Assembly: GCA_030524805.1 (NCBI GenBank)
Contig: JAUNFY010000009.1
Location: 1-62,542 of the forward strand
DNA: 62,542 bases
Origin: Bacteroidales bacterium
GTDB lineage: Bacteria; Bacteroidota; Bacteroidia; Bacteroidales; Muribaculaceae
Direction: 5' to 3'
The translations under genes were made by a program, and so were the position numbers. Numbering within the stretch: the stretch's first letter is position 1; the number at the start of each line of letters is the position of its first letter. The notes below the pieces were generated by a model that saw nothing but the letters and a program-made list of their open reading frames with translations, had not been told where the DNA came from and did not search any database. This document shows positions 1 to 62,542 of the stretch, in pieces.

Positions 1-2013
1 AATAATAGGGGCTATATCTTTGTTGTATCCAAGGATAAGGTCAAGAAGGATTGAGGTTTTCCATCCTGCACTTAGATTATCAAAATCTCTCCCATCTTTT
101 GTCTCTATTTTATATACGGTTTTGTTCATCTTTACAAATTCATTGTAGACTCTATTTATGAAATCTTCATAATCTTGAACCTTTGGTTTTTGCTTACTAT
201 AATTAGACTCGTATAAACTTTGAGGGGTAATGTCACTAAAACGTAGTATCTTTCTCCCAGTTTTTAGCATATTATTAAAAACCTCAAGAACAAGTTCTTT
301 ATTTAAGCGGAATTGATTACTTATATATAGATGATGCCCAGATGAAACAATTTCTTTTGTGTCAATATTTACGTTGTAAGCAGCAATTGAATTTAAATGT
401 CGTGTAAATTTTCGGTTTAAATATATGTATTGACCTATATTATCAAGTAGAACATTAAATTCTTGCGTCTTAGTCTGATCTTCTTGGCTCTCGGCTCTAA
501 GTGATATTGCATATTGATCCGAAGATTCTTTTATGGTCGTATAGACAGAATATTCTGTTTCGCTAAATTTGTATACTTCTTGTAATGAATGTATTAGGAA
601 ATCAATAATATGGTTTTGCTCACTGACAAATGGATTTCGTTCAAGGATATCTTTTATTTCATTTAGTGCCCTGATATGTTCCGTTTTTTTAGCGTTACTA
701 TATTTGATTACACTACGGCACTCATCAGACGGCATAAGTCCTGATATAATATTTTTCTTAACATTTCTCAAAACCAATAAACGACCAATCTGAGAAGTAG
801 TGCTTAGTTTATCTTCTACAGTTTTAATATCCTCGACGGTCTGAATTAATTTTGTAATATCATCTTTTAACCGTGAAAGGCTTGTATTAATCATCTCAGT
901 TACTTCCTTGTTATCTGGGAATAAACTGCGTATGATATCAATATCTTCTATTTTATGGTTGTCATCATCTCCAACGACCTGCATTATGTAGTTCTGGCTA
1001 AGATAATGAGGTCGAATACCTGAAGGATTAAGAATATTTAAATCTTTTACCCCGAACTCGTTATAATGTGAGTCTTCAAAACTTTTATGAGCTAATATAC
1101 GCCATATAGAGTCAACAAGAAGAGTTTTACCACTTGAAGAACCTCCTATTACAACATTTAAGCCTGAACAAAATTTTACATCGATATCCAATTTATCACC
1201 ACTGTATTTTACTGATTCAATATATTCAGACCATGACTCAGGCTTTTTGTGCGAATATGTCAATCTAGTTTTTTCGGACAGAGACAATCTAAAGCCCTCA
1301 AATGTGGGTTCTGCAAACATCCATGTGGGAATCATAGGGGCTGCATCAGCAGCTTTTGCCGAAGGATAATCTTTTGGTACATAATTATCCGAACATGTTA
1401 CAAGGTTAACAAACTCACTTATCCCAAGTTTCTTAAAATACCTATCAGTTTCCTCTCGACCACTATCACTGCGTGCTGTAAAACCATCAAATTGATTGTA
1501 GTAGATACTGCGTTCCATCATTGTGTCAAAGCGTCTTCCTTTTGGGATTGCTGTATCGAATGTTGCATGTGATTGACCGCCATGAGGCAGCAAGATAAAA
1601 TCGTACATATCAAATGCGTTTATTAGAGTATCTAGTGTCGGAATGCTCTTTTCAGTCTTGATTACCCTCTTTTGGGGATACAGTTCATCTAAGATACTAT
1701 TTATCTCATCAATAGTTTCTTCATCGATTGGGTTCTTAAAGAATATATGACAATGATAAGCCTCAGTACTTTGGGTATAGTGAATATGAAGTTCAACTCC
1801 AAGTAATAGAGAAATATCATCTCCACACAGTTGATACGCTTTGAGATAGGCACTTTTGTTTATTGTATTATGATCTGTTAAAGAAATAAGTGCATGTTGT
1901 CCCTGCGCTAGTTCTCTAATCTTAGAGAATAGCGTCTCAACTTCATAATTCTGATTTAGGTTGTTAGGATCGTCAGAAGTGTGAATATGTATATCTATGT
2001 AAATCGGTTGCAT
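1..2013 (-). CDS. PHP-domain plus SMC-like AAA ATPase, TrlF-like (3' end cut off by the window edge)
   Basis: An open frame runs leftward from the ATG at 2013 to the window edge without a stop, 671 codons in view. The N-terminus reads MQPIYIDIHIHTSDD, the HxH metal motif that opens PHP phosphoesterase domains, followed by a metal-site-like SLTDHNT. Residues 290-297 are GGSSSGKT, a Walker A loop of the SMC/RecN type, followed by an alpha-helical middle part and, near residue 650, LSAGWKTS, which resembles an ABC signature. Walker B lies beyond the edge. A PHP module fused to an SMC-like ATPase is the layout of proteins annotated as the TrlF family, whose substrate I do not know. The coding DNA is far more AT-rich than the housekeeping genes to the right, which suggests transfer. 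A broken insertion sequence lies directly upstream. The domain reading is firm; the biological role is open. Confidence 0.8.
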   Translation of the reverse strand, partial: MQPIYIDIHIHTSDDPNNLNQNYEVETLFSKIRELAQGQHALISLTDHNTINKSAYLKAYQLCGDDISLLLGVELHIHYTQSTEAYHCHIFFKNPIDEETIDEINSILDELYPQKRVIKTEKSIPTLDTLINAFDMYDFILLPHGGQSHATFDTAIPKGRRFDTMMERSIYYNQFDGFTARSDSGREETDRYFKKLGISEFVNLVTCSDNYVPKDYPSAKAADAAPMIPTWMFAEPTFEGFRLSLSEKTRLTYSHKKPESWSEYIESVKYSGDKLDIDVKFCSGLNVVIGGSSSGKTLLVDSIWRILAHKSFEDSHYNEFGVKDLNILNPSGIRPHYLSQNYIMQVVGDDDNHKIEDIDIIRSLFPDNKEVTEMINTSLSRLKDDITKLIQTVEDIKTVEDKLSTTSQIGRLLVLRNVKKNIISGLMPSDECRSVIKYSNAKKTEHIRALNEIKDILERNPFVSEQNHIIDFLIHSLQEVYKFSETEYSVYTTIKESSDQYAISLRAESQEDQTKTQEFNVLLDNIGQYIYLNRKFTRHLNSIAAYNVNIDTKEIVSSGHHLYISNQFRLNKELVLEVFNNMLKTGRKILRFSDITPQSLYESNYSKQKPKVQDYEDFINRVYNEFVKMNKTVYKIETKDGRDFDNLSAGWKTSILLDLILGYNKDIAPII

Positions 2014-2071
2014 ATAATCGATATTTATAAATGCAAAATTACGAAAAAATATTGAGGCATGCAAGGTTTTA

Positions 2072-2785
2072 TATTCACGGCTGACGCATCTTAATTTTAT
2101 ACAACATCAAAACTTTTTAAGGCATACAGAAGGTAGTAGTTGTCCCATCCGGCTTTCTTCCGATGTCCCTTGACTCCCATTGAAGATACCTTTGCGTTCT
2201 TGATTATGATCAGTCCGATACGGTTCAGAGGGGAGAAATTTTGTGCGTCGTTGTCCTTTTTGTTTGCGTGAGGCATCATAAGTCCAGTGAAGCTGGTTAT
2301 CGACACTCCAATGAGTGCGTATGACAAGATGGGTGTATGTGCCGGAGCCTTCATAGCTGCTTCTGCGCATGCATTTTCCGGCGATGGCAACTACCTCACC
2401 ATCGGTCAGCTCAGCGATACTTCTGGTCCATGCAACGAACGAGTCGTTCAGCTCCTATGGGCCTAATGAGCTGATTACCCGGTTTAAAGTGTCATGAGAT
2501 GTAATGCCATTCGGAAGATACAGAAAGCGTTCAAGCCAATCAATCATGGTATTGACGTAATCCTCTATCTCGTTCCTTGACTCAGCTCCGCAGATGACTG
2601 CGCATAGGGATATGAACAGTATGGATTCAAGGCTGTGCTTCTGGGTGTGTTCTACACGAGGGTCGTTTACCGACGAGAAAAATTCTATGGGAGATGATGT
2701 CTTTGTTATACAATATTAACGGCTGAACCCACTTAATAGTTGTAATCAGTCGTTAAGTTTATTTAAGATGCGTCAGCTATGAATA
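2072..2785. mobile_element. ISAs1-family insertion sequence remnant, internally deleted
   Basis: The ends are 23-bp inverted repeats, 2072-2094 and 2763-2785, with two mismatches; the inner 15 bases (GCTGACGCATCTTAA and its complement) match exactly. Between them lies a transposase relic on the minus strand. The element is about 0.7 kb, against roughly 1.2-1.3 kb for a complete ISAs1-type element, so the middle is gone. I see no clear target-site duplication outside the repeats. Because both ends survive, it could in principle still be moved by a related full-length transposase supplied elsewhere. Confidence 0.75.
2097..2715 (-). pseudogene. ISAs1-family transposase, degraded
   Basis: Reading the minus strand from 2715, the translation gives the N-terminal pattern of ISAs1 transposases (for example DPRVEHTQKHSLESILFIS and LTDGEVVAI). 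An in-frame TAG lies at 2455-2457. The position of the first catalytic Asp, usually AIDGK, reads AIAGK. A few residues later the sequence jumps to the C-terminal region (THWSVDNQLHW), so most of the DDE core is deleted. Near 2270 the frame shifts, and the tail continues in another frame (GVKGHRKKAGWDN) to a stop at 2097. There is no ATG in frame after the upstream stop at 2716-2718. One stop, one deletion, one frameshift and a lost catalytic residue together make it a pseudogene. Confidence 0.85.
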
Positions 2786-2969
2786 ATCCACTGGGCTTGT
2801 TATGAGAATGTTGCGAAGAATGGCCTCGTCGATTAGTTTATGAATGTTTGTCGCAGTCATTATGCGTCATAATGCGATTGGGAAACAGGAACAGAATATG
2901 GAGGCGTTACTTCTATTCCTGACTATTTTGTTCTAATGGAAAAAAGACCGATAAGTTTAGGCGGCGAAA

Positions 2970-3001
2970 GTTGAAAAATATCGGGATATTTTGTAATTTT
3001 G
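2970..3001 (+). promoter_or_regulatory. Predicted promoter of the neu operon
   Basis: GTTG at 2970-2973 and TAATTTTG at 2994-3001 are separated by 20 bases, close to the Bacteroidota housekeeping pattern TTTG-N20-TAnnTTTG. The neuB start codon is 21 bases after the second box. The stretch 2786-2969, between the IS remnant and this promoter, shows no gene. Confidence 0.6.
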
Positions 3002-3021
3002 TATAAAATATTGAGACACTT

Positions 3022-4053
3022 ATGAGAAGTATTATAATAGCGGAGGCGGGAGTGAACCACAATGGCGACTTCGCGACCGCAAAGAAAATGGTGGTGGCCG
3101 CCAAGGAGGCGGGCGCCGACTATGTGAAGTTTCAGACGGCCGTTCCCGAACTCGTCATCTCCCAATTCGCGCCGCAGGCTGAATATCAGAAGGAAAACAC
3201 CGGGGTGGAGGAGTCGCAGCTCGACATGTGCCGCAAGATTCATCTTCCCCTTTCCGACTATAGGTTGCTGAAGGATTATTGCCGCGAGGTGGGCATCGGT
3301 TTCATGTCGACTCCTTTCGACCTCACCTCGATAGACCTGCTCGCCGACCTCGGTCAGGACTATTTCAAGATTCCTTCGGGCGAGATCACCAACCTTCCCT
3401 ATCTGAGGAAGATAGCCGCGAAAGGAATACCGGTGATACTCTCCACCGGCATGTCGACCCTGCAGGAGATAGAGGAAGCGCTCCAGATCCTCACAGGAGT
3501 GCATCCGTCCACTCCCGCCGGCTTCCAACCCACGTTGAAACGCTCCGACATAACGGTGCTCCACTGCAACACTCAATATCCCACTCCCTACTGCGATGTC
3601 AACCTCAAGGCCATGCTCTCCATCGGCGAGCGGCTCGGGGTGCGCGTAGGCTTCAGCGACCATTCGCTCGGCATCGAGGTGCCGATAGCGGCCGCTGCCC
3701 TCGGGGCGACCGTGATTGAGAAGCATTTCACTCTCTCCCGGTCGATGGAGGGCCCCGACCACAAGGCTTCGCTCGAACCCGACGAGCTGAAGGCGATGGT
3801 TGCCGGAATCCGCCACGTAGAGGAGGCGCTTGGCGACGGACATAAGCATGTCACCGATTCGGAGCGCCCCAACATCGAGATAGCCCGCAAGAGCATTGTG
3901 GCTGTAAGGCCGATAAGGAAAGGGGAGACCCTGACTGAGGAAAACATCTACGTGAAGCGTCCGGGCGGCGGCGTTTCCCCCATGCGCTGGGATGAAGTGA
4001 TAGGCACGGCTGCCGTCAGGGATTTCCAACCCGATGAGCTGATTGAGATATGA
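3022..4053 (+). CDS. neuB: N-acetylneuraminate synthase family protein (NeuB)
   Basis: 343 residues. Family reaction: phosphoenolpyruvate plus N-acetylmannosamine (or a related 2,4-diacetamido sugar) gives a nine-carbon sialic-acid-type sugar in the cytoplasm. The sequence opens with IIIAEAGVNHNGD, the hallmark start of the TIM-barrel domain, carries KFQT near residue 36, IPSGEITNLP, LSTGM and GFSDHS along the barrel, and ends with a SAF (antifreeze-like) domain from about residue 285 (RKSIVAVRPIRKGE). Length is normal for the family. It is the first gene of neuB-neuC-neuA and overlaps neuC by 4 bases (ATGA), so translation is probably coupled. Whether the product is N-acetylneuraminate, legionaminate or a relative cannot be settled from this gene alone. 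Confidence 0.93.
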   Translation: MRSIIIAEAGVNHNGDFATAKKMVVAAKEAGADYVKFQTAVPELVISQFAPQAEYQKENTGVEESQLDMCRKIHLPLSDYRLLKDYCREVGIGFMSTPFDLTSIDLLADLGQDYFKIPSGEITNLPYLRKIAAKGIPVILSTGMSTLQEIEEALQILTGVHPSTPAGFQPTLKRSDITVLHCNTQYPTPYCDVNLKAMLSIGERLGVRVGFSDHSLGIEVPIAAAALGATVIEKHFTLSRSMEGPDHKASLEPDELKAMVAGIRHVEEALGDGHKHVTDSERPNIEIARKSIVAVRPIRKGETLTEENIYVKRPGGGVSPMRWDEVIGTAAVRDFQPDELIEI

Positions 4054-5192
4054 TTGCGATAGCCACTTCCACGCGGGCCGACTGGGGGCTCCTGACGCCG
4101 TTGGCTGCCACGCTGGTAGCCAATGGCACTGAGATAAGGATACTGGCCTCCAACATGCACCTCATGCCGGAGATGGGAATGACGGTAGAAGAGATAGAAG
4201 CCGCCGGATATGCCCCCGTGCGCCTCGCCACCGCCGGAGCCGACCCTACGGCTACTTTCGCCAACACGGCGCAAGCCTATGGCCGTTGGTTTGCCGACCA
4301 TCATCCCCGCTGTGTCGTGATTCTCGGCGACCGATATGAGATGCTTGCCGTGGCGTCGGCCGCGCTGCTCAATGCCGTGCCTGTGGTCCACATCGCGGGG
4401 GGCACCGTGTCGGAGGGTGCCATCGACAATGCTGTCAGGAATGCCATCACCCAACTGTCGTCTCTTCATCTGGCCGAGACGGAGCTTTGTGCCCGCCGGC
4501 TTCTCGCCATGGGCGTAGCGGAGGATAGGGTGGTGGTCACCGGAGCGCTCGGAGTGTGGAACGCTCTTAATGTTCCGCTCCTTACGGCAGACCAGCTATG
4601 GGAGTCGCTTGGGAAGCGGTTGCCCGATAAGTTTTTTGTAGCCACACTCCATGCCGCCACGCTGGCCGATGCGTCGCCCTCGCGGCAGATGGAGGAATTC
4701 CTGGCCGGTCTCGACTCGTTTTTCGCCGAACATGAGGATTTCGGAGTGATTCTCACCTATCCCAACAACGACACCGACCCCGCGCCGCTGATAGCGCGCC
4801 TGAAAGATTTTGCCGCGTTGCATGAAGCGCGCACGGTGCTTGTGCCGTCGCTCGGAATGCGCCGTTATCTGTCGGCTGTGAACCTTTCGCAAGGTGTGGT
4901 GGGCAACAGTTCGAGCGGTGTTGTCGAGGTGGCATCTCTCGGGGTGCCGACGCTCGACATCGGCATCCGCCAGCAGGGGCGCGAGCGCGCCGCGAGCGTG
5001 CTGCATAGCGGCTGGACTCGCTCCGATATTCTCGAAGGCCTGCGCCGCATCACGTCGCCGGAGGCCCGGGCCGTAGCTGCCACCCGCAGCAACCCCTACG
5101 CCCGCCCCGACACCCCGCAGCTGATGGCAGCCGCCATAAATTCAACATTCAACCTCCCCCATCCTGCATTGTGCATTAAGCATTCAACATAA
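4050..5192 (+). CDS. neuC: UDP-N-acetylglucosamine 2-epimerase, hydrolysing (NeuC)
   Basis: 380 residues. It opens UDP-GlcNAc-type substrates to free N-acetylmannosamine plus UDP, feeding NeuB. Visible marks are the N-terminal ATSTRADWGLL, GDRYEML near residue 93, the HIAGG motif near 113, and GNSSSGVVEV with LGVPTLDIGIRQQGR in the C-terminal half, all typical of hydrolysing epimerases in the GT-B fold. Its start overlaps neuB by 4 bases. The last 15 or so residues (from about NSTFNLPHPALC) look like translated intergenic microrepeat (CATTCAAC-type units) rather than conserved protein, so the ancestral stop may have been earlier. Closest alternatives are LegG/NnaA-type epimerases in legionaminate pathways. 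Confidence 0.92.
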   Translation: MIAIATSTRADWGLLTPLAATLVANGTEIRILASNMHLMPEMGMTVEEIEAAGYAPVRLATAGADPTATFANTAQAYGRWFADHHPRCVVILGDRYEMLAVASAALLNAVPVVHIAGGTVSEGAIDNAVRNAITQLSSLHLAETELCARRLLAMGVAEDRVVVTGALGVWNALNVPLLTADQLWESLGKRLPDKFFVATLHAATLADASPSRQMEEFLAGLDSFFAEHEDFGVILTYPNNDTDPAPLIARLKDFAALHEARTVLVPSLGMRRYLSAVNLSQGVVGNSSSGVVEVASLGVPTLDIGIRQQGRERAASVLHSGWTRSDILEGLRRITSPEARAVAATRSNPYARPDTPQLMAAAINSTFNLPHPALCIKHST

Positions 5193-5201
5193 TCCCCCAA
5201 A

Positions 5202-5298
5202 GTAGAAGGCCGGAGGTCTTCCATCTTGTTAACCGGGGGTGCTCGCCACCCCCGGTTTCCCCATCTCCTCAGCCATCAACCCCGGAGGGGTTGCACCA
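5202..5298. repeat. Three-hairpin composite repeat, copy 1 (a-b-c order)
   Basis: Hairpin a is 5205-5221 (GAAGGCC, loop GGA, then GGTCTTC, with one G-T pair); hairpin b is 5232-5256 (stem CCGGGGGTG with CACCCCCGG); hairpin c is 5277-5293 (CAACCCC, loop GGA, GGGGTTG). The same order recurs near 46.3 and 46.6 kb and inverted at 46.4 kb. It lies between neuC and neuA. The rest of the gap up to 5356 is an AT-rich microrepeat of CATTCAAC/CATTAAAC units leading straight into the neuA start. Confidence 0.8.
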
Positions 5299-5356
5299 CA
5301 TGGCAATTACCAATCCCTCATTGTGCTTTGATCATTCAACATTAAACATTAAAAAA

Positions 5357-6046
5357 ATGAGATCGCTATATCTTATCCCGGCCCGTGGCGGCAGCAAGGG
5401 AATCCCCGGCAAAAACATAAAACCATTTTTAGACAAACCGCTGATATGCCATGCCATCGACCAGGCGCGTGAGGCGGGGGCTGACGACTGCGACATCTGC
5501 GTCAGCACTGATTCCGACGGCATCAGAAGGGTAGTGGAGGAATACGGATTGAAGGTGCCATTCCTGCGGCCCGCAGAACTCGCAACCGACACTGCCGGCA
5601 CCTACGGAGTGATTCTTCATGCGCTCGAATGGTATAGGGAAAGAGGCCGGGAGTATGACGCTGTCGTGCTTCTGCAGACCACCTCGCCGCTCCGCTGTGC
5701 CGCCGACATACGGGAGGCGGTTGCGCTATGGAGACCCGGCATCGACATGGTGGTGAGCGTATGCGAGGCTTCTGCCAATCCCTACTACAATATTTTTGAG
5801 GCGGATGCCGACGGCAACCTGCACATAAGCAAAGGCGACGGCCGCTTCACCCGCCGTCAGGATGCGCCCAAGGTGTGGGAATACAACGGCGCGGTCTACG
5901 TAATGGCTGTCCCGTCGCTGCTCCGCATGCCCTACTCCCAATTCCCTGTCAGAAAACCCTACGTCATGCCTGCCGACCGCTCCGTAGACCTCGACACTCC
6001 CGCCGACTGGCTCCGCGCCGAGCAGCAGGCCCTCGCCCGGCAATAA
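5357..6046 (+). CDS. neuA: CMP-sialic acid synthetase (acylneuraminate cytidylyltransferase, NeuA)
   Basis: 229 residues. Activates a sialic-acid-type sugar with CTP to the CMP sugar for transfer to surface glycans. The start is placed at the ATG at 5357, because translation from there gives LIPARGGSKGIPGKNI, the family's N-terminal nucleotide-binding motif at residues 4-19; in-frame codons upstream translate intergenic repeat. Other family marks are LLQTTSPLR near residue 98, the YNGAVYV segment near 176 and VDLDTPADW near the C-terminus. It follows neuC across a 164-base gap that holds a composite hairpin repeat, so it may be co-transcribed at a lower level. No sialyltransferase or transporter lies next to the set, so the user of the CMP sugar must be elsewhere. 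Confidence 0.92.
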   Translation: MRSLYLIPARGGSKGIPGKNIKPFLDKPLICHAIDQAREAGADDCDICVSTDSDGIRRVVEEYGLKVPFLRPAELATDTAGTYGVILHALEWYRERGREYDAVVLLQTTSPLRCAADIREAVALWRPGIDMVVSVCEASANPYYNIFEADADGNLHISKGDGRFTRRQDAPKVWEYNGAVYVMAVPSLLRMPYSQFPVRKPYVMPADRSVDLDTPADWLRAEQQALARQ

Positions 6047-6053
6047 CCTGAAA

Positions 6054-6101
6054 TTCACACATAAATTCATGTCCTGCCTTCAGAACATGAATTTGCGTGA
6101 A
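6054..6101. terminator. Hairpin between convergent neuA and LRR gene
   Basis: A 10-bp perfect stem (AAATTCATGT at 6063-6072 with ACATGAATTT at 6085-6094), extended by TTCAC/GTGAA outside. It sits between convergent genes and could stop transcription from both sides. The T-rich flank is weak. Confidence 0.55.
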
Positions 6102-6177
6102 ATATTTGGAAAATAGACAATTTCAGCCGTATATGTTTCTATTTTTACGGTCGTAAGATGTTGATGGGTTCGGGATG

Positions 6178-7545
6178 TCAGCGCACGAACTTCTTGCCGT
6201 CGCGGATGTAGATCTCGCCGTGGTGCATGTCCGATACCTTGCGTCCCGAGAGGTCGTAGACCGCACCTTCCGCCGTCGATCCTGAACCGATGGTCGGCAC
6301 CGCGTCCATACCGGGAAACTCCGACGTCTCGACTATGTGGCCAAACAATCCCCATCCCTGCGAATTCCAGTACATCTCCGCTGTGCCAACCGGCACATAT
6401 AGCGTGGCATCCTGCAGATCCGTCAGCGAGCCGAATGGAGAGGTGACGGTATTGACACTCTCATCATACCAGCACACCGGCGGCATCGCGCACGGACACC
6501 ATACCGTCTTGAGATTATAATTGTCGGCGAAACAGTCCTTGCCCACCCACTGCAGTGATGGCGGCATCGTGATCTCGGTAAGATCCGTTCCTTTAAAAGC
6601 CCTTTCATCCAGAATCTCCAGACCCGCGTTGAAATCAACTGAGCGCAGACCTGCATCGTAGAAGGCGCACCGCCTTATGGCGCGGCATCCGGCGTTGATT
6701 GTGATGTGCGACAGGCTGCTGCATGATTCGAAGACGCCTTCGGATATTTCCTCCAATTCATCGGGAAGCACCACTTCCTCCAGTGCTTCGTCTCCGTTGA
6801 ATGCCCATTCGTGGAGAGCAGTGCACGATTGGGGCAGAACCACTCTCTTCAGGCTGAAACATCCGGCAAAACATTGAAGACCTATTTCTTCCGGACCTTC
6901 CTGAAATTCAAGTTCTTTGAATGCAGTCTGAATGAATGCCTGCAATCCGATTTCTTTCAGCGATGAAGGAAAAACGGGCATTTCCTCGAGTTCCTGGCAA
7001 AATGCAAAAGTCTCCCGTGGTATCACCTCCAGCCCTTCAGGAAAAATCAGTTTGCAGTTAAGGTAAGGATTTGTATAAAAGGCTTGGCTTTCAATGTTTT
7101 TTAAGCTGCTTGGAATATTTATTTCCTCTATGGGCAGAAATGCGAATGCCAATTTGCCAATGTAGGTTACGCTTTCCGGCAAGATGATGCGTTTAATTTT
7201 TTTGCTGTCGATAGTCTCCGCATCGACTCTGAAACTATTGGCAGGTATGGAATCGTTCTCGATTTCAGTACTTTCCATATTAAGGCATACAAGTTCGCCT
7301 TCTACGGCATACTTCATGATGGCCTTGATGTCAGCCTTGTTGACAGGCCCTGCCACAATCAGGGAGTCGATGAGGTTGCCATCATTGGCGGCAAGTATCG
7401 CTTCCATCTGCCCGAAGTCAGTAGTCTCAGCCCTGAAAGGATGATTGTAAGCCAGTGGTTGTTTAGCCTCCGCAAGCGCGGGTGCGGGAAGCAGCGCCAT
7501 CATCAGAATGGCGAAGGCAGTTGCCCGTTGTCTGAGTTTTTTCAT
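6178..7545 (-). CDS. Exported leucine-rich-repeat protein, BspA/LRR_5 type
   Basis: 455 residues. The N-terminus (MKKLRQRATAFAILMMALL and on to ALAEA) is a Sec signal peptide. The body is a ladder of LRR_5 repeats of about 22-24 residues with the pattern L..I.LP..V..IG..AF...L..I.IP, for example ESVTYIGKLAFAF and LEEISEGVFESC. Proteins of this family are surface or secreted adhesion-type proteins. The C-terminus (AVYDLSGRKVSDMHHGEIYI, then a basic end) resembles the short tail seen on many exported Bacteroidales proteins and loosely a type IX sorting tail. It is convergent with neuA. The ligand is unknown. Confidence 0.85.
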   Translation of the reverse strand: MKKLRQRATAFAILMMALLPAPALAEAKQPLAYNHPFRAETTDFGQMEAILAANDGNLIDSLIVAGPVNKADIKAIMKYAVEGELVCLNMESTEIENDSIPANSFRVDAETIDSKKIKRIILPESVTYIGKLAFAFLPIEEINIPSSLKNIESQAFYTNPYLNCKLIFPEGLEVIPRETFAFCQELEEMPVFPSSLKEIGLQAFIQTAFKELEFQEGPEEIGLQCFAGCFSLKRVVLPQSCTALHEWAFNGDEALEEVVLPDELEEISEGVFESCSSLSHITINAGCRAIRRCAFYDAGLRSVDFNAGLEILDERAFKGTDLTEITMPPSLQWVGKDCFADNYNLKTVWCPCAMPPVCWYDESVNTVTSPFGSLTDLQDATLYVPVGTAEMYWNSQGWGLFGHIVETSEFPGMDAVPTIGSGSTAEGAVYDLSGRKVSDMHHGEIYIRDGKKFVR

Positions 7546-7672
7546 GTTACTTAGGATTTGAATATAGTGATTTATCGCTGTTGGGATTGCCCTTTTGCAT
7601 TTTTGGGCACGTCTGAATAGGAAGCGGCCAACGAGGCATGGGCCGTAAAAGACTTCTACGTCTGCTTTTTGC

Positions 7673-8200
7673 TTAGAGTGCGGATGCCGGTGATTTCGGT
7701 TGCTGTGTTATCTGCAGGGAGCAGACGGGTATGATGCTTCCGAAGGGATGGGATGAGGCGAATATCCGGATTATTCTTTCAGTAGAGGTTTCATTCTCGT
7801 CAAACGTCAGATTAATGCACGGGACGCCATCTTTTGTTTCTGAGACAACGTGGAAGAAATCACCTTTTGTTTCTATATAATTATTGTCTTTTGAGGGACG
7901 GAAGTCCCAATCGTTTCTTCCTGCATTCCATTCATCAACCGAAAGTAATAATACTTTAGGCATCGGCATCCCGTCTATCAGTATTTGTCGGATGCTGATG
8001 GTAGTATCCTGTCTGGACGGACCTATCACCAGGGTTTCAGTTTCATTGTAGGCATCATCATTGCCGGTGAAACTGTCGGTGAAACTGAAGGCATGCTTAC
8101 AGCCGGTGATAGGATTGACTATCCCGTCATCATTGAAGCAGGATGAAGAGAATGCGAGCAAAGCCAATGCCGAAAGGGCGATTTTAATACGATTTGTCAT
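7673..8200 (-). CDS. Small lipoprotein, function unknown
   Basis: About 175 residues with a lipoprotein signal peptide: TNRIKIALSALALLAFSSSC, the Cys being the lipidation site. Starts further upstream (8230 and 8209) would add a short unneeded extension, so the internal ATG that gives the best signal peptide is chosen. After the Cys comes FNDDGIVNP and a probably beta-rich domain with no motif I recognise; the end (VCSLQITQQP) resembles the last strand of Bacteroidetes BACON-like or Ig-like repeats. It lies just upstream of the LRR gene on the same strand, with 127 bases between, so both may be expressed together. No function is assigned. Confidence 0.7.
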   Translation of the reverse strand: MTNRIKIALSALALLAFSSSCFNDDGIVNPITGCKHAFSFTDSFTGNDDAYNETETLVIGPSRQDTTISIRQILIDGMPMPKVLLLSVDEWNAGRNDWDFRPSKDNNYIETKGDFFHVVSETKDGVPCINLTFDENETSTERIIRIFASSHPFGSIIPVCSLQITQQPKSPASAL

Positions 8201-8417
8201 AGTGTGCATTTTTATGGATTGTTTCCACATTAGATTGTTTCTCGTTATTCGTAAATAAGTTTACGACTTTATTCTCTAAAACCGCTGTTGTAAAGAATCT
8301 TGCATGGCGGTCGGAGAAAAAATCAATCGCCAAAGAAAAAAACAATCAATGTGGAAAATCGTAAGGCACACTGCCCCGGTAGATCGTAAATGTCAGCAGA
8401 TGGAGCCCGGCCCGGAA

Positions 8418-9647
8418 TCAGGCCGGTGCGATGCGAAGCTGCTCACTGGTTCGGGTTCGGATTCGGGTTCGGCGCTTCTTCCTTTTTGTCGGGGCTTCGG
8501 TCTGAGTGGCCTCCTGCAAGGCTGCTTTCTCGCGTTTGCGGGCGAGTCTGGCCTCATGCTGCTGTTGCTGGAGGCGTCGGTGGGAATCAATCTTCTGCTG
8601 GCGCTCCTCAAGCCTGCGGCGCTCTCCTTTCTCAAGGATGATGGCGGCAGCCTCGTCGCACGTCTCTTTCGGAATGCCGATGTGCTTCATGAAGCGCTGC
8701 GCCATGGCCGCGCCGGTGATCTCATGCCGCGGATAGCGCAACGCTCCGCTGCGGTCGCGCACTCCGGCGCGTATCATGCCGGCATATCCGAAGAAAGCCG
8801 CCAGACGGCGCGCCTCGTCGTCCACTCCCTCTTCTTCAAGCCGGGCTGCATCCTCTATGCCCATGTCGAGCACTGATTTCTCCCCGTCGTAGGGATGCTT
8901 CGACGCCATCTCGCGTATCAGCGGATTCATGTAGCTGAAGCCTCCGGTGCGCGCCAGCTCGCCGAGCGACTGCCTCACATTGCGGCCAAACAGCATCTTC
9001 TTGAACTCCGCGCCCCAGCGCTCGCGCGAAACGATCGCCAGCCTCGCTATGCTCGCCTCAAGCGCCTCCATGGTGGTGGGGTCGATCTTCCAGCCGAAGC
9101 GGGCCGCAAACCGCAGGCAGCGCAGTATGCGCACCGGGTCGTCGTCAAACGTCTCGTAGGGGTCGAGCGGGGTGCGCAATATCCCTTCCCTGATGTCGTG
9201 TACTGCGCGCCCGGTCATGTCCAGTATTTCCCCGGTCGAGATGTTGCGGTAGAGGGTGTTGACGGTGAAGTCGCGCCTGAAGCAATCCTGCCTGATGTCG
9301 CCGCTCACCACTTCCGGGCAGCGGCTCGTCTTGTCGGTGTATTGCTCCGCGCGCGTCTGCACGAGCTCTATCTCATCGTTGGGAAAACGGCGCAGCCGAA
9401 GCTTGGCGGTGCCGAATTTATGGAAAAACACCGGCATCCCCGACAGCTGACGCCTGCGTTGGAGCCACCGCGTGAAGAGTATCCCCCCGTTGGGCACATC
9501 CACGGCGATGTCTATGTCGTTGATCTCGCTCCCCAGCATCTCATCGCGCACGCAGCCTCCCACTGCATAGAGGTGGCCCTCCCATTTGGTCCCCTTGGCT
9601 ATACCTTTGAAGTATTCCAGTATATGGAGGTAATGTTTGTAAGTCAT
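8418..9647 (-). CDS. tRNA nucleotidyltransferase / poly(A) polymerase family protein
   Basis: 409 residues. Class II nucleotidyltransferase of the kind that adds or repairs CCA at tRNA 3' ends. Motifs in order: AVGGCVRDEMLG near residue 28, the metal-binding DIDIAV near 44, RRDFTVNTLYRN near 124, and DDDPVRILRCLRFAARFGW near 168, which is the substrate-binding motif of the family. The C-terminal third lacks a clear HD domain and ends in a basic, low-complexity tail (KRKKRRTRIRTR), so specificity (full CCA, C-adding, A-adding or a derived role) is not certain. Genes on both sides are unrelated. Confidence 0.85.
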   Translation of the reverse strand: MTYKHYLHILEYFKGIAKGTKWEGHLYAVGGCVRDEMLGSEINDIDIAVDVPNGGILFTRWLQRRRQLSGMPVFFHKFGTAKLRLRRFPNDEIELVQTRAEQYTDKTSRCPEVVSGDIRQDCFRRDFTVNTLYRNISTGEILDMTGRAVHDIREGILRTPLDPYETFDDDPVRILRCLRFAARFGWKIDPTTMEALEASIARLAIVSRERWGAEFKKMLFGRNVRQSLGELARTGGFSYMNPLIREMASKHPYDGEKSVLDMGIEDAARLEEEGVDDEARRLAAFFGYAGMIRAGVRDRSGALRYPRHEITGAAMAQRFMKHIGIPKETCDEAAAIILEKGERRRLEERQQKIDSHRRLQQQQHEARLARKREKAALQEATQTEAPTKRKKRRTRIRTRTSEQLRIAPA

Positions 9648-9680
9648 AGAAGTTGTTTAAAACTTATTCCTTTCTTGCCG

Positions 9681-11075
9681 CTATGTGCGTGCCGGTTCTC
9701 GTTTTATCCGCTTTATCTGCCACACGAGCATGAAAGTGGCCACAATCGACGACAGATAGTCGCCGATGGGGAAGCACATCCACACTCCGTTGAGTCCGAA
9801 TATCGGGGGCAGTATCAGCAGCATCGGTATCATGAAGATGATCTGCCGCGTGAGCGACAGGAATATCGACTTGGCTGCCATGCCGAGCGACTGGAAATAG
9901 TTGGTGGCAACTATCTGGAATCCCACTATCCAAAAACCGATGGTGGTGATATGCAGGCAGTTTACGGCGCAGTTTATCTGGTCGGCATCCTGCATGAAGA
10001 GTTTCGCTATCGTCTCGGCGTTGGTGGCTCCCAGCACGCTGCCGATCGTGGTGATCGTCACGCTTGAGAGTATCGCGAGCTTCAATGTCCGGAACAGGCG
10101 GTCGTATTTGCGGGCGCCGTAGTTATATCCCAATATCGGCTGCATGCCCTGGCAGATGCCTATCACCACGAAAACGAACACGGTCACATACCGGTTGAAG
10201 ACCACCACGGCTGCCACCGCGTTGTCGCCTCCGTATCTCACCAGCGTGTTGTTGATCACTGCGTTGATGCAGCTGCCGGCCACATTGATGAGAAACGGCG
10301 ACATGCCGATGTAGACTATCGACGAGATGATGCGCCAGTCGAAGCGGAACGTGCCCCGCTCGAAATGCAGCGTGCTCGACTTGCGGAAGAAATGCGACAT
10401 CACGAAGAAGGCTGTCACCACCATCGATATGTCGGTGGCGATGGCCGCTCCCTTGATGCCCCATTTGAAGCCGAAGAGGAAGAGCGGAGCAAGGATGCAG
10501 TTCAGTCCGGCTCCGATGAGGTTGGTCCACATCGCGCGCGCCGGGTAGCCCGTGGCGCGCATCACGTTGTTGTAGCTGAAGGTAAGGTTCATCAGCACCA
10601 TTCCCGGAAGCACCCACATCAGAAACTCGCGGGCGTAGGGGAGCGATGCGTCGGAGGCGCCGAAGAGGCGCAGCAGCGGGTCAAGGAAGATGGCGAAGAC
10701 TGTCGTGTAGAGCACGCCTATCAGTATCGTCAGCTGCACGGAGTTGCCCAGTATCAGCGCGGCGCGGTGATGGTCGTTCTGTCCGAGCACTATCGAGATG
10801 CGCGTGGCGGCGCCCGCGCCTATCAGCATGCCGAAGGCTGTGCCGAGGTTCTGCACCGGAAAGGTCACGGCGATGCCGGCCACCACGTTGGGGTCGTCGA
10901 TGGCATGCCCGATCACTATCGAGTCGATGATGTTGTAGAGGGCCATCACCACGGTCCCCGTCACTGCCGGAAGGCTGTATTTCAGAAGTATGCGCCACAC
11001 TTTCGCAGTGGAAAGTTCCTTAAGTCTTTCCGCTTGCTTGTCGGTGGTCGGTGGGGTGGGGCTGCTTTTATCCAT
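9681..11075 (-). CDS. MATE-family multidrug/metabolite exporter
   Basis: 464 residues with about twelve predicted membrane segments arranged as two six-helix halves. It starts with a short soluble N-terminus and then KVWRILLKYSLPAVTGTVVM, typical of the MepA-like branch; GMLIGAGAATRIS and the QPILGYNYGA motif near residue 306 are MATE landmarks. Such proteins are inner-membrane Na+ or H+ antiporters exporting cationic drugs or metabolites; the substrate cannot be read from sequence. It lies 33 bases from the next gene in the same direction, so the nucleotidyltransferase may be co-transcribed from its promoter. Confidence 0.92.
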   Translation of the reverse strand: MDKSSPTPPTTDKQAERLKELSTAKVWRILLKYSLPAVTGTVVMALYNIIDSIVIGHAIDDPNVVAGIAVTFPVQNLGTAFGMLIGAGAATRISIVLGQNDHHRAALILGNSVQLTILIGVLYTTVFAIFLDPLLRLFGASDASLPYAREFLMWVLPGMVLMNLTFSYNNVMRATGYPARAMWTNLIGAGLNCILAPLFLFGFKWGIKGAAIATDISMVVTAFFVMSHFFRKSSTLHFERGTFRFDWRIISSIVYIGMSPFLINVAGSCINAVINNTLVRYGGDNAVAAVVVFNRYVTVFVFVVIGICQGMQPILGYNYGARKYDRLFRTLKLAILSSVTITTIGSVLGATNAETIAKLFMQDADQINCAVNCLHITTIGFWIVGFQIVATNYFQSLGMAAKSIFLSLTRQIIFMIPMLLILPPIFGLNGVWMCFPIGDYLSSIVATFMLVWQIKRIKREPART

Positions 11076-11284
11076 GGCGCTTTTACCTTATCTTTTTTTA
11101 CTCCGTTTTGTTCTCTTTCGTGTGGAATCTGCTGTAGAATCACTGAAGCCGGTCGAGACTTTTTCCATGCGTATATAGCCGGCTGTCCGGGGCCGGATCC
11201 TGAGGCTGCATCGCGTGATTTCACGCGGAAAGCTTGATCAACTTCACTATATTGTTAACAATTAGAGCGCATTTTTTATTGTAG

Positions 11285-11320
11285 TTTGTGCGATTATATC
11301 AAAATTTGTTGCTAATTTTG
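11285..11320 (+). promoter_or_regulatory. Predicted promoter of the OmpA-like lipoprotein
   Basis: TAATTTTG at 11313-11320 is a strong -7-type box; a TTTG lies at 11285-11288 but with a 24-base spacer, longer than the 19-20 seen elsewhere in this window. The start codon is 44 bases after the box. Confidence 0.45.
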
Positions 11321-11364
11321 CATCCGATAACAACTGTTTTATTCTTTAATACTTATTCAGTAAA

Positions 11365-12051
11365 ATGAAAATCAAGAATTTGGCGTGTGCAGTCCTGGCT
11401 ATTTTGCTCCTCGCGACAGGTTGCAACACCACAAACCTCGGTAAGGGTGTGGCCATCGGCGGTGGCGGCGGTGCCGCTCTCGGTGCTGGCATCGGAGCTC
11501 TTATCGGCAAAGGAAAAGGCGCTGCCATCGGCGCCGGCACCGGTGCCGCAGTGGGTGCGGCAGTGGGTGCGATCATCGGTAAGCACATGGACAACCAGCA
11601 GAAGAAACTCGAGGCCGAGCTGAAAGACGCTGAGGTGGAGAAAACCGAAGTAGACGGCCTTCAGGCTATAAAGGTCACTTTCCCCGGTGGAATCCTCTTC
11701 GCTACAGGAAAATCAAACATCCAGGCCGGAGCCAAGGCCGAACTCACTGAGTTTGCCGCTTCGCTCAAGGAAAATCCCCTCACTAACGCTGTAGTGGCCG
11801 GATATACTGACAACACCGGCTCCATGGAAGCCAACGAGCGCGTATCGAATGCACGTGCCAACTCCGTGAAGTCGTTCCTCACAACCCAGGGCGTGGCTGC
11901 CGACCGCATCACTGCAAAGGGCTTCCCCATGCAGGACTACGTGGCAAGCAACGACACCAAGGAAGGACAGGCTAAAAACCGTCGCGTCGAAATCTACATC
12001 TTCGCTTCCGAGGCCATGGTGAAGGCTGCCGAGAACGGCGAGCTTAATTGA
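11365..12051 (+). CDS. OmpA-family lipoprotein with glycine-zipper
   Basis: 228 residues. Lipoprotein signal peptide with lipobox LLATGC at the end of a hydrophobic stretch. Residues about 30-75 are a glycine zipper (repeated GAAIGAGxGAAVGA-like pattern) that can form membrane-inserting helices, then a short coiled segment, then an OmpA C-terminal domain from about residue 105: TDNTGSMEANERVSNARA and the downstream RRVEIYI close are the peptidoglycan-binding signature. This Pal/YiaD-like layout anchors the outer membrane to peptidoglycan. It has its own promoter and a strong terminator, so it is probably a single, highly expressed unit. Confidence 0.92.
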   Translation: MKIKNLACAVLAILLLATGCNTTNLGKGVAIGGGGGAALGAGIGALIGKGKGAAIGAGTGAAVGAAVGAIIGKHMDNQQKKLEAELKDAEVEKTEVDGLQAIKVTFPGGILFATGKSNIQAGAKAELTEFAASLKENPLTNAVVAGYTDNTGSMEANERVSNARANSVKSFLTTQGVAADRITAKGFPMQDYVASNDTKEGQAKNRRVEIYIFASEAMVKAAENGELN

Positions 12052-12078
12052 TAAATAAGTCCTCGAATGTGTGATAAA

Positions 12079-12111
12079 ATACCACCCCGCGAACTTTTCG
12101 CGGGGTGGTAT
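12079..12111 (+). terminator. Strong hairpin after the OmpA-like gene
   Basis: A perfect 15-bp stem (ATACCACCCCGCGAA with its complement) around a CTT loop, followed by GTGTTGTT. It starts 27 bases after the stop codon. Confidence 0.75.
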
Positions 12112-12222
12112 GTGTTGTTATATAGGGAGGCATGATTCCGTCCGCCCCGCGGCTACTCCGGCAGGCGACTGCCGGTGCGCCATGATTTGTTGTATTCCAT
12201 ATTCGCCATTTTACTACACAGA

Positions 12223-13083
12223 ATGAGAAGAACACTGTCGATTCCCTACGCCGTCTGCATCGCCGTATGCCTGCTCATGTCTTTCGCTGCTTTCCAGCCG
12301 AAGGCCCAGATTCTCCTTGCCAAGGGCGAGACCGAGGTCACCGACTCCATAAAGCGCGACATGAACCTCGGCCCGTATTTCGGCCTATACAAAGACAATT
12401 ATTTCGCTCTCGGCACCGATCCCTTCCATCGGCCCACTGCCGCCAACTCCGGCGTCAAGTTCCAGCTTTCAATAAAGCAGCGCCTCACCAACGCCACTCT
12501 CCCCTGGGGCACTTATCTGTATCTGTTCTTCTCTGAAAAGGTGTTCTGGGAGATTTTCCAGAATTCAATGCCTATGAGCGACCTCAACTTCAATCCCGGA
12601 ATAGGATGGGCAAAACCGTTTTTTGTCAAAGACCGCTATTGCGGCAACATGACCCTCATCCTCGAGCATGAGAGCAATGGCCGCGACAGCATCCAGTCGC
12701 GTTCATGGAATAAGGTATCGCTCGCCGCCAATGCCTACGTCACCGAGCAGCTCGCCGTGCATGCGAAATATTGGATTCCCATCATTGACGGGCAGAACAA
12801 CAAGGATATACTGAAATACAGCGGCATCTTCCAGATGGGCTTCCAGTTCAACACCCCCGATCGCCGCTGGACCATCGGAGCCACTTTCGTGAAGCGCCAG
12901 GGATGGAACTTCAACTGGAACACTAACATCCAGGTAGGTTTCCGCCTCATAAAAGACACCAACCAGTATCTCTATATCGACTGGTACAACGGTTATGGAG
13001 AAGGTCTGCTCGCCTACAATCAGTTTCACAACAGATTGCGCATAGGCCTCCTCATCCGCCCCACATTCTTCTCCGAATATTAG
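12223..13083 (+). CDS. pldA: Outer-membrane phospholipase A (OMPLA)
   Basis: 286 residues. The start at 12223 is chosen because MRRTLSIPYAVCIAVCLLMS then forms the signal peptide; an earlier in-frame start at 12175 would bury it. The mature part is a beta-barrel-like sequence containing EHESNGRDS near residue 147, the His...Ser-Asn-Gly catalytic region of PldA enzymes, and a downstream calcium-site-like stretch NGYGEGLLAYNQ. OMPLA hydrolyses phospholipids that reach the outer leaflet and protects outer-membrane asymmetry. It follows the OmpA-like gene but is separated from it by a terminator. Confidence 0.88.
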   Translation: MRRTLSIPYAVCIAVCLLMSFAAFQPKAQILLAKGETEVTDSIKRDMNLGPYFGLYKDNYFALGTDPFHRPTAANSGVKFQLSIKQRLTNATLPWGTYLYLFFSEKVFWEIFQNSMPMSDLNFNPGIGWAKPFFVKDRYCGNMTLILEHESNGRDSIQSRSWNKVSLAANAYVTEQLAVHAKYWIPIIDGQNNKDILKYSGIFQMGFQFNTPDRRWTIGATFVKRQGWNFNWNTNIQVGFRLIKDTNQYLYIDWYNGYGEGLLAYNQFHNRLRIGLLIRPTFFSEY

Positions 13084-13149
13084 CTCCGATTATTCGCTTT
13101 TGCGATGTGCTTTATCGTCGCAGAGTATGTTTCTGATTAAAAACTCGAA

Positions 13150-13192
13150 GACCTCCCCGGGTGCGCTGTTCTGACGGGAAGCGTGGGAGGTC
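13150..13192 (+). terminator. Hairpin after pldA
   Basis: GACCTCCC at 13150-13157 pairs with GGGAGGTC at 13185-13192 around a partly folded interior. It lies 67 bases after the stop codon. No long T-run follows, so this is a moderate call. Confidence 0.5.
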
Positions 13193-13330
13193 ATATTAGT
13201 TGCAAAGGTATTCAAATTTTCCTATTATAACAAATCCAACCTATAATATTTTTTGCTATCTTTTCTGCCTTTTCAATAAATCGCACTCATTTTATGGCTC
13301 TCAATATGGCAAAAGCTCAGATATTTTGAT

Positions 13331-13338
13331 TAACTTTG
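13331..13338 (+). promoter_or_regulatory. Predicted -7 box upstream of the AT-rich lipoprotein
   Basis: TAACTTTG at 13331-13338 matches TAnnTTTG; the -33 region is not a clear match. If used, the transcript would start near 13344 and carry a leader of about 260 bases before the ATG at 13605, holding the folded element at 13414-13511. Confidence 0.45.
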
Positions 13339-13413
13339 CATGTGGTAGTTTTTGGACTATCAAGACATTTCGGAAAAAAGAAGAAACGTTATGCGTATCT
13401 TGTGATTTGTGAA

Positions 13414-13511
13414 CGTAGGAAATTCATCAAATAGAGCATGGGATAGCATAGTGGTTCTCACGCGTATAGCGTGGGCTGCTATTGTTACATCTGCTCTAAT
13501 GGTTCCCTACG
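13414..13511 (+). ncRNA. Candidate structured leader element (four nested stems)
   Basis: Four nested stems can be read directly: CGTAGG (13414-13419) with CCTACG (13506-13511); AGAGCA (13433-13438) with TGCTCT (13492-13497); GATAGCA (13442-13448) with TGCTATT (13477-13483, one G-U pair); CACGC (13459-13463) with GCGTG (13469-13473) around loop GTATA. A further small hairpin (ACGTG/CACGT) lies at 13526-13547. This is far more ordered pairing than expected by chance in 98 bases, and it sits in the predicted 5' leader of the next gene. It could be a cis-regulatory RNA or a palindromic mobile repeat; the leading GTAGG resembles the GTAG of REP elements. The short open frames at 13200-13591 do not look like proteins. 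Confidence 0.55.
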
Positions 13512-13604
13512 ACCTACAAATCAAGACGTGGCATAGTTGGCTCACGTTTCTGTATATAAACCGAAACTCTCGATTGTGCCCTATAACATAATAAAAGATA
13601 TAAA

Positions 13605-14093
13605 ATGAAAAGAATTACTGATTATCTACTTATGCTTGTAATGCTCCTTGCATTACCAAGTTGCTCTGATGAAGATGAGCCTGAGTATATCAATCCCGAA
13701 ATCATTTACGGGGAATGGTATATCACTAACATTAAGGGTTGGGAGTACGACGAAGCTGTTCCCAATGGTATGTACAAGTTCAATGAAACGTTCAACTTTA
13801 ACGGAGCAGGCATACCTGTTGGTGACAATATAGAAAATGCCCAGAAAATCATAATTTCATACGCAGGTGTTGACTCTGAAAGTGCTATCCGTTATCTATC
13901 AGTAACCAACTACTATTGGAGTTTATCAAATAAAAAATGGATAGATGATGAGGAAGGTGTGGTGAAATTTCAAGGCGACCAGTTGATAGATGGTACAATG
14001 AAAGTCACAATAAGCAAACTGACTGACACAACAATGACTACATACCAGAAGAATGAAGATGGTGAAACTTATATAACCTACACGCGGTTATAA
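13605..14093 (+). CDS. Small AT-rich lipoprotein, lipocalin-like size, function unknown
   Basis: 162 residues. The N-terminus KRITDYLLMLVMLLALPSC is a lipoprotein signal peptide with lipobox ALPSC, followed by an acidic tether (SDEDEPEYINP). The remainder (IYGEWYITNIKGWEYD near residue 40, then alternating strands to the C-terminus) has the length and GxW start typical of small lipocalin-like lipoproteins of Bacteroidales, but I cannot assign a family with confidence. The gene is clearly richer in A and T than the flanking genes, which hints at recent acquisition. Its long, folded leader is described separately. Confidence 0.8.
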   Translation: MKRITDYLLMLVMLLALPSCSDEDEPEYINPEIIYGEWYITNIKGWEYDEAVPNGMYKFNETFNFNGAGIPVGDNIENAQKIIISYAGVDSESAIRYLSVTNYYWSLSNKKWIDDEEGVVKFQGDQLIDGTMKVTISKLTDTTMTTYQKNEDGETYITYTRL

Positions 14094-14123
14094 AAAAATC
14101 CTTACCAACCCTAATATCTTATA

Positions 14124-14170
14124 GAGTCCATGAATTTGAGGAGAACACTCTCAATTCATGGATTCTTTTT
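14124..14170 (+). terminator. Intrinsic terminator after the AT-rich lipoprotein
   Basis: TCCATGAATT with downstream ATTCATGGA form the stem, followed directly by TTTTT at 14166-14170, 31 bases after the stop codon. Confidence 0.8.
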
Positions 14171-14283
14171 ATGCTTAATTAGTCTTTTTGTTCCCCTCTT
14201 GTACCACCCGGACGTGACGGTCTCATTATTGGGCTGAAAATACTTGGAATCCAATATTAGCTGCGGGGAAGTTGGCTCCGGCG

Positions 14284-15684
14284 TCAGCGCGCGTAGGCTC
14301 CGAGGGCCGGATTTCCGCCTGCGAGGCGGTCGGTTCCGTCCATGTCGTAGCGGTCGGTTTCGGTCACGAAAGCCGGGTTGCCGGCTCCAATGGCGGGTGA
14401 GTCTTCCTTCAGCCGGTAGTTGAAATAATAATCTTCCCTTATGGTCTCAAACTGCGGATTCTCGTCCCAGATGCAGTTGATGAAGTGATCGTCGTCACTG
14501 CCGCTGATGCCCAGCAGCACGTTGCTCAGATACACCTCCGTGTCTTTAAGGTCGCCAGGAGTGATGGGCGACATCATTCCGTAGATGATGCTGTTGGTGA
14601 ATTCCCCTTTCATTACCGGGCTCGGGTCGCCGGCTTCCTCTTTCACGTGCTCGAGCGTCAGTATCGACTCGGGCGATATGGCGAAGAGATAATAGTTGGC
14701 GAGCGTGCATTGCGAGAAAGTGTGGCTGCCCCCTGTCAGGCTTACCACGGCTTTGCCCGCCTCGGAGAAGACGCATCCGTAGACATCCACCTTTGAGTGG
14801 CTGGAGCGCAGCACGTTGCCCTGCGAGTTGTGAAGCCATGAGTTGACGAGGGTCAGTTTGTCGCGGTCGGTCACTCCGCAGCTGTCGATTTCTATCCCCT
14901 GCGTGGTCGACTGCATCTCCACGAATTCCATTCGGTTGCCGAATGATCCGGCGCCGAACCGTATCCCCTCCCATTGCCCCGCGAGTATCTCGTAGCCCGT
15001 GTCGGGGAGCACGTTTCCCGTGCGGTCGCCGCGCATGCTTATCTCTTTCCCTTGCTCTCCGAGGGCGAGCAGGCTCCCCTCCACCTGCAGCAGCGCCTTG
15101 TCGTGGAAATAGAGGCGGCTGCCGGCGTCGATGGTGAGCGTCGCATCGCGGCTCACTGTCAGCGTGTCGAAGATTATGTAGGGCCGTTCGGCTGTCATCC
15201 TGAAGTCGCTGTCGATGCGCACGTTGCGCAGGCGCGTCGCATTCTCGCCGTATGCTTCTAGCACCACGGTCTGGAGGTTGCCGTTGGTCTCGAAGTCAAG
15301 CTGCCCCTCCACCAGAAACGGACGGTTGCCGTCGGTGGCGTCGATGAGGCACTCCACAAACACATATATCGAATCGTTGGCGCGTATCTCCACATTGTCG
15401 AATACGGTGCCCGACACCCCGTCGACGTTGATGCTGAAGATTCCCTCGTCGCCGCGCACCCGTATGCGGCTTATCTCCACTCCCTTGTTGTTGCGGTTGT
15501 GCACGAGCAGGCGCGCCGTCTGGGTCCCCAGATCGGTGAAGACGGTGTCGAAGCGCAATGTGTCGGTCGAAAAAGTCAGTCGGGCGTCGGGGGAGTAGGT
15601 CACATCGTCGGAGATGCAGCCCGCCATAATGGTGGAGGCCAGAAGCGATATGATGAAAAAAAACGGTGTTTGCATAGTTTTCAT
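14284..15684 (-). CDS. Conserved lipoprotein with right-handed beta-helix domain
   Basis: 466 residues. Lipoprotein signal ending SLLASTIMAGC. Residues about 30-165 form beta-rich Ig-like material (DTLRFDTVFTDLGTQ is a recurrent Bacteroidetes start). From about 180 to 440 the sequence shows the short repeating strands and right-handed beta-helix look of pectate-lyase-like folds (LTIDAGSRLYFHDKALL, LTLVNSWLHNSQGN, NSIIYG). It ends with AIGAGNPAFV and DRLAGGNPALGAYA, the ending common to parallel-beta-helix surface proteins. No catalytic residues can be assigned; a surface structural or glycan-binding role is possible. It is divergent from lpxB across only 33 bases, so the two starts share one regulatory region. 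Confidence 0.8.
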   Translation of the reverse strand: MKTMQTPFFFIISLLASTIMAGCISDDVTYSPDARLTFSTDTLRFDTVFTDLGTQTARLLVHNRNNKGVEISRIRVRGDEGIFSINVDGVSGTVFDNVEIRANDSIYVFVECLIDATDGNRPFLVEGQLDFETNGNLQTVVLEAYGENATRLRNVRIDSDFRMTAERPYIIFDTLTVSRDATLTIDAGSRLYFHDKALLQVEGSLLALGEQGKEISMRGDRTGNVLPDTGYEILAGQWEGIRFGAGSFGNRMEFVEMQSTTQGIEIDSCGVTDRDKLTLVNSWLHNSQGNVLRSSHSKVDVYGCVFSEAGKAVVSLTGGSHTFSQCTLANYYLFAISPESILTLEHVKEEAGDPSPVMKGEFTNSIIYGMMSPITPGDLKDTEVYLSNVLLGISGSDDDHFINCIWDENPQFETIREDYYFNYRLKEDSPAIGAGNPAFVTETDRYDMDGTDRLAGGNPALGAYAR

Positions 15685-15717
15685 ATACGAAAAACGTTCT
15701 CCCGACGTATTTATTAT

Positions 15718-16860
15718 ATGAACTACATGTTAGTGGCAGGAGAGGCGTCGGGCGACTTGCACGCCTCTCGTCTCATGGCTGAAATAAAGAATCTCGACCC
15801 CGGGGCGGCGTTCCGTTTCCTCGGTGGCGACCTCATGGCCCGCGAGGCCGGCAGGCAGCCCGAAATCCACATCAGCGCTATGAACGTGATGGGTTTCACC
15901 GAAGTCATAAAGGCTCTCCCCGCTGTGTTGCGCAATCTCCGCACGGCCAAGAACCTCATAAAGGAATTCCGACCCGACGTGCTCATCCTCGTCGACTATC
16001 CTTCGTTCAACCTCAAGCTTGCGGCCTACGCCTGGAAGCTCGGCATAAGGGTCGACTGGCTCATTGCCCCCAAGGTGTGGGCATGGAAGGAATGGCGCAT
16101 CCCCAAGCTCCGGAAATACCTCTCCAATCTCTATTGCATCCTTCCCTTCGAGACCGAATATTTCCGGCAGCACGGCATGGACGTCAGATATGTCGGCAAC
16201 CCCACTGTCAAGGAGATAGAGGAATCGCTCGGGCATATCCCGCCAAAGAAATATTTCCTCCAGAGGCAGGGCATCGCCGACGAGCGACCCATCATCGCCA
16301 TCCTTCCCGGTTCGCGCCGCAGCGAGATCCGCAGCAATCTGCCCATGATGATCGAGGCTGCCAAGAAATTCCCCGATTTCCAGTATGTCGTGGCGGCCGC
16401 TCCCTCCGTGCCTGAGAAGTTCTACCGTGAGGTGGCTCTCGACAGCGGCCTGCAGCTCGTATTCAACGCCACCCACACCCTGCTGAAATATTCCGTGGCG
16501 GCCGTAGTCACTTCCGGCACCGCCACTCTCGAGACGGCCGTCATCGGCACTCCCCAGGTGGTGTGCTACCGTGGCAACGGCATGAAACTCACCTACGATA
16601 TCATGAAGCGGGTGCTGAAAGTGAAATACGTGTCGCTCCCCAATCTAATCGTCGACAATGCCACTGTGCCCGAGCTGCTGATGCACAACTGCACCGCCAA
16701 TGCCATCGGGCGTGAGCTGGCCCATATCCTCCAGCCCTCCCCGCAGCGCGACTGGCAGCTTGCCGGCTACCGCAACATGAAGCGCAAGCTCGGCAACACC
16801 GATGCCGCCCGCATCGCCGCCGAGTCGGTGGTCAGGTCGCTCAAGGCTTCCGCGCAATAA
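15718..16860 (+). CDS. lpxB: Lipid-A-disaccharide synthase
   Basis: 380 residues. Joins UDP-2,3-diacylglucosamine and lipid X to form the tetraacyl disaccharide of lipid A, at the cytoplasmic face of the inner membrane. The start at 15718 gives MNYMLVAGEASGDLHASRL, the conserved N-terminus; upstream in-frame codons lie inside the divergent gene. Other family marks are FRFLGGDLM, VMGFTEV, LVDYPSFNLKLA, IAPKVWAWKEWR near residue 118, LPGSRRSEI near 202 and TSGTATLETA near 265. The next two genes, porW and porX, follow in the same direction after 51 and 6 bases, suggesting an operon that couples lipid A synthesis with type IX secretion. Confidence 0.96.
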   Translation: MNYMLVAGEASGDLHASRLMAEIKNLDPGAAFRFLGGDLMAREAGRQPEIHISAMNVMGFTEVIKALPAVLRNLRTAKNLIKEFRPDVLILVDYPSFNLKLAAYAWKLGIRVDWLIAPKVWAWKEWRIPKLRKYLSNLYCILPFETEYFRQHGMDVRYVGNPTVKEIEESLGHIPPKKYFLQRQGIADERPIIAILPGSRRSEIRSNLPMMIEAAKKFPDFQYVVAAAPSVPEKFYREVALDSGLQLVFNATHTLLKYSVAAVVTSGTATLETAVIGTPQVVCYRGNGMKLTYDIMKRVLKVKYVSLPNLIVDNATVPELLMHNCTANAIGRELAHILQPSPQRDWQLAGYRNMKRKLGNTDAARIAAESVVRSLKASAQ

Positions 16861-16911
16861 TACATAAGGCACGTGGGCAATCACCACTGCCAATAAAACG
16901 TTTTTGATATT

Positions 16912-19911
16912 TTGACAAAGATCGCCCGTCATATCCTGCGCCTCGCAGTTCTTCTTTCCGCATTCATGCTCATCGCTTCATGCGGCACAAAGAAGAACAC
17001 ACCCCTCTCGCGCAATTGGCAGGCCTTCAACACCCGCTACAACGTCTATTTCAACGGCAACGAGCACTACATCGAGACCATGAAGACCATGGAGCAGGGA
17101 TATCAGGACGATTTCTCGCGCATGCTCCTCACTCATCCGGCCGATGCGCGTGCCGACGAGACCTACCCGAAACCCACCGGCGATTTCAAGCGCACCATCG
17201 AGAAGATGCAGAAGGCGATCCAGCTCCACAGCATAAAGAAGAAGCCCGCCAGGCGCTCGAGCAGCCCGAAAGACAAGGCCTTCCGTGCGCGCGATGAGTT
17301 CAACCCCTTCCTTCACAACGCATGGCTGATGCTCGGCAAAGGCCAGTATTTCAACGGCGATTTCATGGGGGCCGCGGCCACTTTCATGTATATCTCGAGG
17401 CATTTCACATGGCTCCCCGAGGTGGTCACCGAGGCCCTGCTCTGGCAGGCACGCTGCTACGCCGCCCTCGACTGGACCTACGAGGCTGAGAATATCCTTG
17501 TCAAGATAAAGGAAAAGGAGCTGACAAGCAAAACGCTGCGGAATCTTTACGACATCACGGAGGCTTCCTATCTGCTCAAGTCGGCCCGCTATGCCGAGGC
17601 TGTGCCGTTCCTTCGGAGGGCGGCTTCCGGAAGTTCGGGAGTGCAGAAGAAACGCCTCTGGTTCCTTATCGGCCAGGTGTGCCGCCAGACAGGCGACGAC
17701 TCCGGTGCCTACGAGGCGTTCGCCAAGGCTGCGAGCGGTATCAACACCCCCTATCGCCTCAAGTTCAACGCCCGCATCAAGCAGAGCGAGGTGTATCGTG
17801 GCGGCGACATCAGCAAGGAGGTGAAGCAGCTGAAGGCAATGGCTCGCTATCAGCGCAACAACGAATATCTCGACCAGATTTTCTATGCCATAGGAAATCT
17901 CTATCTGTCGCGCAAGGACACTGCCAACGCCCTGAGCAACTATGCCATAGCCGTGGAGAAATCCACCCGCGACGGCATCGACAAGGCAATGGCCAACCTC
18001 GCCCTGGGCTCCATCTATTTCGACCGTAAGCAATACTCCAAGGCGCAGGTGTGCTATTCGCAGGCCGTGCCCCAGTTGCCCGAAAATTATCCCGACCGCC
18101 GCAGCATAGTGCGCCGCAGCGATGTGCTCGACCAGCTCGCCGTCTACGACGGAAACGTGGAGCTGCAGGATTCGCTGCTCAAGATAGCCGCCCTTCCCGA
18201 AGAGAAGCAGAAGGAATGGGCCGACGAGCAGGTGGCTGCCCTCCTGCAGAAGGAAAAGGAGGAGGCTGAGGCTGCCGCGCGTGAGGAGGCGATGGCCAAC
18301 AGGCCGCAGGGTAATTCGCCCATCGACCAGATGAGCGGCAACACCGGCATGCAGTTCAACACCGACAAGTCATGGTATTTCTACAACAATGCCGCCAAGC
18401 AGTCGGGCAAGACAGAGTTCCAGCGCCGCTGGGGCGCCAGAAAGCTTGAAGACGACTGGCGGCGCCGCAACAAGACCTCCTTCTCGTTTGAGGATGAGGA
18501 ATCAGAAGAGGAAGACTCTGAAGAGAATGATGAATCATCGGCTGCCGACGCTCCCGCCCGTGATGAGAAGGGTGGCGGAAAGAAGGAGAATCCTGCCGCC
18601 GACCCACACAATCCGGAATATTACCTCGCGCTCCTGCCCGCCACCGACGAGGCCAAGGCCACGGCCAACGATGTGATTCAGGAAGGCATGTACAATATCG
18701 GCCTGATACTGAAAGACAAGCTCGAGGACTTCCCCGCGGCACGCTCCGAATTCTCCGACCTGCTCGCACGCTACCCCGACAATGTATATCGCCTCGACAT
18801 ATACTACAACATGTATCTCATGGCGGCCCGGCGCGACGATGCCGACGGCATGGAGACGTGGCGCCGCAAGATAATGGAAGACTTCCCCGACAGCCCCTAC
18901 GGCAAGGCGATGGCCGACCCTGCATATTTCGACCGCCTCAAGCGGATGCACGAGGTGGAGCAGTCGCTCTATGCCGATGCCTACGCCGGCTATCTCGCCG
19001 ACCGCAATGCCGAGGTGCACCGCATAGTAAGGGAAATGGAGGTGGAATATCCGCTCAGCGCCATCATGCCGAAATTCGTATTCATCGATGCCCTGTCTTA
19101 TCTCACCGAGGGCGACTACTCCATGTTCAAGTCGCGTCTGGAGGAATTGCTGCGCAAATGGCCCGACACCGACATGACCGATCTGGCGGGCGCCATCGTG
19201 AAGGGCCTCAACCAGGGACGCGTGCCTAATTCGGGCGCGTCCAACACCCGCGGCATGATATGGGACATCCGCCTCGCGTCGCCCGGAACGGAACTGGATG
19301 AGAACGGCCAGCCGGCCAATTTTGAATACGACCCCTCCGCTCCGCAGTATCTTGTGCTCGCTTATCCCCGCGACGAGATAAACGGCAACCAGCTTCTCTA
19401 CGATGTGGCGCGGTTCAACTTCGGAAGTTTCGTGGTGAAGGATTTCGACCTCGAGCCAATGAGTTTCGACAATGTCGGTCTGCTCGTCATAAAGGGTTTC
19501 AGCAATCTCCGCGAGCTTGAAAACTACCGCAAGGTGATGACCAACCGCGAATTCATTCTTCCCGAGGGAGTGCGCCCCATCATGATATCGAAATATAACT
19601 TTGAACTTCTCCTGAAGGAAGGGCGTTCTTTTGAAGAATACTTCCGCTTCGAGGAGCAGGCTCAGATAGATGAGGCTGTGGAGGCTGCTGAGGCGGCAGA
19701 TGCGCCTGATGCCTCAGAAGCAACCGATGCGCCTGAAGCGCTTGAAGAAGCGGAAGCAGCTGAATCAACCGAATCAACCGAAGCGGCTGAAGACGCGCCC
19801 GACGACGCGGAGGATGCCGGGGCTCAGGGTAGTCCCGACGATGCCGGCGGGGCGCTCCCTTCGGGCGAGCCTGATGGTTCCGATCTCTCCGATAGTTCTA
19901 ATCTTGAATAG
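16912..19911 (+). CDS. porW: PorW/SprE-like type IX secretion lipoprotein (TPR protein)
   Basis: 999 residues. The start codon is TTG at 16912; no ATG gives the signal peptide, and from here TKIARHILRLAVLL leads to lipobox IASC. The mature N-terminus (KKNTPLSRNWQAFNTRYNV and YFNGN) is the recognisable opening of SprE/PorW, the periplasmic/outer-membrane lipoprotein of the type IX secretion system. Several TPR-like helical pairs follow (about residues 140-420), then a Glu/Lys-rich coiled stretch, a second helical region, and a C-terminal domain (QYLVLAYPRDEINGNQLLYD near 800). The last 75 residues are an acidic Ala/Glu/Asp repeat of low complexity. It is 6 bases from porX. Confidence 0.85.
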   Translation: MTKIARHILRLAVLLSAFMLIASCGTKKNTPLSRNWQAFNTRYNVYFNGNEHYIETMKTMEQGYQDDFSRMLLTHPADARADETYPKPTGDFKRTIEKMQKAIQLHSIKKKPARRSSSPKDKAFRARDEFNPFLHNAWLMLGKGQYFNGDFMGAAATFMYISRHFTWLPEVVTEALLWQARCYAALDWTYEAENILVKIKEKELTSKTLRNLYDITEASYLLKSARYAEAVPFLRRAASGSSGVQKKRLWFLIGQVCRQTGDDSGAYEAFAKAASGINTPYRLKFNARIKQSEVYRGGDISKEVKQLKAMARYQRNNEYLDQIFYAIGNLYLSRKDTANALSNYAIAVEKSTRDGIDKAMANLALGSIYFDRKQYSKAQVCYSQAVPQLPENYPDRRSIVRRSDVLDQLAVYDGNVELQDSLLKIAALPEEKQKEWADEQVAALLQKEKEEAEAAAREEAMANRPQGNSPIDQMSGNTGMQFNTDKSWYFYNNAAKQSGKTEFQRRWGARKLEDDWRRRNKTSFSFEDEESEEEDSEENDESSAADAPARDEKGGGKKENPAADPHNPEYYLALLPATDEAKATANDVIQEGMYNIGLILKDKLEDFPAARSEFSDLLARYPDNVYRLDIYYNMYLMAARRDDADGMETWRRKIMEDFPDSPYGKAMADPAYFDRLKRMHEVEQSLYADAYAGYLADRNAEVHRIVREMEVEYPLSAIMPKFVFIDALSYLTEGDYSMFKSRLEELLRKWPDTDMTDLAGAIVKGLNQGRVPNSGASNTRGMIWDIRLASPGTELDENGQPANFEYDPSAPQYLVLAYPRDEINGNQLLYDVARFNFGSFVVKDFDLEPMSFDNVGLLVIKGFSNLRELENYRKVMTNREFILPEGVRPIMISKYNFELLLKEGRSFEEYFRFEEQAQIDEAVEAAEAADAPDASEATDAPEALEEAEAAESTESTEAAEDAPDDAEDAGAQGSPDDAGGALPSGEPDGSDLSDSSNLE

Positions 19912-19917
19912 CACGAC

Positions 19918-21456
19918 ATGGAAAAAATTCTTTGGGCCGACGATGAAATCGATCTGCTGAAACCACACATACTCTTTCTCAAAGCCAAAGGCTACGACAT
20001 CGCCACTGTCAGCAACGGACAGGATGCCCTCGACGCCCTCGACGCCGGTGGCATATCGCTCGTGCTGCTCGACGAGAACATGCCGGGCCTCTCCGGGCTC
20101 GAGACCCTTGCCCGCATCAATCAGGAGCATCCCGACATTCCCGTGATCATGATCACCAAAAGCGAGGAGGAGAATATCATGAACCAGGCCATCGGCAACA
20201 AAATCACCGATTATCTCATAAAGCCCGTCAATCCGATGCAGATTTTCCTTTCGCTGAAGAAAAACCTGCACAGCGCGAAAATCATAGCCGAGCAGACCAA
20301 CTCGGGATACATGCACGAGTTTCAGAAGATTTCATCGGCCATCAACTCCGCGTCCTCGCTCGAGGACTGGATCGACTGCTACAGGCAGCTCGTGTATTGG
20401 GAGATGAAACTTTCCGAATCGGAAAGCAATATGGACGAGATGCTTCTCCTGCAGAAGAAGGAGGCGAATTCCAGTTTCGCGAAGTTTGTGAAGCGCAATT
20501 ATGAGTCGTGGCTCAATTCCGGCGATCGTCCGCTCATGAGCCCCGACATTTTCAGCAAGCGTGTGTTTCCACTTCTTGACAAGGGGGAGAAGGTATGCTT
20601 CATACTTGTAGATAATTTCCGCCTCGACCAGTGGCGCAGCATCCAGCCCATGCTGGCTGAATATTTCAATGTCAGCGAGGAACTGTACACCACAATCCTC
20701 CCGACGTCTACCCAATATGCGCGCAATTCCATCTTCTCCGGCCTCATGCCCCTGAAGATCCACGATATGTTCCCCCACCTTTGGGTGGATGAGGATGAGG
20801 ACGAGGGGCTCAACAACCATGAGGAGGAACTGATTGCAACCATGCTCGAGCGCTACCGCCGCAAAGACAGGTTCACATATACGAAACTCAACGATTCGCA
20901 GGCGGGGGAGCGCTTCCTCGCGAAGATAAGGTCGATCAAGGATGTCCCGCTTAATGTGGTGGTGCTCAACTTTATCGACATGCTCAGCCATGCCCGCACC
21001 GAGTCGAAGATGATACGCGAACTCGCCAACTCCGATGCCGCCTACCGCTCGCTCACCGAGTCGTGGTTCCGCCATGGCAGCGCCTCGGAGATGTTCCGTC
21101 AGCTGGCCGACATGGGATTCAAGGTGATTCTCACCACCGATCACGGCACCATAAAGGTCGACAACCCCATAAAGGTGATAGGCGACAGGAACACCAACAC
21201 CAACCTTCGCTATAAGGTGGGGAAAAACCTCAACTACAATCCCCGTCAGGTATATGAGATAAAGGATCCGCGTAAGTTCGGCCTTCCCGCGCCCAACCTC
21301 TCGAGCACCTTCATCTTCGCCACCAACGAGGATTTCTTCTCATATCCCAACAACTACAACTACTACGTGCAGTACTACACCGGCACTTTCCAGCACGGCG
21401 GCATATCCCTGCAGGAAATGCTCGTCCCCCTCGTCACCCTCACCCCCAAGAAATAA
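19918..21456 (+). CDS. porX: PorX-type response regulator with PglZ/alkaline-phosphatase-like domain
   Basis: 512 residues. Residues 1-120 are a receiver domain: acidic pair in WADDE at 8-9, phosphoacceptor Asp52 in LVLLDENMPG, and a conserved Lys in YLIKPVNPM near 102. Instead of a DNA-binding domain it carries, from about residue 200, an alkaline-phosphatase superfamily (PglZ) domain with FILVDNFRLDQWR and a later TTDHGT metal motif near residue 400. This architecture defines PorX, which with PorY and sigma factor SigP controls type IX secretion in Porphyromonas and relatives, and has been reported to act on cyclic oligonucleotides. Placement directly after porW fits that role. Confidence 0.92.
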   Translation: MEKILWADDEIDLLKPHILFLKAKGYDIATVSNGQDALDALDAGGISLVLLDENMPGLSGLETLARINQEHPDIPVIMITKSEEENIMNQAIGNKITDYLIKPVNPMQIFLSLKKNLHSAKIIAEQTNSGYMHEFQKISSAINSASSLEDWIDCYRQLVYWEMKLSESESNMDEMLLLQKKEANSSFAKFVKRNYESWLNSGDRPLMSPDIFSKRVFPLLDKGEKVCFILVDNFRLDQWRSIQPMLAEYFNVSEELYTTILPTSTQYARNSIFSGLMPLKIHDMFPHLWVDEDEDEGLNNHEEELIATMLERYRRKDRFTYTKLNDSQAGERFLAKIRSIKDVPLNVVVLNFIDMLSHARTESKMIRELANSDAAYRSLTESWFRHGSASEMFRQLADMGFKVILTTDHGTIKVDNPIKVIGDRNTNTNLRYKVGKNLNYNPRQVYEIKDPRKFGLPAPNLSSTFIFATNEDFFSYPNNYNYYVQYYTGTFQHGGISLQEMLVPLVTLTPKK

Positions 21457-21511
21457 CTCCCTCTCTCATCCCCTCTCCTGCAAAAGAACTACCCGTAGCC
21501 GTAATATGTCG

Positions 21512-21600
21512 CCCTTCCATAGCCTTATGGAGGGGTGATTTCATATATCCTCCCCAAAAACATCCCTATGGAGGGGCGGTTGCATATAGCCGCAAGAAAG
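21512..21600. repeat. Degenerate palindromic intergenic repeats after porX
   Basis: CCCTTCCATA (21512-21521) pairs with TATGGAGGGG (21526-21535); a related unit, CCCTATGGAGGGG, recurs from about 21567. Related TATGGAGGGG-like and GATGGAGAGGAG-like units recur between the two tRNA copies (21855-21985), along with three CTGTAGTCTNCAAAA-like units. No gene is visible in 21457-21610 or 21820-22000. Confidence 0.5.
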
Positions 21601-21610
21601 GAAATGAAAA

Positions 21611-21646
21611 AGAGCAGCAGGCAACCGAAGTTGACCATGCTGCTCT
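21611..21646 (-). terminator. Terminator of tRNA-Asp copy 1
   Basis: On the minus strand AGAGCAGCA pairs with TGCTGCTCT over an inner GGTCAAC/GTTGCC stem and TTCG loop, followed by TTTTTC. Immediately downstream of the tRNA. An almost identical copy serves the second tRNA. Confidence 0.85.
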
Positions 21647-21660
21647 TCCTCTCTCCTCGG

Positions 21661-21734
21661 CGGTGCGGACGGGACTTGAACCCGCGACCTCCGGCGTGAC
21701 AGGCCGGCATTCTAACCAGCTGAACTACCGCACC
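21661..21734 (-). tRNA. tRNA-Asp (GTC), copy 1
   Basis: 74 bases on the minus strand. Acceptor GGTGCGG pairs with CCGCACC, D-arm GTTCAGCTGGTTAGAAT, anticodon loop CTGTCAC with anticodon GTC, T-arm GCGGG-TTCAAGT-CCCGT, discriminator G. CCA is not encoded. Identical to copy 2. Confidence 0.97.
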
Positions 21735-21785
21735 ATTGAGTTGTTCTGTTCGATGCACCCGGGTTTTGCGGCCCGATTGCGAGTG

Positions 21786-21817
21786 CAAAGTTACAATCTT
21801 TTTTTGTTATGTGCAAA
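21786..21817 (-). promoter_or_regulatory. Promoter of tRNA-Asp copy 1
   Basis: On the minus strand TTTG (complement of 21814-21817), 20 bases, then TAACTTTG (complement of 21786-21793): an exact match to the Bacteroidota consensus, about 50 bases upstream of the tRNA. Confidence 0.85.
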
Positions 21818-22000
21818 TTTTTCGGCAATTTCCCGCAGCATTCACACCTCATAAGCCCATAGCCCGATGGGGGGGCTGTTGTGTATGGCCTTTCCGGATA
21901 CATCCCTGAGCAAGCCCGATGGAGAGGAGTTTGCCTGTAGTCTTCAAAAGTTTGCCCGTAGTCTACAAAACCTGTAGCCTGCAAAAAAAAGAAACGAAAA

Positions 22001-22036
22001 AGAGCAGCAGGCAACCGAAGTTGACCATGCTGCTCT
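22001..22036 (-). terminator. Terminator of tRNA-Asp copy 2
   Basis: Same stem-loop as that of copy 1 (AGAGCAGCA with TGCTGCTCT, TTCG loop) followed by TTTTTCG on the minus strand. Confidence 0.85.
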
Positions 22037-22050
22037 TCCTCTCTCCTCGG

Positions 22051-22124
22051 CGGTGCGGACGGGACTTGAACCCGCGACCTCCGGCGTGACAGGCCGGCAT
22101 TCTAACCAGCTGAACTACCGCACC
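22051..22124 (-). tRNA. tRNA-Asp (GTC), copy 2
   Basis: Same 74-base sequence and anticodon GTC as copy 1, 390 bases away. Promoter, tRNA and terminator are all duplicated, so the unit was copied as a whole. Confidence 0.97.
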
Positions 22125-22173
22125 ATTGAGTGTTCTTTTGTTGCGCCCGGGGTTTGTTTCCCGATTGCGAGTG

Positions 22174-22205
22174 CAAAGTTACAACCTTTTTTCATTCTGT
22201 GCAAA
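22174..22205 (-). promoter_or_regulatory. Promoter of tRNA-Asp copy 2
   Basis: Minus-strand TTTG (complement of 22202-22205), 20 bases, TAACTTTG (complement of 22174-22181). Same layout as copy 1. The AT-rich stretch 22206-22349 beyond it holds no gene I can support; it should contain the promoter of the TatD-like gene. Confidence 0.85.
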
Positions 22206-22349
22206 TTTTTCTGCAACTTTTTTTGAAATATTTTTCTCGATTTTTGATACATCGCTAAAAATCAGCATTATATATTTTCAAGATTTTTTCGTTTTTTTTA
22301 CGTCATTGCCCCATATAAGAAAAAAGGCACCTTGAGTTGTTATAAAAGT

Positions 22350-22985
22350 ATGATTATCGATTGCCACACTCATCGGCCATATCCGGCTCCCGACGCCATC
22401 ATTTCCACTTCCCCGATTGGCTTCCTCCCTCTCGACGGACAGAAATGGTCGGTCGGGCTTCATCCTTGGCATCTCGATCTTTTTTGCGATGGCTCCATGC
22501 GCGTGAAGGAAGAGATTTGGGTGGAGATGGTGGCGGCTGCCGCCAATCCGCAGGTGGTCGCGATAGGGGAGTGCGGCATCGATATGGTGAAAGGAGGGCT
22601 CCTTGCCACCCAGATGCTCGCGTTTCGCAGGCAGGCGCTCCTCGCCGAGAGGCTCCGCAAGCCTCTGGTGATTCATTCGGTAAAGGCCCACGACATCATC
22701 GTCGGTCTGAAAAAGGATGTCCGCCCCTCGCAGCCCTGGATCATTCATGGCTTCCGCGGCAAGCCTTCCATCGCCGGAATTTATCTCGACGCCGGTTGCC
22801 TCTTGAGTTATGGCGAGAAGTTCAATCCCGAATCGCTCGCCGTCACGCCTACGGAAAGACTGCTCGCCGAGACCGACGAATCCCCGCTCACGATTGCGGA
22901 CATAATCAAACGACTGGAATTTTCTGCAGATAGAGATCTTGAAAATATTATTATTGAAAACGGTAAAATTTTTGAACCACTATGA
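22350..22985 (+). CDS. TatD-family metal-dependent hydrolase
   Basis: 211 residues. The start at the ATG 22350 gives MIIDCHTHRP, the metal-binding HxH motif of TatD enzymes; an in-frame TTG at 22332 would add six residues. Further family marks are SVGLHPWH near residue 35, the metal ligand Glu in AIGECGID near 71, LVIHSVKAH near 106 and IIHGFRG near 127, and a late ETDESP that supplies the last metal ligand. It is shorter than the usual 250-260 residues, as in the TatD-like group common in Bacteroidota. Proposed role: DNase or D-aminoacyl-tRNA hydrolase-like activity in the cytoplasm. It overlaps the next gene by 4 bases. Confidence 0.85.
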   Translation: MIIDCHTHRPYPAPDAIISTSPIGFLPLDGQKWSVGLHPWHLDLFCDGSMRVKEEIWVEMVAAAANPQVVAIGECGIDMVKGGLLATQMLAFRRQALLAERLRKPLVIHSVKAHDIIVGLKKDVRPSQPWIIHGFRGKPSIAGIYLDAGCLLSYGEKFNPESLAVTPTERLLAETDESPLTIADIIKRLEFSADRDLENIIIENGKIFEPL

Positions 22986-23935
22986 AAAGACATATACTGA
23001 CTGCCCTCGCCATTGCGGCTGCCGTGCTCCCCGCGGTTGCCCTTCGCCTCGAGCCCATTAAATACGGCAATATGGAAAACTGGGTGACCCGCAACATCAC
23101 CGAGTCGAAGATAATAGGCGGAAATCATAAGACCCTCTACGAAATAGCCCCGAAGACTACTATCACCGGCAACAAGGCCTACAAGAACATGGGCGGCTCC
23201 CCGTGGGCCACTTCCAATGCCTATGCCAAGGTGTGTGGTGTGGTGAAAGGCTCCAACACTGTCGAGCCGGCACAGAAAGGTGGCAGCACCGTGGCGAAAT
23301 GCAGCGCCAAAATGGAAAACGTAAAGGCCCTCGGCATCGTCAACATGGATGTGATGGTGGCAGGCTCTATTTATCTCGGCGAGATGTTCGAACCGGTCAC
23401 TTCCACCAAAGGCGCCTACGGCAAGATGGAGATGGGCATTCCCTACACCAAGCGCCCGAAGGCCCTCGTGTATGACTATGCCATCGAGATGCCCGATGTC
23501 AACACCCGCACCAAATCCACCGGATTCAGCAGCAAGAAGACTCTGCAGGGCCGCGACAACGCTGAGGTGTATGTGCTCCTGCAGCGCCGCTGGGAAGACA
23601 AAGACGGCAATATATATGCCAAGAGGGTAGGCACCGGACGCGAACGCTACAATAAGTCGGTGGCCTGGACCAAGCAGCATCAGCTCCCCATCCACTATGG
23701 CGACATAACCAAAGAATCGTACTACAAACCCTGGATGGGCCTCCTCGACGGCGAGAAGGCATACTATGCGCGCAACTCGAAGGGTAAGCTTGTCCCTGTG
23801 CATGAAGTGGGCTGGGACGATGCCGATGCCACTCCCACCCATGTGCTCATGATGGCCTCCGCTTCCTGCGGCGAGGCATTCATCGGCACCGAGGGCCTCT
23901 CCCTTTATATCGACAACATAGCGTTCGGCTTCTGA
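22982..23935 (+). CDS. Exported PCMD-like protein (putative carbohydrate metabolism domain)
   Basis: 317 residues with a Sec signal peptide (KRHILTALAIAAAVLPAVA). The body (LEPIKYGNMENWVTRNITES, SPWATSNAYAKVCGVV, IYLGEMFEPV, and the closing GLSLYIDNIAFGF) matches the pattern of PCMD proteins of Bacteroidota, which adopt a beta-sandwich and are predicted to bind glycans at the cell surface. The ATGA overlap with the upstream TatD-like gene implies coupled translation. I do not know what ties these two activities together. Confidence 0.72.
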   Translation: MKRHILTALAIAAAVLPAVALRLEPIKYGNMENWVTRNITESKIIGGNHKTLYEIAPKTTITGNKAYKNMGGSPWATSNAYAKVCGVVKGSNTVEPAQKGGSTVAKCSAKMENVKALGIVNMDVMVAGSIYLGEMFEPVTSTKGAYGKMEMGIPYTKRPKALVYDYAIEMPDVNTRTKSTGFSSKKTLQGRDNAEVYVLLQRRWEDKDGNIYAKRVGTGRERYNKSVAWTKQHQLPIHYGDITKESYYKPWMGLLDGEKAYYARNSKGKLVPVHEVGWDDADATPTHVLMMASASCGEAFIGTEGLSLYIDNIAFGF

Positions 23936-24009
23936 CGGTTGACGACTCCGCCGGCCGGAAGATTACAGAAATAAAATATTGGATAAAAAATAGAAAATAA
24001 AAATAGAAT

Positions 24010-24843
24010 ATGAAGATAGCATTGATAGGATATGGCAAGATGGGCCACATGATTGAGGAGATAGCCCGTCGGCGCGGCCATGAGATAAGCGTAATCATCG
24101 ACGCCGAAAATTCAATCGACATTGACTCCAAGGAGTTCCGCAAATCGGATGTGGCGATAGAGTTCACAAGCCCAACGGCGGCCGTCAACAATCTCCTGAA
24201 GTGTTTCTCGGCTGAGATTCCGGTGGTGTGCGGCACCACGGGCTGGCTCGACTCGCTCAATGCCGTGAAGTCGGTGTGCGACAGCGGAAAGGGCACGCTT
24301 CTCTACAGCAGCAACTTCTCCGTAGGCGTCAACATTTTCGAGGCCGTCAACCGCTATCTGGCGAAGATCATGAACGGCTACCCCATGTATACCCCGTCGA
24401 TGGAGGAAGTGCATCATGTCCACAAGCTCGACCATCCTTCCGGCACTGCCATCACCATTGCCGAAGAACTGATAGCCGCCACCGACCGCATCTCTTCATG
24501 GAAGGAACCGGCTCCCACTGTTCCGGTCTATGCTGAGGTCGACGGAGTGCAGGTGGCTGTGGAGGAGATGTCGGTCGACCCGGCCGAGCCGCAGAAAGAT
24601 GTGCTCTATATCTCGCATCGCCGTGAAGGGGAGGTGCCCGGCATCCACACCGTCACGTGGGATTCCCCGCAGGATACCATCACCATCTCGCACTCGGCCA
24701 AAAGCCGCGAGGGCTTCGCGCTCGGTGCGGTGCTCGCCGCCGAATGGCTCTACAACAAGACCCGCAAGCCGAAGATCGCCGGCATCAAGCTGGGCCATCC
24801 GCAGCCCGGTTTCTTCACCACCGCCGACATGTATAAGTTCTGA
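24010..24843 (+). CDS. dapB: 4-hydroxy-tetrahydrodipicolinate reductase
   Basis: 277 residues. NAD(P)H-dependent reduction in the diaminopimelate/lysine pathway, cytoplasmic. Residues 3-13 (ALIGYGKMGHM) form the Rossmann nucleotide loop, VVCGTTGW near residue 77 and the catalytic EVHHVHKLDHPSGTA near 137 are diagnostic, and the tail GIKLGHPQPGFFTTADMYKF is complete. It heads a run of same-strand genes (dapB, lepB, WbqC-like, DUF4294), an arrangement familiar in Bacteroidales. Confidence 0.96.
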   Translation: MKIALIGYGKMGHMIEEIARRRGHEISVIIDAENSIDIDSKEFRKSDVAIEFTSPTAAVNNLLKCFSAEIPVVCGTTGWLDSLNAVKSVCDSGKGTLLYSSNFSVGVNIFEAVNRYLAKIMNGYPMYTPSMEEVHHVHKLDHPSGTAITIAEELIAATDRISSWKEPAPTVPVYAEVDGVQVAVEEMSVDPAEPQKDVLYISHRREGEVPGIHTVTWDSPQDTITISHSAKSREGFALGAVLAAEWLYNKTRKPKIAGIKLGHPQPGFFTTADMYKF

Positions 24844-24907
24844 CTTCGGGTTCTGCAATTCTGTCGTAAAACAACAATAATACGCCTCTTCCGGACGTTA
24901 CACTTTT

Positions 24908-26338
24908 ATGAATCATTTTTTTACCGACTTACGCCAACGTCTTTCTAAAGTGCGCCCCACAAGGTGGGTGCGCTTCTCCATAGTGTCGGCAGTTTTTCTG
25001 CTGTGGGTAATCTGGATGGGCAATCCATGGCTGTTGCTCTTCTGGCTGCTGCTCTGCGACATCTACATCACCCAGTATATCCCCTGGAGCTGGTGGAAAA
25101 AGACCAAGGAGCCCACTCGCACGGTGTGCTCCTGGATCGACGCCATAGTCTATGCGCTCGTCCTGGTCTATTTCATCTTCGCTTTCATCGGGCAGAACTA
25201 CAAGATTCCTTCGTCGTCGCTCGAGAAGTCGCTCCTTGTCGGTGATTACCTCTGGGTCAACAAGACCATCTATGGACCGCGTGTGCCGCAGACCCCTCTC
25301 CATTTCCCTCTGGCGCAGCATACGCTCCCCCTGCTCAACTGCAAGAGCTATCTCGACAAGCCGCAGCTTGCCTATCATCGCCTTGCCGGACTGCGCAGCG
25401 TGGAGCGCGGCGACATCGTGGTGTTCAATTATCCCAATGGCGACACCGTGGCAACGAAGATACAGAATCCTGACTACTATCAGATCTGCTATGAGCTGGC
25501 TGCCCGCGGCGTTGAAGACCCGAAGGCCTATATCGCCGCCAACAAGGCGATGTTTGGCGACGTGGTGGTCCGCCCCGTCGACCGCAGGGAAAACTACGTG
25601 AAGCGTGCTGTCGGCCTCCCCGGCGAGCGCCTGAAGATTGTAGACGACGTGATCTACATCAACGGCGCGCCGATCGAAGACGCCGAGAATGTGCAGTACA
25701 ACTACGTGATTCCCGTGTCGGGCATCATTCCCGACGATAAGTGGGAGTCGGTCGATGTCCGCGCCGAAGACCATGGCAACGCTCCCATGGCGGTTGAAGG
25801 CGTGCCCTTCAATTTCTACGATGTGCCTCTCACCAAGGCCGCCAAGGCTGTGGTGGAGACATGGCCGGAAGTGTCCGGACCCCTCGTCAAGGAGTCTGAA
25901 ACCGGGTTCTACGACCTCGGCGGTATGTTCCCCCTCGGCAATACCTACGGATGGACGCGCAACAACATGGGCGAGCTCTGGATTCCGAAAAAAGGCGCCA
26001 CGCTGCGTCTCACTCCCGACAACCTCCCCATCTATCGCCGCGCGATCGCTGTCTATGAAGGCAACGACCTGCAGGTGAAGGATGGAGATATCTATATCAA
26101 CGGCGTCAAGACCGACACCTACACCTTTAAGATGGACTACTACTGGATGCAGGGCGACAACCGCGACCGCTCGGCCGACTCCCGCTATTGGGGATTCGTG
26201 CCCGAAGACCACATCGTAGGCAGCCCGGTGTTCGTGCTCGTGTCGTTTGATGAGGAGAAAGGCCTTTTCGATGGCAAGATAAGATGGAACCGCATATTCC
26301 GCAACGCCAATCCCGACAAGGACACCAAATGGAACTGA
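24908..26338 (+). CDS. lepB: Signal peptidase I
   Basis: 476 residues, the long form found in Bacteroidota (about twice the Bacillus enzyme). Two N-terminal membrane segments lie near residues 20-65 and 72-95. The catalytic Ser is in KIPSSSLEKSLLVGDYL near residue 100 and the general-base Lys in NYVKRAVGLPGERLKI near 230; a second conserved block, YYWMQGDNRDRSADSRYWG, is near 415. The extra length is a large insert between Lys and that block. It removes signal peptides from exported proteins at the inner membrane. The end overlaps the next gene by 10 bases. Confidence 0.95.
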   Translation: MNHFFTDLRQRLSKVRPTRWVRFSIVSAVFLLWVIWMGNPWLLLFWLLLCDIYITQYIPWSWWKKTKEPTRTVCSWIDAIVYALVLVYFIFAFIGQNYKIPSSSLEKSLLVGDYLWVNKTIYGPRVPQTPLHFPLAQHTLPLLNCKSYLDKPQLAYHRLAGLRSVERGDIVVFNYPNGDTVATKIQNPDYYQICYELAARGVEDPKAYIAANKAMFGDVVVRPVDRRENYVKRAVGLPGERLKIVDDVIYINGAPIEDAENVQYNYVIPVSGIIPDDKWESVDVRAEDHGNAPMAVEGVPFNFYDVPLTKAAKAVVETWPEVSGPLVKESETGFYDLGGMFPLGNTYGWTRNNMGELWIPKKGATLRLTPDNLPIYRRAIAVYEGNDLQVKDGDIYINGVKTDTYTFKMDYYWMQGDNRDRSADSRYWGFVPEDHIVGSPVFVLVSFDEEKGLFDGKIRWNRIFRNANPDKDTKWN

Positions 26339-26865
26339 CCCTTCCGCCGCTCCCTCCTTATCTCCCCTCGCTGACTTGGATGCAGGCCGATGAGGCCGGG
26401 CGCGCCGGAATGTCGCCTCGCGACTTCTCCCGCACTCTCGTGGCGTCGAACTCTCCCGGCGGAATGGTGCTCTCGGTCCCCGTGGTAGGCGGGGCGCCCG
26501 CTTTGAAAAGATTGAAGCCCGGGCAACTGCAGGTGTCGTCCCACGGCGATTGGCCGAGGGTGCATCTCGGAGCCATCGAGGCTGCCTACGGTCGCGAACC
26601 GTTCTTCCAGCATCTCTTCCCCGACTTGGCGGAGATAATCATACATTATCCGGTATCGCTCGCCGACATGAATGCCCGCCTGCTCTCCGCGCTGCTCGAA
26701 GGTATTGATTTTTATAGGAATATAGCCGACATAAGAGGCATGCGGGAGGCTCATCCCGCCCGCTTCGCCGACATACGGCAACGCTTGATGCGCCGTGTCG
26801 ATCCTTCCCGTTCGGTGGTGGAGGCGTTCTTCCGCTTCGGCCCCGATGTGGCCTTCCTCCTCTGA
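26329..26865 (+). CDS. WbqC-family protein
   Basis: 178 residues. The ATG at 26329 lies inside the last codons of lepB and gives MELTLPPLPPYLPSLTWM, the expected N-terminus of WbqC-like proteins. Other recognisable parts are LVASNSPGGMVLSVPVVGG and HLGAIEAAYGREPFFQHLFPD (in two blocks near residues 42 and 84). WbqC-like proteins are found in polysaccharide gene clusters and after lepB in Bacteroidales; their reaction is not established. The sequence has no signal peptide, so it should act in the cytoplasm. Confidence 0.8.
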   Translation: MELTLPPLPPYLPSLTWMQADEAGRAGMSPRDFSRTLVASNSPGGMVLSVPVVGGAPALKRLKPGQLQVSSHGDWPRVHLGAIEAAYGREPFFQHLFPDLAEIIIHYPVSLADMNARLLSALLEGIDFYRNIADIRGMREAHPARFADIRQRLMRRVDPSRSVVEAFFRFGPDVAFLL

Positions 26866-26911
26866 TTGCCGGTGGCTGATTTTTGTAGTATTGAATTTTA
26901 GGTTTGAGATT

Positions 26912-27541
26912 TTGAAGATTTTACGAGTCATATTGGTGTTGGTCTTAGCTTCCGTGGCTTTCGGAAGCCGGGCCGACATTCCCGAATATGAGGAGAATCC
27001 GAAAATCACCATCAAACCCGTCAGGGGCTTCTACAGGTTTGTCGATGAATATGGCGATGTGGTCAGGATGACCGTATTCAACGATTTCTTCGTCTATCCT
27101 CCCATGAAGTTCAAGAATAAGAAGCAGGAGGAATTCTATTGGCGCACCGTGCGCGATGTACGCAAAACTCTCCCTTATGCCAAACTCGCTTTCGCCACCC
27201 TTTGCGAAACCTACGAATACATCCAGACCATCCCCGACGAGAAGACGCGCGAAAAGCATCTCAAGCGCCTCGAGAAGGACATTTTCGAGCAGTATAAGCC
27301 CGTGGTAAAGCACATGACCAAGAATCAGGGCAAGATTCTGCTGAAACTCATCAACCGGGAAACGGACCAGAGCTCCTTCAACATCGTGAAAGCCTTCCTC
27401 GGAAGTTTCCGCGCCGGTTTCTGGCAGACTTTCGGCAAATTCTTCGGCATGAACATGAAAGCCGGTTTCAACCCCGACAAGAACAAGGAAGACGCCACCA
27501 TCGACCGCATAGCCCACCTTATTGAGCAGGGTGCGCTCTGA
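26912..27541 (+). CDS. DUF4294-family exported protein
   Basis: 209 residues from the TTG at 26912, chosen because it gives a clean signal peptide (KILRVILVLVLASVAFGSRA); the longest frame from 26795 would translate the end of the WbqC gene in another frame. The mature part has YRFVDEYGDVVRMTVFNDFF and FYWRTVRDVRKTLPYAKLA, both characteristic of DUF4294, a Bacteroidota family of unknown role. It is the last gene of the dapB run. Confidence 0.75.
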   Translation: MKILRVILVLVLASVAFGSRADIPEYEENPKITIKPVRGFYRFVDEYGDVVRMTVFNDFFVYPPMKFKNKKQEEFYWRTVRDVRKTLPYAKLAFATLCETYEYIQTIPDEKTREKHLKRLEKDIFEQYKPVVKHMTKNQGKILLKLINRETDQSSFNIVKAFLGSFRAGFWQTFGKFFGMNMKAGFNPDKNKEDATIDRIAHLIEQGAL

Positions 27542-27577
27542 CGCCCGCGGCCCTGTGCCGAAGTTTTGCCGCCCCGG

Positions 27578-27609
27578 CTTGCAAATACGGCAAACTTTTG
27601 TTAACTTTG
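27578..27609 (+). promoter_or_regulatory. Promoter of the DUF4369-like lipoprotein; start codon 4 bases behind the -7 box
   Basis: CTTG at 27578-27581, 20 bases, TAACTTTG at 27602-27609, then only four bases before the ATG at 27614. At the SRP RNA gene of this window the folded RNA begins 6 bases after the same box, so transcription here probably begins at or within the start codon: a leaderless or near-leaderless mRNA. Confidence 0.65.
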
Positions 27610-27613
27610 CTTC

Positions 27614-28714
27614 ATGAAGTATCTTGCAAAGACTTTTTCGTTCACATTCCTTTTCATCATCCTGCTTCTTTCGGGGTGCATGAAAAATGAACTTACCATA
27701 CGCTTCGATTTCCCGAAAAATTTTGTCGGCAACTACATTGTCGACTATTATGCGTGGAATTCCGAGAGAGGCACATGGATAGAGGCTGTCGCCCCGGTGC
27801 AGAACGGCGCTGCCTCCCTCACTTGCGCAGCCTCGAGGCCGACGCTCATCTATATCCGCGACGCATCCTCCCCCAACGCTTCCATCGCAATCTATGCCGA
27901 AAGAGGCGATGAGATTGTGATTGCCGGCGACAACCCCGACATGTATACATGGACCGTCACGGGCAACAAGGTGTCGGAGCGATGGAGCGCATGGCGCCGT
28001 CAGAATGCCGCCGTGCTCGGCGCTTCATTTGAAGGCTTCCCCGACAAGAGGAAGAAGGTGATATCCGATTTTGTAAAGGCCAATAAAGACGACAAACTCG
28101 CAGTGCTCGTGATGCTCACCGAGTGGAACCGACGCGAAGACGCCGATGGCTACCTCCGCCTTTGGAACATGATTGACAAGGATGCGAAGTCGGCGCGCCT
28201 GCTCGAACTGTGCGGCCCCACCGATATGCTCGGAGTCCAGTTCCTTGTCGAAGCCGACGGCTCCCTCTCCCCGGCGCGTGAGAAAGCGATGAAATCGGTC
28301 GTGTTCCGCACCCGCGGCAATGGAGTCGACACACTGAAGTTTGGAAAGGCGTCGGCATCGTTGCTTTATTTCTATGAAGATGACGACACCTCGCGCGGAG
28401 AGGCGATGGATTCCATAAAGAAGCTTGTGAAGCAGTATCCCGACTCCCTCACCCGCATCATGTCCGACGTGTGCGTGCGCCCCGACAGTATGGTGTGGAT
28501 CAATTCATTGCGCTCCGACACTGTCGCTACCATAGTCCGCGCCTGGGCCCCGCGCGGTATTGCCGATCCCACTCTTGTCGCGCTCGGTGCTTCCCGCATC
28601 CCCTGGTTTGTGGTTCTGGCGAAAGACGGCCGGAGCAGATATTCCGGCGCGGAGCTGAAAGATGCCGTGGCGGCCTTCCGCAAAGAGATGGATGCGGCCT
28701 CCGCTCATAAATAG
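27614..28714 (+). CDS. Lipoprotein with DUF4369-like and thioredoxin-like regions
   Basis: 366 residues. Lipoprotein signal with lipobox LLSGC. Residues about 25-110 (LTIRFDFPKNFVGNYIV, IAIYAERGDEIVIAGDN) resemble the beta-rich DUF4369 domain that precedes thioredoxin-like domains in Bacteroidales disulfide or redox lipoproteins. The middle is helical. The C-terminal region (ASRIPWFVVLAKDGRSRYSG near 325) has the cis-Pro strand and turn of a thioredoxin fold, but no CxxC is present, so a redox role is unlikely as it stands. Transcription appears near-leaderless. The family call is moderate. Confidence 0.7.
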   Translation: MKYLAKTFSFTFLFIILLLSGCMKNELTIRFDFPKNFVGNYIVDYYAWNSERGTWIEAVAPVQNGAASLTCAASRPTLIYIRDASSPNASIAIYAERGDEIVIAGDNPDMYTWTVTGNKVSERWSAWRRQNAAVLGASFEGFPDKRKKVISDFVKANKDDKLAVLVMLTEWNRREDADGYLRLWNMIDKDAKSARLLELCGPTDMLGVQFLVEADGSLSPAREKAMKSVVFRTRGNGVDTLKFGKASASLLYFYEDDDTSRGEAMDSIKKLVKQYPDSLTRIMSDVCVRPDSMVWINSLRSDTVATIVRAWAPRGIADPTLVALGASRIPWFVVLAKDGRSRYSGAELKDAVAAFRKEMDAASAHK

Positions 28715-28780
28715 CACTCCCGGGGCCCCGGCTCTCCAGGCATAACAAGCACCATAAGTACTCCTAATTCTGATACCGCA

Positions 28781-30355
28781 ATGCTGACAAAAGTTTATTC
28801 CGCCGCCATTTCAGGCATCGACGCCATAGTCGTCACTATCGAGACCGCCGTTGAGAGGGGCGCTCTCTTCAGCATCGTCGGTCTGGCCGACACTGCGGTC
28901 AAGGAGGCTTACACGCGCATCACTACGGCGCTAATGCAGAGCGGAATCGGATTTCCCCACAAGAGCACCGTCATCAACCTGTCTCCCGCCGATGTCAAGA
29001 AGGAGGGTGCGTCATTCGACCTCCCGATGGCTATCGGGGTGCTGGCGGCCAACGAGAAAGTGCCCGGCGAGCATCTTGCCGACTATATGATCATGGGCGA
29101 ACTCTCGCTCGATGGCTCCGTGCTCCCCGTCAAGGGTGTGCTCCCGATGGCGGTCAAGGCCCGCGAGATGGGTTTCAAACGTCTCATCGTGCCCGAGGCC
29201 AATGTCACCGAAGCCGCCATTGTCAATAAGGTCGAGGTGTTTGGTGTCCGCAACCTTGCCGATGCGGTCAATATCATCGCCGGATATTCCGACATACGCC
29301 CCACTGTGATCAACACACGCGAGATTTTTGCGTCGGAAGCGGAGAATTTCGACTTCGATTTCTCCGAGGTCAAGGGGCAGGATAGCGTGAAGCGCGCCTT
29401 TGAAGTGGCATGTGCCGGCGGCCACAACCTTCTCATGGTGGGCCCTCCCGGAGCCGGCAAGTCGATGATGGCAAAGCGCCTCCCCTCCATCCTTCCGCCA
29501 CTCGGCCTTGCCGAGGCGCTCGAGACCACCAAGATCCATTCCGTGGCCGGAAAACTGAAGCGCGGCTCCATGCTCATGACAAGGCGCCCCTTCCGCACAC
29601 CGCACCATACGGTGTCGCCCGTGGCTCTCGTCGGAGGCGGTGCCAACCCCATGCCCGGCGAGATTTCCCTCGCCCACAACGGCGTGTTATTCCTCGATGA
29701 GTTCCCAGAATTTTCCCGGTCCGTACTCGAAGTGCTGCGCCAGCCCATCGAAGACCGCACCATCACTGTGGCCCGCGCCAAATATACTGTCGATTATCCC
29801 GCCTCGTTCATGCTTGTGGCATCGATGAATCCCTGCCCGTGCGGCTACTATGGACACCCCACCAAGCAATGCACCTGCACGCCCGGTGCCGTGTCGAGAT
29901 ATATGAACCGGGTCAGCGGGCCGCTCCTCGACCGCATCGACATCCAGTGTGAGATCGAACCGGTCGCTTTCGACGACATGGCCAACCTGCAGCCCGGCGA
30001 GAGCAGCCGTAGCATCAGGGAGCGAGTGATAAGAGCGCGCGCCGTCCAGACGCTACGCTTCAAGGATGAAAAACACATCTACTGCAATGCGCAGATGAAT
30101 TCCCGCCTGTTGCATCAATACGCATGGCCCGACGAGGAAGGCCTCGCCAAGCTCAAAGACCGCATGACGCGCCTCAACATGTCGGCCCGCGCCTTCGACC
30201 GCATCCTCCGCGTGGCACGCACCATCGCCGACCTCGAATACTCCGCCACCATGCAGCCCGACGAAGCCGTCGCCGCCCCCGTCCTCAGCCGCCACATCGC
30301 CGAAGCCATCGGCTACCGCGCCCTCGACCGCGCCTCCTACGGCAAAATCTTCTGA
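28781..30355 (+). CDS. YifB/ComM-family Mg-chelatase-like AAA+ ATPase
   Basis: 524 residues. N-terminal Lon-protease-like fold domain (VEIETAV-like start, GLADTAVKEA, MQSGIGFPHKSTVINLSPAD), then the AAA+ module with Walker A GPPGAGKS near residue 222, Walker B GVLFLDEFPEF near 303, sensor SMNPCPCGYYGHP near 345 with a Cys-rich insert, and the C-terminal Mg-chelatase domain (SARAFDRILRVARTIADLE). The family includes ComM, a hexameric helicase for branch migration during natural transformation. In Bacteroidota the role is not proven. Confidence 0.9.
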   Translation: MLTKVYSAAISGIDAIVVTIETAVERGALFSIVGLADTAVKEAYTRITTALMQSGIGFPHKSTVINLSPADVKKEGASFDLPMAIGVLAANEKVPGEHLADYMIMGELSLDGSVLPVKGVLPMAVKAREMGFKRLIVPEANVTEAAIVNKVEVFGVRNLADAVNIIAGYSDIRPTVINTREIFASEAENFDFDFSEVKGQDSVKRAFEVACAGGHNLLMVGPPGAGKSMMAKRLPSILPPLGLAEALETTKIHSVAGKLKRGSMLMTRRPFRTPHHTVSPVALVGGGANPMPGEISLAHNGVLFLDEFPEFSRSVLEVLRQPIEDRTITVARAKYTVDYPASFMLVASMNPCPCGYYGHPTKQCTCTPGAVSRYMNRVSGPLLDRIDIQCEIEPVAFDDMANLQPGESSRSIRERVIRARAVQTLRFKDEKHIYCNAQMNSRLLHQYAWPDEEGLAKLKDRMTRLNMSARAFDRILRVARTIADLEYSATMQPDEAVAAPVLSRHIAEAIGYRALDRASYGKIF

Positions 30356-30426
30356 TTCCTCCAATAGCCGAATTTATAAAAGCTAAAGCTTTCACCCACC
30401 TCCAAATATCCTGCTTATTTGAAAAA

Positions 30427-30447
30427 GCGTAGGAGCTTCAGCTCCGC
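30427..30447 (+). repeat. REP hairpin upstream of the RAYT gene
   Basis: GTAG at 30429-30432 runs into a hairpin: GGAGC (30432-30436), loop TTCA, GCTCC (30441-30445). GTAG followed by a small hairpin is the known recognition layout of RAYT enzymes. The downstream copy keeps the layout with a base-pair-preserving change. Confidence 0.8.
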
Positions 30448-30460
30448 AAAAAAAGATAAA

Positions 30461-31360
30461 ATGAATGCGAATCCAAAGACCAAGCGCGCCCATTGGCATG
30501 ATTATCGCTCCCCGGCCAGATATATGATCACGCTTTCCAAAAGCCCCGGCATTCCCCCCTTCAGCCAAATAGAAGGCGATTGGAGGCTGCCGGTAGGCAC
30601 GCGAGGCTCATCCTATACCCGCTTGTCTTCAATCGGACGCATAATCGCTGACCGGCTATATCACATTTCAGATATACACCCATCGCTAAAAGCGGAGCAA
30701 TATATAGTAATGCCCGATCATGTGCATGTCTTGCTTTGGGTGCAGTCGATTCTTCCCGATCCGTTGGGATCATATATAGCAAGATTCAAAAATGCAATAA
30801 ATAAAGCATCTCTTACAAATCATATATTTGAAGATGAATTCAACGATCAGATTATCACCAATAAGAGAAATCTGAATTCCATTTATAATTATATCCGCTC
30901 AAATCCATATCGCCTCGCGGTGCGTCGTGCCTGTCCAGATTTCTTTGCCAGATGCAACGACATGATTATTGCTGGCATACCATGCCAACTCTATGGCAAT
31001 CTCCATCTCCTCGACAATCCTTTCAAGGATCAAGTCATAGTGCATAAGGCAGATAGCGATCAAACTTTCCTTGCCAATAAAGACCGCTGGCTATATACAG
31101 CCTCGAATGGTGGAGTTTTGGTCTCTCCTTTCATAAGCCCAAGGGAAAAATTCATCAGAAAAGAAGCCGAATCATCAGATGGAAAACTTATATTGATCAC
31201 CAACAGCTCTTTAGGAGATAGGGAAAAGCCATCCGGCAAAGACTTCGACCTATGCGCAGAAGGTCGCATGCTGATAATAGCCCCCTTGATTCCCATGCCC
31301 CTCGACCGCGCCACCTGCCTCAAAATGAATTCCCTCGCCGCTTACCTCGCCATGAAATAA
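30461..31360 (+). CDS. REP-associated tyrosine transposase (RAYT, Y1_Tnp) with extra C-terminal domain
   Basis: 299 residues; the start at 30461 begins after the upstream REP hairpin. Residues 10-140 are a Y1 transposase (HUH) domain: PDHVHVLLW with the metal-binding His pair at 87 and 89, then IARFKNAINKAS and YNYIRSNPYRL. In Escherichia coli RAYT the catalytic Tyr lies in WQRRYWEHLI; the aligned stretch here reads FEDEFNDQII, with Phe at 127, so single-strand cleavage activity is uncertain. About 140 residues follow beyond the usual domain (GGVLVSPFISPREKFIRKEA, CAEGRMLIIAPLI), which recall Rossmann-like folds of the DprA/SLOG type but are not firmly assigned. One gene between two REP hairpins fits a domesticated, single-copy RAYT. 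Confidence 0.85.
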   Translation: MNANPKTKRAHWHDYRSPARYMITLSKSPGIPPFSQIEGDWRLPVGTRGSSYTRLSSIGRIIADRLYHISDIHPSLKAEQYIVMPDHVHVLLWVQSILPDPLGSYIARFKNAINKASLTNHIFEDEFNDQIITNKRNLNSIYNYIRSNPYRLAVRRACPDFFARCNDMIIAGIPCQLYGNLHLLDNPFKDQVIVHKADSDQTFLANKDRWLYTASNGGVLVSPFISPREKFIRKEAESSDGKLILITNSSLGDREKPSGKDFDLCAEGRMLIIAPLIPMPLDRATCLKMNSLAAYLAMK

Positions 31361-31404
31361 TATGCCGCCGGCGCCTTTTCGCAATGGGCAAAAATATTTG
31401 GACT

Positions 31405-31427
31405 TGCGTAGGAACTTCAGTTCCGCA
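31405..31427 (+). repeat. REP hairpin downstream of the RAYT gene
   Basis: GTAG at 31408-31411, stem GGAAC (31411-31415), loop TTCA, GTTCC (31420-31424). Compared with the upstream copy, G-C became A-T on both sides of the stem, so pairing is conserved. Same orientation as the upstream copy. The rest of 31361-31572 is AT-rich without a gene. Confidence 0.8.
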
Positions 31428-31572
31428 ATATTAAATCCTCCAATTGGCATCTATCTCGCTGTTTGCCCGCTTCCGCCCCCACGGAATCCTCCTCATAAAA
31501 ACATATTATTCCCGAAATATGTTATACTTATATAAGCCCTTTCCGCTCTGACTGATACAGTAACGATAATCC

Positions 31573-31610
31573 CGGGATTCACATCCTCACCGATGAAAAC
31601 CGGAATCCCG
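31573..31610 (+). promoter_or_regulatory. Hairpin just ahead of the rnr start
   Basis: CGGGATTC (31573-31580) pairs exactly with GAATCCCG (31603-31610) over a 22-base loop. It ends 10 bases before the ATG and may affect ribosome access or mRNA stability of rnr. This is an inference from position only. Confidence 0.35.
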
Positions 31611-31620
31611 AATCAAATAA

Positions 31621-33852
31621 ATGACTATGAAGAAAAACTCATCCTCCCGGCCGTCGAAAAGAATGCGAAAGACGGAATTGCAGGAAAAAATATTGGCTTT
31701 CCTCGAAAAGGAAAAGCGCCAGGCATTCAACTATAAACAGATTGCTTACGCCATCGACGCCAAAGACTTCCACATGGACGTCATCAATCTGCTCGACGAG
31801 CTCGCCGCCAACGACATCATCCAGGAAGTGGGCCTCGGCAGATACAAGGCCCCGGCCAACCGTGGCACTGAAAACGTCGGCTTCTTCATCCGCCGCTCCA
31901 ACGGCAAGAATGCCGTCCTCATCGACGACGAGCAGATCATGGTGGCCGAACGCAACTCGATGCACGCCCTCAACGGCGACAAGGTGCGCGTGATGATCTC
32001 CGCGGCCCGTAAGGGCGTGGAACCCGAGGCACAGGTGCTCGAGATTCTTGAGGCGAAAGACCAGGTGTTCATCGGCGAGCTGAAGGTAGACCGCAACGTG
32101 GCGCGTCTCGTGCCCGACTCCAAATTCCTGGCCGCCGACATCATCCTCAACCGCAACAAACTGCGCGGAGGCAAGGACGGCGACAAGGCGATAGCACGCA
32201 TCACCATCTGGAAAGACGAGGAGATGTGCCCGCGTGGCGAAGTGGTCGACATCCTCGGCCGCAAAGGCGAGAACAATGCCGAGATGCACGCCATCCTCGC
32301 CGAGTTCGGCCTCCCCTACAAATATCCCGAGAATGTGGAGAAGGCCGCCGACAAGATCAGCGCCGGAATCACTCCGGAGGAAGTCGCAAAACGAGAGGAC
32401 TTCCGCGGCATCACCACCTTCACCATCGACCCCCGCGACGCAAAGGACTTCGACGACGCCCTCTCCATCCGCGTCCTCGCCAACGGCAACTATGAGGTCG
32501 GTGTGCACATCGCCGACGTAACCCATTACGTCACTCCCGGCTCCGTCATCGACAAGGAGGCCCAGAACCGCGCCACTTCCGTCTATCTCGTCGACCGCAC
32601 CATCCCCATGCTCCCCGAGCATCTCTGCAACGGCATCTGCTCGCTGCGCCCCAACGAGGAGAAACTCACCTTCTCGGCCATTTTCGAGATGGATGCGCAG
32701 GCCAATGTGGTCAATTCCAGGATCGGACGCACCGTGATCAGGAGCGACCGCCGCTTCACCTACGAGGAGGCTCAGCAGCGCATCGAGACCGGTGAGGGGG
32801 ATTTCGCCACCGAGATCAATGTCCTCAACGGGCTCGCCAAGCAGCTCCGCAAACGGCGCTACGACAACGGCGCCCTCGAGTTCGACCGCGCCGAGGTGCG
32901 TTTCGACATAGACGAGACCGGCCGCCCGCTGAGCGTCTACTTCAAGGAGTCGAAAGACGCCAACAAACTCATCGAGGAATTCATGCTGCTCGCCAACATC
33001 GCTGTGGCTGAGAAAATAGGCAAGGTGCCATCGGGCAAGAAAGCGAAGACTTTCGTATATCGCGTGCACGACACCCCCGACGCCGACAAACTCTCCAACC
33101 TCAGCAGCATCGCCTCGCGCTTTGGCTTCAAGATCAATGCAGAGGGCCGCTCCACCGAAGTCAACAAGAGCCTCAACCGCATGCTCCGCGATGTCAAGGG
33201 CAGGGGAGAGGAGACCATGCTCTCCATGCTCGCCATCCGCTCGATGGCTAAGGCTATCTACACCACCGCCAATGTAGGCCACTACGGCCTCGCGGTCCCC
33301 TTCTACACCCATTTCACATCTCCCATCCGTCGTTATCCCGACATGATGGTGCATCGCCTTCTGCAGCGGTATGCCGACGGCGGCCGAAGCGCCGACAAGA
33401 TCAAGGTGGAGGAGCAGTGCAAGCATTCATCCGATATGGAGCAGCTCGCAGCCAACGCTGAACGCGCCTCGATCCGCTACAAGCAGGTGGAATACATGCG
33501 CGACCGCCTCGGCCAGGTCTACGAGGGAGTGATCTCCGGCGTCACCGAATGGGGCGTATATGTGGAGCTCAACGAAAACCTCTGCGAAGGCCTTGTCCCG
33601 GTGCGCGACCTTGCCGACGACTACTACGACTACGATGAGAAAAACTATTGCCTCACAGGGCGTAAGACACACCGTAAATACACACTCGGTGACCGCGTGA
33701 AGGTGCAGGTGGCACGTGCCGACCTCGACAAGAAGCAGCTCGACTTCGCCCTCATTTCCGACGACGGCAACCCCAACCGACCCCTTCCGCAGGAGAAAAA
33801 GAATCATGGCAGAAACCAGCCCCGCCAGAAGCAAAGACGAAAAAAACGTTAA
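31621..33852 (+). CDS. rnr: Ribonuclease R
   Basis: 743 residues. 3'-to-5' exoribonuclease that degrades structured RNA, cytoplasmic. A winged-helix-like N-terminus (KILAFLEKEKRQAFNYKQIA) is followed by two cold-shock OB domains, the RNB catalytic domain with TIDPRDAKDFDDALS near residue 271 supplying the metal-binding Asp residues, HFTSPIRRYPDMMVHRLL near 562, and a C-terminal S1 domain (YEGVISGVTEWGVYVEL) with a basic tail. Length and order are those of bacterial RNase R. It could equally start at the second ATG, two codons later. Confidence 0.96.
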   Translation: MTMKKNSSSRPSKRMRKTELQEKILAFLEKEKRQAFNYKQIAYAIDAKDFHMDVINLLDELAANDIIQEVGLGRYKAPANRGTENVGFFIRRSNGKNAVLIDDEQIMVAERNSMHALNGDKVRVMISAARKGVEPEAQVLEILEAKDQVFIGELKVDRNVARLVPDSKFLAADIILNRNKLRGGKDGDKAIARITIWKDEEMCPRGEVVDILGRKGENNAEMHAILAEFGLPYKYPENVEKAADKISAGITPEEVAKREDFRGITTFTIDPRDAKDFDDALSIRVLANGNYEVGVHIADVTHYVTPGSVIDKEAQNRATSVYLVDRTIPMLPEHLCNGICSLRPNEEKLTFSAIFEMDAQANVVNSRIGRTVIRSDRRFTYEEAQQRIETGEGDFATEINVLNGLAKQLRKRRYDNGALEFDRAEVRFDIDETGRPLSVYFKESKDANKLIEEFMLLANIAVAEKIGKVPSGKKAKTFVYRVHDTPDADKLSNLSSIASRFGFKINAEGRSTEVNKSLNRMLRDVKGRGEETMLSMLAIRSMAKAIYTTANVGHYGLAVPFYTHFTSPIRRYPDMMVHRLLQRYADGGRSADKIKVEEQCKHSSDMEQLAANAERASIRYKQVEYMRDRLGQVYEGVISGVTEWGVYVELNENLCEGLVPVRDLADDYYDYDEKNYCLTGRKTHRKYTLGDRVKVQVARADLDKKQLDFALISDDGNPNRPLPQEKKNHGRNQPRQKQRRKKR

Positions 33853-33856
33853 AACA

Positions 33857-33888
33857 TTTGGCCGGGTCGGAAAAAAATTGTAATTTTG
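33857..33888 (+). promoter_or_regulatory. Promoter of the SRP RNA gene
   Basis: TTTG at 33857-33860, 20 bases, TAATTTTG at 33881-33888. The RNA's terminal stem begins at 33894, giving an internal estimate of about 5-6 bases between the -7 box and the first nucleotide. Confidence 0.85.
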
Positions 33889-33893
33889 CACCC

Positions 33894-33989
33894 GGATGAG
33901 TCCTGCACGACCAGCTCCCCGTGAACTCCCCCAGATCTTGACCGAAGCAAGGGTAGCGGGTTGAGCGGTGCGATGTAGTAAGCTCATCC
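33894..33989 (+). ncRNA. ffs: Small bacterial signal recognition particle RNA
   Basis: About 96 nt. The ends pair exactly (GGATGAG at 33894-33900 with CTCATCC at 33983-33989). Inside is the SRP domain IV core: GTGAACTCCCCCAG on the 5' side, a short apical hairpin, and ACCGAAGCAAGGGTAGCGGG on the 3' side, with the AGCA of the Ffh-binding internal loop. Lower stems (GCTC with GAGC, ACC with GGT) fit the rod shape. It has its own consensus promoter and runs into tRNA-Thr only 4 bases later, suggesting one transcript processed into two RNAs. Confidence 0.87.
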
Positions 33990-33993
33990 ACCT

Positions 33994-34067
33994 GCCTCTT
34001 TAGCTCAGTTGGCCAGAGCACGTGATTTGTAATCTCGGGGTCGTTGGTTCGAATCCGACAAGAGGCT
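33994..34067 (+). tRNA. tRNA-Thr (TGT)
   Basis: 74 bases. Acceptor GCCTCTT pairs with AAGAGGC, D-arm TAGCTCAGTTGGCCAGAGCA, anticodon loop TTTGTAA with anticodon TGT, T-arm GTTGG-TTCGAAT-CCGAC, discriminator T; CCA not encoded. The anticodon stem has one T-T mismatch. Downstream, 34068-34156 is AT-rich with a short CGACGAG...CTCGTCG hairpin that may end the transcript. Confidence 0.95.
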
Positions 34068-34156
34068 CACCCAGATAGCGACGAGTAGGCATCCGCCTCT
34101 CGTCGCTTTAAATTTTTAATCCCCTCGTTTCTTGATTTTTAATTAAGCAGTAGATT

Positions 34157-34477
34157 ATGTCATATATCTTTAATATCAGTTTCGTGGTCCCCGTTGCCCG
34201 AAAGCAGGGTTTCATCGGGTGGGCCTCGGGTGAGGCCCGGCTTGCCGCCGCTTCCGACACTCTACGCGACTTCCGCAGCCTCCTGGTGGCCGCCATACCC
34301 GGCGACACGGAATTCGACAAGTCGCCCGACCGCACTTTCTCCATCCAGCTCTGCTTCGATTCCCTCAAAGACTGCCGCGAGTGGCACGCTTCCCGTTTCG
34401 ACTCCCTCATGCTCTCCTATTCCGCATGGCATGGCCCGAACCCCCTCTTCTTCGCCACAATCCTCAAGGAGGTATGA
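34157..34477 (+). CDS. DUF4286-family small protein
   Basis: 106 residues, no signal peptide. It starts [12 protein letters not shown] and contains [20 protein letters not shown], a ferredoxin-like beta-alpha-beta look consistent with DUF4286, a small Bacteroidota family usually found directly before ruvC. It lies 25 bases ahead of ruvC. Function unknown; a dimeric ferredoxin-like (ABM-like) fold is my inference. Confidence 0.65.
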
Positions 34478-34502
34478 ACTTGCAGCTCAAAGCGAAAGAA
34501 AC

Positions 34503-35087
34503 ATGAATCTTGAACTTAAGAAATACGACAGGATTATAATGGGCATCGACCCCGGCACAAACGTGATGGGATACGGTGTGCTCGGCATCACAGGCCGCAA
34601 GGCCGAGATGATAGTGATGGGCGTCATAAAGCTCAACCGTTTCGAGTCGCACTATCTGCGCCTCGCGCGCATCTATGAGCGCGTGAGCGGCATAGTGACC
34701 CAGTACCTGCCCGACGAACTCGCCATCGAGGCCCCCTTCTTCGGCAAGAATGTCCAGTCGATGCTCAAGCTCGGCCGCGCGCAGGGGGTGGCGATGGCTG
34801 CCGCCCTCGCAAAGGATATACCCATCGCCGAGTATCCACCGCTCAACGTAAAGAAGGCCGTCACAGGCAACGGTCAGGCCTCAAAGGAGCAGGTGGCCAA
34901 CATGCTCAAGCATCTCCTCTCTATTCCGGAGGAGAAAATGCCCGACATGCTCGACGCCACCGACGCCCTCGCCGTTGCCCTCACTCATTTCTATGAGTCG
35001 TCAAAGCCGGCCGTGGCCAAAGGCCCGAAATCATGGAAGGATTTCCTCTCGCAGAATCCCGATCGCATCGCGCCCCGCCTCAAATAA
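34503..35087 (+). CDS. ruvC: Holliday junction resolvase RuvC
   Basis: 194 residues. Structure-specific endonuclease that cuts Holliday junctions after RuvAB branch migration. The start at 34503 ([11 protein letters not shown]) puts the RNase H-like first strand [15 protein letters not shown], with the first catalytic Asp, near residue 14; the second acidic residue is in [14 protein letters not shown] near 74, and [12 protein letters not shown] near 148 supplies the last pair. Length fits the family plus a short C-terminal extension. Confidence 0.95.
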
Positions 35088-35154
35088 GCCCTCTTCTCCG
35101 CATTTCATGTTGTGAAACATATTTTCCACTCTTCTCCCTCTTCAATTATTTTTG

Positions 35155-35162
35155 TAAATTTG
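35155..35162 (+). promoter_or_regulatory. Predicted -7 box of the glutamine synthetase gene
   Basis: TAAATTTG matches TAnnTTTG; no good TTTG is found 20 bases upstream. It implies a leader of about 78 bases before the ATG at 35246. Confidence 0.4.
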
Positions 35163-35245
35163 CATGTCTTTGACAAATACCTTGAATACCTTCAGTGGCT
35201 CACAGGCCGCTTAACCTTTTAATCAACCATTAATACCGGTATGCC

Positions 35246-36748
35246 ATGAATCCAAATCTGAGCATGAACCCCAACAGGGTTGTGGATTTCCTCCGCAAGC
35301 CCGCTGCCGAATTCAGAAAATCCGACCTAATCCGTTTCGTGAAGGAAAACGGTATACGCATGGTCAATTTCATGTATCCGGCCGACGATAACCGTCTTAA
35401 GACCCTCAACTTCGTGATAAACTCCGAGGCTTACCTCGATTCGATACTCACTTTCGGTGAGCGTGTCGACGGCTCGAGCCTCTTCCCCTTCATCGAGGCC
35501 GGTAACAGCGACCTCTACGTCATTCCGCGCTTCTCGACAGCTTTCGTCGATCCTTTCGCCGAGATTCCCACCCTCACCATGCTTGCCTCTTTCTTCGACA
35601 AGGAAGGGCGCCCGCTTCAGTCATCGCCCGAATACACCCTCCGCAAGGCTTGCGAGGAGTTCACCAAGACCACCGGCATGGAATTCTATGCCATGGGCGA
35701 GCTCGAATACTACGTCATCTCCGACGACACCGGTTTCTTCCACGCCTCCGACCAGAAAGGCTATCACGAGTCGGCGCCTTTCGCTAAGTTCAATGATTTC
35801 CGCACCGAGTGCATGGATCTTATAGCCCGCGCCGGCGGACAGATCAAATATGGTCACAACGAGGTGGGCAACTTCACTATCGACAGCAAGATTTATGAGC
35901 AGAACGAGATAGAGTTCCTGCCCGTGCCTGCGGTTGAGGCGGCCGACAATCTCATGGTCGCCAAGTGGGTGATACGCACTCTCGCGGCCAGAAAGGGCTA
36001 TGACGTCACTTTCGCCCCCAAGATCACTGCCGGTAAGGCCGGAAGCGGCCTCCACATCCATTTCAAGGTGATGAAGGGCGACCAAAACATGATGACCGAT
36101 GGCGGACGCCTCAGCGATGTGGCCAAGAAGGCCATCGTCGGCATCCTCGAGAATGCCGATGCCATCACCGCCATGGGCAACAAGGTGCCGACGAGCTATT
36201 TCCGCCTCGTGCCCCATCAGGAAGCGCCTACATCCATTTGCTGGGGCGACCGCAACCGCTCCGTGCTCGTCCGCGTGCCTCTCGGCTGGAACGGCGAGAA
36301 CGACATGTGCTCCCAGGCCAATCCCCTCGAGGCCGACGCCGTCGCCGCGCCTCCTCAGAAGCAGACCGTAGAACTCCGTTCGGCCGACTGCTCCGCCGAC
36401 ATCTATCAACTCATCGCTGCGATGGTGGTGGCAGCCCGCACCGGTTTCGAGATGGACGATGCACTCCGCCGTGCCGATGAGCTCTATGTCAATGTCAACA
36501 TCCACAACGACGAGAACAAGGATAAACTCGCGCAGCTCAAGTCGCTTCCCGATTCCTGCATGGCCTCCGCCAAGGCACTTGCCGCACGCCGCCGGGTGTT
36601 TGAAGACAAAGAGGTGTTCTCGCCGCGCCTCATCGACGGCATAATAGCGAAACTTGAATCGTACGATGACGCCGACCTGCGCGCAAAGACCTCCGACAGC
36701 CACAACGAGATGATGAAGGTGGTGCGTAAATTCTGGCACTGCGGCTAA
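35246..36748 (+). CDS. glnA: Glutamine synthetase, type I-like
   Basis: 500 residues. Glutamate plus ammonia plus ATP to glutamine. After an N-terminal beta-grasp region (IRFVKENGIRMVNFMYPADD) comes the catalytic domain with the Glu-rich metal strand GELEYYVIS near residue 149, KYGHNEVGNFTIDSK near 205, the ATP/glutamate segment AGKAGSGLHIHFK near 264, and TSYFRLVPHQEAPTSICWG then NRSVLVRVP near 316-345. The Asn-rich loop usually read NSYKRL is TSYFRL here, as in several Bacteroidales relatives, so substrate scope (glutamine synthetase versus a gamma-glutamyl ligase) should be kept open. Monocistronic, with a hairpin after it. Confidence 0.85.
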   Translation: MNPNLSMNPNRVVDFLRKPAAEFRKSDLIRFVKENGIRMVNFMYPADDNRLKTLNFVINSEAYLDSILTFGERVDGSSLFPFIEAGNSDLYVIPRFSTAFVDPFAEIPTLTMLASFFDKEGRPLQSSPEYTLRKACEEFTKTTGMEFYAMGELEYYVISDDTGFFHASDQKGYHESAPFAKFNDFRTECMDLIARAGGQIKYGHNEVGNFTIDSKIYEQNEIEFLPVPAVEAADNLMVAKWVIRTLAARKGYDVTFAPKITAGKAGSGLHIHFKVMKGDQNMMTDGGRLSDVAKKAIVGILENADAITAMGNKVPTSYFRLVPHQEAPTSICWGDRNRSVLVRVPLGWNGENDMCSQANPLEADAVAAPPQKQTVELRSADCSADIYQLIAAMVVAARTGFEMDDALRRADELYVNVNIHNDENKDKLAQLKSLPDSCMASAKALAARRRVFEDKEVFSPRLIDGIIAKLESYDDADLRAKTSDSHNEMMKVVRKFWHCG

Positions 36749-36767
36749 TCGTCCCCGTTCCAATACT

Positions 36768-36803
36768 TTGAAGATGTCTGGTCTGAGGATCAGGCATCTT
36801 CAA
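36768..36803 (+). terminator. Hairpin after the glutamine synthetase gene
   Basis: TTGAAGATG (36768-36776) pairs with CATCTTCAA (36795-36803); inner CTG/CAG pairs extend it. No T-run, so a moderate call. Confidence 0.5.
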
Positions 36804-36883
36804 CTGTAATATGCCGTCGGTCATAAACTTTACTGCCTCCGGATTTGTTGAGCATACATGATTATATTTAACAAAACTTTACT

Positions 36884-38068
36884 ATGAAAAATCCAATGTT
36901 CGATATCCAATACGGACTCTTCGTGATCACTGCCAACGCCGACGGCCGCGACAACGGCTGCATCTCCAACACCCTGCAGCAGGTCACATGCACCCCCAAT
37001 CAGGTATCCGTATGCCTCAACAAGCAGAATTTCACCACCGGCCTTATCCAGCGTTCAGGCCGCTTCACCGCCTCCATCATCAGCGTGAAGGCCGACTTCA
37101 GCCTTTTCAAGCGCTTCGGTTTCCAGTCGGGCCGTGATGCCGACAAGTTCAAGGACTTCACCGGATGCCGCCGTGTGGCAAACGGAAATATGGCTGTCAC
37201 CGACGGCACCAACGCCTTCATCAGCGTGAAGGTGTCGCAGACTGTCGACCTCGGCACCCACCTGATGTTTATCGGCGAAGTCACCGAGATGGAATCGCTC
37301 TCCGAAGCAGCCTCAGTCACGTATTCCTACTATCTCGAACACATCAAGCCGCAGCCCGCTCCCGCAGCCGACAAGGACGCCGCAGGCCACACCGTATGGC
37401 GTTGCAAGGTGTGCGGTTTTGAGTATGTGGGCGATCAGATTCCCGACGACTTCGTGTGCCCCGTATGCAAGCATCCGGCCTCCGACTTCGAGAAGGTGAC
37501 TATCGACGACAACGTTTCCGACCATCCCACCAACCAGTATTCCGGCACCAAGACCGAGCGCAACCTTCAGGAAGCCTTTGCCGGAGAAAGCATGGCCCGC
37601 AACAAATACACCTTTTTCGCATCGGTGGCCAGAGCCAACGGCTACGAGCAGATTGCCGCTCTCTTCCTCAAGACGGCCGACAACGAGCGCGAACACGCCG
37701 AGCTGTGGTGCCGCGCACTCGGCGGCATAAGTCAGGACACTGCCGTCAATCTTCTGCATGCTGCCGAAGGCGAGAACTATGAATGGACCGACATGTACGA
37801 CCGTTTCGCCAAGGAGGCCGACGAAGAAGGGTTCCACAACCTTGCCGAGCAGTTCCGTGGTGTCGCGGCCATTGAGAAGCATCACGAGGATCGCTACCGT
37901 GCGTTGCTCCGCAATGTAGAGGCCCACGAGGTGTTCCGCAAGGCCGGTATTGTGGTCTGGGAATGCCGCAACTGCGGTCACATCTGCGTAGGCACCGAAG
38001 CCCCCGAGATCTGCCCCGTATGCTTCTACAAGCAAAGCTACTTCGAGATCCATCCCGATAACTATTGA
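36884..38068 (+). CDS. Flavin reductase-rubredoxin-rubrerythrin fusion
   Basis: 394 residues, cytoplasmic. Residues 1-155 are an FMN-dependent flavin reductase ([20 protein letters not shown], the high-molecular-weight rubredoxin type). Residues 172-205 are a rubredoxin with CKVCG and CPVCK. Residues 223-345 are a rubrerythrin diiron domain with ligand motifs [23 protein letters not shown] and [11 protein letters not shown]. Residues 358-392 are the C-terminal rubredoxin-like centre of rubrerythrin, CRNCG and CPVCF. Together this links NAD(P)H oxidation to peroxide reduction in one chain, the parts being separate proteins in most anaerobes. The protein should protect against oxygen or peroxide. 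It stands alone, after the glutamine synthetase gene. Confidence 0.93.
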
Positions 38069-38150
38069 TTCCTGCCGGCCATCATCCCTTCCGCGCGCAG
38101 ACGCAAAATCCCGGCCGCGGCAAAGATGGCCCGGAAGCCATAAGCCTCAT

Positions 38151-38280
38151 CAAGACCGGGGGTGCGCATCAAACCGCACCCCTGGTCTTGATATATCATC
38201 CGGCGCCCCCGCACCTCCGGTCTTGACATATCATCCCGTAGCCCCGCACCCTCATTCCGCACCCCTTGATCCACCCTCCG
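38151..38280. repeat. Long hairpin followed by two 35-bp tandem units
   Basis: CAAGACCGGGGGTGCG (38151-38166) pairs with 38175-38190 with one mismatch. From 38184 a unit beginning GGTCTTGATATATCATCC is followed at 38219 by GGTCTTGACATATCATCC, a 35-base period; a third, shorter GCACCC-rich trace follows. The hairpin may also end transcription of the rubrerythrin fusion. No gene lies in 38069-38467. Confidence 0.6.
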
Positions 38281-38296
38281 CAGAAATTCCCAAAAC

Positions 38297-38389
38297 ACCT
38301 GAAACGACCCGAAAAAGTCCGTCAGAACTGTTAAAACACCCCTTTTAGGGGGTCTTCGCAGCCTGAAACGACCCAAAAAAGTTCGTCAG
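38297..38389 (+). repeat. 93-bp direct repeat, left copy (flanks ATPase/RloB pair)
   Basis: Matches 40198-40290 at 91 of 93 positions. Inside, a 28-base unit (CCTGAAACGACCC then a run of A and GTCCGTCAG) occurs twice, separated by a hairpin ACCCC...GGGGT. The two mismatches are one in that hairpin and one in the second unit. The left copy ends 25 bases before the predicted -7 box of the ATPase gene. Confidence 0.92.
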
Positions 38390-38413
38390 CCTTTATTTTT
38401 CAAAAAAAATGAT

Positions 38414-38421
38414 TACCTTTG
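38414..38421 (+). promoter_or_regulatory. Predicted -7 box of the ATPase/RloB pair
   Basis: TACCTTTG lies between the left direct repeat and the ATG at 38468. The -33 position falls at the junction with the repeat and is not a clear TTTG. Confidence 0.4.
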
Positions 38422-38467
38422 TGGCGAAGAATTTTTTTGTTTAAACAACTTCAATATCGACCCTCTT

Positions 38468-39634
38468 ATGATAATTTGTCTTCGCATAAAAAACTTCTAT
38501 TCATTGCGTGATTCCGCAGTGCTTGATTTCACTGCTGATTCAGGTTTTAGAAACTCGCAGGATTTTCTGCCCGAAAATCTGATTGATTTCTCAGGAGATA
38601 AATTTGTCAATGTGATAGGTATTTTCGGAAGCAATGCTGCCGGAAAATCGAATATGATAAAAGCTATTGATTGGTGTCGTGATCTGATACTCAAATCCCA
38701 CCTTTACAATGAAGGCGATGAATTAAACTATCAGCCCTTCAAGTTCGACAGCGGCAAGCCATCTTCTTTCTATATCGATTTCGTGGCAGATGGAATAGAA
38801 TATGAATATTCATTTGAGCTTTATGCCGGCAGGATAATATCGGAAGAATTGTACTATTATCCTCACAAGAGGCGGTCGAGGGTGTTCAGCCGCACCGCTA
38901 CCGATTCGTATGTCTTCAAGAAAGGAGTCATACAGCGCCCTGCCGAAGTGCAGGCGAATGTCGGTCCGAAGACGCTGTTCCTGAGCCGGGCAAGTTCCAT
39001 GGGCAGGGAAATAGCTCAGATTGTTTATAGATTCTTCCTCAATCAGATGGTGATTGGCCTGGATTCGGTCGACTTATCGAAATTGTCGGCTGCTGACTTC
39101 GACACTCACAAGTCGATTCTTCTGAAAGGGCTTGAGGTAAGCGATATCGACATTGTGGATATCAGGCTGGTCGAGGTGCAGCCCGGACAATACAGTCTGC
39201 AAAGTTTCCATCGTGAGAATCCGGAGATTGCTTTCGATTTCTTAAAGGAGGAATCGGAAGGCACGAAGCGGTTGATGCTGATGTTGATGTTGCTCTTGAG
39301 AAAAGTCATGGATGGGGCTACGTTTTTCCTCGATGAGTTTGATTTGAAACTGCATTTCCGCCTTTCTGAGTTTGTATTGAAGTTGGTGAAGGCTTCCGGG
39401 AAAGCGCAGATGGTATTCACCAGCCATAATCCGTTGCTGATCGATAAAGACTCTCTCCGGCCCGAGCAGATTGTGTTCGTCACCAAGCAGGTTGATGGCA
39501 ATTCTGAGTTTGTTCCGGTTTCTGATTATGAAGGAGTAGGCTCGAAGACCGACCTTCGGAAGGCCTATCTTCAAGGCCGGTTTGACGCCGTGCCTTATGT
39601 GGGAGATGCAAGAGATGTGTTGGCTGATTTATAG
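38468..39634 (+). CDS. AAA ATPase, AbiLi/RloA-like (candidate phage defence)
   Basis: 388 residues. ABC/SMC-type ATPase of the kind found in abortive-infection and OLD-like systems: Walker A GSNAAGKS at 54-61, a signature-like EESEGTKRL near 250, Walker B TFFLDEFD near 282 and a switch His in VFTSHNPLLID near 314. The N-terminus ICLRIKNFYSLRD is the standard opening of AAA15/AAA21 proteins. It is followed after 8 bases by a RloB-family gene, the same pairing as AbiLi/AbiLii. Codon use is visibly richer in A/T than in the genes on both sides. Direct repeats bracket the pair. The defence role is inferred from family and layout. Confidence 0.85.
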   Translation: MIICLRIKNFYSLRDSAVLDFTADSGFRNSQDFLPENLIDFSGDKFVNVIGIFGSNAAGKSNMIKAIDWCRDLILKSHLYNEGDELNYQPFKFDSGKPSSFYIDFVADGIEYEYSFELYAGRIISEELYYYPHKRRSRVFSRTATDSYVFKKGVIQRPAEVQANVGPKTLFLSRASSMGREIAQIVYRFFLNQMVIGLDSVDLSKLSAADFDTHKSILLKGLEVSDIDIVDIRLVEVQPGQYSLQSFHRENPEIAFDFLKEESEGTKRLMLMLMLLLRKVMDGATFFLDEFDLKLHFRLSEFVLKLVKASGKAQMVFTSHNPLLIDKDSLRPEQIVFVTKQVDGNSEFVPVSDYEGVGSKTDLRKAYLQGRFDAVPYVGDARDVLADL

Positions 39635-39642
39635 ACGGGCAG

Positions 39643-40203
39643 ATGCGGCAGCGTAAGTTTTCAATCAAAAGGCCTATCCGGGAAATTTTCCTGGTGATAT
39701 GTGAAGGCGAGACGGAGCGTGAGTATGTGGAGAAACTGAAACGCCACTACAGGCTCCCTGTGACGATAAAAACGAAAGTAAGCGGCAATAAGATAAATCA
39801 GCGTCTTGTGGCTCAATACATGGCGGAGTTGGGGATTGGCCGTGATGATGATTGCCGGGTGTTTTTTATATATGATGCGGATGTGGAGGAGATGGTGGAG
39901 AAACTGTCGAAACTTTCCGGTACTCTCATTCTGTCAAATCCCTGCATCGAATTGTGGTATGCACTGCATGTGAAAGACTATATGAAATCGCAGGATTCCG
40001 ATGGTATGGTGAGGTCACTTGTAGCATCTCATGCCGTGTGGAGCAAATACAGGAAGGGCCTGCTCACCGGCGATCAGGCCAGTTTCCTTATCAGCCGAAG
40101 GATGGATGCTGTGGCAAGAGCCCGCAGGTTGCCATGCCGCGGCAATCCATCGTCCAATATGTATCTTTTTGTCGAAGCCATGGAAGAGGCCAAAAATACC
40201 TGA
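39643..40203 (+). CDS. RloB-family protein (AbiLii-like)
   Basis: 186 residues. Starts MRQRKFSIKRPIREIFLVIC and continues EGETEREYVEKL (residues 21-32), the conserved Glu motif of RloB, which resembles a Toprim nuclease core; a second acidic motif is FFIYDADVEEM with Asp78 and Asp80, and SNPCIELWYALH near 98 is the family's most recognisable block. RloB proteins are thought to be the nuclease or effector partner of the adjacent ATPase. The last codon and the stop lie inside the right-hand copy of the 93-bp repeat, so the C-terminus is set by the repeat. Confidence 0.87.
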   Translation: MRQRKFSIKRPIREIFLVICEGETEREYVEKLKRHYRLPVTIKTKVSGNKINQRLVAQYMAELGIGRDDDCRVFFIYDADVEEMVEKLSKLSGTLILSNPCIELWYALHVKDYMKSQDSDGMVRSLVASHAVWSKYRKGLLTGDQASFLISRRMDAVARARRLPCRGNPSSNMYLFVEAMEEAKNT

Positions 40204-40290
40204 AACGACCCGAAAAAGTCCGTCAGAACTGTTAAAACACCCCTTTTATGGGGTCTTCGCAGCCTGAAACGACCCAAAAAAGTCCGTCAG
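40198..40290 (+). repeat. 93-bp direct repeat, right copy
   Basis: Second copy of the element at 38297-38389, same orientation, two mismatches. It provides the final Thr codon and TGA of the RloB gene. Confidence 0.92.
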
Positions 40291-40299
40291 GCCGAAAGT

Positions 40300-40331
40300 A
40301 GGGAGGGGTGCGTGGCTACGCACCCCTCCCT
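40300..40331. terminator. Strong hairpin between RloB and the SPFH gene
   Basis: AGGGAGGGGTGCGT pairs perfectly with its complement around GGCT. It lies between convergent genes and probably ends both, although neither side has a long T-run. Confidence 0.6.
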
Positions 40332-40354
40332 AAAAAATACCTTTCAATACCGGC

Positions 40355-41311
40355 TTACTTGCCCGACTTGAACAGTTGCTCGATCGACCCGAGCGACGAA
40401 AGCACCGAAGTCGCCTCGTAGGGAATATACACTGTCTTGTTGTCCTGCCCCGAAGTCATGGTCTTGAGAGTCTCGATATATTTCTGGGCAAGCAGATAGG
40501 CTGCCGGGTCGGTCTGCGACTGCGCCACTGCCTCCGCCACATTCCGGATGGCATCCGCCTCAGCCTGTGCGCGAAGCACCTGCGCCCGCGCCTCACCTTC
40601 GGCCTTCAATATCGCAGCCTGCTTCTCAGCCTCAGCCTTGTTGATCTGCGACATCTTCTGTCCTTCCGAACGCAATATCAGCGACTGCTTCTCGCCCTCC
40701 GCATTCAGGATCTCAGCCCTTCGGTTGCGCTCCGCCTGCATCTGCTTCTCCATCGCCACGCGCACACTCTCCGGAGGCGTGATATCCTGCAGCTCCACAC
40801 GGTTCACCTTCACGCCCCATTTGTTGGTAGCGTCGTCAAGGATAGCCTGAAGTTTCGCGTTGATGGTGTCGCGCGAGGTCAGCGTCTCGTCAAGCTCCAG
40901 CTCGCCTATCACGTTGCGCAGCGACGTCTGCGTCAGTTTCTCTATCGCATTGGGCAGATTCTCGATCTCATACACCGACTTCTTCGGGTCTACGATCTGG
41001 AAATAAAGAAGCGCGTTGATTTCCGTGGTCACGTTGTCGCGGGTGATCACCTGCTGCGAAGGAAAGTCATACACCTGTTCGCGAAGGTCGATCACGCTTG
41101 TGGTCGTGATCCGAGTATGCGTGCGCGTGTAGATCACTTTCGGCTTGTCGATGAAAGGAATGATGAAATTCAGACCAGGCTGAAGCACTGAATGAAACTT
41201 TCCAAGGCGTTCCACAACCTTTGTCTCCGACTGGGGCACTACCTTCACCCCCGCCATGATCACCACCACCACCAGGGCAATGATGAATCCCGCTATAACC
41301 AATGTGTTCAT
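40355..41311 (-). CDS. SPFH/band-7 membrane protein (QmcA/stomatin-like)
   Basis: 318 residues. One N-terminal membrane segment (TLVIAGFIIALVVVVIMAGV), then the band-7 domain (QSETKVVERLGKFHSVLQPG, RITTTSVIDLREQVYDFPSQ) and a long Ala/Glu/Arg-rich coiled coil (EAEKQAAILKAEGEARAQVL) typical of flotillin-like scaffolds. Such proteins form large rings at the inner membrane and are usually paired with an NfeD protein, as here. Role in membrane organisation or protease control is inferred from the family. Confidence 0.93.
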   Translation of the reverse strand: MNTLVIAGFIIALVVVVIMAGVKVVPQSETKVVERLGKFHSVLQPGLNFIIPFIDKPKVIYTRTHTRITTTSVIDLREQVYDFPSQQVITRDNVTTEINALLYFQIVDPKKSVYEIENLPNAIEKLTQTSLRNVIGELELDETLTSRDTINAKLQAILDDATNKWGVKVNRVELQDITPPESVRVAMEKQMQAERNRRAEILNAEGEKQSLILRSEGQKMSQINKAEAEKQAAILKAEGEARAQVLRAQAEADAIRNVAEAVAQSQTDPAAYLLAQKYIETLKTMTSGQDNKTVYIPYEATSVLSSLGSIEQLFKSGK

Positions 41312-41329
41312 AATTATGCTGTTATTCCA

Positions 41330-41776
41330 TTATTGATTTTTCGTGTTCTCTTTCTCTACGCTGAGGATGATGGAGTCGTAGCCTACCACCCTCACCTCCT
41401 CGCCGGCTCTCAGCTTCACTTCGGGATGCGCCGGCCTTATCTGCCACTTGTCGCCGTCGATCCGCATGCGGAAAGTGTCGGCAAGTTCCACCGTGCCCGT
41501 GCGTCCTATCAGCGCGTCCATCCCCGTGGCCGTATGTCTGGCACCTTTGTGAAGGGCCCGCAGCAACTTGCCGCGCCACCGGTAGGTCAGCAGATAGAGC
41601 AGCACCGTAGCCACCACAAACGTCACTATCGTACCCGTCCAGCCAAGTCCCAGGAAAGCCCCGCACATCGCAGCCAGCGCTCCCGTGCCGATATAGAGGC
41701 AGGTGGTCGACATCGTCAGCACTTCAGCTATCAGAAACCCGACACCCAATATAAGCCATAAACTCCAAATTCCCAT
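41330..41776 (-). CDS. NfeD-family membrane protein (short form)
   Basis: 148 residues. Three to four membrane segments in the first 70 residues (MGIWSLWLILGVGFLIAEVL, IVTFVVATVLLYLLTY), then a C-terminal OB-fold (MDALIGRTGTVELADTF, EEVRVVGYDSIILSVE). This short NfeD form, without the ClpP-like protease part, is the usual partner of SPFH proteins and here lies 18 bases upstream of one. Both are transcribed from a consensus promoter at 41938-41969. Confidence 0.92.
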   Translation of the reverse strand: MGIWSLWLILGVGFLIAEVLTMSTTCLYIGTGALAAMCGAFLGLGWTGTIVTFVVATVLLYLLTYRWRGKLLRALHKGARHTATGMDALIGRTGTVELADTFRMRIDGDKWQIRPAHPEVKLRAGEEVRVVGYDSIILSVEKENTKNQ

Positions 41777-41821
41777 ATCTCAAATTTTTAATCAATTTCC
41801 GTCATCTTCTACCCCTCCATC

Positions 41822-41927
41822 CCCTAAACCATACCCCAGATCCTTTAAACCTTAAACCATAAACCATAAACCTTCTATATTCGCCCAAGGGGGGCGAATA
41901 TAGAATAATCTCGCCCCGGGCGAAATT
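41822..41927 (-). repeat. Palindromes plus GGTTTA-type tract in the nfeD leader
   Basis: Read on the minus strand from the promoter: a near-palindrome (41907-41927, AATTTCGCCC with GGGCGAGATT), then a perfect 14-bp hairpin (TTCTATATTCGCCC with its complement, 41873-41905), then a G-rich tract of GGTTTATGGTTTAAGG-like units (41822-41872). The same order of palindrome then G-rich tract recurs at 59613-59664. The plus-strand side of this 325-base gap should hold the promoter of the SDR gene. Confidence 0.75.
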
Positions 41928-41937
41928 AGAATACCAA

Positions 41938-41969
41938 CAAAATTAATCATTTTCCCCAACATTGTCAAA
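41938..41969 (-). promoter_or_regulatory. Promoter of nfeD-SPFH pair
   Basis: Minus-strand TTTG (complement of 41966-41969), 20 bases, TAATTTTG (complement of 41938-41945): exact consensus. Predicted start of transcription near 41932, a leader of about 155 bases. Confidence 0.8.
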
Positions 41970-42009
41970 AAAACATCCGCTTTTCTTATGCATTTCACGA
42001 AAATTTTGC

Positions 42010-42017
42010 TAACTTTG
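42010..42017 (+). promoter_or_regulatory. Predicted -7 box of the SDR gene
   Basis: TAACTTTG. Four bases later an ATG opens a six-codon frame, MRQKLT then TGA (42022-42042), before the real gene at 42102. The mini-frame may be chance. Confidence 0.45.
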
Positions 42018-42101
42018 CGCTATGAGGCAAAAACTAACCTGACACGAAGCTCACACAACTTCGGCAAAACCTCGATTTGACTAAACCTAAAATATAGAAA
42101 A

Positions 42102-42893
42102 ATGGTAAACTTCTCACTTGAGGGCAAAGTCGCTCTCGTCACCGGTGGCGTATACGGCATCGGTTTCGCCATCGCGAAAGCGCTCCACGAAGCAGGAGCT
42201 AAGATCGTTTACAACTGCAACACTCAGAAATCTATGGATCTCGGCATCTCCAACTACAAGGAGGCCGGAATCGAAGCCAAAGGATATCTCTGCGACGTCA
42301 CCGACGAAGAAGCCGTGAAGGCTATGGTGGCCGACATCGAGAAGACTGTAGGCACTATCGATATCCTCGTCAACAACGCAGGCATCATCAAACGCATCCC
42401 CATGACCGATATGGCAGTGGAAGACTTCCGCCAGGTGGTCGACATCGACCTCGTCGCTCCCTTCATCTGCGCCAAGGCCGTTATCCCCGGCATGATTAAG
42501 AAAGGCCACGGCAAGATCATCAACATCTGCTCCATGATGAGCGAGCTCGGCCGCGAGACTGTCAGCGCTTACGCTGCTGCAAAGGGTGGCCTCAAGATGC
42601 TCACACGCAACATCTGCTCCGAATTCGGCGAGCACAACATCCAGTGCAACGGCATCGGCCCCGGCTACATCGCCACTCCCCAGACCGCGCCCCTGCGCGA
42701 GATCCAGCCCGACGGCAGCCGTCATCCCTTCGACCAGTTCATCATCGCGAAGACTCCCGCCGGACGCTGGGGCACTCCCGAAGACCTCATGGGCCCCGCC
42801 GTGTTCCTCGCTTCCGATGCTTCCGACTTCGTCAACGGTCACGTCCTTTATGTCGACGGCGGCATCCTCGCCTACATCGGCAAGCAGCCCTGA
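42102..42893 (+). CDS. SDR oxidoreductase, gluconate 5-dehydrogenase-like
   Basis: 263 residues, classical short-chain dehydrogenase. NAD(P) loop TGGVYGIGFAIA near residue 16, NNAGIIKRIPM near 91, catalytic Ser/Tyr/Lys in INICSMMSELGRETVSAYAAAKGG (Tyr and Lys near 156-160), and a C-terminal GPAVFLASDASDFVNGHVLY block. The stretch GIIKRIPMTDMAVEDF and CNGIGPGYIATPQT is typical of gluconate 5-dehydrogenase/2-deoxygluconate dehydrogenase (KduD-like) enzymes of Bacteroidales, used in uronate and ketogluconate breakdown. The exact substrate is not certain, and no pathway neighbour is present. Confidence 0.85.
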   Translation: MVNFSLEGKVALVTGGVYGIGFAIAKALHEAGAKIVYNCNTQKSMDLGISNYKEAGIEAKGYLCDVTDEEAVKAMVADIEKTVGTIDILVNNAGIIKRIPMTDMAVEDFRQVVDIDLVAPFICAKAVIPGMIKKGHGKIINICSMMSELGRETVSAYAAAKGGLKMLTRNICSEFGEHNIQCNGIGPGYIATPQTAPLREIQPDGSRHPFDQFIIAKTPAGRWGTPEDLMGPAVFLASDASDFVNGHVLYVDGGILAYIGKQP

Positions 42894-42920
42894 TCGCCAT
42901 TTAATCCGAAGTTTCAAATA

Positions 42921-42942
42921 AGGCGTTCAATTTATTGAGCCT
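42921..42942 (+). terminator. Short hairpin after the SDR gene
   Basis: AGGC-TTCAAT pairs with ATTGA-GCCT with one bulge. Weak candidate terminator or attenuator before the glutamate synthase gene. Confidence 0.3.
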
Positions 42943-42973
42943 GCCTTAAATTTTTGAATTTAAAAAATTATAG

Positions 42974-44317
42974 ATGAACGAATTTAAGGAAGTTTCCGAA
43001 GGCTACACCCTTGCCGAAGCCATCAAGGAGTCGCAGCGTTGCCTCCACTGCAAGGTGCCCGGTTGCAAGAAAGGGTGCCCCATCAGCAACGATATCCCCG
43101 ACTGGATCCACGAGCTCGCTCACGGCAACTTCGGAAACGCTGTAAACATCATAAACCAGAGGAGCAACCTCCCCGCTGTCTGCGGTCGCGTATGCGCCCA
43201 TGAGCGTCAGTGTGAGGGCAACTGCGTCCTCGGCAAGAAAGGGGAGGCTATCCACATCGGAAAGCTCGAGCGCTTCCTCGCCGACTTCGACAGCGAGGCC
43301 GGATGGAGCCATGAGAACATTCCCGAGAAGACGCGTGGCAAAGTGGCCGTGATCGGGTCCGGTCCCGCCGGACTCACCATCGCCGGCGACCTCTCCCGCA
43401 AAGGCTTCATGGTAGAGATCTTCGAGATGGGGCTTGAACCCGGTGGTGTCCTCATGTTCGGCATCCCCGAATATCGTCTGCCTAAGGAAGTGGTGCGCCG
43501 TGAGATCGACAAGATCGAGCGCCTCGGAGTCAAGATAAGGCTCCGCGCCACCATCGGCCCCAACTTCACCATCGACCAGCTTTTCGAGGAAGGCTTCGAC
43601 GCCATCTTCATGGGCACCGGCACAAGCCGCCCCAAGACCCTCCCCATCGAGGGCGCCACTCACTCCGGAGTGCGTCAGGCCGTATGGTTCCTCCGCCGTG
43701 TCAGCCTCTTCAACGCCGGCATGATCAGCCGCGAGGAAGTGGTGATTGGTGAAGGCGACAGGATCGCTGTGATAGGTTGCGGCAACACCGCCATGGACGC
43801 CGCCCGCACGGCCCTCCGCATGGGTGCGTCGGAAGTCAACATCATCTATCACCGCGACATCACAAGCATGTCGGCCCTCCGCGCCGAATACGACGAAGCC
43901 GTGGAGGAAGGCGTGAAGTTCATGTGGAACACCAACGTGGTCAAGGTCAACGGTGCCGAGGGTCTGCGTCTGAAATCGATTGAGATCGAGCAAGACGGAG
44001 AGCGCAAGGAAATGCCCCTCGACCGCCTCATCATGGCCGTGGGTTCCGTGCCCGCATCCCGCATCGTCGACTCCACCGAAGGCATCGATGTCGACGACAA
44101 GGGTTATGTGCTCACCCGCGAGTATCCCTACGGCATGACCACCCGCAAGGGCGTTTTCGCCGGAGGCGACGTCACCGGACGCCAGGCCACCGTGGTACAC
44201 GCCATGCAGGATGCCAAGAAAGTGGCCGAAGGCATTGCGCAATACATCGACGCCATAAAACTAATGGCCTCGATCGACAACGCCGAAGCTCCTCAACCCC
44301 AGGAAAAACAGGATTGA
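42974..44317 (+). CDS. gltA: Glutamate synthase (NADPH) small subunit-like, GltA/GltD family
   Basis: 447 residues. Flavoprotein that passes electrons from NADPH. N-terminal iron-sulfur domain with CLHCKVPGCKKGCP near residue 23 and CGRVCAHERQCEGNC near 74 binding two 4Fe-4S clusters; FAD loop VAVIGSGPAGLTIAGDLS near 124; NADPH loop VIGCGNTAMDAARTALRMG near 266; and the closing VFAGGDVTGRQATVVHAMQDAKK. No large subunit is adjacent, as is usual for the standalone form in Bacteroidales, which may instead act with a ferredoxin-linked partner (NfnB-like). The final 15 residues are low complexity. Confidence 0.92.
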   Translation: MNEFKEVSEGYTLAEAIKESQRCLHCKVPGCKKGCPISNDIPDWIHELAHGNFGNAVNIINQRSNLPAVCGRVCAHERQCEGNCVLGKKGEAIHIGKLERFLADFDSEAGWSHENIPEKTRGKVAVIGSGPAGLTIAGDLSRKGFMVEIFEMGLEPGGVLMFGIPEYRLPKEVVRREIDKIERLGVKIRLRATIGPNFTIDQLFEEGFDAIFMGTGTSRPKTLPIEGATHSGVRQAVWFLRRVSLFNAGMISREEVVIGEGDRIAVIGCGNTAMDAARTALRMGASEVNIIYHRDITSMSALRAEYDEAVEEGVKFMWNTNVVKVNGAEGLRLKSIEIEQDGERKEMPLDRLIMAVGSVPASRIVDSTEGIDVDDKGYVLTREYPYGMTTRKGVFAGGDVTGRQATVVHAMQDAKKVAEGIAQYIDAIKLMASIDNAEAPQPQEKQD

Positions 44318-44343
44318 GAAATCCGGCATACGATAAAAACAAT

Positions 44344-44373
44344 ACGGCACCCGCTTCGAAAAGCGGGTGCCGT
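44344..44373 (+). terminator. Hairpin after the glutamate synthase gene
   Basis: A perfect 13-bp stem (ACGGCACCCGCTT with its complement) around CGAA, 26 bases after the stop codon; only a weak T-rich tail. Confidence 0.7.
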
Positions 44374-44432
44374 CGTTATCTCACGCTGTGCTCACCCCGG
44401 CCGGTACCGAGCCAGCCATTACCGCGTCAGCC

Positions 44433-44461
44433 GGTACCGCGCCGATCTCCGAGCGGCGCCC
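44433..44461. repeat. GCGCCG-type hairpin repeat, copy 1
   Basis: GCGCCG, loop ATCTCCGAG, CGGCGC, preceded by GGTACC and followed by CCCAAAGCACCATCCCC. The same hairpin with identical loop occurs at 46182, 51872 and 51924. After it, 44475-44504 is a microrepeat of CATCGTGCATCGTGCATTG type reaching the stop of the next gene. Confidence 0.85.
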
Positions 44462-44504
44462 CAAAGCACCATCCCCCATCGTGCATCGTGCATTGTGCAT
44501 TGAG

Positions 44505-45455
44505 TTATTGCCCCATAACTTTGGAGGTGCGCACACTCCCGTTGCTCAGCGTCTCGGTCTTGATATAGACTCCTTTCCCTGTCGGCCGGTTTACCTCCAC
44601 GCCGTTGATATTGTGGAAAGTCTCTTTCACTACCTTTTCCGCAACTGCAGTCCGGTCAACCGAACTGGTCATCAACGAGGGAGAGAACAAGACATTTCCC
44701 GATTGGTCGATCAGTTCCTCAAGTTTCCAGACGTCTCTTCCATATTCAACCGGCACGGGCGACGGCATAGGAAGCAGTCCGTATATGTCTCCGACTCCTT
44801 CATAGAAATTGTAGCCGTCACTACCCGGATTTTCATCCCGCGACAATCTCCATACATGTCTGTTTACGTCCAGACATTCTACGTCATACATGTTTGAAAC
44901 AGTAAAGTTGTCCGACAAATATTTATCGGTTGAGGAATGCAGTTCATCTCCCGGCTCAAGCGACGGGTCATACAAAAGAATGTCGACCTTCGACAATGCC
45001 GCCAGATCATTATCCAATATCGACATCATCGGAGCGTATGGAAGTATGTCTATTCCCTTTTCAAGTGCTGTTTCGTATGAGTTTGCTATATAGCGCACAT
45101 ACACTTTCCCCGATTCATCCTCTCTCATATATCCTATAAGCGCAGCCGTTTCCTCCGAGAAGACATCATCAGTTTTCCATACATAGCAGTTGAGATACTC
45201 CTGTTCGTCAATTTCCGTCGAACCCGAGAAGCAAAGATCCAGATAAATATCTTCAGAGGGTACCATATATGTATTTAAGTCAGAATGGTATCTCCATATC
45301 TGCCCTTCCTTGACAATCTGTTTCTCCGCCTCAGCCTTCGCAGGAATCTTTGCAGCGGTAGAAATATTTTCGCTGGAAACGTCCGGCATACTTTGTGCTG
45401 CCACCGAGAACAGGGTCGCAGCTACCGACGCAAGAACAAAAGCTCGTTTTGCCAT
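44505..45455 (-). CDS. Exported protein of unknown function with sorting-tail-like end
   Basis: 316 residues. Signal peptide AKRAFVLASVAATLFSVAA, then a low-complexity Ala/Glu stretch and a domain starting EGQIWRYHSDLNTYMVPSED. DILLYDPSLEPGDELHSS and GVGDIYGLLPMPSPVP recall the exported protein at 52255 (EGSVWKTYRIG, YDFNLKEGDCVCAYTP, GLGSPHGLIENCG), so the two are probably distant paralogues. The C-terminus (VNRPTGKGVYIKTETLSNGS, then a basic end) resembles the short tails of secreted Bacteroidales proteins. No function is assigned. Confidence 0.78.
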   Translation of the reverse strand: MAKRAFVLASVAATLFSVAAQSMPDVSSENISTAAKIPAKAEAEKQIVKEGQIWRYHSDLNTYMVPSEDIYLDLCFSGSTEIDEQEYLNCYVWKTDDVFSEETAALIGYMREDESGKVYVRYIANSYETALEKGIDILPYAPMMSILDNDLAALSKVDILLYDPSLEPGDELHSSTDKYLSDNFTVSNMYDVECLDVNRHVWRLSRDENPGSDGYNFYEGVGDIYGLLPMPSPVPVEYGRDVWKLEELIDQSGNVLFSPSLMTSSVDRTAVAEKVVKETFHNINGVEVNRPTGKGVYIKTETLSNGSVRTSKVMGQ

Positions 45456-45740
45456 AATGAAATCAGTTTAAAGGGTTAATACTGAATATATAAACATATA
45501 TCTGAACAAGCATCTATCTGCTTGAAACTCTACTTGGTTGTGCAAAACAATGAATACCAATGACTTGGATTGTCTTATTCCCCAATAAAAACCGGATATT
45601 GCTATATTAGTGATTATTGCTTGATGGATAAGTGATTCATATTCTACGGGCAAAGTTAACAAAAAAAATGAAGAATCCAAAAAAAATGCAAGAAAAATCA
45701 AATTTTTCCTGCATCAGCGGTAAAATTACGTCTTGTTTTA

Positions 45741-45772
45741 TTTGGATTTGAATATAGTTTGTTGTAACTTTG
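45741..45772 (+). promoter_or_regulatory. Promoter of the small exported protein gene
   Basis: TTTG at 45741-45744, 20 bases, TAACTTTG at 45765-45772: exact consensus, 31 bases before the ATG at 45804. It lies in a 348-base AT-rich gap between divergent genes; the minus-strand promoter of 44505-45455 must lie in 45456-45700 but no clean match is visible. Confidence 0.8.
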
Positions 45773-45803
45773 CCCAATAAGTTCAATATAAATAATCAAC
45801 AGT

Positions 45804-46169
45804 ATGAAGAAATTACTAATTCTGTCGGTTTGCACATTAGCTTCAGTAAGTGCAAACGCACAATTCAAGTTCACGAGTCTTGACAACAATGACGGCAAGA
45901 CCACGATTGTAATTGTTGATGACAATTTCAAATCAGGATCAGAGATATGCTGTGCCAAGTTTAACAACAATGGCAAAACCTACGATGCCAAATCAATGGT
46001 CACGACACAAGAGGATGGCAAAATGTCAATCACAATGACATTTAAGAAGTTGACAGTATTCAGAAACACTTCTGTCACCCTTACGGTCAATGGCCAACAT
46101 ACCAACGTCCCCATCGCATTGCCTAATATCGCCGATCAACTTGGTAATTATTCAATTGTTACTGAATAA
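45804..46169 (+). CDS. Small exported protein, function unknown
   Basis: 121 residues. The signal peptide KKLLILSVCTLASVSANA is followed by a mature start QFKFTS. The rest is beta-rich with two adjacent Cys (EICCAK) and no motif I recognise. The gene is AT-rich relative to its surroundings and has an exact consensus promoter, which argues that it is real and well expressed. Confidence 0.78.
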   Translation: MKKLLILSVCTLASVSANAQFKFTSLDNNDGKTTIVIVDDNFKSGSEICCAKFNNNGKTYDAKSMVTTQEDGKMSITMTFKKLTVFRNTSVTLTVNGQHTNVPIALPNIADQLGNYSIVTE

Positions 46170-46181
46170 GAAGCCCGGCCC

Positions 46182-46210
46182 GGTAACGCGCCGATCTCCG
46201 AGCGGCGCCC
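46182..46210. repeat. GCGCCG-type hairpin repeat, copy 2
   Basis: GCGCCG (46188-46193), loop ATCTCCGAG, CGGCGC (46203-46208); the following AAAGCACCATCCCC matches copy 1, so the repeated unit extends past the hairpin. Confidence 0.85.
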
Positions 46211-46248
46211 AAAAGCACCATCCCCTATTCAAAATTCGACACTACAAA

Positions 46249-46366
46249 ATTCGACATTATTAGAACCCGAAGCAGAAGGCCGGAGGCCTTCCATCTTGTT
46301 AACCGGGGGTGCTTGCCACCCCCGGTTAACCATACCTTCTACCATCAGCCCCCGAGGGGTTGCACC
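46249..46366. repeat. Three-hairpin composite repeat, copy 2 (a-b-c order)
   Basis: Hairpins at 46275-46291 (GAAGGCC/GGCCTTC), 46298-46330 (perfect 14-bp stem GTTAACCGGGGGTG) and 46346-46362. The first 79 bases (46249-46327) recur at 46553-46631 with no difference that I can see. Confidence 0.85.
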
Positions 46367-46410
46367 ATGCATCAATCCCGATATCCCCCAATTCTCAACT
46401 GCGGGAGCCA

Positions 46411-46504
46411 CGGGGTGCAACCCCGCCGGGGTTGCTGACGTGATGCCCGGATACCGGGGGTGACAAGCACCCCCGGTTAACCAAATATAAGGCCTCCGGC
46501 CTTA
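46411..46504. repeat. Three-hairpin composite repeat, copy 3 (inverted, c-b-a order)
   Basis: Hairpins at 46418-46434 (CAACCCC, loop GCC, GGGGTTG), 46453-46477 (ACCGGGGGTG/CACCCCCGGT) and 46489-46503 (AAGGCC, loop TCC, GGCCTT), i.e. the reverse complement order of copies 1, 2 and 4. Confidence 0.8.
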
Positions 46505-46552
46505 CTCCGTCCCCTCCCCTCAACATCAAACATCCGACATTCCATACTCCAC

Positions 46553-46671
46553 ATTCGACATTATTAGAACCCGAAGCAGAAGGCCGGAGGCCTTCCATCT
46601 TGTTAACCGGGGGTGCTTGCCACCCCCGGTTTCCCCATCCCCACTACCATCAACCCCGGAGGGGTTGCCCC
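46553..46671. repeat. Three-hairpin composite repeat, copy 4 (a-b-c order)
   Basis: Hairpins at 46579-46595, 46606-46630 and 46651-46667. Copies 2-4 fill most of the 543-base gap 46170-46712; the remainder is CATTCGACATTATT-like microrepeat. No gene is supported there. Confidence 0.85.
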
Positions 46672-46712
46672 AAGCATCAATCCCGATATCCCCCATTCCC
46701 CATTATAAGCAA

Positions 46713-48449
46713 TCACTCATACTCATAAAGCCGGATGTGCAGTATCCGGTAGTCATCCACCCCGATGCGCACATGCCGTCCCTGATGGGTCTCGTCACCA
46801 TTGAAATATCTGATTGGTGTCATCTTCCCCTCGTCGTCTATTTCCACTTCCGCCACTCCGGCAATCCCGATGCGCCGCTGCTCACCCTTTCCTTTGCGGC
46901 CAGTGACGTCGCTGCCACTACCCGACGCATCGCCCGACTCAAGAAAACCATCCTCGCCGAGCCTGCGGCTGTCTTCGCCCGCTCCGTCATTCTCGAATTT
47001 CACCACTATCCCCGACCCGGCAAGTATATACTCACGGGGCGCGAGACGTATGAGCACGCCCCCCGCAGCAGGCCACACCGCCTCCTTGGCCCTGGCATCC
47101 CACGGGAGAGTGAAGAAATGCGCCGCCGTTATCTTCATCCCGTCCTTATGGAGCACACGAGTTGTGGAATCGTGGTCGAAATAAAGTCCCTGCATATCCC
47201 GCGTTCCCTTCTTGTCTTTCTTTCCCTGATAGCGGGTGATGAGCGGTATCAGCTGCCGCAGCAGACGGTAGCCTTTCACGTTCGACGAGTCAGGCCCGTC
47301 GTGCGAATTCTCGATTGAGAAGGGGCTCAGACCGATGGCGTCGTGTTCACCCATCACGTAAAAGGCCTGCGCCGCATTACCCTCGCATCGCTGTATTTCC
47401 GGAATGAAGAGAGTGTTGTCAGCCGTCGCATAACTCGCTGTCCAGTCGGTGAAACCCTTGTCGTAAAGGTCGGGCGAGAGAAAATCGAGTGTCGGGGCTC
47501 CCGCATGCCAGATGTCTTTCAGGTGTATCAGCGGACCCGCCGAAGGATACTCGCCGGGCTTGCGTCCGCGGCTGTTCATAGCTGCGTTCACGTAGAGCGG
47601 CACCCCCGTTATCTGCCGGGCGGCACGTGCCAGCCGCTCCACGTATCGCGCATAGTTCCATGCCATGAAATATTCGTCGGTGTAGATGCCCTCGCCGAAC
47701 ACCTCTTCCCAACTTCCGTTTTTCCTGCTCCCGTGCTCTTCCCAAGCCTTGCGTATTCCGGGGTGGAGCACCTTCCGGTTTTTCGCCAGATGCTCCGTCA
47801 GCGCCGCCGGCACTCCCTTCGCATATTCCTTTTCGGCGAGAGGGGAGTGGTCGCGGGCATCCTCAAGCATCCCTATCTCGTTTTCTATCTGCACCATCAC
47901 CACCGTCGCCAGCGTGTCGCGCGCCATCGTGTGGCTCAGCCAGCGGGTGAACGCTGCGCTGTCGGCCTTCAGCACATTCTCCGAGAAAGCACTCGCTATC
48001 TCGAGCGGTTTCCCATCCCGTGTGCGTGCCCGCGGATATTTCCGGTAGTCGCGTTTCAGCCATTCCGGAGCATAGCAGCTCATCGAGTTCTTCCACGCCC
48101 CGAACCATAGGAACACCACTTTCAGGTCGTTGCGTATGGCTTCATCCATCACGGCGTCGGTAGTGGTGAAGTCAAACTTCCTCTCCTCCGGCTCTATCAG
48201 GTCCCAGTAGGCCGGCACCAGCACGCAATTCAACCCCATGTCGCGCAGTTTCGGAAAAATCGCCGCCACATCGCGGGGTGCCGACGCCGAACTGTTGCCC
48301 AGTTCCCCGCCCAGTATCAGCCAAGGCCGTCCGTCGGCCATCAGCCGTCCCGTGCCGTTGTCGTTGATGAATTTAGCCTGTTCCGGCCGGTTCGCCTGTG
48401 CCACGGCCAGAGCCGCCACTGCCATAAGTAAAATGAAGATTCTTTTCAT
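46713..48449 (-). CDS. GH35-type beta-galactosidase family protein (with DUF5597-like C-terminus)
   Basis: 578 residues with a signal peptide (KRIFILLMAVAALAVAQA). The catalytic (beta/alpha)8 region begins WLILGGELGNSSASAPRDV; VPAYWDLIEPEERKFDF near residue 80 and VVMVQIENEIGML near 183 carry the acid/base Glu seen in GH35/GH42 enzymes; FIPEIQRCEGNAAQAFYVMG near 350 fits the nucleophile region. The C-terminal 150 residues look like the DUF5597 beta domain found on such enzymes in Bacteroidales, with a Gly/Asp/Ser-rich low-complexity insert near 510. Likely an exo-acting galactosidase on host or dietary glycans; specificity not determined. Confidence 0.82.
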   Translation of the reverse strand: MKRIFILLMAVAALAVAQANRPEQAKFINDNGTGRLMADGRPWLILGGELGNSSASAPRDVAAIFPKLRDMGLNCVLVPAYWDLIEPEERKFDFTTTDAVMDEAIRNDLKVVFLWFGAWKNSMSCYAPEWLKRDYRKYPRARTRDGKPLEIASAFSENVLKADSAAFTRWLSHTMARDTLATVVMVQIENEIGMLEDARDHSPLAEKEYAKGVPAALTEHLAKNRKVLHPGIRKAWEEHGSRKNGSWEEVFGEGIYTDEYFMAWNYARYVERLARAARQITGVPLYVNAAMNSRGRKPGEYPSAGPLIHLKDIWHAGAPTLDFLSPDLYDKGFTDWTASYATADNTLFIPEIQRCEGNAAQAFYVMGEHDAIGLSPFSIENSHDGPDSSNVKGYRLLRQLIPLITRYQGKKDKKGTRDMQGLYFDHDSTTRVLHKDGMKITAAHFFTLPWDARAKEAVWPAAGGVLIRLAPREYILAGSGIVVKFENDGAGEDSRRLGEDGFLESGDASGSGSDVTGRKGKGEQRRIGIAGVAEVEIDDEGKMTPIRYFNGDETHQGRHVRIGVDDYRILHIRLYEYE

Positions 48450-48506
48450 GCTATAGATTTGTTTGGTTTGAAGTCAAATGAGTGGTCTGCTGCGTGTTGT
48501 CTGCTG

Positions 48507-49208
48507 TCAGTTTCCGCCTTCCGGCTTCACCTCCTCGCCCGGTTCTGCCGCCGGAATCCCCTCGGGGGCGCCCGCGGAAATGACAGTCTTCTCTCTCCGG
48601 AGTATCACGAGGTTGCGGATATAGGCCACAAGCCCGAACGACTGGCCCACTATCAGCACCGGATCATGCCTGAAGAGCGCATAGCTCACAATCAGCAGCG
48701 ATCCCGTAAGGCTTATTATCCAGAAACCCGCCGGAAGTTCCGATTCCCCCTCCTTGCGCGAATAATACCATTGGTAGACGAAGCGCAGCGTGAAGAGTAT
48801 CTGCCCGCTGCAGCCGTAGATCACGAGCCATAGCGGTATGTCTTCATTGCGGAATAGTTTTTCCATCACTTCCTCTGCATTTCCCGTCAGCAGCGCAATT
48901 GCCACCGCGGGGGTGAGCAGAAGAATCCAGCGGAAGAGTGCCGGCACTTTCCGCCACACTCCTTTCAGGTTAAGGTTCCAGAGATAGATGTAGTAGCTGA
49001 TGCACTGGCCCATCACTATCGCGAAGTCGTCGCGCAGCCAGCCGTAGATGCAGAGCAGATACGACCCCGCGATGCTCAGCACCCAGAAAACGGTGGGCGA
49101 GAGCACCCGTCGCGCACGCTCCGACATGAGCCACTGCACCAGTATCCGCGCCGAGAAGAATCCCTGCGCCAGAAATCCTATGGCATATATCCAGAAAGTC
49201 TCTTTCAT
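48507..49208 (-). CDS. LAB_N-domain membrane protein
   Basis: 233 residues from the ATG at 49208; earlier in-frame codons translate the neighbouring gene in another frame. About six membrane segments in two repeats, each with the lipid-A-disaccharide-synthase N-terminal pattern: GFLAQGFFSARILVQWLMSE then SPTVFWVLSIAGSYLL, and ILFTLRFVYQWYYSRKEG then LPAGFWIISLTGSLLI. Single LAB_N units are about 75 residues; this has two or more in tandem. It overlaps the upstream glycosyltransferase gene by 4 bases. Probable role in export or transfer of a lipid-linked sugar, inferred from neighbours. Confidence 0.85.
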   Translation of the reverse strand: MKETFWIYAIGFLAQGFFSARILVQWLMSERARRVLSPTVFWVLSIAGSYLLCIYGWLRDDFAIVMGQCISYYIYLWNLNLKGVWRKVPALFRWILLLTPAVAIALLTGNAEEVMEKLFRNEDIPLWLVIYGCSGQILFTLRFVYQWYYSRKEGESELPAGFWIISLTGSLLIVSYALFRHDPVLIVGQSFGLVAYIRNLVILRREKTVISAGAPEGIPAAEPGEEVKPEGGN

Positions 49209-49933
49209 CCCTTGCTCTTCACGTTGTAGTCGATATAGCGTTTCTTCATCCAGCGGTAGGCGAAGCAGTCGAGAAAGGGTCCCTTCAGCCGGTTCCACAG
49301 ATGATATTTCGACACTCCCGCCGTGCGCGGATAATGCCTCACCGCCACCTGTTTTATCCTCCCGCCCTGCATCAGTATCATTGCCGGCAGGAAGCGGTGG
49401 AGCCCGGTGAAGAAAGGTATCTTCTTGGCGTTGGCCGTGTGCATCACCTTCAGCGGGCACCCCGTGTCCTGCACTCCGTCGCCCGTCATCATCCGCCTGA
49501 AGGAGTTGGCTATCTTCGACTGCAGTTTCTTGAAGAGGCTGTCCTTGCGGTTGGCGCGGATGCCGGTCACCAGCTCATGGTCGGCTATGTGCTCCAAAAG
49601 CAGGTTGAAGTCTTCCGGGTCGGTCTGCAGGTCGGCGTCGATATAGCCCACATATTCAGTCGTCGTGTGGTCGATGCCCGCTTTCATCGCCGCGCTCAGC
49701 CCGCTGTTTTTAGCCAGCGAGATGTAGTGGAAATCGGGTCTGCGGCCGCATTCCTCCTTTATCAGCGGCAGGCTGTTGTCGGTGGAGCCGTCGTCCACCA
49801 TCAGCACGCAGGCGCCGCACGCCGCCTTCGGCAGGTAGTCGCCGAGCCTGCAGCACAGGTTGGCGATGTTGTCTTCTTCATTGTAGACCGGTACCACTAT
49901 GGTCAGTCCATATCTTGATGTCTGGTTTTCCAT
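49205..49933 (-). CDS. GT2 polyprenyl-phosphate glycosyltransferase
   Basis: 242 residues. GT-A fold with TIVVPVYNEEDNIANL near residue 11, the nucleotide/metal motifs MVDDGSTDNS near 45 and GYIDADLQTDPED near 95, and DTGCPLKVM near 155. It resembles dolichol-phosphate mannosyltransferase/ArnC-type enzymes that load a sugar onto a polyprenyl phosphate, but lacks their C-terminal membrane pair; the adjacent LAB_N protein may supply the membrane part. Middle gene of a GT39-GT2-LAB_N set. Confidence 0.88.
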   Translation of the reverse strand: MENQTSRYGLTIVVPVYNEEDNIANLCCRLGDYLPKAACGACVLMVDDGSTDNSLPLIKEECGRRPDFHYISLAKNSGLSAAMKAGIDHTTTEYVGYIDADLQTDPEDFNLLLEHIADHELVTGIRANRKDSLFKKLQSKIANSFRRMMTGDGVQDTGCPLKVMHTANAKKIPFFTGLHRFLPAMILMQGGRIKQVAVRHYPRTAGVSKYHLWNRLKGPFLDCFAYRWMKKRYIDYNVKSKG

Positions 49934-50000
49934 TTTCGTCTTATCTTTCGCATCTCGTGCGTTCCATTCTTATAAATATAACCCGAAGAGAAACTGCAAA

Positions 50001-50032
50001 TAAACTAACCCCTAACCCATAATCCTTAACCC
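50001..50032 (-). repeat. GGGTTA-type tract between GT39 and GT2 genes
   Basis: On the minus strand: GGGTTAAGGATTATGGGTTAGG and on to GGGTTAGTTTA, beginning right after the GT39 stop codon and upstream of the GT2 start. No hairpin of the paired type accompanies this copy. Confidence 0.65.
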
Positions 50033-51661
50033 TCACCTCATGACTATGATGGCGTAAGGCGTCACTTTCCTCACCTCATATCGGCCGAACTTCTCCGCGT
50101 CCTTCTCCTTCACGAGAAGCAGCCCGCTGCCCAGCGCCGAAGTGTCGGGCACGGTGTCTTCTTCAAGGATTACCACATCCTTGCCCAGATACACGTCCAT
50201 ATTCTCGGCCCGGCGTATTCCCCACGTGTAGTAGGTGTCGGTGCCGGCCGCTTCCGCTGTCTTCTTCGCCTCGCGGCATACTGCCCCGTAGCCCATTTCC
50301 CCGTTAAGCCCGCGCAGGGCGAATCCTCCGGCGAATACCGCCGCCAGCATGGCGATGCCGATTGCTGCTATCGCCTCTTTCGCACCACGCCTGAAGAGCA
50401 GGAAAAGTGCTGTCGCTCCTCCGGCGGTCAGAATGCCGCCCATTGTATATACGGCCCATCCCATGTAGTCGGCTGCCTTGTCGAGGTGCGACGCCACGGC
50501 CAGTGCCGGCAATGCGAGCGTGATTACGGCCGCCGGAAATGCCAGCGCTATTTTCGTCAGTATGTTGTCTTTGTATTTTGGCAGCGATATCATGGCCGAG
50601 TACACCAGAAACGGCACTCCCGGCAGGAAATATATCTGCAGCTTGCTGCTGATGCAGGAGAGGAGCAGGAGAGTGGTCAGCCCTATGGTAAGGAAATATT
50701 GCTGCAGCGCCGGCAGTTCGCGCGGCTTCCGCAGGTCGGCCACTATGGCGCCTATCACGTAGAGCGACCATGGCGCGATGATATACCACACTGCCGTCAG
50801 ATAGTAGTGGAAAGGCCGCTTGTGGTGGAACGAGTCGACCGCGCGGTCCACTGTCTGATGGAAGAGAAGGTTGTCGAGATATTCCTTCCCTCCGTCGGCA
50901 TATACTCCCCAGAACCAGAGCCCACACATCACCAGCAGCGGCACCCATGTGCGCCATCCCCAGTATTTTGTCCATTGCTTTATTTCCCCCTTCAGCGCCA
51001 GAAATACGCTGGTGGCGACAAGCGGTATCAGTATTCCGAGCGGCCCTTTGGTGAAGAGGGCAAGGAAGAGATAGAGAGGCAGCAGCCATCGGTCGCGCTT
51101 CTTCCCGCTCCCTTCATGAAGTTTCCAGAAAGTACGCAGGGCGAGCACTATGAAAAGACACATCAGCATGTCCATGCGCAATATCACAGCCGCGCCTAAG
51201 AAATAGGCCGACGTGATGAGCATCAGACGCGCCGCGCCCCTCATGTCGCTCTTCAGCAGGTCGCGGCTCCAGCGCTCCATCACGCCCACTGTGGCCAATG
51301 CCGGTATCAGCGAGCCAAGTGCCGCGAGCCACAGGCAATGCCCGCCTGCGAGCACCCGGCAGAGCATCAGATACCAGAAATACAGCGGTGGCTTGTCGGC
51401 GTAGGCGGTCCCGTGGTTGGTGAAGGCGAATATGTCGTGGTTGCGCAGCGCCTCGTCCACAATGCTCAGATAGCGCAACTCATTGTCGGGTGTGAAGTCG
51501 CGCCACATCATCACCGGCAGCAGCGCCACGACCACTCCCGCATAGAAAAGCCATGTCGCCCGGCTCCCGCGTTCCGTCTCCCGTTTGCCCTCAGCCCCGA
51601 GCCGCTTGTCATCAGCCCCGATCTGTTCGTTATCTGCCATAAGTCTATTGTCGTCAGCCAT
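50033..51661 (-). CDS. GT39-family (ArnT-like) lipid-dependent glycosyltransferase
   Basis: 542 residues, ten or more membrane segments. The first luminal loop carries the family's acidic motif (MWRDFTPDNELRYLSIVDEA, Asp and Glu) and TNHGTAYADKPPLYFW; SKLQIYFLPGVPFLVYSAM near 345 is also typical of PMT/ArnT enzymes, which move a sugar from a polyprenyl carrier to lipid A or proteins at the outer face of the inner membrane. The first 33 residues (MADDNRLMADNEQIGADDKR and on) are a decayed 21-22-base tandem repeat running in from the untranslated DNA, so the true start may be later, near GSRATWLFYAG. First gene of the set with GT2 and LAB_N. Confidence 0.87.
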   Translation of the reverse strand: MADDNRLMADNEQIGADDKRLGAEGKRETERGSRATWLFYAGVVVALLPVMMWRDFTPDNELRYLSIVDEALRNHDIFAFTNHGTAYADKPPLYFWYLMLCRVLAGGHCLWLAALGSLIPALATVGVMERWSRDLLKSDMRGAARLMLITSAYFLGAAVILRMDMLMCLFIVLALRTFWKLHEGSGKKRDRWLLPLYLFLALFTKGPLGILIPLVATSVFLALKGEIKQWTKYWGWRTWVPLLVMCGLWFWGVYADGGKEYLDNLLFHQTVDRAVDSFHHKRPFHYYLTAVWYIIAPWSLYVIGAIVADLRKPRELPALQQYFLTIGLTTLLLLSCISSKLQIYFLPGVPFLVYSAMISLPKYKDNILTKIALAFPAAVITLALPALAVASHLDKAADYMGWAVYTMGGILTAGGATALFLLFRRGAKEAIAAIGIAMLAAVFAGGFALRGLNGEMGYGAVCREAKKTAEAAGTDTYYTWGIRRAENMDVYLGKDVVILEEDTVPDTSALGSGLLLVKEKDAEKFGRYEVRKVTPYAIIVMR

Positions 51662-51788
51662 GAGTCAATTATTGTCAGTCATTCCCAATAGGTTTGTTTA
51701 TCATGCAAAGTTACGAAAAAAATCCATTCCATCAAACAAACGCCCCCGCAATCCCAAGCCTCCCCCGAAAGAAGGAGCTTTTTTGAAG

Positions 51789-51868
51789 CCGTGTGAGGGC
51801 GAAGCCCGAAATTCCTCCCTCAAAATAGCCAGAGGAAGCAGTGTGAGGGCGGAAGCCCGAAATCCCCG
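51789..51868. repeat. GGGCGAAGCCC-type hairpin pair
   Basis: GTGTGAGGGCGAAGCCCGAA at 51789 and GTGTGAGGGCGGAAGCCCGA at 51841: two units in the same direction, each with a GGGC/GCCC stem. Part of the 593-base gap 51662-52254, which otherwise holds two GCGCCG-type hairpins and an AT-rich stretch (51980-52250) with no clear gene. The 92-codon open frame across 51701-51979 is made of these repeats. Confidence 0.65.
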
Positions 51869-51871
51869 CCC

Positions 51872-51901
51872 TGGTACCGCGCCGATCTCCGAGCGGCGCC
51901 C
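51872..51901. repeat. GCGCCG-type hairpin repeat, copy 3
   Basis: GGTACC then GCGCCG (51879-51884), loop ATCTCCGAG, CGGCGC (51894-51899). Same loop as the other copies. Confidence 0.85.
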
Positions 51902-51923
51902 CACCGCCCCCGCAATCCCACTC

Positions 51924-51953
51924 CGGTACTGCGCCGATCTCCGAGCGGCGCCC
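51924..51953. repeat. GCGCCG-type hairpin repeat, copy 4
   Basis: GGTACT then GCGCCG (51931-51936), loop ATCTCCGAG, CGGCGC (51946-51951). Lies 52 bases after copy 3, same direction. Confidence 0.85.
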
Positions 51954-52254
51954 GATATGGTCCCAACCGGCCTGCCCAATTAAAAGGAATAAATATTAAA
52001 TAATGTTAAATTTGTAAAGATAATTTGTTTTTTTGAAAATTATTATTAAATTAGGCGCGGAATCCATAATTGCTGTCAAAAAGCTTTTGAATGGCGGTAT
52101 AATGTGAATAAAAAAATACGCCTCCTGGAATATTGTGATTTTCTGTGCATGTTTATTGAAAATTTGTAATTGGATGTAAAGAGTGGATAGAACCCGGTGT
52201 CGGCCGGTATAGTAATAACCCCGTGTATATTAATATGCAGTAAACCTAAAAGTT

Positions 52255-53115
52255 ATGAGAAAACTTGTCATGATGATGGTGCTGTCGGTTGTGGCGATGG
52301 CATTAGCTCTCTCCGTAGGAGCTACATACTTCAAAGAAGGAAGTGTATGGAAAACGTACAGGATCGGGACCACCGAGCCGAACATGGAGCGGGAATATTA
52401 CCGGTTCTATCTGAAAGTTGACGATTCCGACAACAGTGGCAGCGTGTTCAATCTTATCGAGGAGTCGGCGAAGGGCGATCTGGCCACCATTTGCCTCATA
52501 AAGGAGGAAGACAACCGTATCTACTTCTTTGATAATTTCACCTCGCAATGGTATCTGCTTTACGACTTCAACCTCAAGGAAGGGGATTGCGTGTGCGCAT
52601 ATACTCCGGATTTAAGTGAGCCTCAGTATCAAGGCCCGACCGTCACATACGTAAAATGCGTTGGCGAAGAACTTTATGAGCACGACAGCACTCCATGGCC
52701 GGCATTGAAACTGGAAGAATACGGAGATGCAGACTGCACCGAACTCTATGGTGAGGGTGTTTGGTTGAAAGGTCTTGGCTCGCCTCATGGTCTTATAGAG
52801 AATTGTGGCTTCGATTATATGGCCGGTTTAGGCTCGAAATTGTATGAGGTGGTAAGTGACGACGATGTGATCTACAAAGCATACGTGGCTTCTACTTCCT
52901 TGCTGAAATCTGAAAAAGTGTCATTGAGATGCACCGGCAGGCTCGTATCGCTGTCGGGTGTGGGCGATGGTTCTTCCGTAGCGGTTTATTCGGTCGACGG
53001 ACGCAAGATCGCGTCGTGCAAGGTTTCCGGCGGTACGGCCGACGTCCTCCTGCCCCAATCCGGAGCATATATGATAACGGTCGGCGACTCGGTTTTCAAA
53101 GTGCTGACCAGATGA
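52255..53115 (+). CDS. Exported protein with type IX-like C-terminal sorting tail
   Basis: 286 residues. Signal peptide RKLVMMMVLSVVAMALALSV. The domain starting YFKEGSVWKTYRIG resembles the exported protein at 44505-45455, and GVWLKGLGSPHGLIENCG is a motif I have seen in Bacteroidales secreted proteins of unknown role. Residues about 215-286 (VAVYSVDGRKIASCKVSGGT, LLPQSGAYMITVGDSVFKV) match the pattern of type A C-terminal domains that direct proteins to the type IX secretion system, consistent with porW and porX in the same window. Cargo function unknown. Confidence 0.78.
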   Translation: MRKLVMMMVLSVVAMALALSVGATYFKEGSVWKTYRIGTTEPNMEREYYRFYLKVDDSDNSGSVFNLIEESAKGDLATICLIKEEDNRIYFFDNFTSQWYLLYDFNLKEGDCVCAYTPDLSEPQYQGPTVTYVKCVGEELYEHDSTPWPALKLEEYGDADCTELYGEGVWLKGLGSPHGLIENCGFDYMAGLGSKLYEVVSDDDVIYKAYVASTSLLKSEKVSLRCTGRLVSLSGVGDGSSVAVYSVDGRKIASCKVSGGTADVLLPQSGAYMITVGDSVFKVLTR

Positions 53116-53142
53116 TTCCTGCAGAGCGTTTGCAACATCTTC

Positions 53143-53180
53143 AGGCTCCCGATCTCTGAGAGGGAGCCTTTGTTTTTTTT
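53143..53180 (+). terminator. Intrinsic terminator after the exported protein gene
   Basis: AGGCTCCC pairs with GGGAGCCT around an 11-base loop, followed by TTGTTTTTTTT. Confidence 0.88.
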
Positions 53181-53308
53181 GAATCGGCTCCTGATAACAT
53201 TAGCGAAATATTATCAGATTATTGACCGAATCCGACTCCAAAGCCTTAACTTTCCATAAATATGCTTTATAACATCTAATTCATCCCTCGCTCCTCCGCT
53301 TTTTTGAC

Positions 53309-53316
53309 TAAATTTG
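53309..53316 (+). promoter_or_regulatory. -7 box 4 bases ahead of the GH31 start codon
   Basis: TAAATTTG, then CGTT, then the ATG at 53321. By the spacing seen at the SRP RNA gene, transcription would start at or inside the ATG. No clear TTTG lies 20 bases upstream. Confidence 0.45.
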
Positions 53317-53320
53317 CGTT

Positions 53321-56218
53321 ATGGAAAAATACAGACCCAAATTCTTTCGTCTGTCAGCCATGATGCTGACGGCTGCCATCCTCGCATCTTGCGGGTCGCA
53401 CGGCTACAAGTCCGACAAAGACGGCATCGTCGTCAATGTCGATCCCAACGGTGAGAACGGGGTGCGCAAAGTACGCCTCCAGGTGCTCAGCGACAAAATC
53501 ATTCGTGTGTCGGCCACTCCCGACAATTCCTTCAGCAACGACACAAGCCTCGTGGTTGTGGATCAGAAGGTAAAGCCTGAATTCAAGGTGGAGGAGACCG
53601 ACTCCACCGTCTCGGTGGTGACCGCTGCCGTGAAGGCTACCGTCTCCCTCGCTTCGGGCGATGTCCGCTTCTTCGACAAGGACGGCAAGCTGATTCTTGC
53701 CGAGGCCGACGGCGGCCGCGAGTTCTCCCCCATAGAGGTGGAGGGCACCAAAGGCTACACCGTGCGTCAGGTTTTCCAGTCGCTTTCCGACGACGAGGGC
53801 ATCTACGGCCTCGGACAGCATCAGAGCGACGAATTCAACTACAAAGGCAAGAACGAGGAACTTTTCCAATACAACACCAAGGTCTCAGTGCCCTTCGTAG
53901 TCTCCACCGACAACTACGGCATCCTCTGGGATAGCTACTCCCTCTGCCGCTGGGGCAATCCCGACGGCTACAAGCAGCTCGGAGGCGTGTTCAAACTCTT
54001 CGACAAGGATGGTAAGGAAGGCGCTCTCACCGGCACCTACGTCCCCGCCGACAAAGCCGAACCTGCCATCGTACAGCGTGAGGACTCGATCTATTTCGAA
54101 CATCTCATCCGTGGCGACCTTGCCCACGTGGTCAACCTTCCGCAGAATTTCAATTTCGCCGGCAGCCATGTCACCTACGAAGGCGAGATAGAAGCCTCCG
54201 AGTCGGGCGAGTTCAAATTCATCCTCTACTATTCCGGCTATCAGAAAGTATACATCGACGGCAAGGAAGTGGTCCCCGAGCGGTGGCGCACTGCCTGGAA
54301 TCCCAACAGCTTCAAGTTCTCGGCCAACCTCGAGGCCGGCAAGCGCGTGCCCCTCAAGATTGAATGGGAGCCCAACGGAAGCGTGGCTTACTGCGGCCTG
54401 AGGGTCTACGACCCGCGCGACCCGAAAGACCAGATGCAGATGAGCTGGTGGGGCGAGATGCAGAGCGAGATCGACTACTACTTCGTATATGGCGACGACA
54501 TGAGCGACGTAATCGCCGGCTACCGCCAGCTCACCGGCAAAGCCCCCATCATGCCCAAATGGGCCATGGGTTACTGGCAGAGCCGCGAGAAATACAACAC
54601 TCAGGAAGAAGTGCTCTCCACTCTCGCCGAGTTCCGTCGCCGCGGTATTCCTATCGACAATATCGTGATCGACTGGCTACACTGGAAGGAAGACTCATGG
54701 GGAAGCCACGAGTTCGACCGCGCGCGCTTCCCCGACCCCAAGGGAATGGTCGATACCATCCACGACATGAACGCACGCCTCATGATCTCCGTATGGCCGA
54801 AGTTCTACGTCACTACCGACCACTACAAGGAATTCGACAAAAACGGCTGGATGTATAAGCTTCCCGTGCAGGACAGCATACGCGACTGGGTTGGCCCCGG
54901 CTATCTCAGCTCCTTCTATGATGCCTACGATCCCGAAGCGCGCAAACTCTTCTGGAGCCAGATCAACGACCACTACATGCCCCTCGGCATCGATGCCTGG
55001 TGGATGGACGCAAGCGAGCCCAACATCCGCGACTGCACCGACATCCAGTATCGCAAAGACCTCATCACCCCGACGGCCCTCGGCCCCTCCACAAAATACT
55101 TCAACGCCTACGCCCTTGAGAATGCCGATGCCATCTACAACGGCCAGCGCGGCGTAGACCACGACAAACGTGTGTTCCTCCTCACCCGTTCCGGTTTCGC
55201 CGGTCAGCAGCGTTACTCCACCGCAACATGGAGCGGCGACATCGCCACACGCTGGGAAGACATGAAGGCTCAGATCTCGGCAGGCCTCAACTTCTCGATG
55301 AGCGGCATACCCTGGTGGACAATGGATATCGGCGGCTTCTGCGTCGAAGACCGCTACGTGAAGGCGCAGCAGGAATTCCTCAAGTCGGGCGTCGAGAATC
55401 CCGACCTCAAGGAATGGCGCGAGCTCAACACCCGCTGGTATCAGTTCGGTGCCTTCTCGCCCCTCTTCCGCGCCCACGGTCAGTGGCCCTACCGCGAGAT
55501 CTTCAACATCGCGCCCGAATCGCATCCCGCCTATAAGTCGGTGGTCTACTACACCAACCTCCGCTACGACCTCATGCCCTACATCTACTCCCTCGCCGGC
55601 ATGACCCACTTCGACGACTACACCGTGATGCGCCCGATGGTGATGGACTTCACCGCCGACAAGGCAACACGCAACATCGGCGACCAGTATATGTTTGGCG
55701 ACGCCTTCCTCGTGGCTCCCGTCTATGAGTTCAACGCCCGCTCACGCGAGGTTTACTTCCCCAAGGGTGCTGTCTGGTACGACTTCTACACCGGCAAGGT
55801 GGTGAGCGACGGCGGCGAGACAAAGGTTGCGGCGGCTCCCTACGAGCGCATGCCTCTCTTCGTCCGCTCCGGCTCCATCGTTCCCTTCGGTCCCGAGATG
55901 CAATACTCCGACCAGCGACCCGCCGATGTCATAAATCTTTATGTCTACACCGGCTCCGACGGCAAGTTCACCCTCTATGAAGACGAGAACCTCAACTACA
56001 ACTACGAGAAGGGTACCTACGCCATGATTCCGTTCACATTCGACAACGCCACCTCGACCCTCACCATCGGCGACCGCGAGGGATCGTTCCCCGGCATGCT
56101 CGAGAACCGCGTATTCAATGTTGTGAAGGTATCTCCCGACCATGCGGTGCCCTACGGACGCACCCCCTCAGGTGTCGAAGTGAAATACTCCGGCAAGAAG
56201 ACCGAGGTAAAACTCTGA
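53321..56218 (+). CDS. GH31 glycosidase with PA14 insert (alpha-xylosidase/alpha-glucosidase)
   Basis: 965 residues. Lipoprotein signal (AMMLTAAILASC). N-terminal beta-sandwich with YGLGQHQSDEF near residue 165; a PA14 insert at about 280-355 (SGEFKFILYYSGYQKVYIDG), as in the Bacteroides ovatus xyloglucan enzyme BoGH31A; then the catalytic barrel with MGYWQSREKYNTQEEV, nucleophile Asp in DAWWMDASEPN near 565, acid/base Asp in TATWSGDIATRW near 640 and PWWTMDIGGF near 665. An exo-acting enzyme removing alpha-linked xylose or glucose at the cell surface or periplasm. The PA14 placement favours alpha-xylosidase, but this is inference. Confidence 0.93.
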   Translation: MEKYRPKFFRLSAMMLTAAILASCGSHGYKSDKDGIVVNVDPNGENGVRKVRLQVLSDKIIRVSATPDNSFSNDTSLVVVDQKVKPEFKVEETDSTVSVVTAAVKATVSLASGDVRFFDKDGKLILAEADGGREFSPIEVEGTKGYTVRQVFQSLSDDEGIYGLGQHQSDEFNYKGKNEELFQYNTKVSVPFVVSTDNYGILWDSYSLCRWGNPDGYKQLGGVFKLFDKDGKEGALTGTYVPADKAEPAIVQREDSIYFEHLIRGDLAHVVNLPQNFNFAGSHVTYEGEIEASESGEFKFILYYSGYQKVYIDGKEVVPERWRTAWNPNSFKFSANLEAGKRVPLKIEWEPNGSVAYCGLRVYDPRDPKDQMQMSWWGEMQSEIDYYFVYGDDMSDVIAGYRQLTGKAPIMPKWAMGYWQSREKYNTQEEVLSTLAEFRRRGIPIDNIVIDWLHWKEDSWGSHEFDRARFPDPKGMVDTIHDMNARLMISVWPKFYVTTDHYKEFDKNGWMYKLPVQDSIRDWVGPGYLSSFYDAYDPEARKLFWSQINDHYMPLGIDAWWMDASEPNIRDCTDIQYRKDLITPTALGPSTKYFNAYALENADAIYNGQRGVDHDKRVFLLTRSGFAGQQRYSTATWSGDIATRWEDMKAQISAGLNFSMSGIPWWTMDIGGFCVEDRYVKAQQEFLKSGVENPDLKEWRELNTRWYQFGAFSPLFRAHGQWPYREIFNIAPESHPAYKSVVYYTNLRYDLMPYIYSLAGMTHFDDYTVMRPMVMDFTADKATRNIGDQYMFGDAFLVAPVYEFNARSREVYFPKGAVWYDFYTGKVVSDGGETKVAAAPYERMPLFVRSGSIVPFGPEMQYSDQRPADVINLYVYTGSDGKFTLYEDENLNYNYEKGTYAMIPFTFDNATSTLTIGDREGSFPGMLENRVFNVVKVSPDHAVPYGRTPSGVEVKYSGKKTEVKL

Positions 56219-56242
56219 CCCGTACACACCTCCCATAATACA

Positions 56243-56277
56243 GCCACCCCGGAAATCCTCGTGATTTCCGGGGTGGC
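56243..56277. terminator. Hairpin between convergent GH31 and beta-helix-GH30 genes
   Basis: GCCACCCCGGAAATC pairs perfectly with its complement around a 5-base loop, followed by CTTTCG on the plus strand. 24 bases after the GH31 stop. Confidence 0.75.
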
Positions 56278-56351
56278 CTTTCGTTTGCGGTCGATATCCC
56301 CGGTCGGGCCGATTCCCTGTTCGGTAGATATCGCCGTTGCGGTCGATCTCC

Positions 56352-59300
56352 TTATTCTTGTCCGGGGGCTGCCCAACGGGCGGTGGTGATCGACTTGGCG
56401 GGGAGGGTCAGCGTGAAGCTGCGGCTGCCGTCGCCGATCGGAAGTGTCACTTCGTGGTCGTTGCGGTTGCTCAGCGCTATCCCGAGGGTGCCGTCGGGGT
56501 TGGCGAACGCGCTGTAGACCACTCCTTCGGGCACATCCCCCTCTGTGGCCCTGACTCCGATCAGACGGGCTCCGGGCTGCGCGGCGAGCGCCGAATGCGC
56601 CATTATGTAGTAGAATGAATTGCGCCTGATGGTCTTGTAGTCGTCGGCTATGTCCACCGCTCCGAAGCCCGTGGAGCATCCGCCCGGCCTCCACGGCCCG
56701 CGGTTGGAGTCGAGCATCAGGTTCCATATCACTGACCCGCGGCAACCCTTGTTGACGGTCGAAAGGCATATCTGCTCCATGTCTTCCACAAGGCGCCGCT
56801 CGAGGTTGGCGCCGTCGTTCCAGTTGCCGGCCGTCGATTCGGTAAACACCAGTTCCTTGTCGGGCGCGGCTTCCCTCACGCGGTCGAGCTCTTCCACAGC
56901 TCCGCCATAGTTGTGGTAGGCGGCTCCTGCGATATATCGCGATGCCTCGGCATCCCGGTAGATGTTCACCGGATAGTCCTGCTGCTCGGCTATATTGTCA
57001 TAATTGTAGTTGTGGTCGAAGGCATAGATCTTGGTCGCTATTCCCTCCTTCTCGAAGCGCGGGCCGAGGGCGTTCTTGATGAAGTCGCGCTGCTCTTCCC
57101 AGCCCATATACATCGATGCGGAGTTCCCGCGGTTCAAAGGCTCGTTCTGCGGCGTCACCCCGTATATCTTTATCCCCTCTTTCTCGAAAGCCTTTATCCA
57201 GCGGGCGAAATACTCGGCATAGTCTGCGTAGAGCGCCGGGTTGAGTTGTCCGCTCGTCCAGCTTTCGAAAGGTTTCAGGTCTTTCAGGTTGTCCACCTTC
57301 ATCCAGCGCGGTGCGGTCCAGGGGGCGCTTATCACTTTCACCTCCGGGTTGATGGCCAGTATCTCCTTCATCACCGGAATGATGTAGTCCGTTTCCTCCG
57401 CCGTCAGCGCGAAGTTCTCTATTCCCGGAGTGTCGCAGCAGGTGTAGTCGCTCAGCGAGAAGTCGGAAGCCCCTATCGGAATGCGCACATAGCTCATGCC
57501 GTAGCCCTCGGTTGGCGAGAAGGTGGCCTTGAGGAAAGCGCTCCGGTCGGCCTCGTTCATCTTCAGCAGGTTGTAGGCTGTCGAGCCGGTGATGGCTGCC
57601 CCGAATCCGTCGATAGGTTGCCGGCAGTCGGCTGGGTCGAGCGTCAGGACCGGCGTCGTGGCAGCCGGCGTCGTGTCGAAGTCTATCCATTTCTCGCTCA
57701 GGTCGAGGCTGCGGTCGGAGGTGGTGCTCACTGTCCTCACGTTGCTCTTCCGGTTGTCTTTCATCCTTACAAGGTTGTCGCGCCATGTGTTGTAGGTGCT
57801 CTTTATTTTACCGTTGATGAGAAACCCGATGCCGCGCGGTCCCGGGCTGGAGAGCGAGTTGTTGCAGAGGTTGGTGAAGGTCACTCCCTCAGTCTCCGGA
57901 GCCTCCACCGAGTTGGCTATCCTGATGTCGTTGATGATGACGTCGTAGATACCCATGGCGCGTGCGTCGTGGCGCTTCACGTGGTCTGCCACCTTGTAGG
58001 CGGCATATCCGTCGGCGGTGCCCTCATGGCTCATGTAGGCCGACTGCACCGGAGCGTCGTAGGGTGTCTCGCACTGGTAGAATATCATCAGTCCGTCCTC
58101 GCCGTTCCAGAGGGTCTGGTATTCCTGGAAATGCTCGTTGAAGAGGCCGTAGATGCTCACTCCGTCGCCGTTCACCACAAGGCCGTTGCGCGCCGTGTTC
58201 ACATCCCAGCCCACGCTGCCTCTCACTCCGTGGTCGGCCCTCCAAATCCAGAAGTGGTCGCCGATCACGTCGTTGCTGTTGATCTCCACGGCATGGTCCA
58301 CATGCACCGGTGCCGGCCTGAAGCCGCCTATCCGGAAGAAGAGGTCGCTGAGCAGCACCGGATTGTCTTGATGCCGCTTGCCGCTCTTCCCTTCGCCCAC
58401 CTCGATGAGCGTGCGCGACGACCAATGCGAGTCGAACAGCAGCGATGCTATCGTCACTCCGTCGGTGTCGGCCACCTTGATGGCCGTGTCGCTGTTTTTC
58501 TCGCCCGGTATCAGCGTGGCCCATCCCAGGCCCATCACTATCGCGTCGGGACGGTCTACCACCAGGGGCTCGTCGAGCGTATACATGCCGGGAGTGAAAA
58601 GGATGTTTTTCCCTTTCTTCAGTTGCCTGTTGATTTCCGATGCCGGAGTCTGCCGCTTCACTATGTAGAATTCCTTCAGCAGGTCGAGGCTCTCGCCGGG
58701 TCCCATGTCGGTGCGCGTGTAGGATACTCCCTTGCTGTCGCGTCGCAGAGCCGGACGGAACACCTTGTAGCGTCCGTCGTCGCCGATGTAGAGGAATGGT
58801 TTCTCCCGCATCACTCCAGTGGTCGGTATGAAGGTCACGTTGTCGCGGGCATTTTCCCCGATGTAGGAGCCGGTGTCGGCCTTGTCGCCCAGTTCCACTC
58901 CCGCGAAGCAGTAGTTGTATTTCTCCTCCCTGAAGTCGCCGCGTCCTTCCTCCAGCCGCGAGTTGCGGTAGAGCCATTGCTGCTGATGGTCGGAGCCGGC
59001 CGGGGCGTCAAACACGCAGTCGGCGGCGAAACCGCCGCTTACCCAGCCATCGCCCCATTGCGTGCGCATCACCCGCTCCGAGTGTACCCTCCGGATGGGA
59101 GCGGCCTGCGAAACCGCCCATTTGAAGGTCTCAGGCTCGTCGTAGGTGGTCGGTCCGGCTATCGAGAAGTTCTCCGCCGAGCGCCAGAAGGTGCAGGTGC
59201 CGTTGTCGTCGCGAAGGTGCGGAGGTGTGTGGATGTTGGAGAGCCTCACGTCGTAGGGCGTTTTCCCGAGGCCCGCTATGTGCACGTAGAATGGCACGTT

Positions 59301-59558
59301 GATAAGGCCGGCCGCCGTGTAGTCGCCCGGCTCGAACAGGAGCGCGTAGCGGTCGCTGCTCATCTCGCGCCCGAAGAGCGAGTCGTTCACTTCCGAAATC
59401 TTTGCCGCCACATATTCCGGTGAATCCTGCGGCGTGAACACAATCACCTTTTCCCCGAAGATTTTCTTCGCGTCGGGGCGTCCGGCGTATGCCGCGCCGA
59501 TGCCGGCCACTGCCGTCATCGCTGCCAGTGCTGAGGTCAGTATGTTTCGTCTCATCAT
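56352..59558 (-). CDS. Exported beta-helix (GH55-like) plus GH30 glucanase fusion
   Basis: 1068 residues with a signal peptide (RNILTSALAAMTAVAGIGA). Residues about 30-610 are a right-handed beta-helix protein of the group annotated as coagulation factor 5/8 or adenylyl-cyclase-like and related to GH55 (FTPGMYTLDEPLVVDRPDAI, VNGDGVSIYGLFNEHFQEYQ, DGYAAYKVADHVKRHDARAM). Residues about 635-1068 are a GH30 enzyme: DGFGAAITGSTAYNLL, acid/base Glu in YGVTPQNEPLNRGN, nucleophile Glu in KELVFTESTAGNW, and the closing beta domain. GH30 subfamily 3 members act on beta-1,6-glucan, and GH55 on beta-1,3-glucan, so one chain might attack branched beta-glucan. The promoter lies beyond a palindrome and G-rich tract. 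Confidence 0.88.
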   Translation of the reverse strand: MMRRNILTSALAAMTAVAGIGAAYAGRPDAKKIFGEKVIVFTPQDSPEYVAAKISEVNDSLFGREMSSDRYALLFEPGDYTAAGLINVPFYVHIAGLGKTPYDVRLSNIHTPPHLRDDNGTCTFWRSAENFSIAGPTTYDEPETFKWAVSQAAPIRRVHSERVMRTQWGDGWVSGGFAADCVFDAPAGSDHQQQWLYRNSRLEEGRGDFREEKYNYCFAGVELGDKADTGSYIGENARDNVTFIPTTGVMREKPFLYIGDDGRYKVFRPALRRDSKGVSYTRTDMGPGESLDLLKEFYIVKRQTPASEINRQLKKGKNILFTPGMYTLDEPLVVDRPDAIVMGLGWATLIPGEKNSDTAIKVADTDGVTIASLLFDSHWSSRTLIEVGEGKSGKRHQDNPVLLSDLFFRIGGFRPAPVHVDHAVEINSNDVIGDHFWIWRADHGVRGSVGWDVNTARNGLVVNGDGVSIYGLFNEHFQEYQTLWNGEDGLMIFYQCETPYDAPVQSAYMSHEGTADGYAAYKVADHVKRHDARAMGIYDVIINDIRIANSVEAPETEGVTFTNLCNNSLSSPGPRGIGFLINGKIKSTYNTWRDNLVRMKDNRKSNVRTVSTTSDRSLDLSEKWIDFDTTPAATTPVLTLDPADCRQPIDGFGAAITGSTAYNLLKMNEADRSAFLKATFSPTEGYGMSYVRIPIGASDFSLSDYTCCDTPGIENFALTAEETDYIIPVMKEILAINPEVKVISAPWTAPRWMKVDNLKDLKPFESWTSGQLNPALYADYAEYFARWIKAFEKEGIKIYGVTPQNEPLNRGNSASMYMGWEEQRDFIKNALGPRFEKEGIATKIYAFDHNYNYDNIAEQQDYPVNIYRDAEASRYIAGAAYHNYGGAVEELDRVREAAPDKELVFTESTAGNWNDGANLERRLVEDMEQICLSTVNKGCRGSVIWNLMLDSNRGPWRPGGCSTGFGAVDIADDYKTIRRNSFYYIMAHSALAAQPGARLIGVRATEGDVPEGVVYSAFANPDGTLGIALSNRNDHEVTLPIGDGSRSFTLTLPAKSITTARWAAPGQE

Positions 59559-59612
59559 GCTGTATTGAGTTTTTTATAATATTTAAAAGGCTATTTATTT
59601 TGGATATCTAAT

Positions 59613-59664
59613 CCTTGAACCCTAACCCCTGAACCTCAATTTCCGCCGGCCGGCGGAAATTGAG
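59613..59664 (-). repeat. 30-bp perfect palindrome plus GGGTTA-type tract in the glucanase leader
   Basis: 59635-59664 is a perfect palindrome with half-site CTCAATTTCCGCCGG; on the minus strand it is followed by AGGTTCAGGGGTTAGGGTTC (59615-59634). Both lie between the predicted promoter (59674-59704) and the start codon at 59558, so the mRNA would begin with the palindrome about 5 bases from its 5' end. Confidence 0.8.
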
Positions 59665-59673
59665 TTGACAATG

Positions 59674-59704
59674 CAAAGATAGCCATACTTTCCCTCACCG
59701 CAAA
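59674..59704 (-). promoter_or_regulatory. Promoter of the beta-helix-GH30 gene
   Basis: Minus-strand TTTG (complement of 59701-59704), 19 bases, TATCTTTG (complement of 59674-59681). Predicted leader about 110 bases. Confidence 0.75.
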
Positions 59705-59792
59705 TTCAAGTAAACCCCGCAAGTAAACCGTCTGTTCTCATACTTCTCTGATATATAGGTCTTAATATGTCGGCCAATCCTCCCATATAGTA

Positions 59793-59828
59793 AGAAAAGA
59801 AGCGCCCCGGCTTTGACCGGAGCGCCCC
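59793..59828 (-). terminator. Terminator after the GH3 gene
   Basis: On the minus strand GCGCTCCGG pairs with CCGGGGCGC (one mismatch) around TCAAAG, followed by TTCTTTTCTTA. It lies between the GH3 gene and the promoter of the next gene. Confidence 0.75.
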
Positions 59829-59892
59829 TTTCGCTATTTCAGATTTATTTGATTTCAATATCCCCTAAAGTTCCGCAGCAGTTAATCCAACC

Positions 59893-59990
59893 CATAACGG
59901 TTAAACTAACCCTGACAATTAATCCACCCAAGCGGTTAAACTAACCCCTAACCCCTAACCCTTATGTTTCGCCAAAAGGCGAAACATAAG
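59893..59990 (-). repeat. Perfect hairpin plus GGGTTA-type tract after the GH3 gene
   Basis: Minus strand, 5 bases after the GH3 stop codon: a perfect 13-bp hairpin (CTTATGTTTCGCC, loop TTTT, complement; 59961-59990), then GGGTTAGGGGTTAGGGGTTA (from 59960 down) and TTTAACCG, then a second CGGTTAAACTAACCC-type unit. Three adjacent G-runs make a G-quadruplex possible with a more distant fourth run. Confidence 0.78.
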
Positions 59991-59995
59991 TTAAC

Positions 59996-62326
59996 TCAAT
60001 ACACCACTGTCGAGGTGCACTTGGCGTTCACTTTCTGGTCGCCGAGGGTGAATGTGAATTCACCGGCCTCGAGTGTCCACTTTCCTTCGTAGTTCACGAA
60101 TGCAAGATCCTTCGCAGGAATGGTGAAGCTCACTTTCTTGCTCTCGCCCGGCTTGAGGCTTACCTTGTCGAAACCTCTCACGCGGAGCACGTCGGGTGTC
60201 ATAGATGCGATGAGGTCGCTGCTGTAGAAGATCACGGCTTCCTTGCCCTCCACATTGCCCGTGTTCTTCACGTTCACGCTCACCGTGATGTCGTCTTCAG
60301 GCGAGAATTCGGCCTTGTCAACCTCGATGCCGCTGTATTCGAATGTGGTGTAGCTCATGCCGAAGCCAAACGGCCACTGCACGTCGATGTCGGCGCTGTA
60401 GTTGTATGCACCCGACATTGTGGCCACAGTCTCGCAAGGCTTGTGGTCGTAGAAGGCGATGGCGTTGTGCCAGCGGGGATAGGTGTAGGGAAGTTTGGCG
60501 CTGAAGTTCTTCTTGCCTGCAAGCAGCTGGGCGAGGGCGTCGCCACCGTAGTTGCCCGGAAGAAGCACGTCTACCACAGCCTTTGCCAACGGCTCGATCT
60601 CACGCACGATGCGCGGACGGCCGCCGTTGAGCACCAGCACTATCGGTTTGCCTGTGGCTGCGAGTGCCTTCACGAGTTCTGCCTGTTCGGGCTGGAGCGC
60701 TATGTCGTTGGTGTTGCCGGGAGTCTCGCAATAGGAGTTCTCGCCCACGCAGGCCACGATCACGTCAACGCCGCGAGCGGCTGCCACAGCGCTCTGGATT
60801 CTCACGTTCTTCACCTGCTCCCATTTGCCATAGTCTTCCACGTAGTCCATGCCCTGCTCGAGCACCACCTTGCCTTCGCCGAATTCGTTGCGCAGTGCCT
60901 CATAGATGGTGTTGTACTGTGCGTGGAATTTCGGGTCGTCGGTGCCTTGCCATGTATACGACCAGCCGCCGTTGAGGCTTCTCATCGAGTTGGCGTTCGG
61001 GCCGGTCACCAGTATCCGCTTGCCGGCGCTGATGGGCAGCACGTTGTCTTCGTTCTTGAGAAGCACTTCGCTCTCCACGGCGAGGTCGAGCGCCTTCATG
61101 GCGTGTTCCTGGCTGCCGAAGAGGGGATAGTCTTTCGGGTTGGTCGAGGGGGTCTCGAAGAGTCCGAGGCGGAATTTGAGACGCAGTATTCTCTCCACAG
61201 CGTCGTCGATGCGCGCCTGCGACACCTTGCCTTCGTCTACGAGTTCCTTCAGCAGCGTGCAGAATTCCATGTCGTAGGGGGTCATCGACATGTCGATGCC
61301 GGCGTTGATGGAGAGCATGATGGCCTCTTTGTAGTCTACGGCGATCTTGTCGCGCTTCCAGAGGTTGTGGATGTCGGCCCAGTCGGTCACGATCATGCCG
61401 TCCCAGTTCAGTTCATCCTTAAGCCAGCCGGTCAGGAGTTCCTTGTTGGCGTGGAAGGGGAGTCCGTTGGTCACGCCTGAGTTCACCATCACCGACAGCG
61501 CTCCTGCCTCGATGGCCACCTTGAAAGGCTGGAAATATTTCTCACGCAGCTCGGGCAGGCTGATAGAGGCCGGCGTGCGGTCTTTGCCGCTGGTCGGGTT
61601 GCCGTATGTCATGTAGTGCTTCAGGCAGGCTGCCACGCTCTGCGGGCCCACATGGTTGGGGTCGTCGCCCTGATAGCCTTTCACCATCTCTATCGCCATC
61701 GCGCCGTTGATGAAGGGGTCTTCGCCAAACGATTCCCAGATGCGGCTCCATGCCGGATTGCGGCCCAGGTCCATCACCGGGTTGTAGACCCAGGGTATGT
61801 TGCTCGCGCGAGTCTCGTAGGCGCATATCCGGGCGCCTTCTCTCACGAGCTCGCGGTTGAACGAAGCGGCCATGTTGATTTCCTGCGGGAAGAGTGTGCC
61901 CCCGGTCGTATAGGTTGTGCCGTGGTTCTGGTCCACTCCGTAGATGTCGGGTATCTTCAGATATTCCATCGAGGCCTCCTGGATGCCGTTGATGATCTCA
62001 TACCAGGTCTCCGGTGTCTGTGCCTCACCGCGCGGGGTGTTCAGCACCGAGCCCACCCTGTATTGCTCTATCGCGGTCTTGAGTTTTTCCGGGCTCAGCT
62101 GCGGCAGTCCGTCTTTCAGCGAATCGCTCAGCACTACGTCGATGGTCACTTCACACATCTGGCCGATCTTGTCTTCGAGCGTCATGCCTTTCATCACGTC
62201 CTTGATTTTCGACTCGATGTCTTTGTCGGCGGGTATCGCCGGTGCCGTTGTCGCGGTCTTGTTGGCGCAGGAGGCGGCAAGCAGCAGCCCTCCGGTCATC
62301 GCCAGTAAGGTCTTTAGTTTTTTCAT
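59996..62326 (-). CDS. GH3 beta-glucosidase (BglX-like)
   Basis: 776 residues. Lipoprotein signal (TLLAMTGGLLLAASC). Catalytic barrel with DIYGVDQNHGTTYTTGGTLF near residue 133, KHYMTYGNPTSGKDR near 236 and the nucleophile Asp in WDGMIVTDWADIHNLW near 310; the alpha/beta sandwich carries ILVTGPNANSMRSLNGGW near 440 and VIVACVGENSYCETPG near 525; a C-terminal fibronectin-like domain ends the protein (VSVNVKNTGNVEGKEAVIFY). Complete BglX layout. It should release glucose from beta-gluco-oligosaccharides in the periplasm, a natural partner for the GH30 enzyme next door. Confidence 0.95.
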   Translation of the reverse strand: MKKLKTLLAMTGGLLLAASCANKTATTAPAIPADKDIESKIKDVMKGMTLEDKIGQMCEVTIDVVLSDSLKDGLPQLSPEKLKTAIEQYRVGSVLNTPRGEAQTPETWYEIINGIQEASMEYLKIPDIYGVDQNHGTTYTTGGTLFPQEINMAASFNRELVREGARICAYETRASNIPWVYNPVMDLGRNPAWSRIWESFGEDPFINGAMAIEMVKGYQGDDPNHVGPQSVAACLKHYMTYGNPTSGKDRTPASISLPELREKYFQPFKVAIEAGALSVMVNSGVTNGLPFHANKELLTGWLKDELNWDGMIVTDWADIHNLWKRDKIAVDYKEAIMLSINAGIDMSMTPYDMEFCTLLKELVDEGKVSQARIDDAVERILRLKFRLGLFETPSTNPKDYPLFGSQEHAMKALDLAVESEVLLKNEDNVLPISAGKRILVTGPNANSMRSLNGGWSYTWQGTDDPKFHAQYNTIYEALRNEFGEGKVVLEQGMDYVEDYGKWEQVKNVRIQSAVAAARGVDVIVACVGENSYCETPGNTNDIALQPEQAELVKALAATGKPIVLVLNGGRPRIVREIEPLAKAVVDVLLPGNYGGDALAQLLAGKKNFSAKLPYTYPRWHNAIAFYDHKPCETVATMSGAYNYSADIDVQWPFGFGMSYTTFEYSGIEVDKAEFSPEDDITVSVNVKNTGNVEGKEAVIFYSSDLIASMTPDVLRVRGFDKVSLKPGESKKVSFTIPAKDLAFVNYEGKWTLEAGEFTFTLGDQKVNAKCTSTVVY

Positions 62327-62463
62327 GGTTTATGATGTTGACTATAATTGTATTATCAAGAAATATTTCCTATGGTTCCGCAAGTTGATTCAAAGGTATC
62401 CGGGCCGTGGCTCCTCCGCCCGATGCAATGGCTTCAGACGGCCCCCGGAAAGTCCAATCCAAC

Positions 62464-62542
62464 CGCTCACGGTTAAACTAACCCCTAACCCTTAACCCAC
62501 CTGCTCAGAGCAAGCGCTCACGGTTAAACTAACCCATAACCC
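62464..62542 (-). repeat. GGGTTA-type tracts at the right edge
   Basis: A 21-bp unit ending GCTCACGGTTAAACTAACCC occurs at 62464-62484 and again at 62515-62535, each followed by CCTAACCC or CATAACCC. Between them CTGCTCAGAGCAAG is a small palindrome. The tract is upstream of the GH3 gene (start 62326) with the G-rich strand in sense, and continues past the window. The 62327-62463 stretch shows no gene; a TTTG-like box is present but no clear -7 box. Confidence 0.7.

Follow-up and report, generated by a model that had tools for sequence, protein, structure and literature searches.

An AbiL-type gene pair bracketed by direct repeats in Muribaculaceae, a probable recombinase-less cassette with one-repeat alleles in relatives

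The abortive infection system AbiL of Lactococcus lactis is summarized in PMC10440598 as an AbiLi ATPase together with an AbiLii protein of the RloB type. The closest prior idea for the arrangement described here comes from restriction-modification genes, for which passages of PMC3874152 and PMC3031569 (citing Nobusato 2000 and Furuta 2010) outline insertion with a long, variable target duplication. In both cases defence genes stand between direct repeats on the order of 100 bp, but in that process the repeat is target DNA, whereas in the clade of loci described here one repeat family recurs at many sites. Since such insertion has already been outlined for restriction-modification genes, the mode of mobility, which the original prediction thought possibly new, may or may not be so. 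The pdif modules of Acinetobacter, as outlined, are also small gene modules between repeated sites that are moved in trans, by XerCD, but their sites are Xer (dif-like) sites as against direct repeats of 93–148 nt in our clade. LTR elements have terminal direct repeats and leave solo LTRs as deletion scars; unlike them, the AbiL cassette has no reverse transcriptase or integrase, and its cargo is bacterial defence. In integron gene cassettes the gene is directly followed by a repeat that partly folds, a layout shared by the AbiL cassette, but there is no integrase among the six neighbours of AbiL and no array in the clade. A composite transposon was rejected, the repeats of 93–101 nt being too short for a transposase gene. 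The titles and opening parts of abstracts covered by our literature search describe no repeat-bracketed AbiL cassette. Within that scope, and as far as the searches reach, the finding of a repeat borne by the element, together with alleles of one repeat at several sites, is new.

The window, by which we mean the whole stretch of 62,542 nucleotides analysed (contig JAUNFY010000009.1 of a Muribaculaceae genome), carries the pair and its repeats at the positions given in Table 1. By profile the pair is an AbiL-type cassette, in agreement with the composition originally proposed: PADLOC and Pfam assign the genes to AbiLi and to AbiLii/RloB. The likeness to the AbiL system as summarized is one of gene composition and order; the window pair differs in standing on a chromosome-type contig and within a direct-repeat bracket, and its activity is putative. 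PARIS (AriA/AriB) was tried as an identity and rejected: the ATPase also matches AriA (4.5e-27), but the only matches of its partner are to RloB (Pfam) and to AbiLii (PADLOC), and an AriB-type partner is presumably a DUF4435 protein. The window ATPase has the motifs GSNAAGKS, DEFD and SHN, with G59, K60, D289, E290, S319 and H320 conserved without exception across 14 ATPases, and RloB residues C20-E21-G22, E25, D78 and D80 are invariant across 18 proteins; we take these conserved motifs of both proteins to be catalytic. Against the sequences of solved structures the ATPase gave a single weak match, to an SMC protein (E 0.0055), and RloB gave none.

Table 1. Positions of the cassette features and adjoining genes in the window
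Feature	Position	Strand	Evidence
Left neighbour, flavin reductase-rubrerythrin fusion, outside cassette	36884..38068	+	Pfam
Left terminal direct repeat	38289..38389 (core 38297-38389)	+	97/101 matches to right copy; core 91/93
28-base unit, copy 1 of left repeat	38298..38325	+	
28-base unit, copy 2 of left repeat, 2 mismatches	38362..38389	+	
Promoter-type motif TACCTTTG (TAnnTTTG), shortly 3' of left repeat	38414..38421	+	
AAA_21/ABC-type ATPase, AbiLi-like, 388 aa	38468..39634	+	PF13304 1.1e-27; PADLOC AbiLi 1.1e-72
RloB / AbiLii-like protein, 186 aa	39643..40203	+	PF13707 1.8e-20; PADLOC AbiLii 1.9e-22
Right terminal direct repeat	40190..40290 (core 40198-40290)	+	pairs with left copy, 97/101
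28-base unit, copy 1 of right repeat	40199..40226	+	
28-base unit, copy 2 of right repeat, 1 mismatch	40263..40290	+	
Right neighbour, SPFH/Band 7 protein, outside cassette	40355..41311	-	Pfam

The two genes are separated by 8 bases and are AT-richer than their surroundings, as had been noticed: the G+C content of positions 38468–40203 is 46.7%, against 57.6% and 55.7% in the two neighbouring genes. The left repeat had been expected to end before a promoter, and it is indeed followed by a motif of the TAnnTTTG type, a class that we take to be the Bacteroidales -7 box. Of the 16 loci that have at least 100 nt of upstream sequence, 12 have such a motif no more than 110 nt ahead of the ATPase start. 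At the other end, the coordinates bear out the right repeat as the source of the RloB stop codon, which in the window lies inside that repeat. Of 19 loci, 16 have the stop within the opening bases of the repeat, the exceptions being genomes G082 and G005, and G111, which is without a right repeat. Pfam found neither a recombinase nor an integrase among six neighbouring genes, so that the claimed absence of a recombinase stands for those six.

The two repeats of the window have the same orientation, and their starts are 1,901 bases apart. The identity of 91 in 93 first reported for them was exact on recount, and in the extended form listed in Table 1 the two copies match with a BLAST E value of 4e-44. 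Each copy is composite as described, with all four of the 28-base units located; none of 100 shuffled versions of the window gave a match, and a search with a 27-base unit allowing up to 3 mismatches found just the four known positions in the genome of the window. The hairpin proposed inside the repeat can be drawn, but the fold of the window copy is no stronger than that of shuffled sequence (z 0.21). At E ≤ 0.001 the genome (a 2.9-Mb assembly, 95% complete) contains only these two copies. The original prediction had counted a lack of repeats elsewhere in the genome against itself, and that lack is real; yet a single-copy cassette predicts just that, so it does not damage the cassette reading.

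The repeat can be followed through the genus. A DNA search with the window repeat matched 11 of 111 genus genomes, and a profile (R1) built from 17 copies, under strict filters by which weak copies may have been lost, matched 44 of them at E ≤ 0.05, including 23 at E ≤ 1e-9. Two of the 21 weaker genomes, G121 and G048, where the match adjoins an AbiL pair, were taken in, and the rest are uncounted. None of the 23 has a second repeat site at E ≤ 1e-9 (the site of G099 is spread over two contigs). The ATPase was found in 24 of the 111 genomes at E ≤ 1e-40; 17 of these ATPases are at least 52% identical (two are partial), and 7 are 42–45% identical over the matched stretch. A scan of genome contigs gave 44 loci. 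Most of the near ones had already been counted, and the near clade of the window's AbiL gained three, namely L109 (Duncaniella sp.) and two MAGs, L110 labelled Barnesiella and L117 labelled Clostridium, to reach 20 loci. Each relative compared is the representative genome of its species, in many cases a MAG, and several of the repeats coincide with contig ends.

Comparing the DNA to the left and right of each pair directly, with profile R1 set aside, revealed direct repeats on both sides in 14 of the 15 near-clade loci with both ends assembled, 65–148 nt long and 82–99% identical. The fifteenth, G111, has the left copy and no right copy. Contig ends cut the remaining five loci, of which G082 and G099 retain a partial left and a right copy, G057 a left copy, and G109 and G048 a right copy. 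Displaced controls at 17 near-clade loci gave 2 hits in 38, one being a repeat pair in G121 around another candidate defence gene. We also screened 306 distinct ORFs of at least 250 aa with enough flank, drawn from 56 stretches. Brackets surrounded 11 of 13 AbiL ATPases and 2 of 8 DUF4143 ATPases; among the remaining 285 ORFs 2 were bracketed, one of them a RhuM-like gene of G012 (Fisher p 2e-16 for 11/13 against 2/285). The two AbiL misses were G111 and G005, and G005 is bracketed in the direct flank comparison, its ORF start having been placed too far upstream in the screen. The background of this screen is not random, because many stretches were chosen for holding the repeat; the 20 stretches from the window's own genome are its less biased part. 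The bracket is a clade-wide property of the window's AbiL clade. No such bracket surrounds the 7 AbiL pairs that are more distantly related within the genus, as far as their flanks extend (one is truncated on its right side, the right flank of three is 322–431 nt long, and one shows a 29-nt match). Outside those 7, the distant pair L139 (39% identical) has a 97-nt bracket, 91% identical, of different sequence and with a palindromic core.

Alleles with one repeat and no genes, by which the original prediction proposed to recognise gain or loss of the cassette, exist. Solo repeats without an AbiL pair are found in six of the 111 genus genomes (G023, G044, G092, G094, G110 and G116; in G110 a distant AbiL lies on a different contig) and in seven further genomes of a 397-genome family sample (G128, G314, G222, G170, G363, G193 and G175), where ATPase and RloB are absent from the fetched stretch. 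G113, with a contig end, is uncounted. Five of the solo genomes sit at cassette sites of relatives. The cleanest case is G314 against L109, where alignments of 4,479 bp (left flank and repeat) and 4,427 bp (repeat and right flank), both 88% identical, overlap in the repeat alone. G193 and G175 have one repeat and alongside it the same two genes as L110, named from sequence as presumably Bax-inhibitor-like and POT-transporter-like. G110 has one repeat after trmD, the site of the G060 and G098 cassettes, and G116 has none at that place. G094 matches the site of G095, G014 and G109 by one checkable flank, its left flank being just 116 nt and not matching theirs. Sequence like the end of rloB precedes the solo of G092; the other solos have at most faint traces. 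The gltX site offers a series, with half a repeat in G291, one in G314, two plus genes in L109 and none in 12 others (15 loci of 23 found); those 12 are not clean pre-insertion sites, because the right-hand neighbour is also absent from them. At the window's own site no empty allele was found, the empty sites having come from other loci. The SPFH gene occurs in 40 of the 111 genomes, and since the rubrerythrin gene is missing beside it (to 1.5 kb beyond) in the loci of 29 relatives, this site gives no verdict. Judged from these alignments, the proposal of a removable cassette is supported at the other loci. The direction of change is our reading of the alleles; a pre-existing solo repeat serving as a landing site would look identical.

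The copies within a locus resemble one another more than they resemble copies elsewhere. Left–right identity is 94–99% in 12 of the 14 loci (85% in G060 and 65% in G041), the mean identity of copies from different loci is 62%, and the best match of 25 of 28 copies is their own partner. At the site shared by G095 and G014, left–right identities are 97% and 96%, as compared with 87% left–left and 90% right–right, and the differences largely consist of the central loop, which is inverted in both G014 copies. At the site of G098 and G060, left–right identities are 98% and 85%, left–left 81% and right–right 86%, and the left copy of G098 matches the right copy of G060 at 88%, above G060's own pair; here the loop of one G060 copy is flipped relative to the other (L100:6311-6396 and 8208-8289). 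On these comparisons the copies seem to exchange sequence after insertion, sometimes incompletely. Inversion of the central hairpin's loop (G060 in L100; G095 in L094 versus G014 in L095) is the outcome expected if the template were switched at an inverted repeat. The left copy also carries, in 7 of 13 loci, about 12–48 nt matching the end of rloB, including the stop codon, so that this repeat resembles a duplicate of the right end of the cassette itself. The unit-core-unit build is retained in L117 and G121 despite changed sequence, which hints at a function beyond homology, possibly as a recognised structure. A conserved RNA structure of the repeat was considered and is unsupported: RNAalifold gave no consensus pair on the repeat copies, the central hairpin is strong in 3 of eight singly folded copies (L036, L038 and L011), and the two Rfam matches, far below cut-off and outside the repeat, are not credible.

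Comparing the proteins encoded in the 5-kb flanks, the 20 near-clade loci fall into 16 apparently different sites, 3 of them judged from one flank (G057, G082 and G048); shared sites are those of G095/G014/G109, G098/G060 and G005/G099. A scan of the family found the repeat in 27 of 397 genomes at E ≤ 1e-6 and in five of 30 genera, with cassettes in three (g1, g19 and g23). The ATPases do not simply follow their hosts. G041, G057, G060 and G098 have TrmD proteins 94–97% identical, yet G041 and G060 are 96% identical in TrmD and 52% in the ATPase, whereas the ATPases of G041 and G000 are 68% identical; in the ATPase tree G041 joins the window's ATPase (support 99/98), with G060 and G098 placed elsewhere. 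Likewise, G118 and G121 are 95% identical in TrmD and 51% in the ATPase. Over 120 pairs from 16 genomes the TrmD and ATPase identities are weakly correlated (rho 0.25), so some inheritance may be vertical. The discordance of the two trees, read with the TrmD tree drawn open at 9 of its 13 inner branches and the G057 ATPase partial, supports horizontal transfer plus some vertical inheritance. A phage or plasmid carrier was rejected: one exact 25-base pattern had no match in viral contigs, two relatives of the ATPase from viral contigs, at 41% identity, lack a bracket, and the best ATPase relatives among the plasmid and phage matches listed are less than 35% identical.

Other candidate defence genes are bracketed as well. 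The RhuM-like gene of G012 (PF13310; PADLOC PDC-S05; L011/L107:7717-9123) is flanked on either side by a copy of the AbiL repeat family, in the opposite orientation and with a 233-nt duplication. DUF4143 ATPases (PDC-S01; the PDC entries of PADLOC are candidate systems) are bracketed by direct repeats other than the AbiL family in three genomes: by 105-nt repeats, 88% identical and of different sequence, on contig C35 of the window's own genome (L282:3225-4950); by 107-nt repeats in G121 (L099:8149-11424), in a block that starts 10 bases after the AbiL cassette; and by 128-nt repeats in G118 (L033:14976-17714).

Several smaller repeats were seen along the way. G110 has a PDC-S27-like ATPase between 56-nt direct repeats (L105:3979-6682), adjoining its solo AbiL repeat, and short repeats of the CCTCTTCCTTTTTT type follow trmD in G110, G116, G060 and G098. 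In G044 a PDC-S02-like gene (L036:4420-6942) lies between 85-nt stretches of 84% identity, the first of which falls at a coding region's end, and the solo AbiL repeat is 3 kb further along. The window itself has a 49-nt GC-rich direct repeat (44431-44479 and 46180-46228; 94% identical, 1.7 kb apart) with two small genes between its copies; PADLOC found nothing for the longer of the two, and L286 has GC-rich sequence similar to this repeat.

We consider it probable that the locus is a self-contained AbiL cassette of about 2 kb, comprising promoter, ATPase and RloB, with its own terminal repeats and no recombinase, which is lost by recombination between the repeats. Repeats of such length 2 kb apart suffice for homologous recombination. 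An exchange between them would delete one repeat and both genes and leave a solo repeat, like a solo LTR, and the same exchanges would homogenise the copies. Homologous recombination is the simplest agent of loss; a recombinase acting in trans would give the same alleles. Excision may yield a circle of the genes and one repeat that could go back in at a scar; new sites might be reached through illegitimate insertion, with a recombinase working in trans, or on a carrier element. Judged by homology, the likely role of the ATPase is to sense infection and to restrain or release an RloB effector of the Toprim type, and by analogy with AbiL we infer phage defence by the pair. Weak points of this explanation include G111, which lacks the right copy, the copies of only 65% identity in G041 and 85% in G060, the unit-core-unit build that persists through sequence change, and the lack of an empty allele at the window's own site.

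The alternative that survives best, while unlikely, is that the repeats are sites of a recombinase encoded elsewhere, as with integrons or pdif modules; the genes and one site would be excised as a circle and enter single sites, and unit-core-unit would be the recognition structure. It would account for the one relative orientation shared by repeat and genes in the near-clade loci, for an RloB stop set in the first bases of the repeat as in gene-plus-site cassettes, for a unit-core-unit build that outlasts sequence change, and for the presence of the RhuM-like gene of G012 between repeats of the same family. It sits poorly with cassettes at 16 apparently different sites and with the finding of no set of multiple empty sites within one genome. 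The six neighbours encode no recombinase, the identical stretch (93–148 nt in most loci) exceeds what we understand such sites to need, and several copies are missing the strong central hairpin.

Insertion with a long target duplication, the repeats being duplicated target DNA, we regard as quite improbable for the window's clade. The process is outlined for restriction-modification genes in the passages of PMC3874152 and PMC3031569 cited above. In rumen Bacteroidales (L133:1468-6852 and L132:4755-8704), PDC-S01 and AbiL genes stand in series, alternating with variable pieces of a 92-aa gene, and this array looks like insertion of the kind outlined there. But one repeat family occurs at many unrelated sites in the window's clade, so the repeat travels with the cassette and is not copied from each target. 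We give equally little credence to the repeats as regulatory or insulating elements of the AbiL operon (terminator-like, or binding sites), with gene conversion between them and deletion as a by-product. The left copy does end near a promoter-type motif and the right copy mostly begins at the RloB stop, and in some copies the reverse strand can be read as a hairpin with a T-run after it; against this, AbiL pairs that are more distantly related within the genus lack such repeats as far as their flanks extend, and neither Rfam, consensus folding nor the mixed single folds lend the repeat a credible structure. That an ordinary dispersed repeat (MITE or REP) flanks the pair twice by chance, as the solo copies in 13 genomes might suggest, would be very surprising, and this reading was rejected, being contradicted by the single site per genome in the 23 genus genomes at E ≤ 1e-9, by the bracket kept in 14 of 15 loci, by the five solos at cassette sites of relatives and by the ORF screen. 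A Y1 transposase (PF01797) lies amid several intergenic repeats on contig C25 of the window's own genome (L280:1-1510).

Returning to the cassette that carries its own repeats, it may be one of a class, an extension that we offer tentatively and with rather more doubt than belief. Recombinase-less mobile defence cassettes would have element-borne repeats in the manner of LTRs, occur once per genome, be homogenised, be shed leaving a scar and re-enter; in Bacteroidales the class would include AbiL, the RhuM-type PDC-S05 and the DUF4143-type PDC-S01. If true, it would give hosts a built-in means of shedding costly immunity. Defence systems turn over fast, usually on phages, plasmids or transposons. 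Here a two-gene defence system seemingly brings its own means of precise loss, which raises the question of which enzyme, if any, moves such elements. The one-repeat scars can be counted, six in the 111 genus genomes plus seven more in the 397-genome family sample, and through them the cost and turnover of abortive-infection immunity would become measurable in natural populations.
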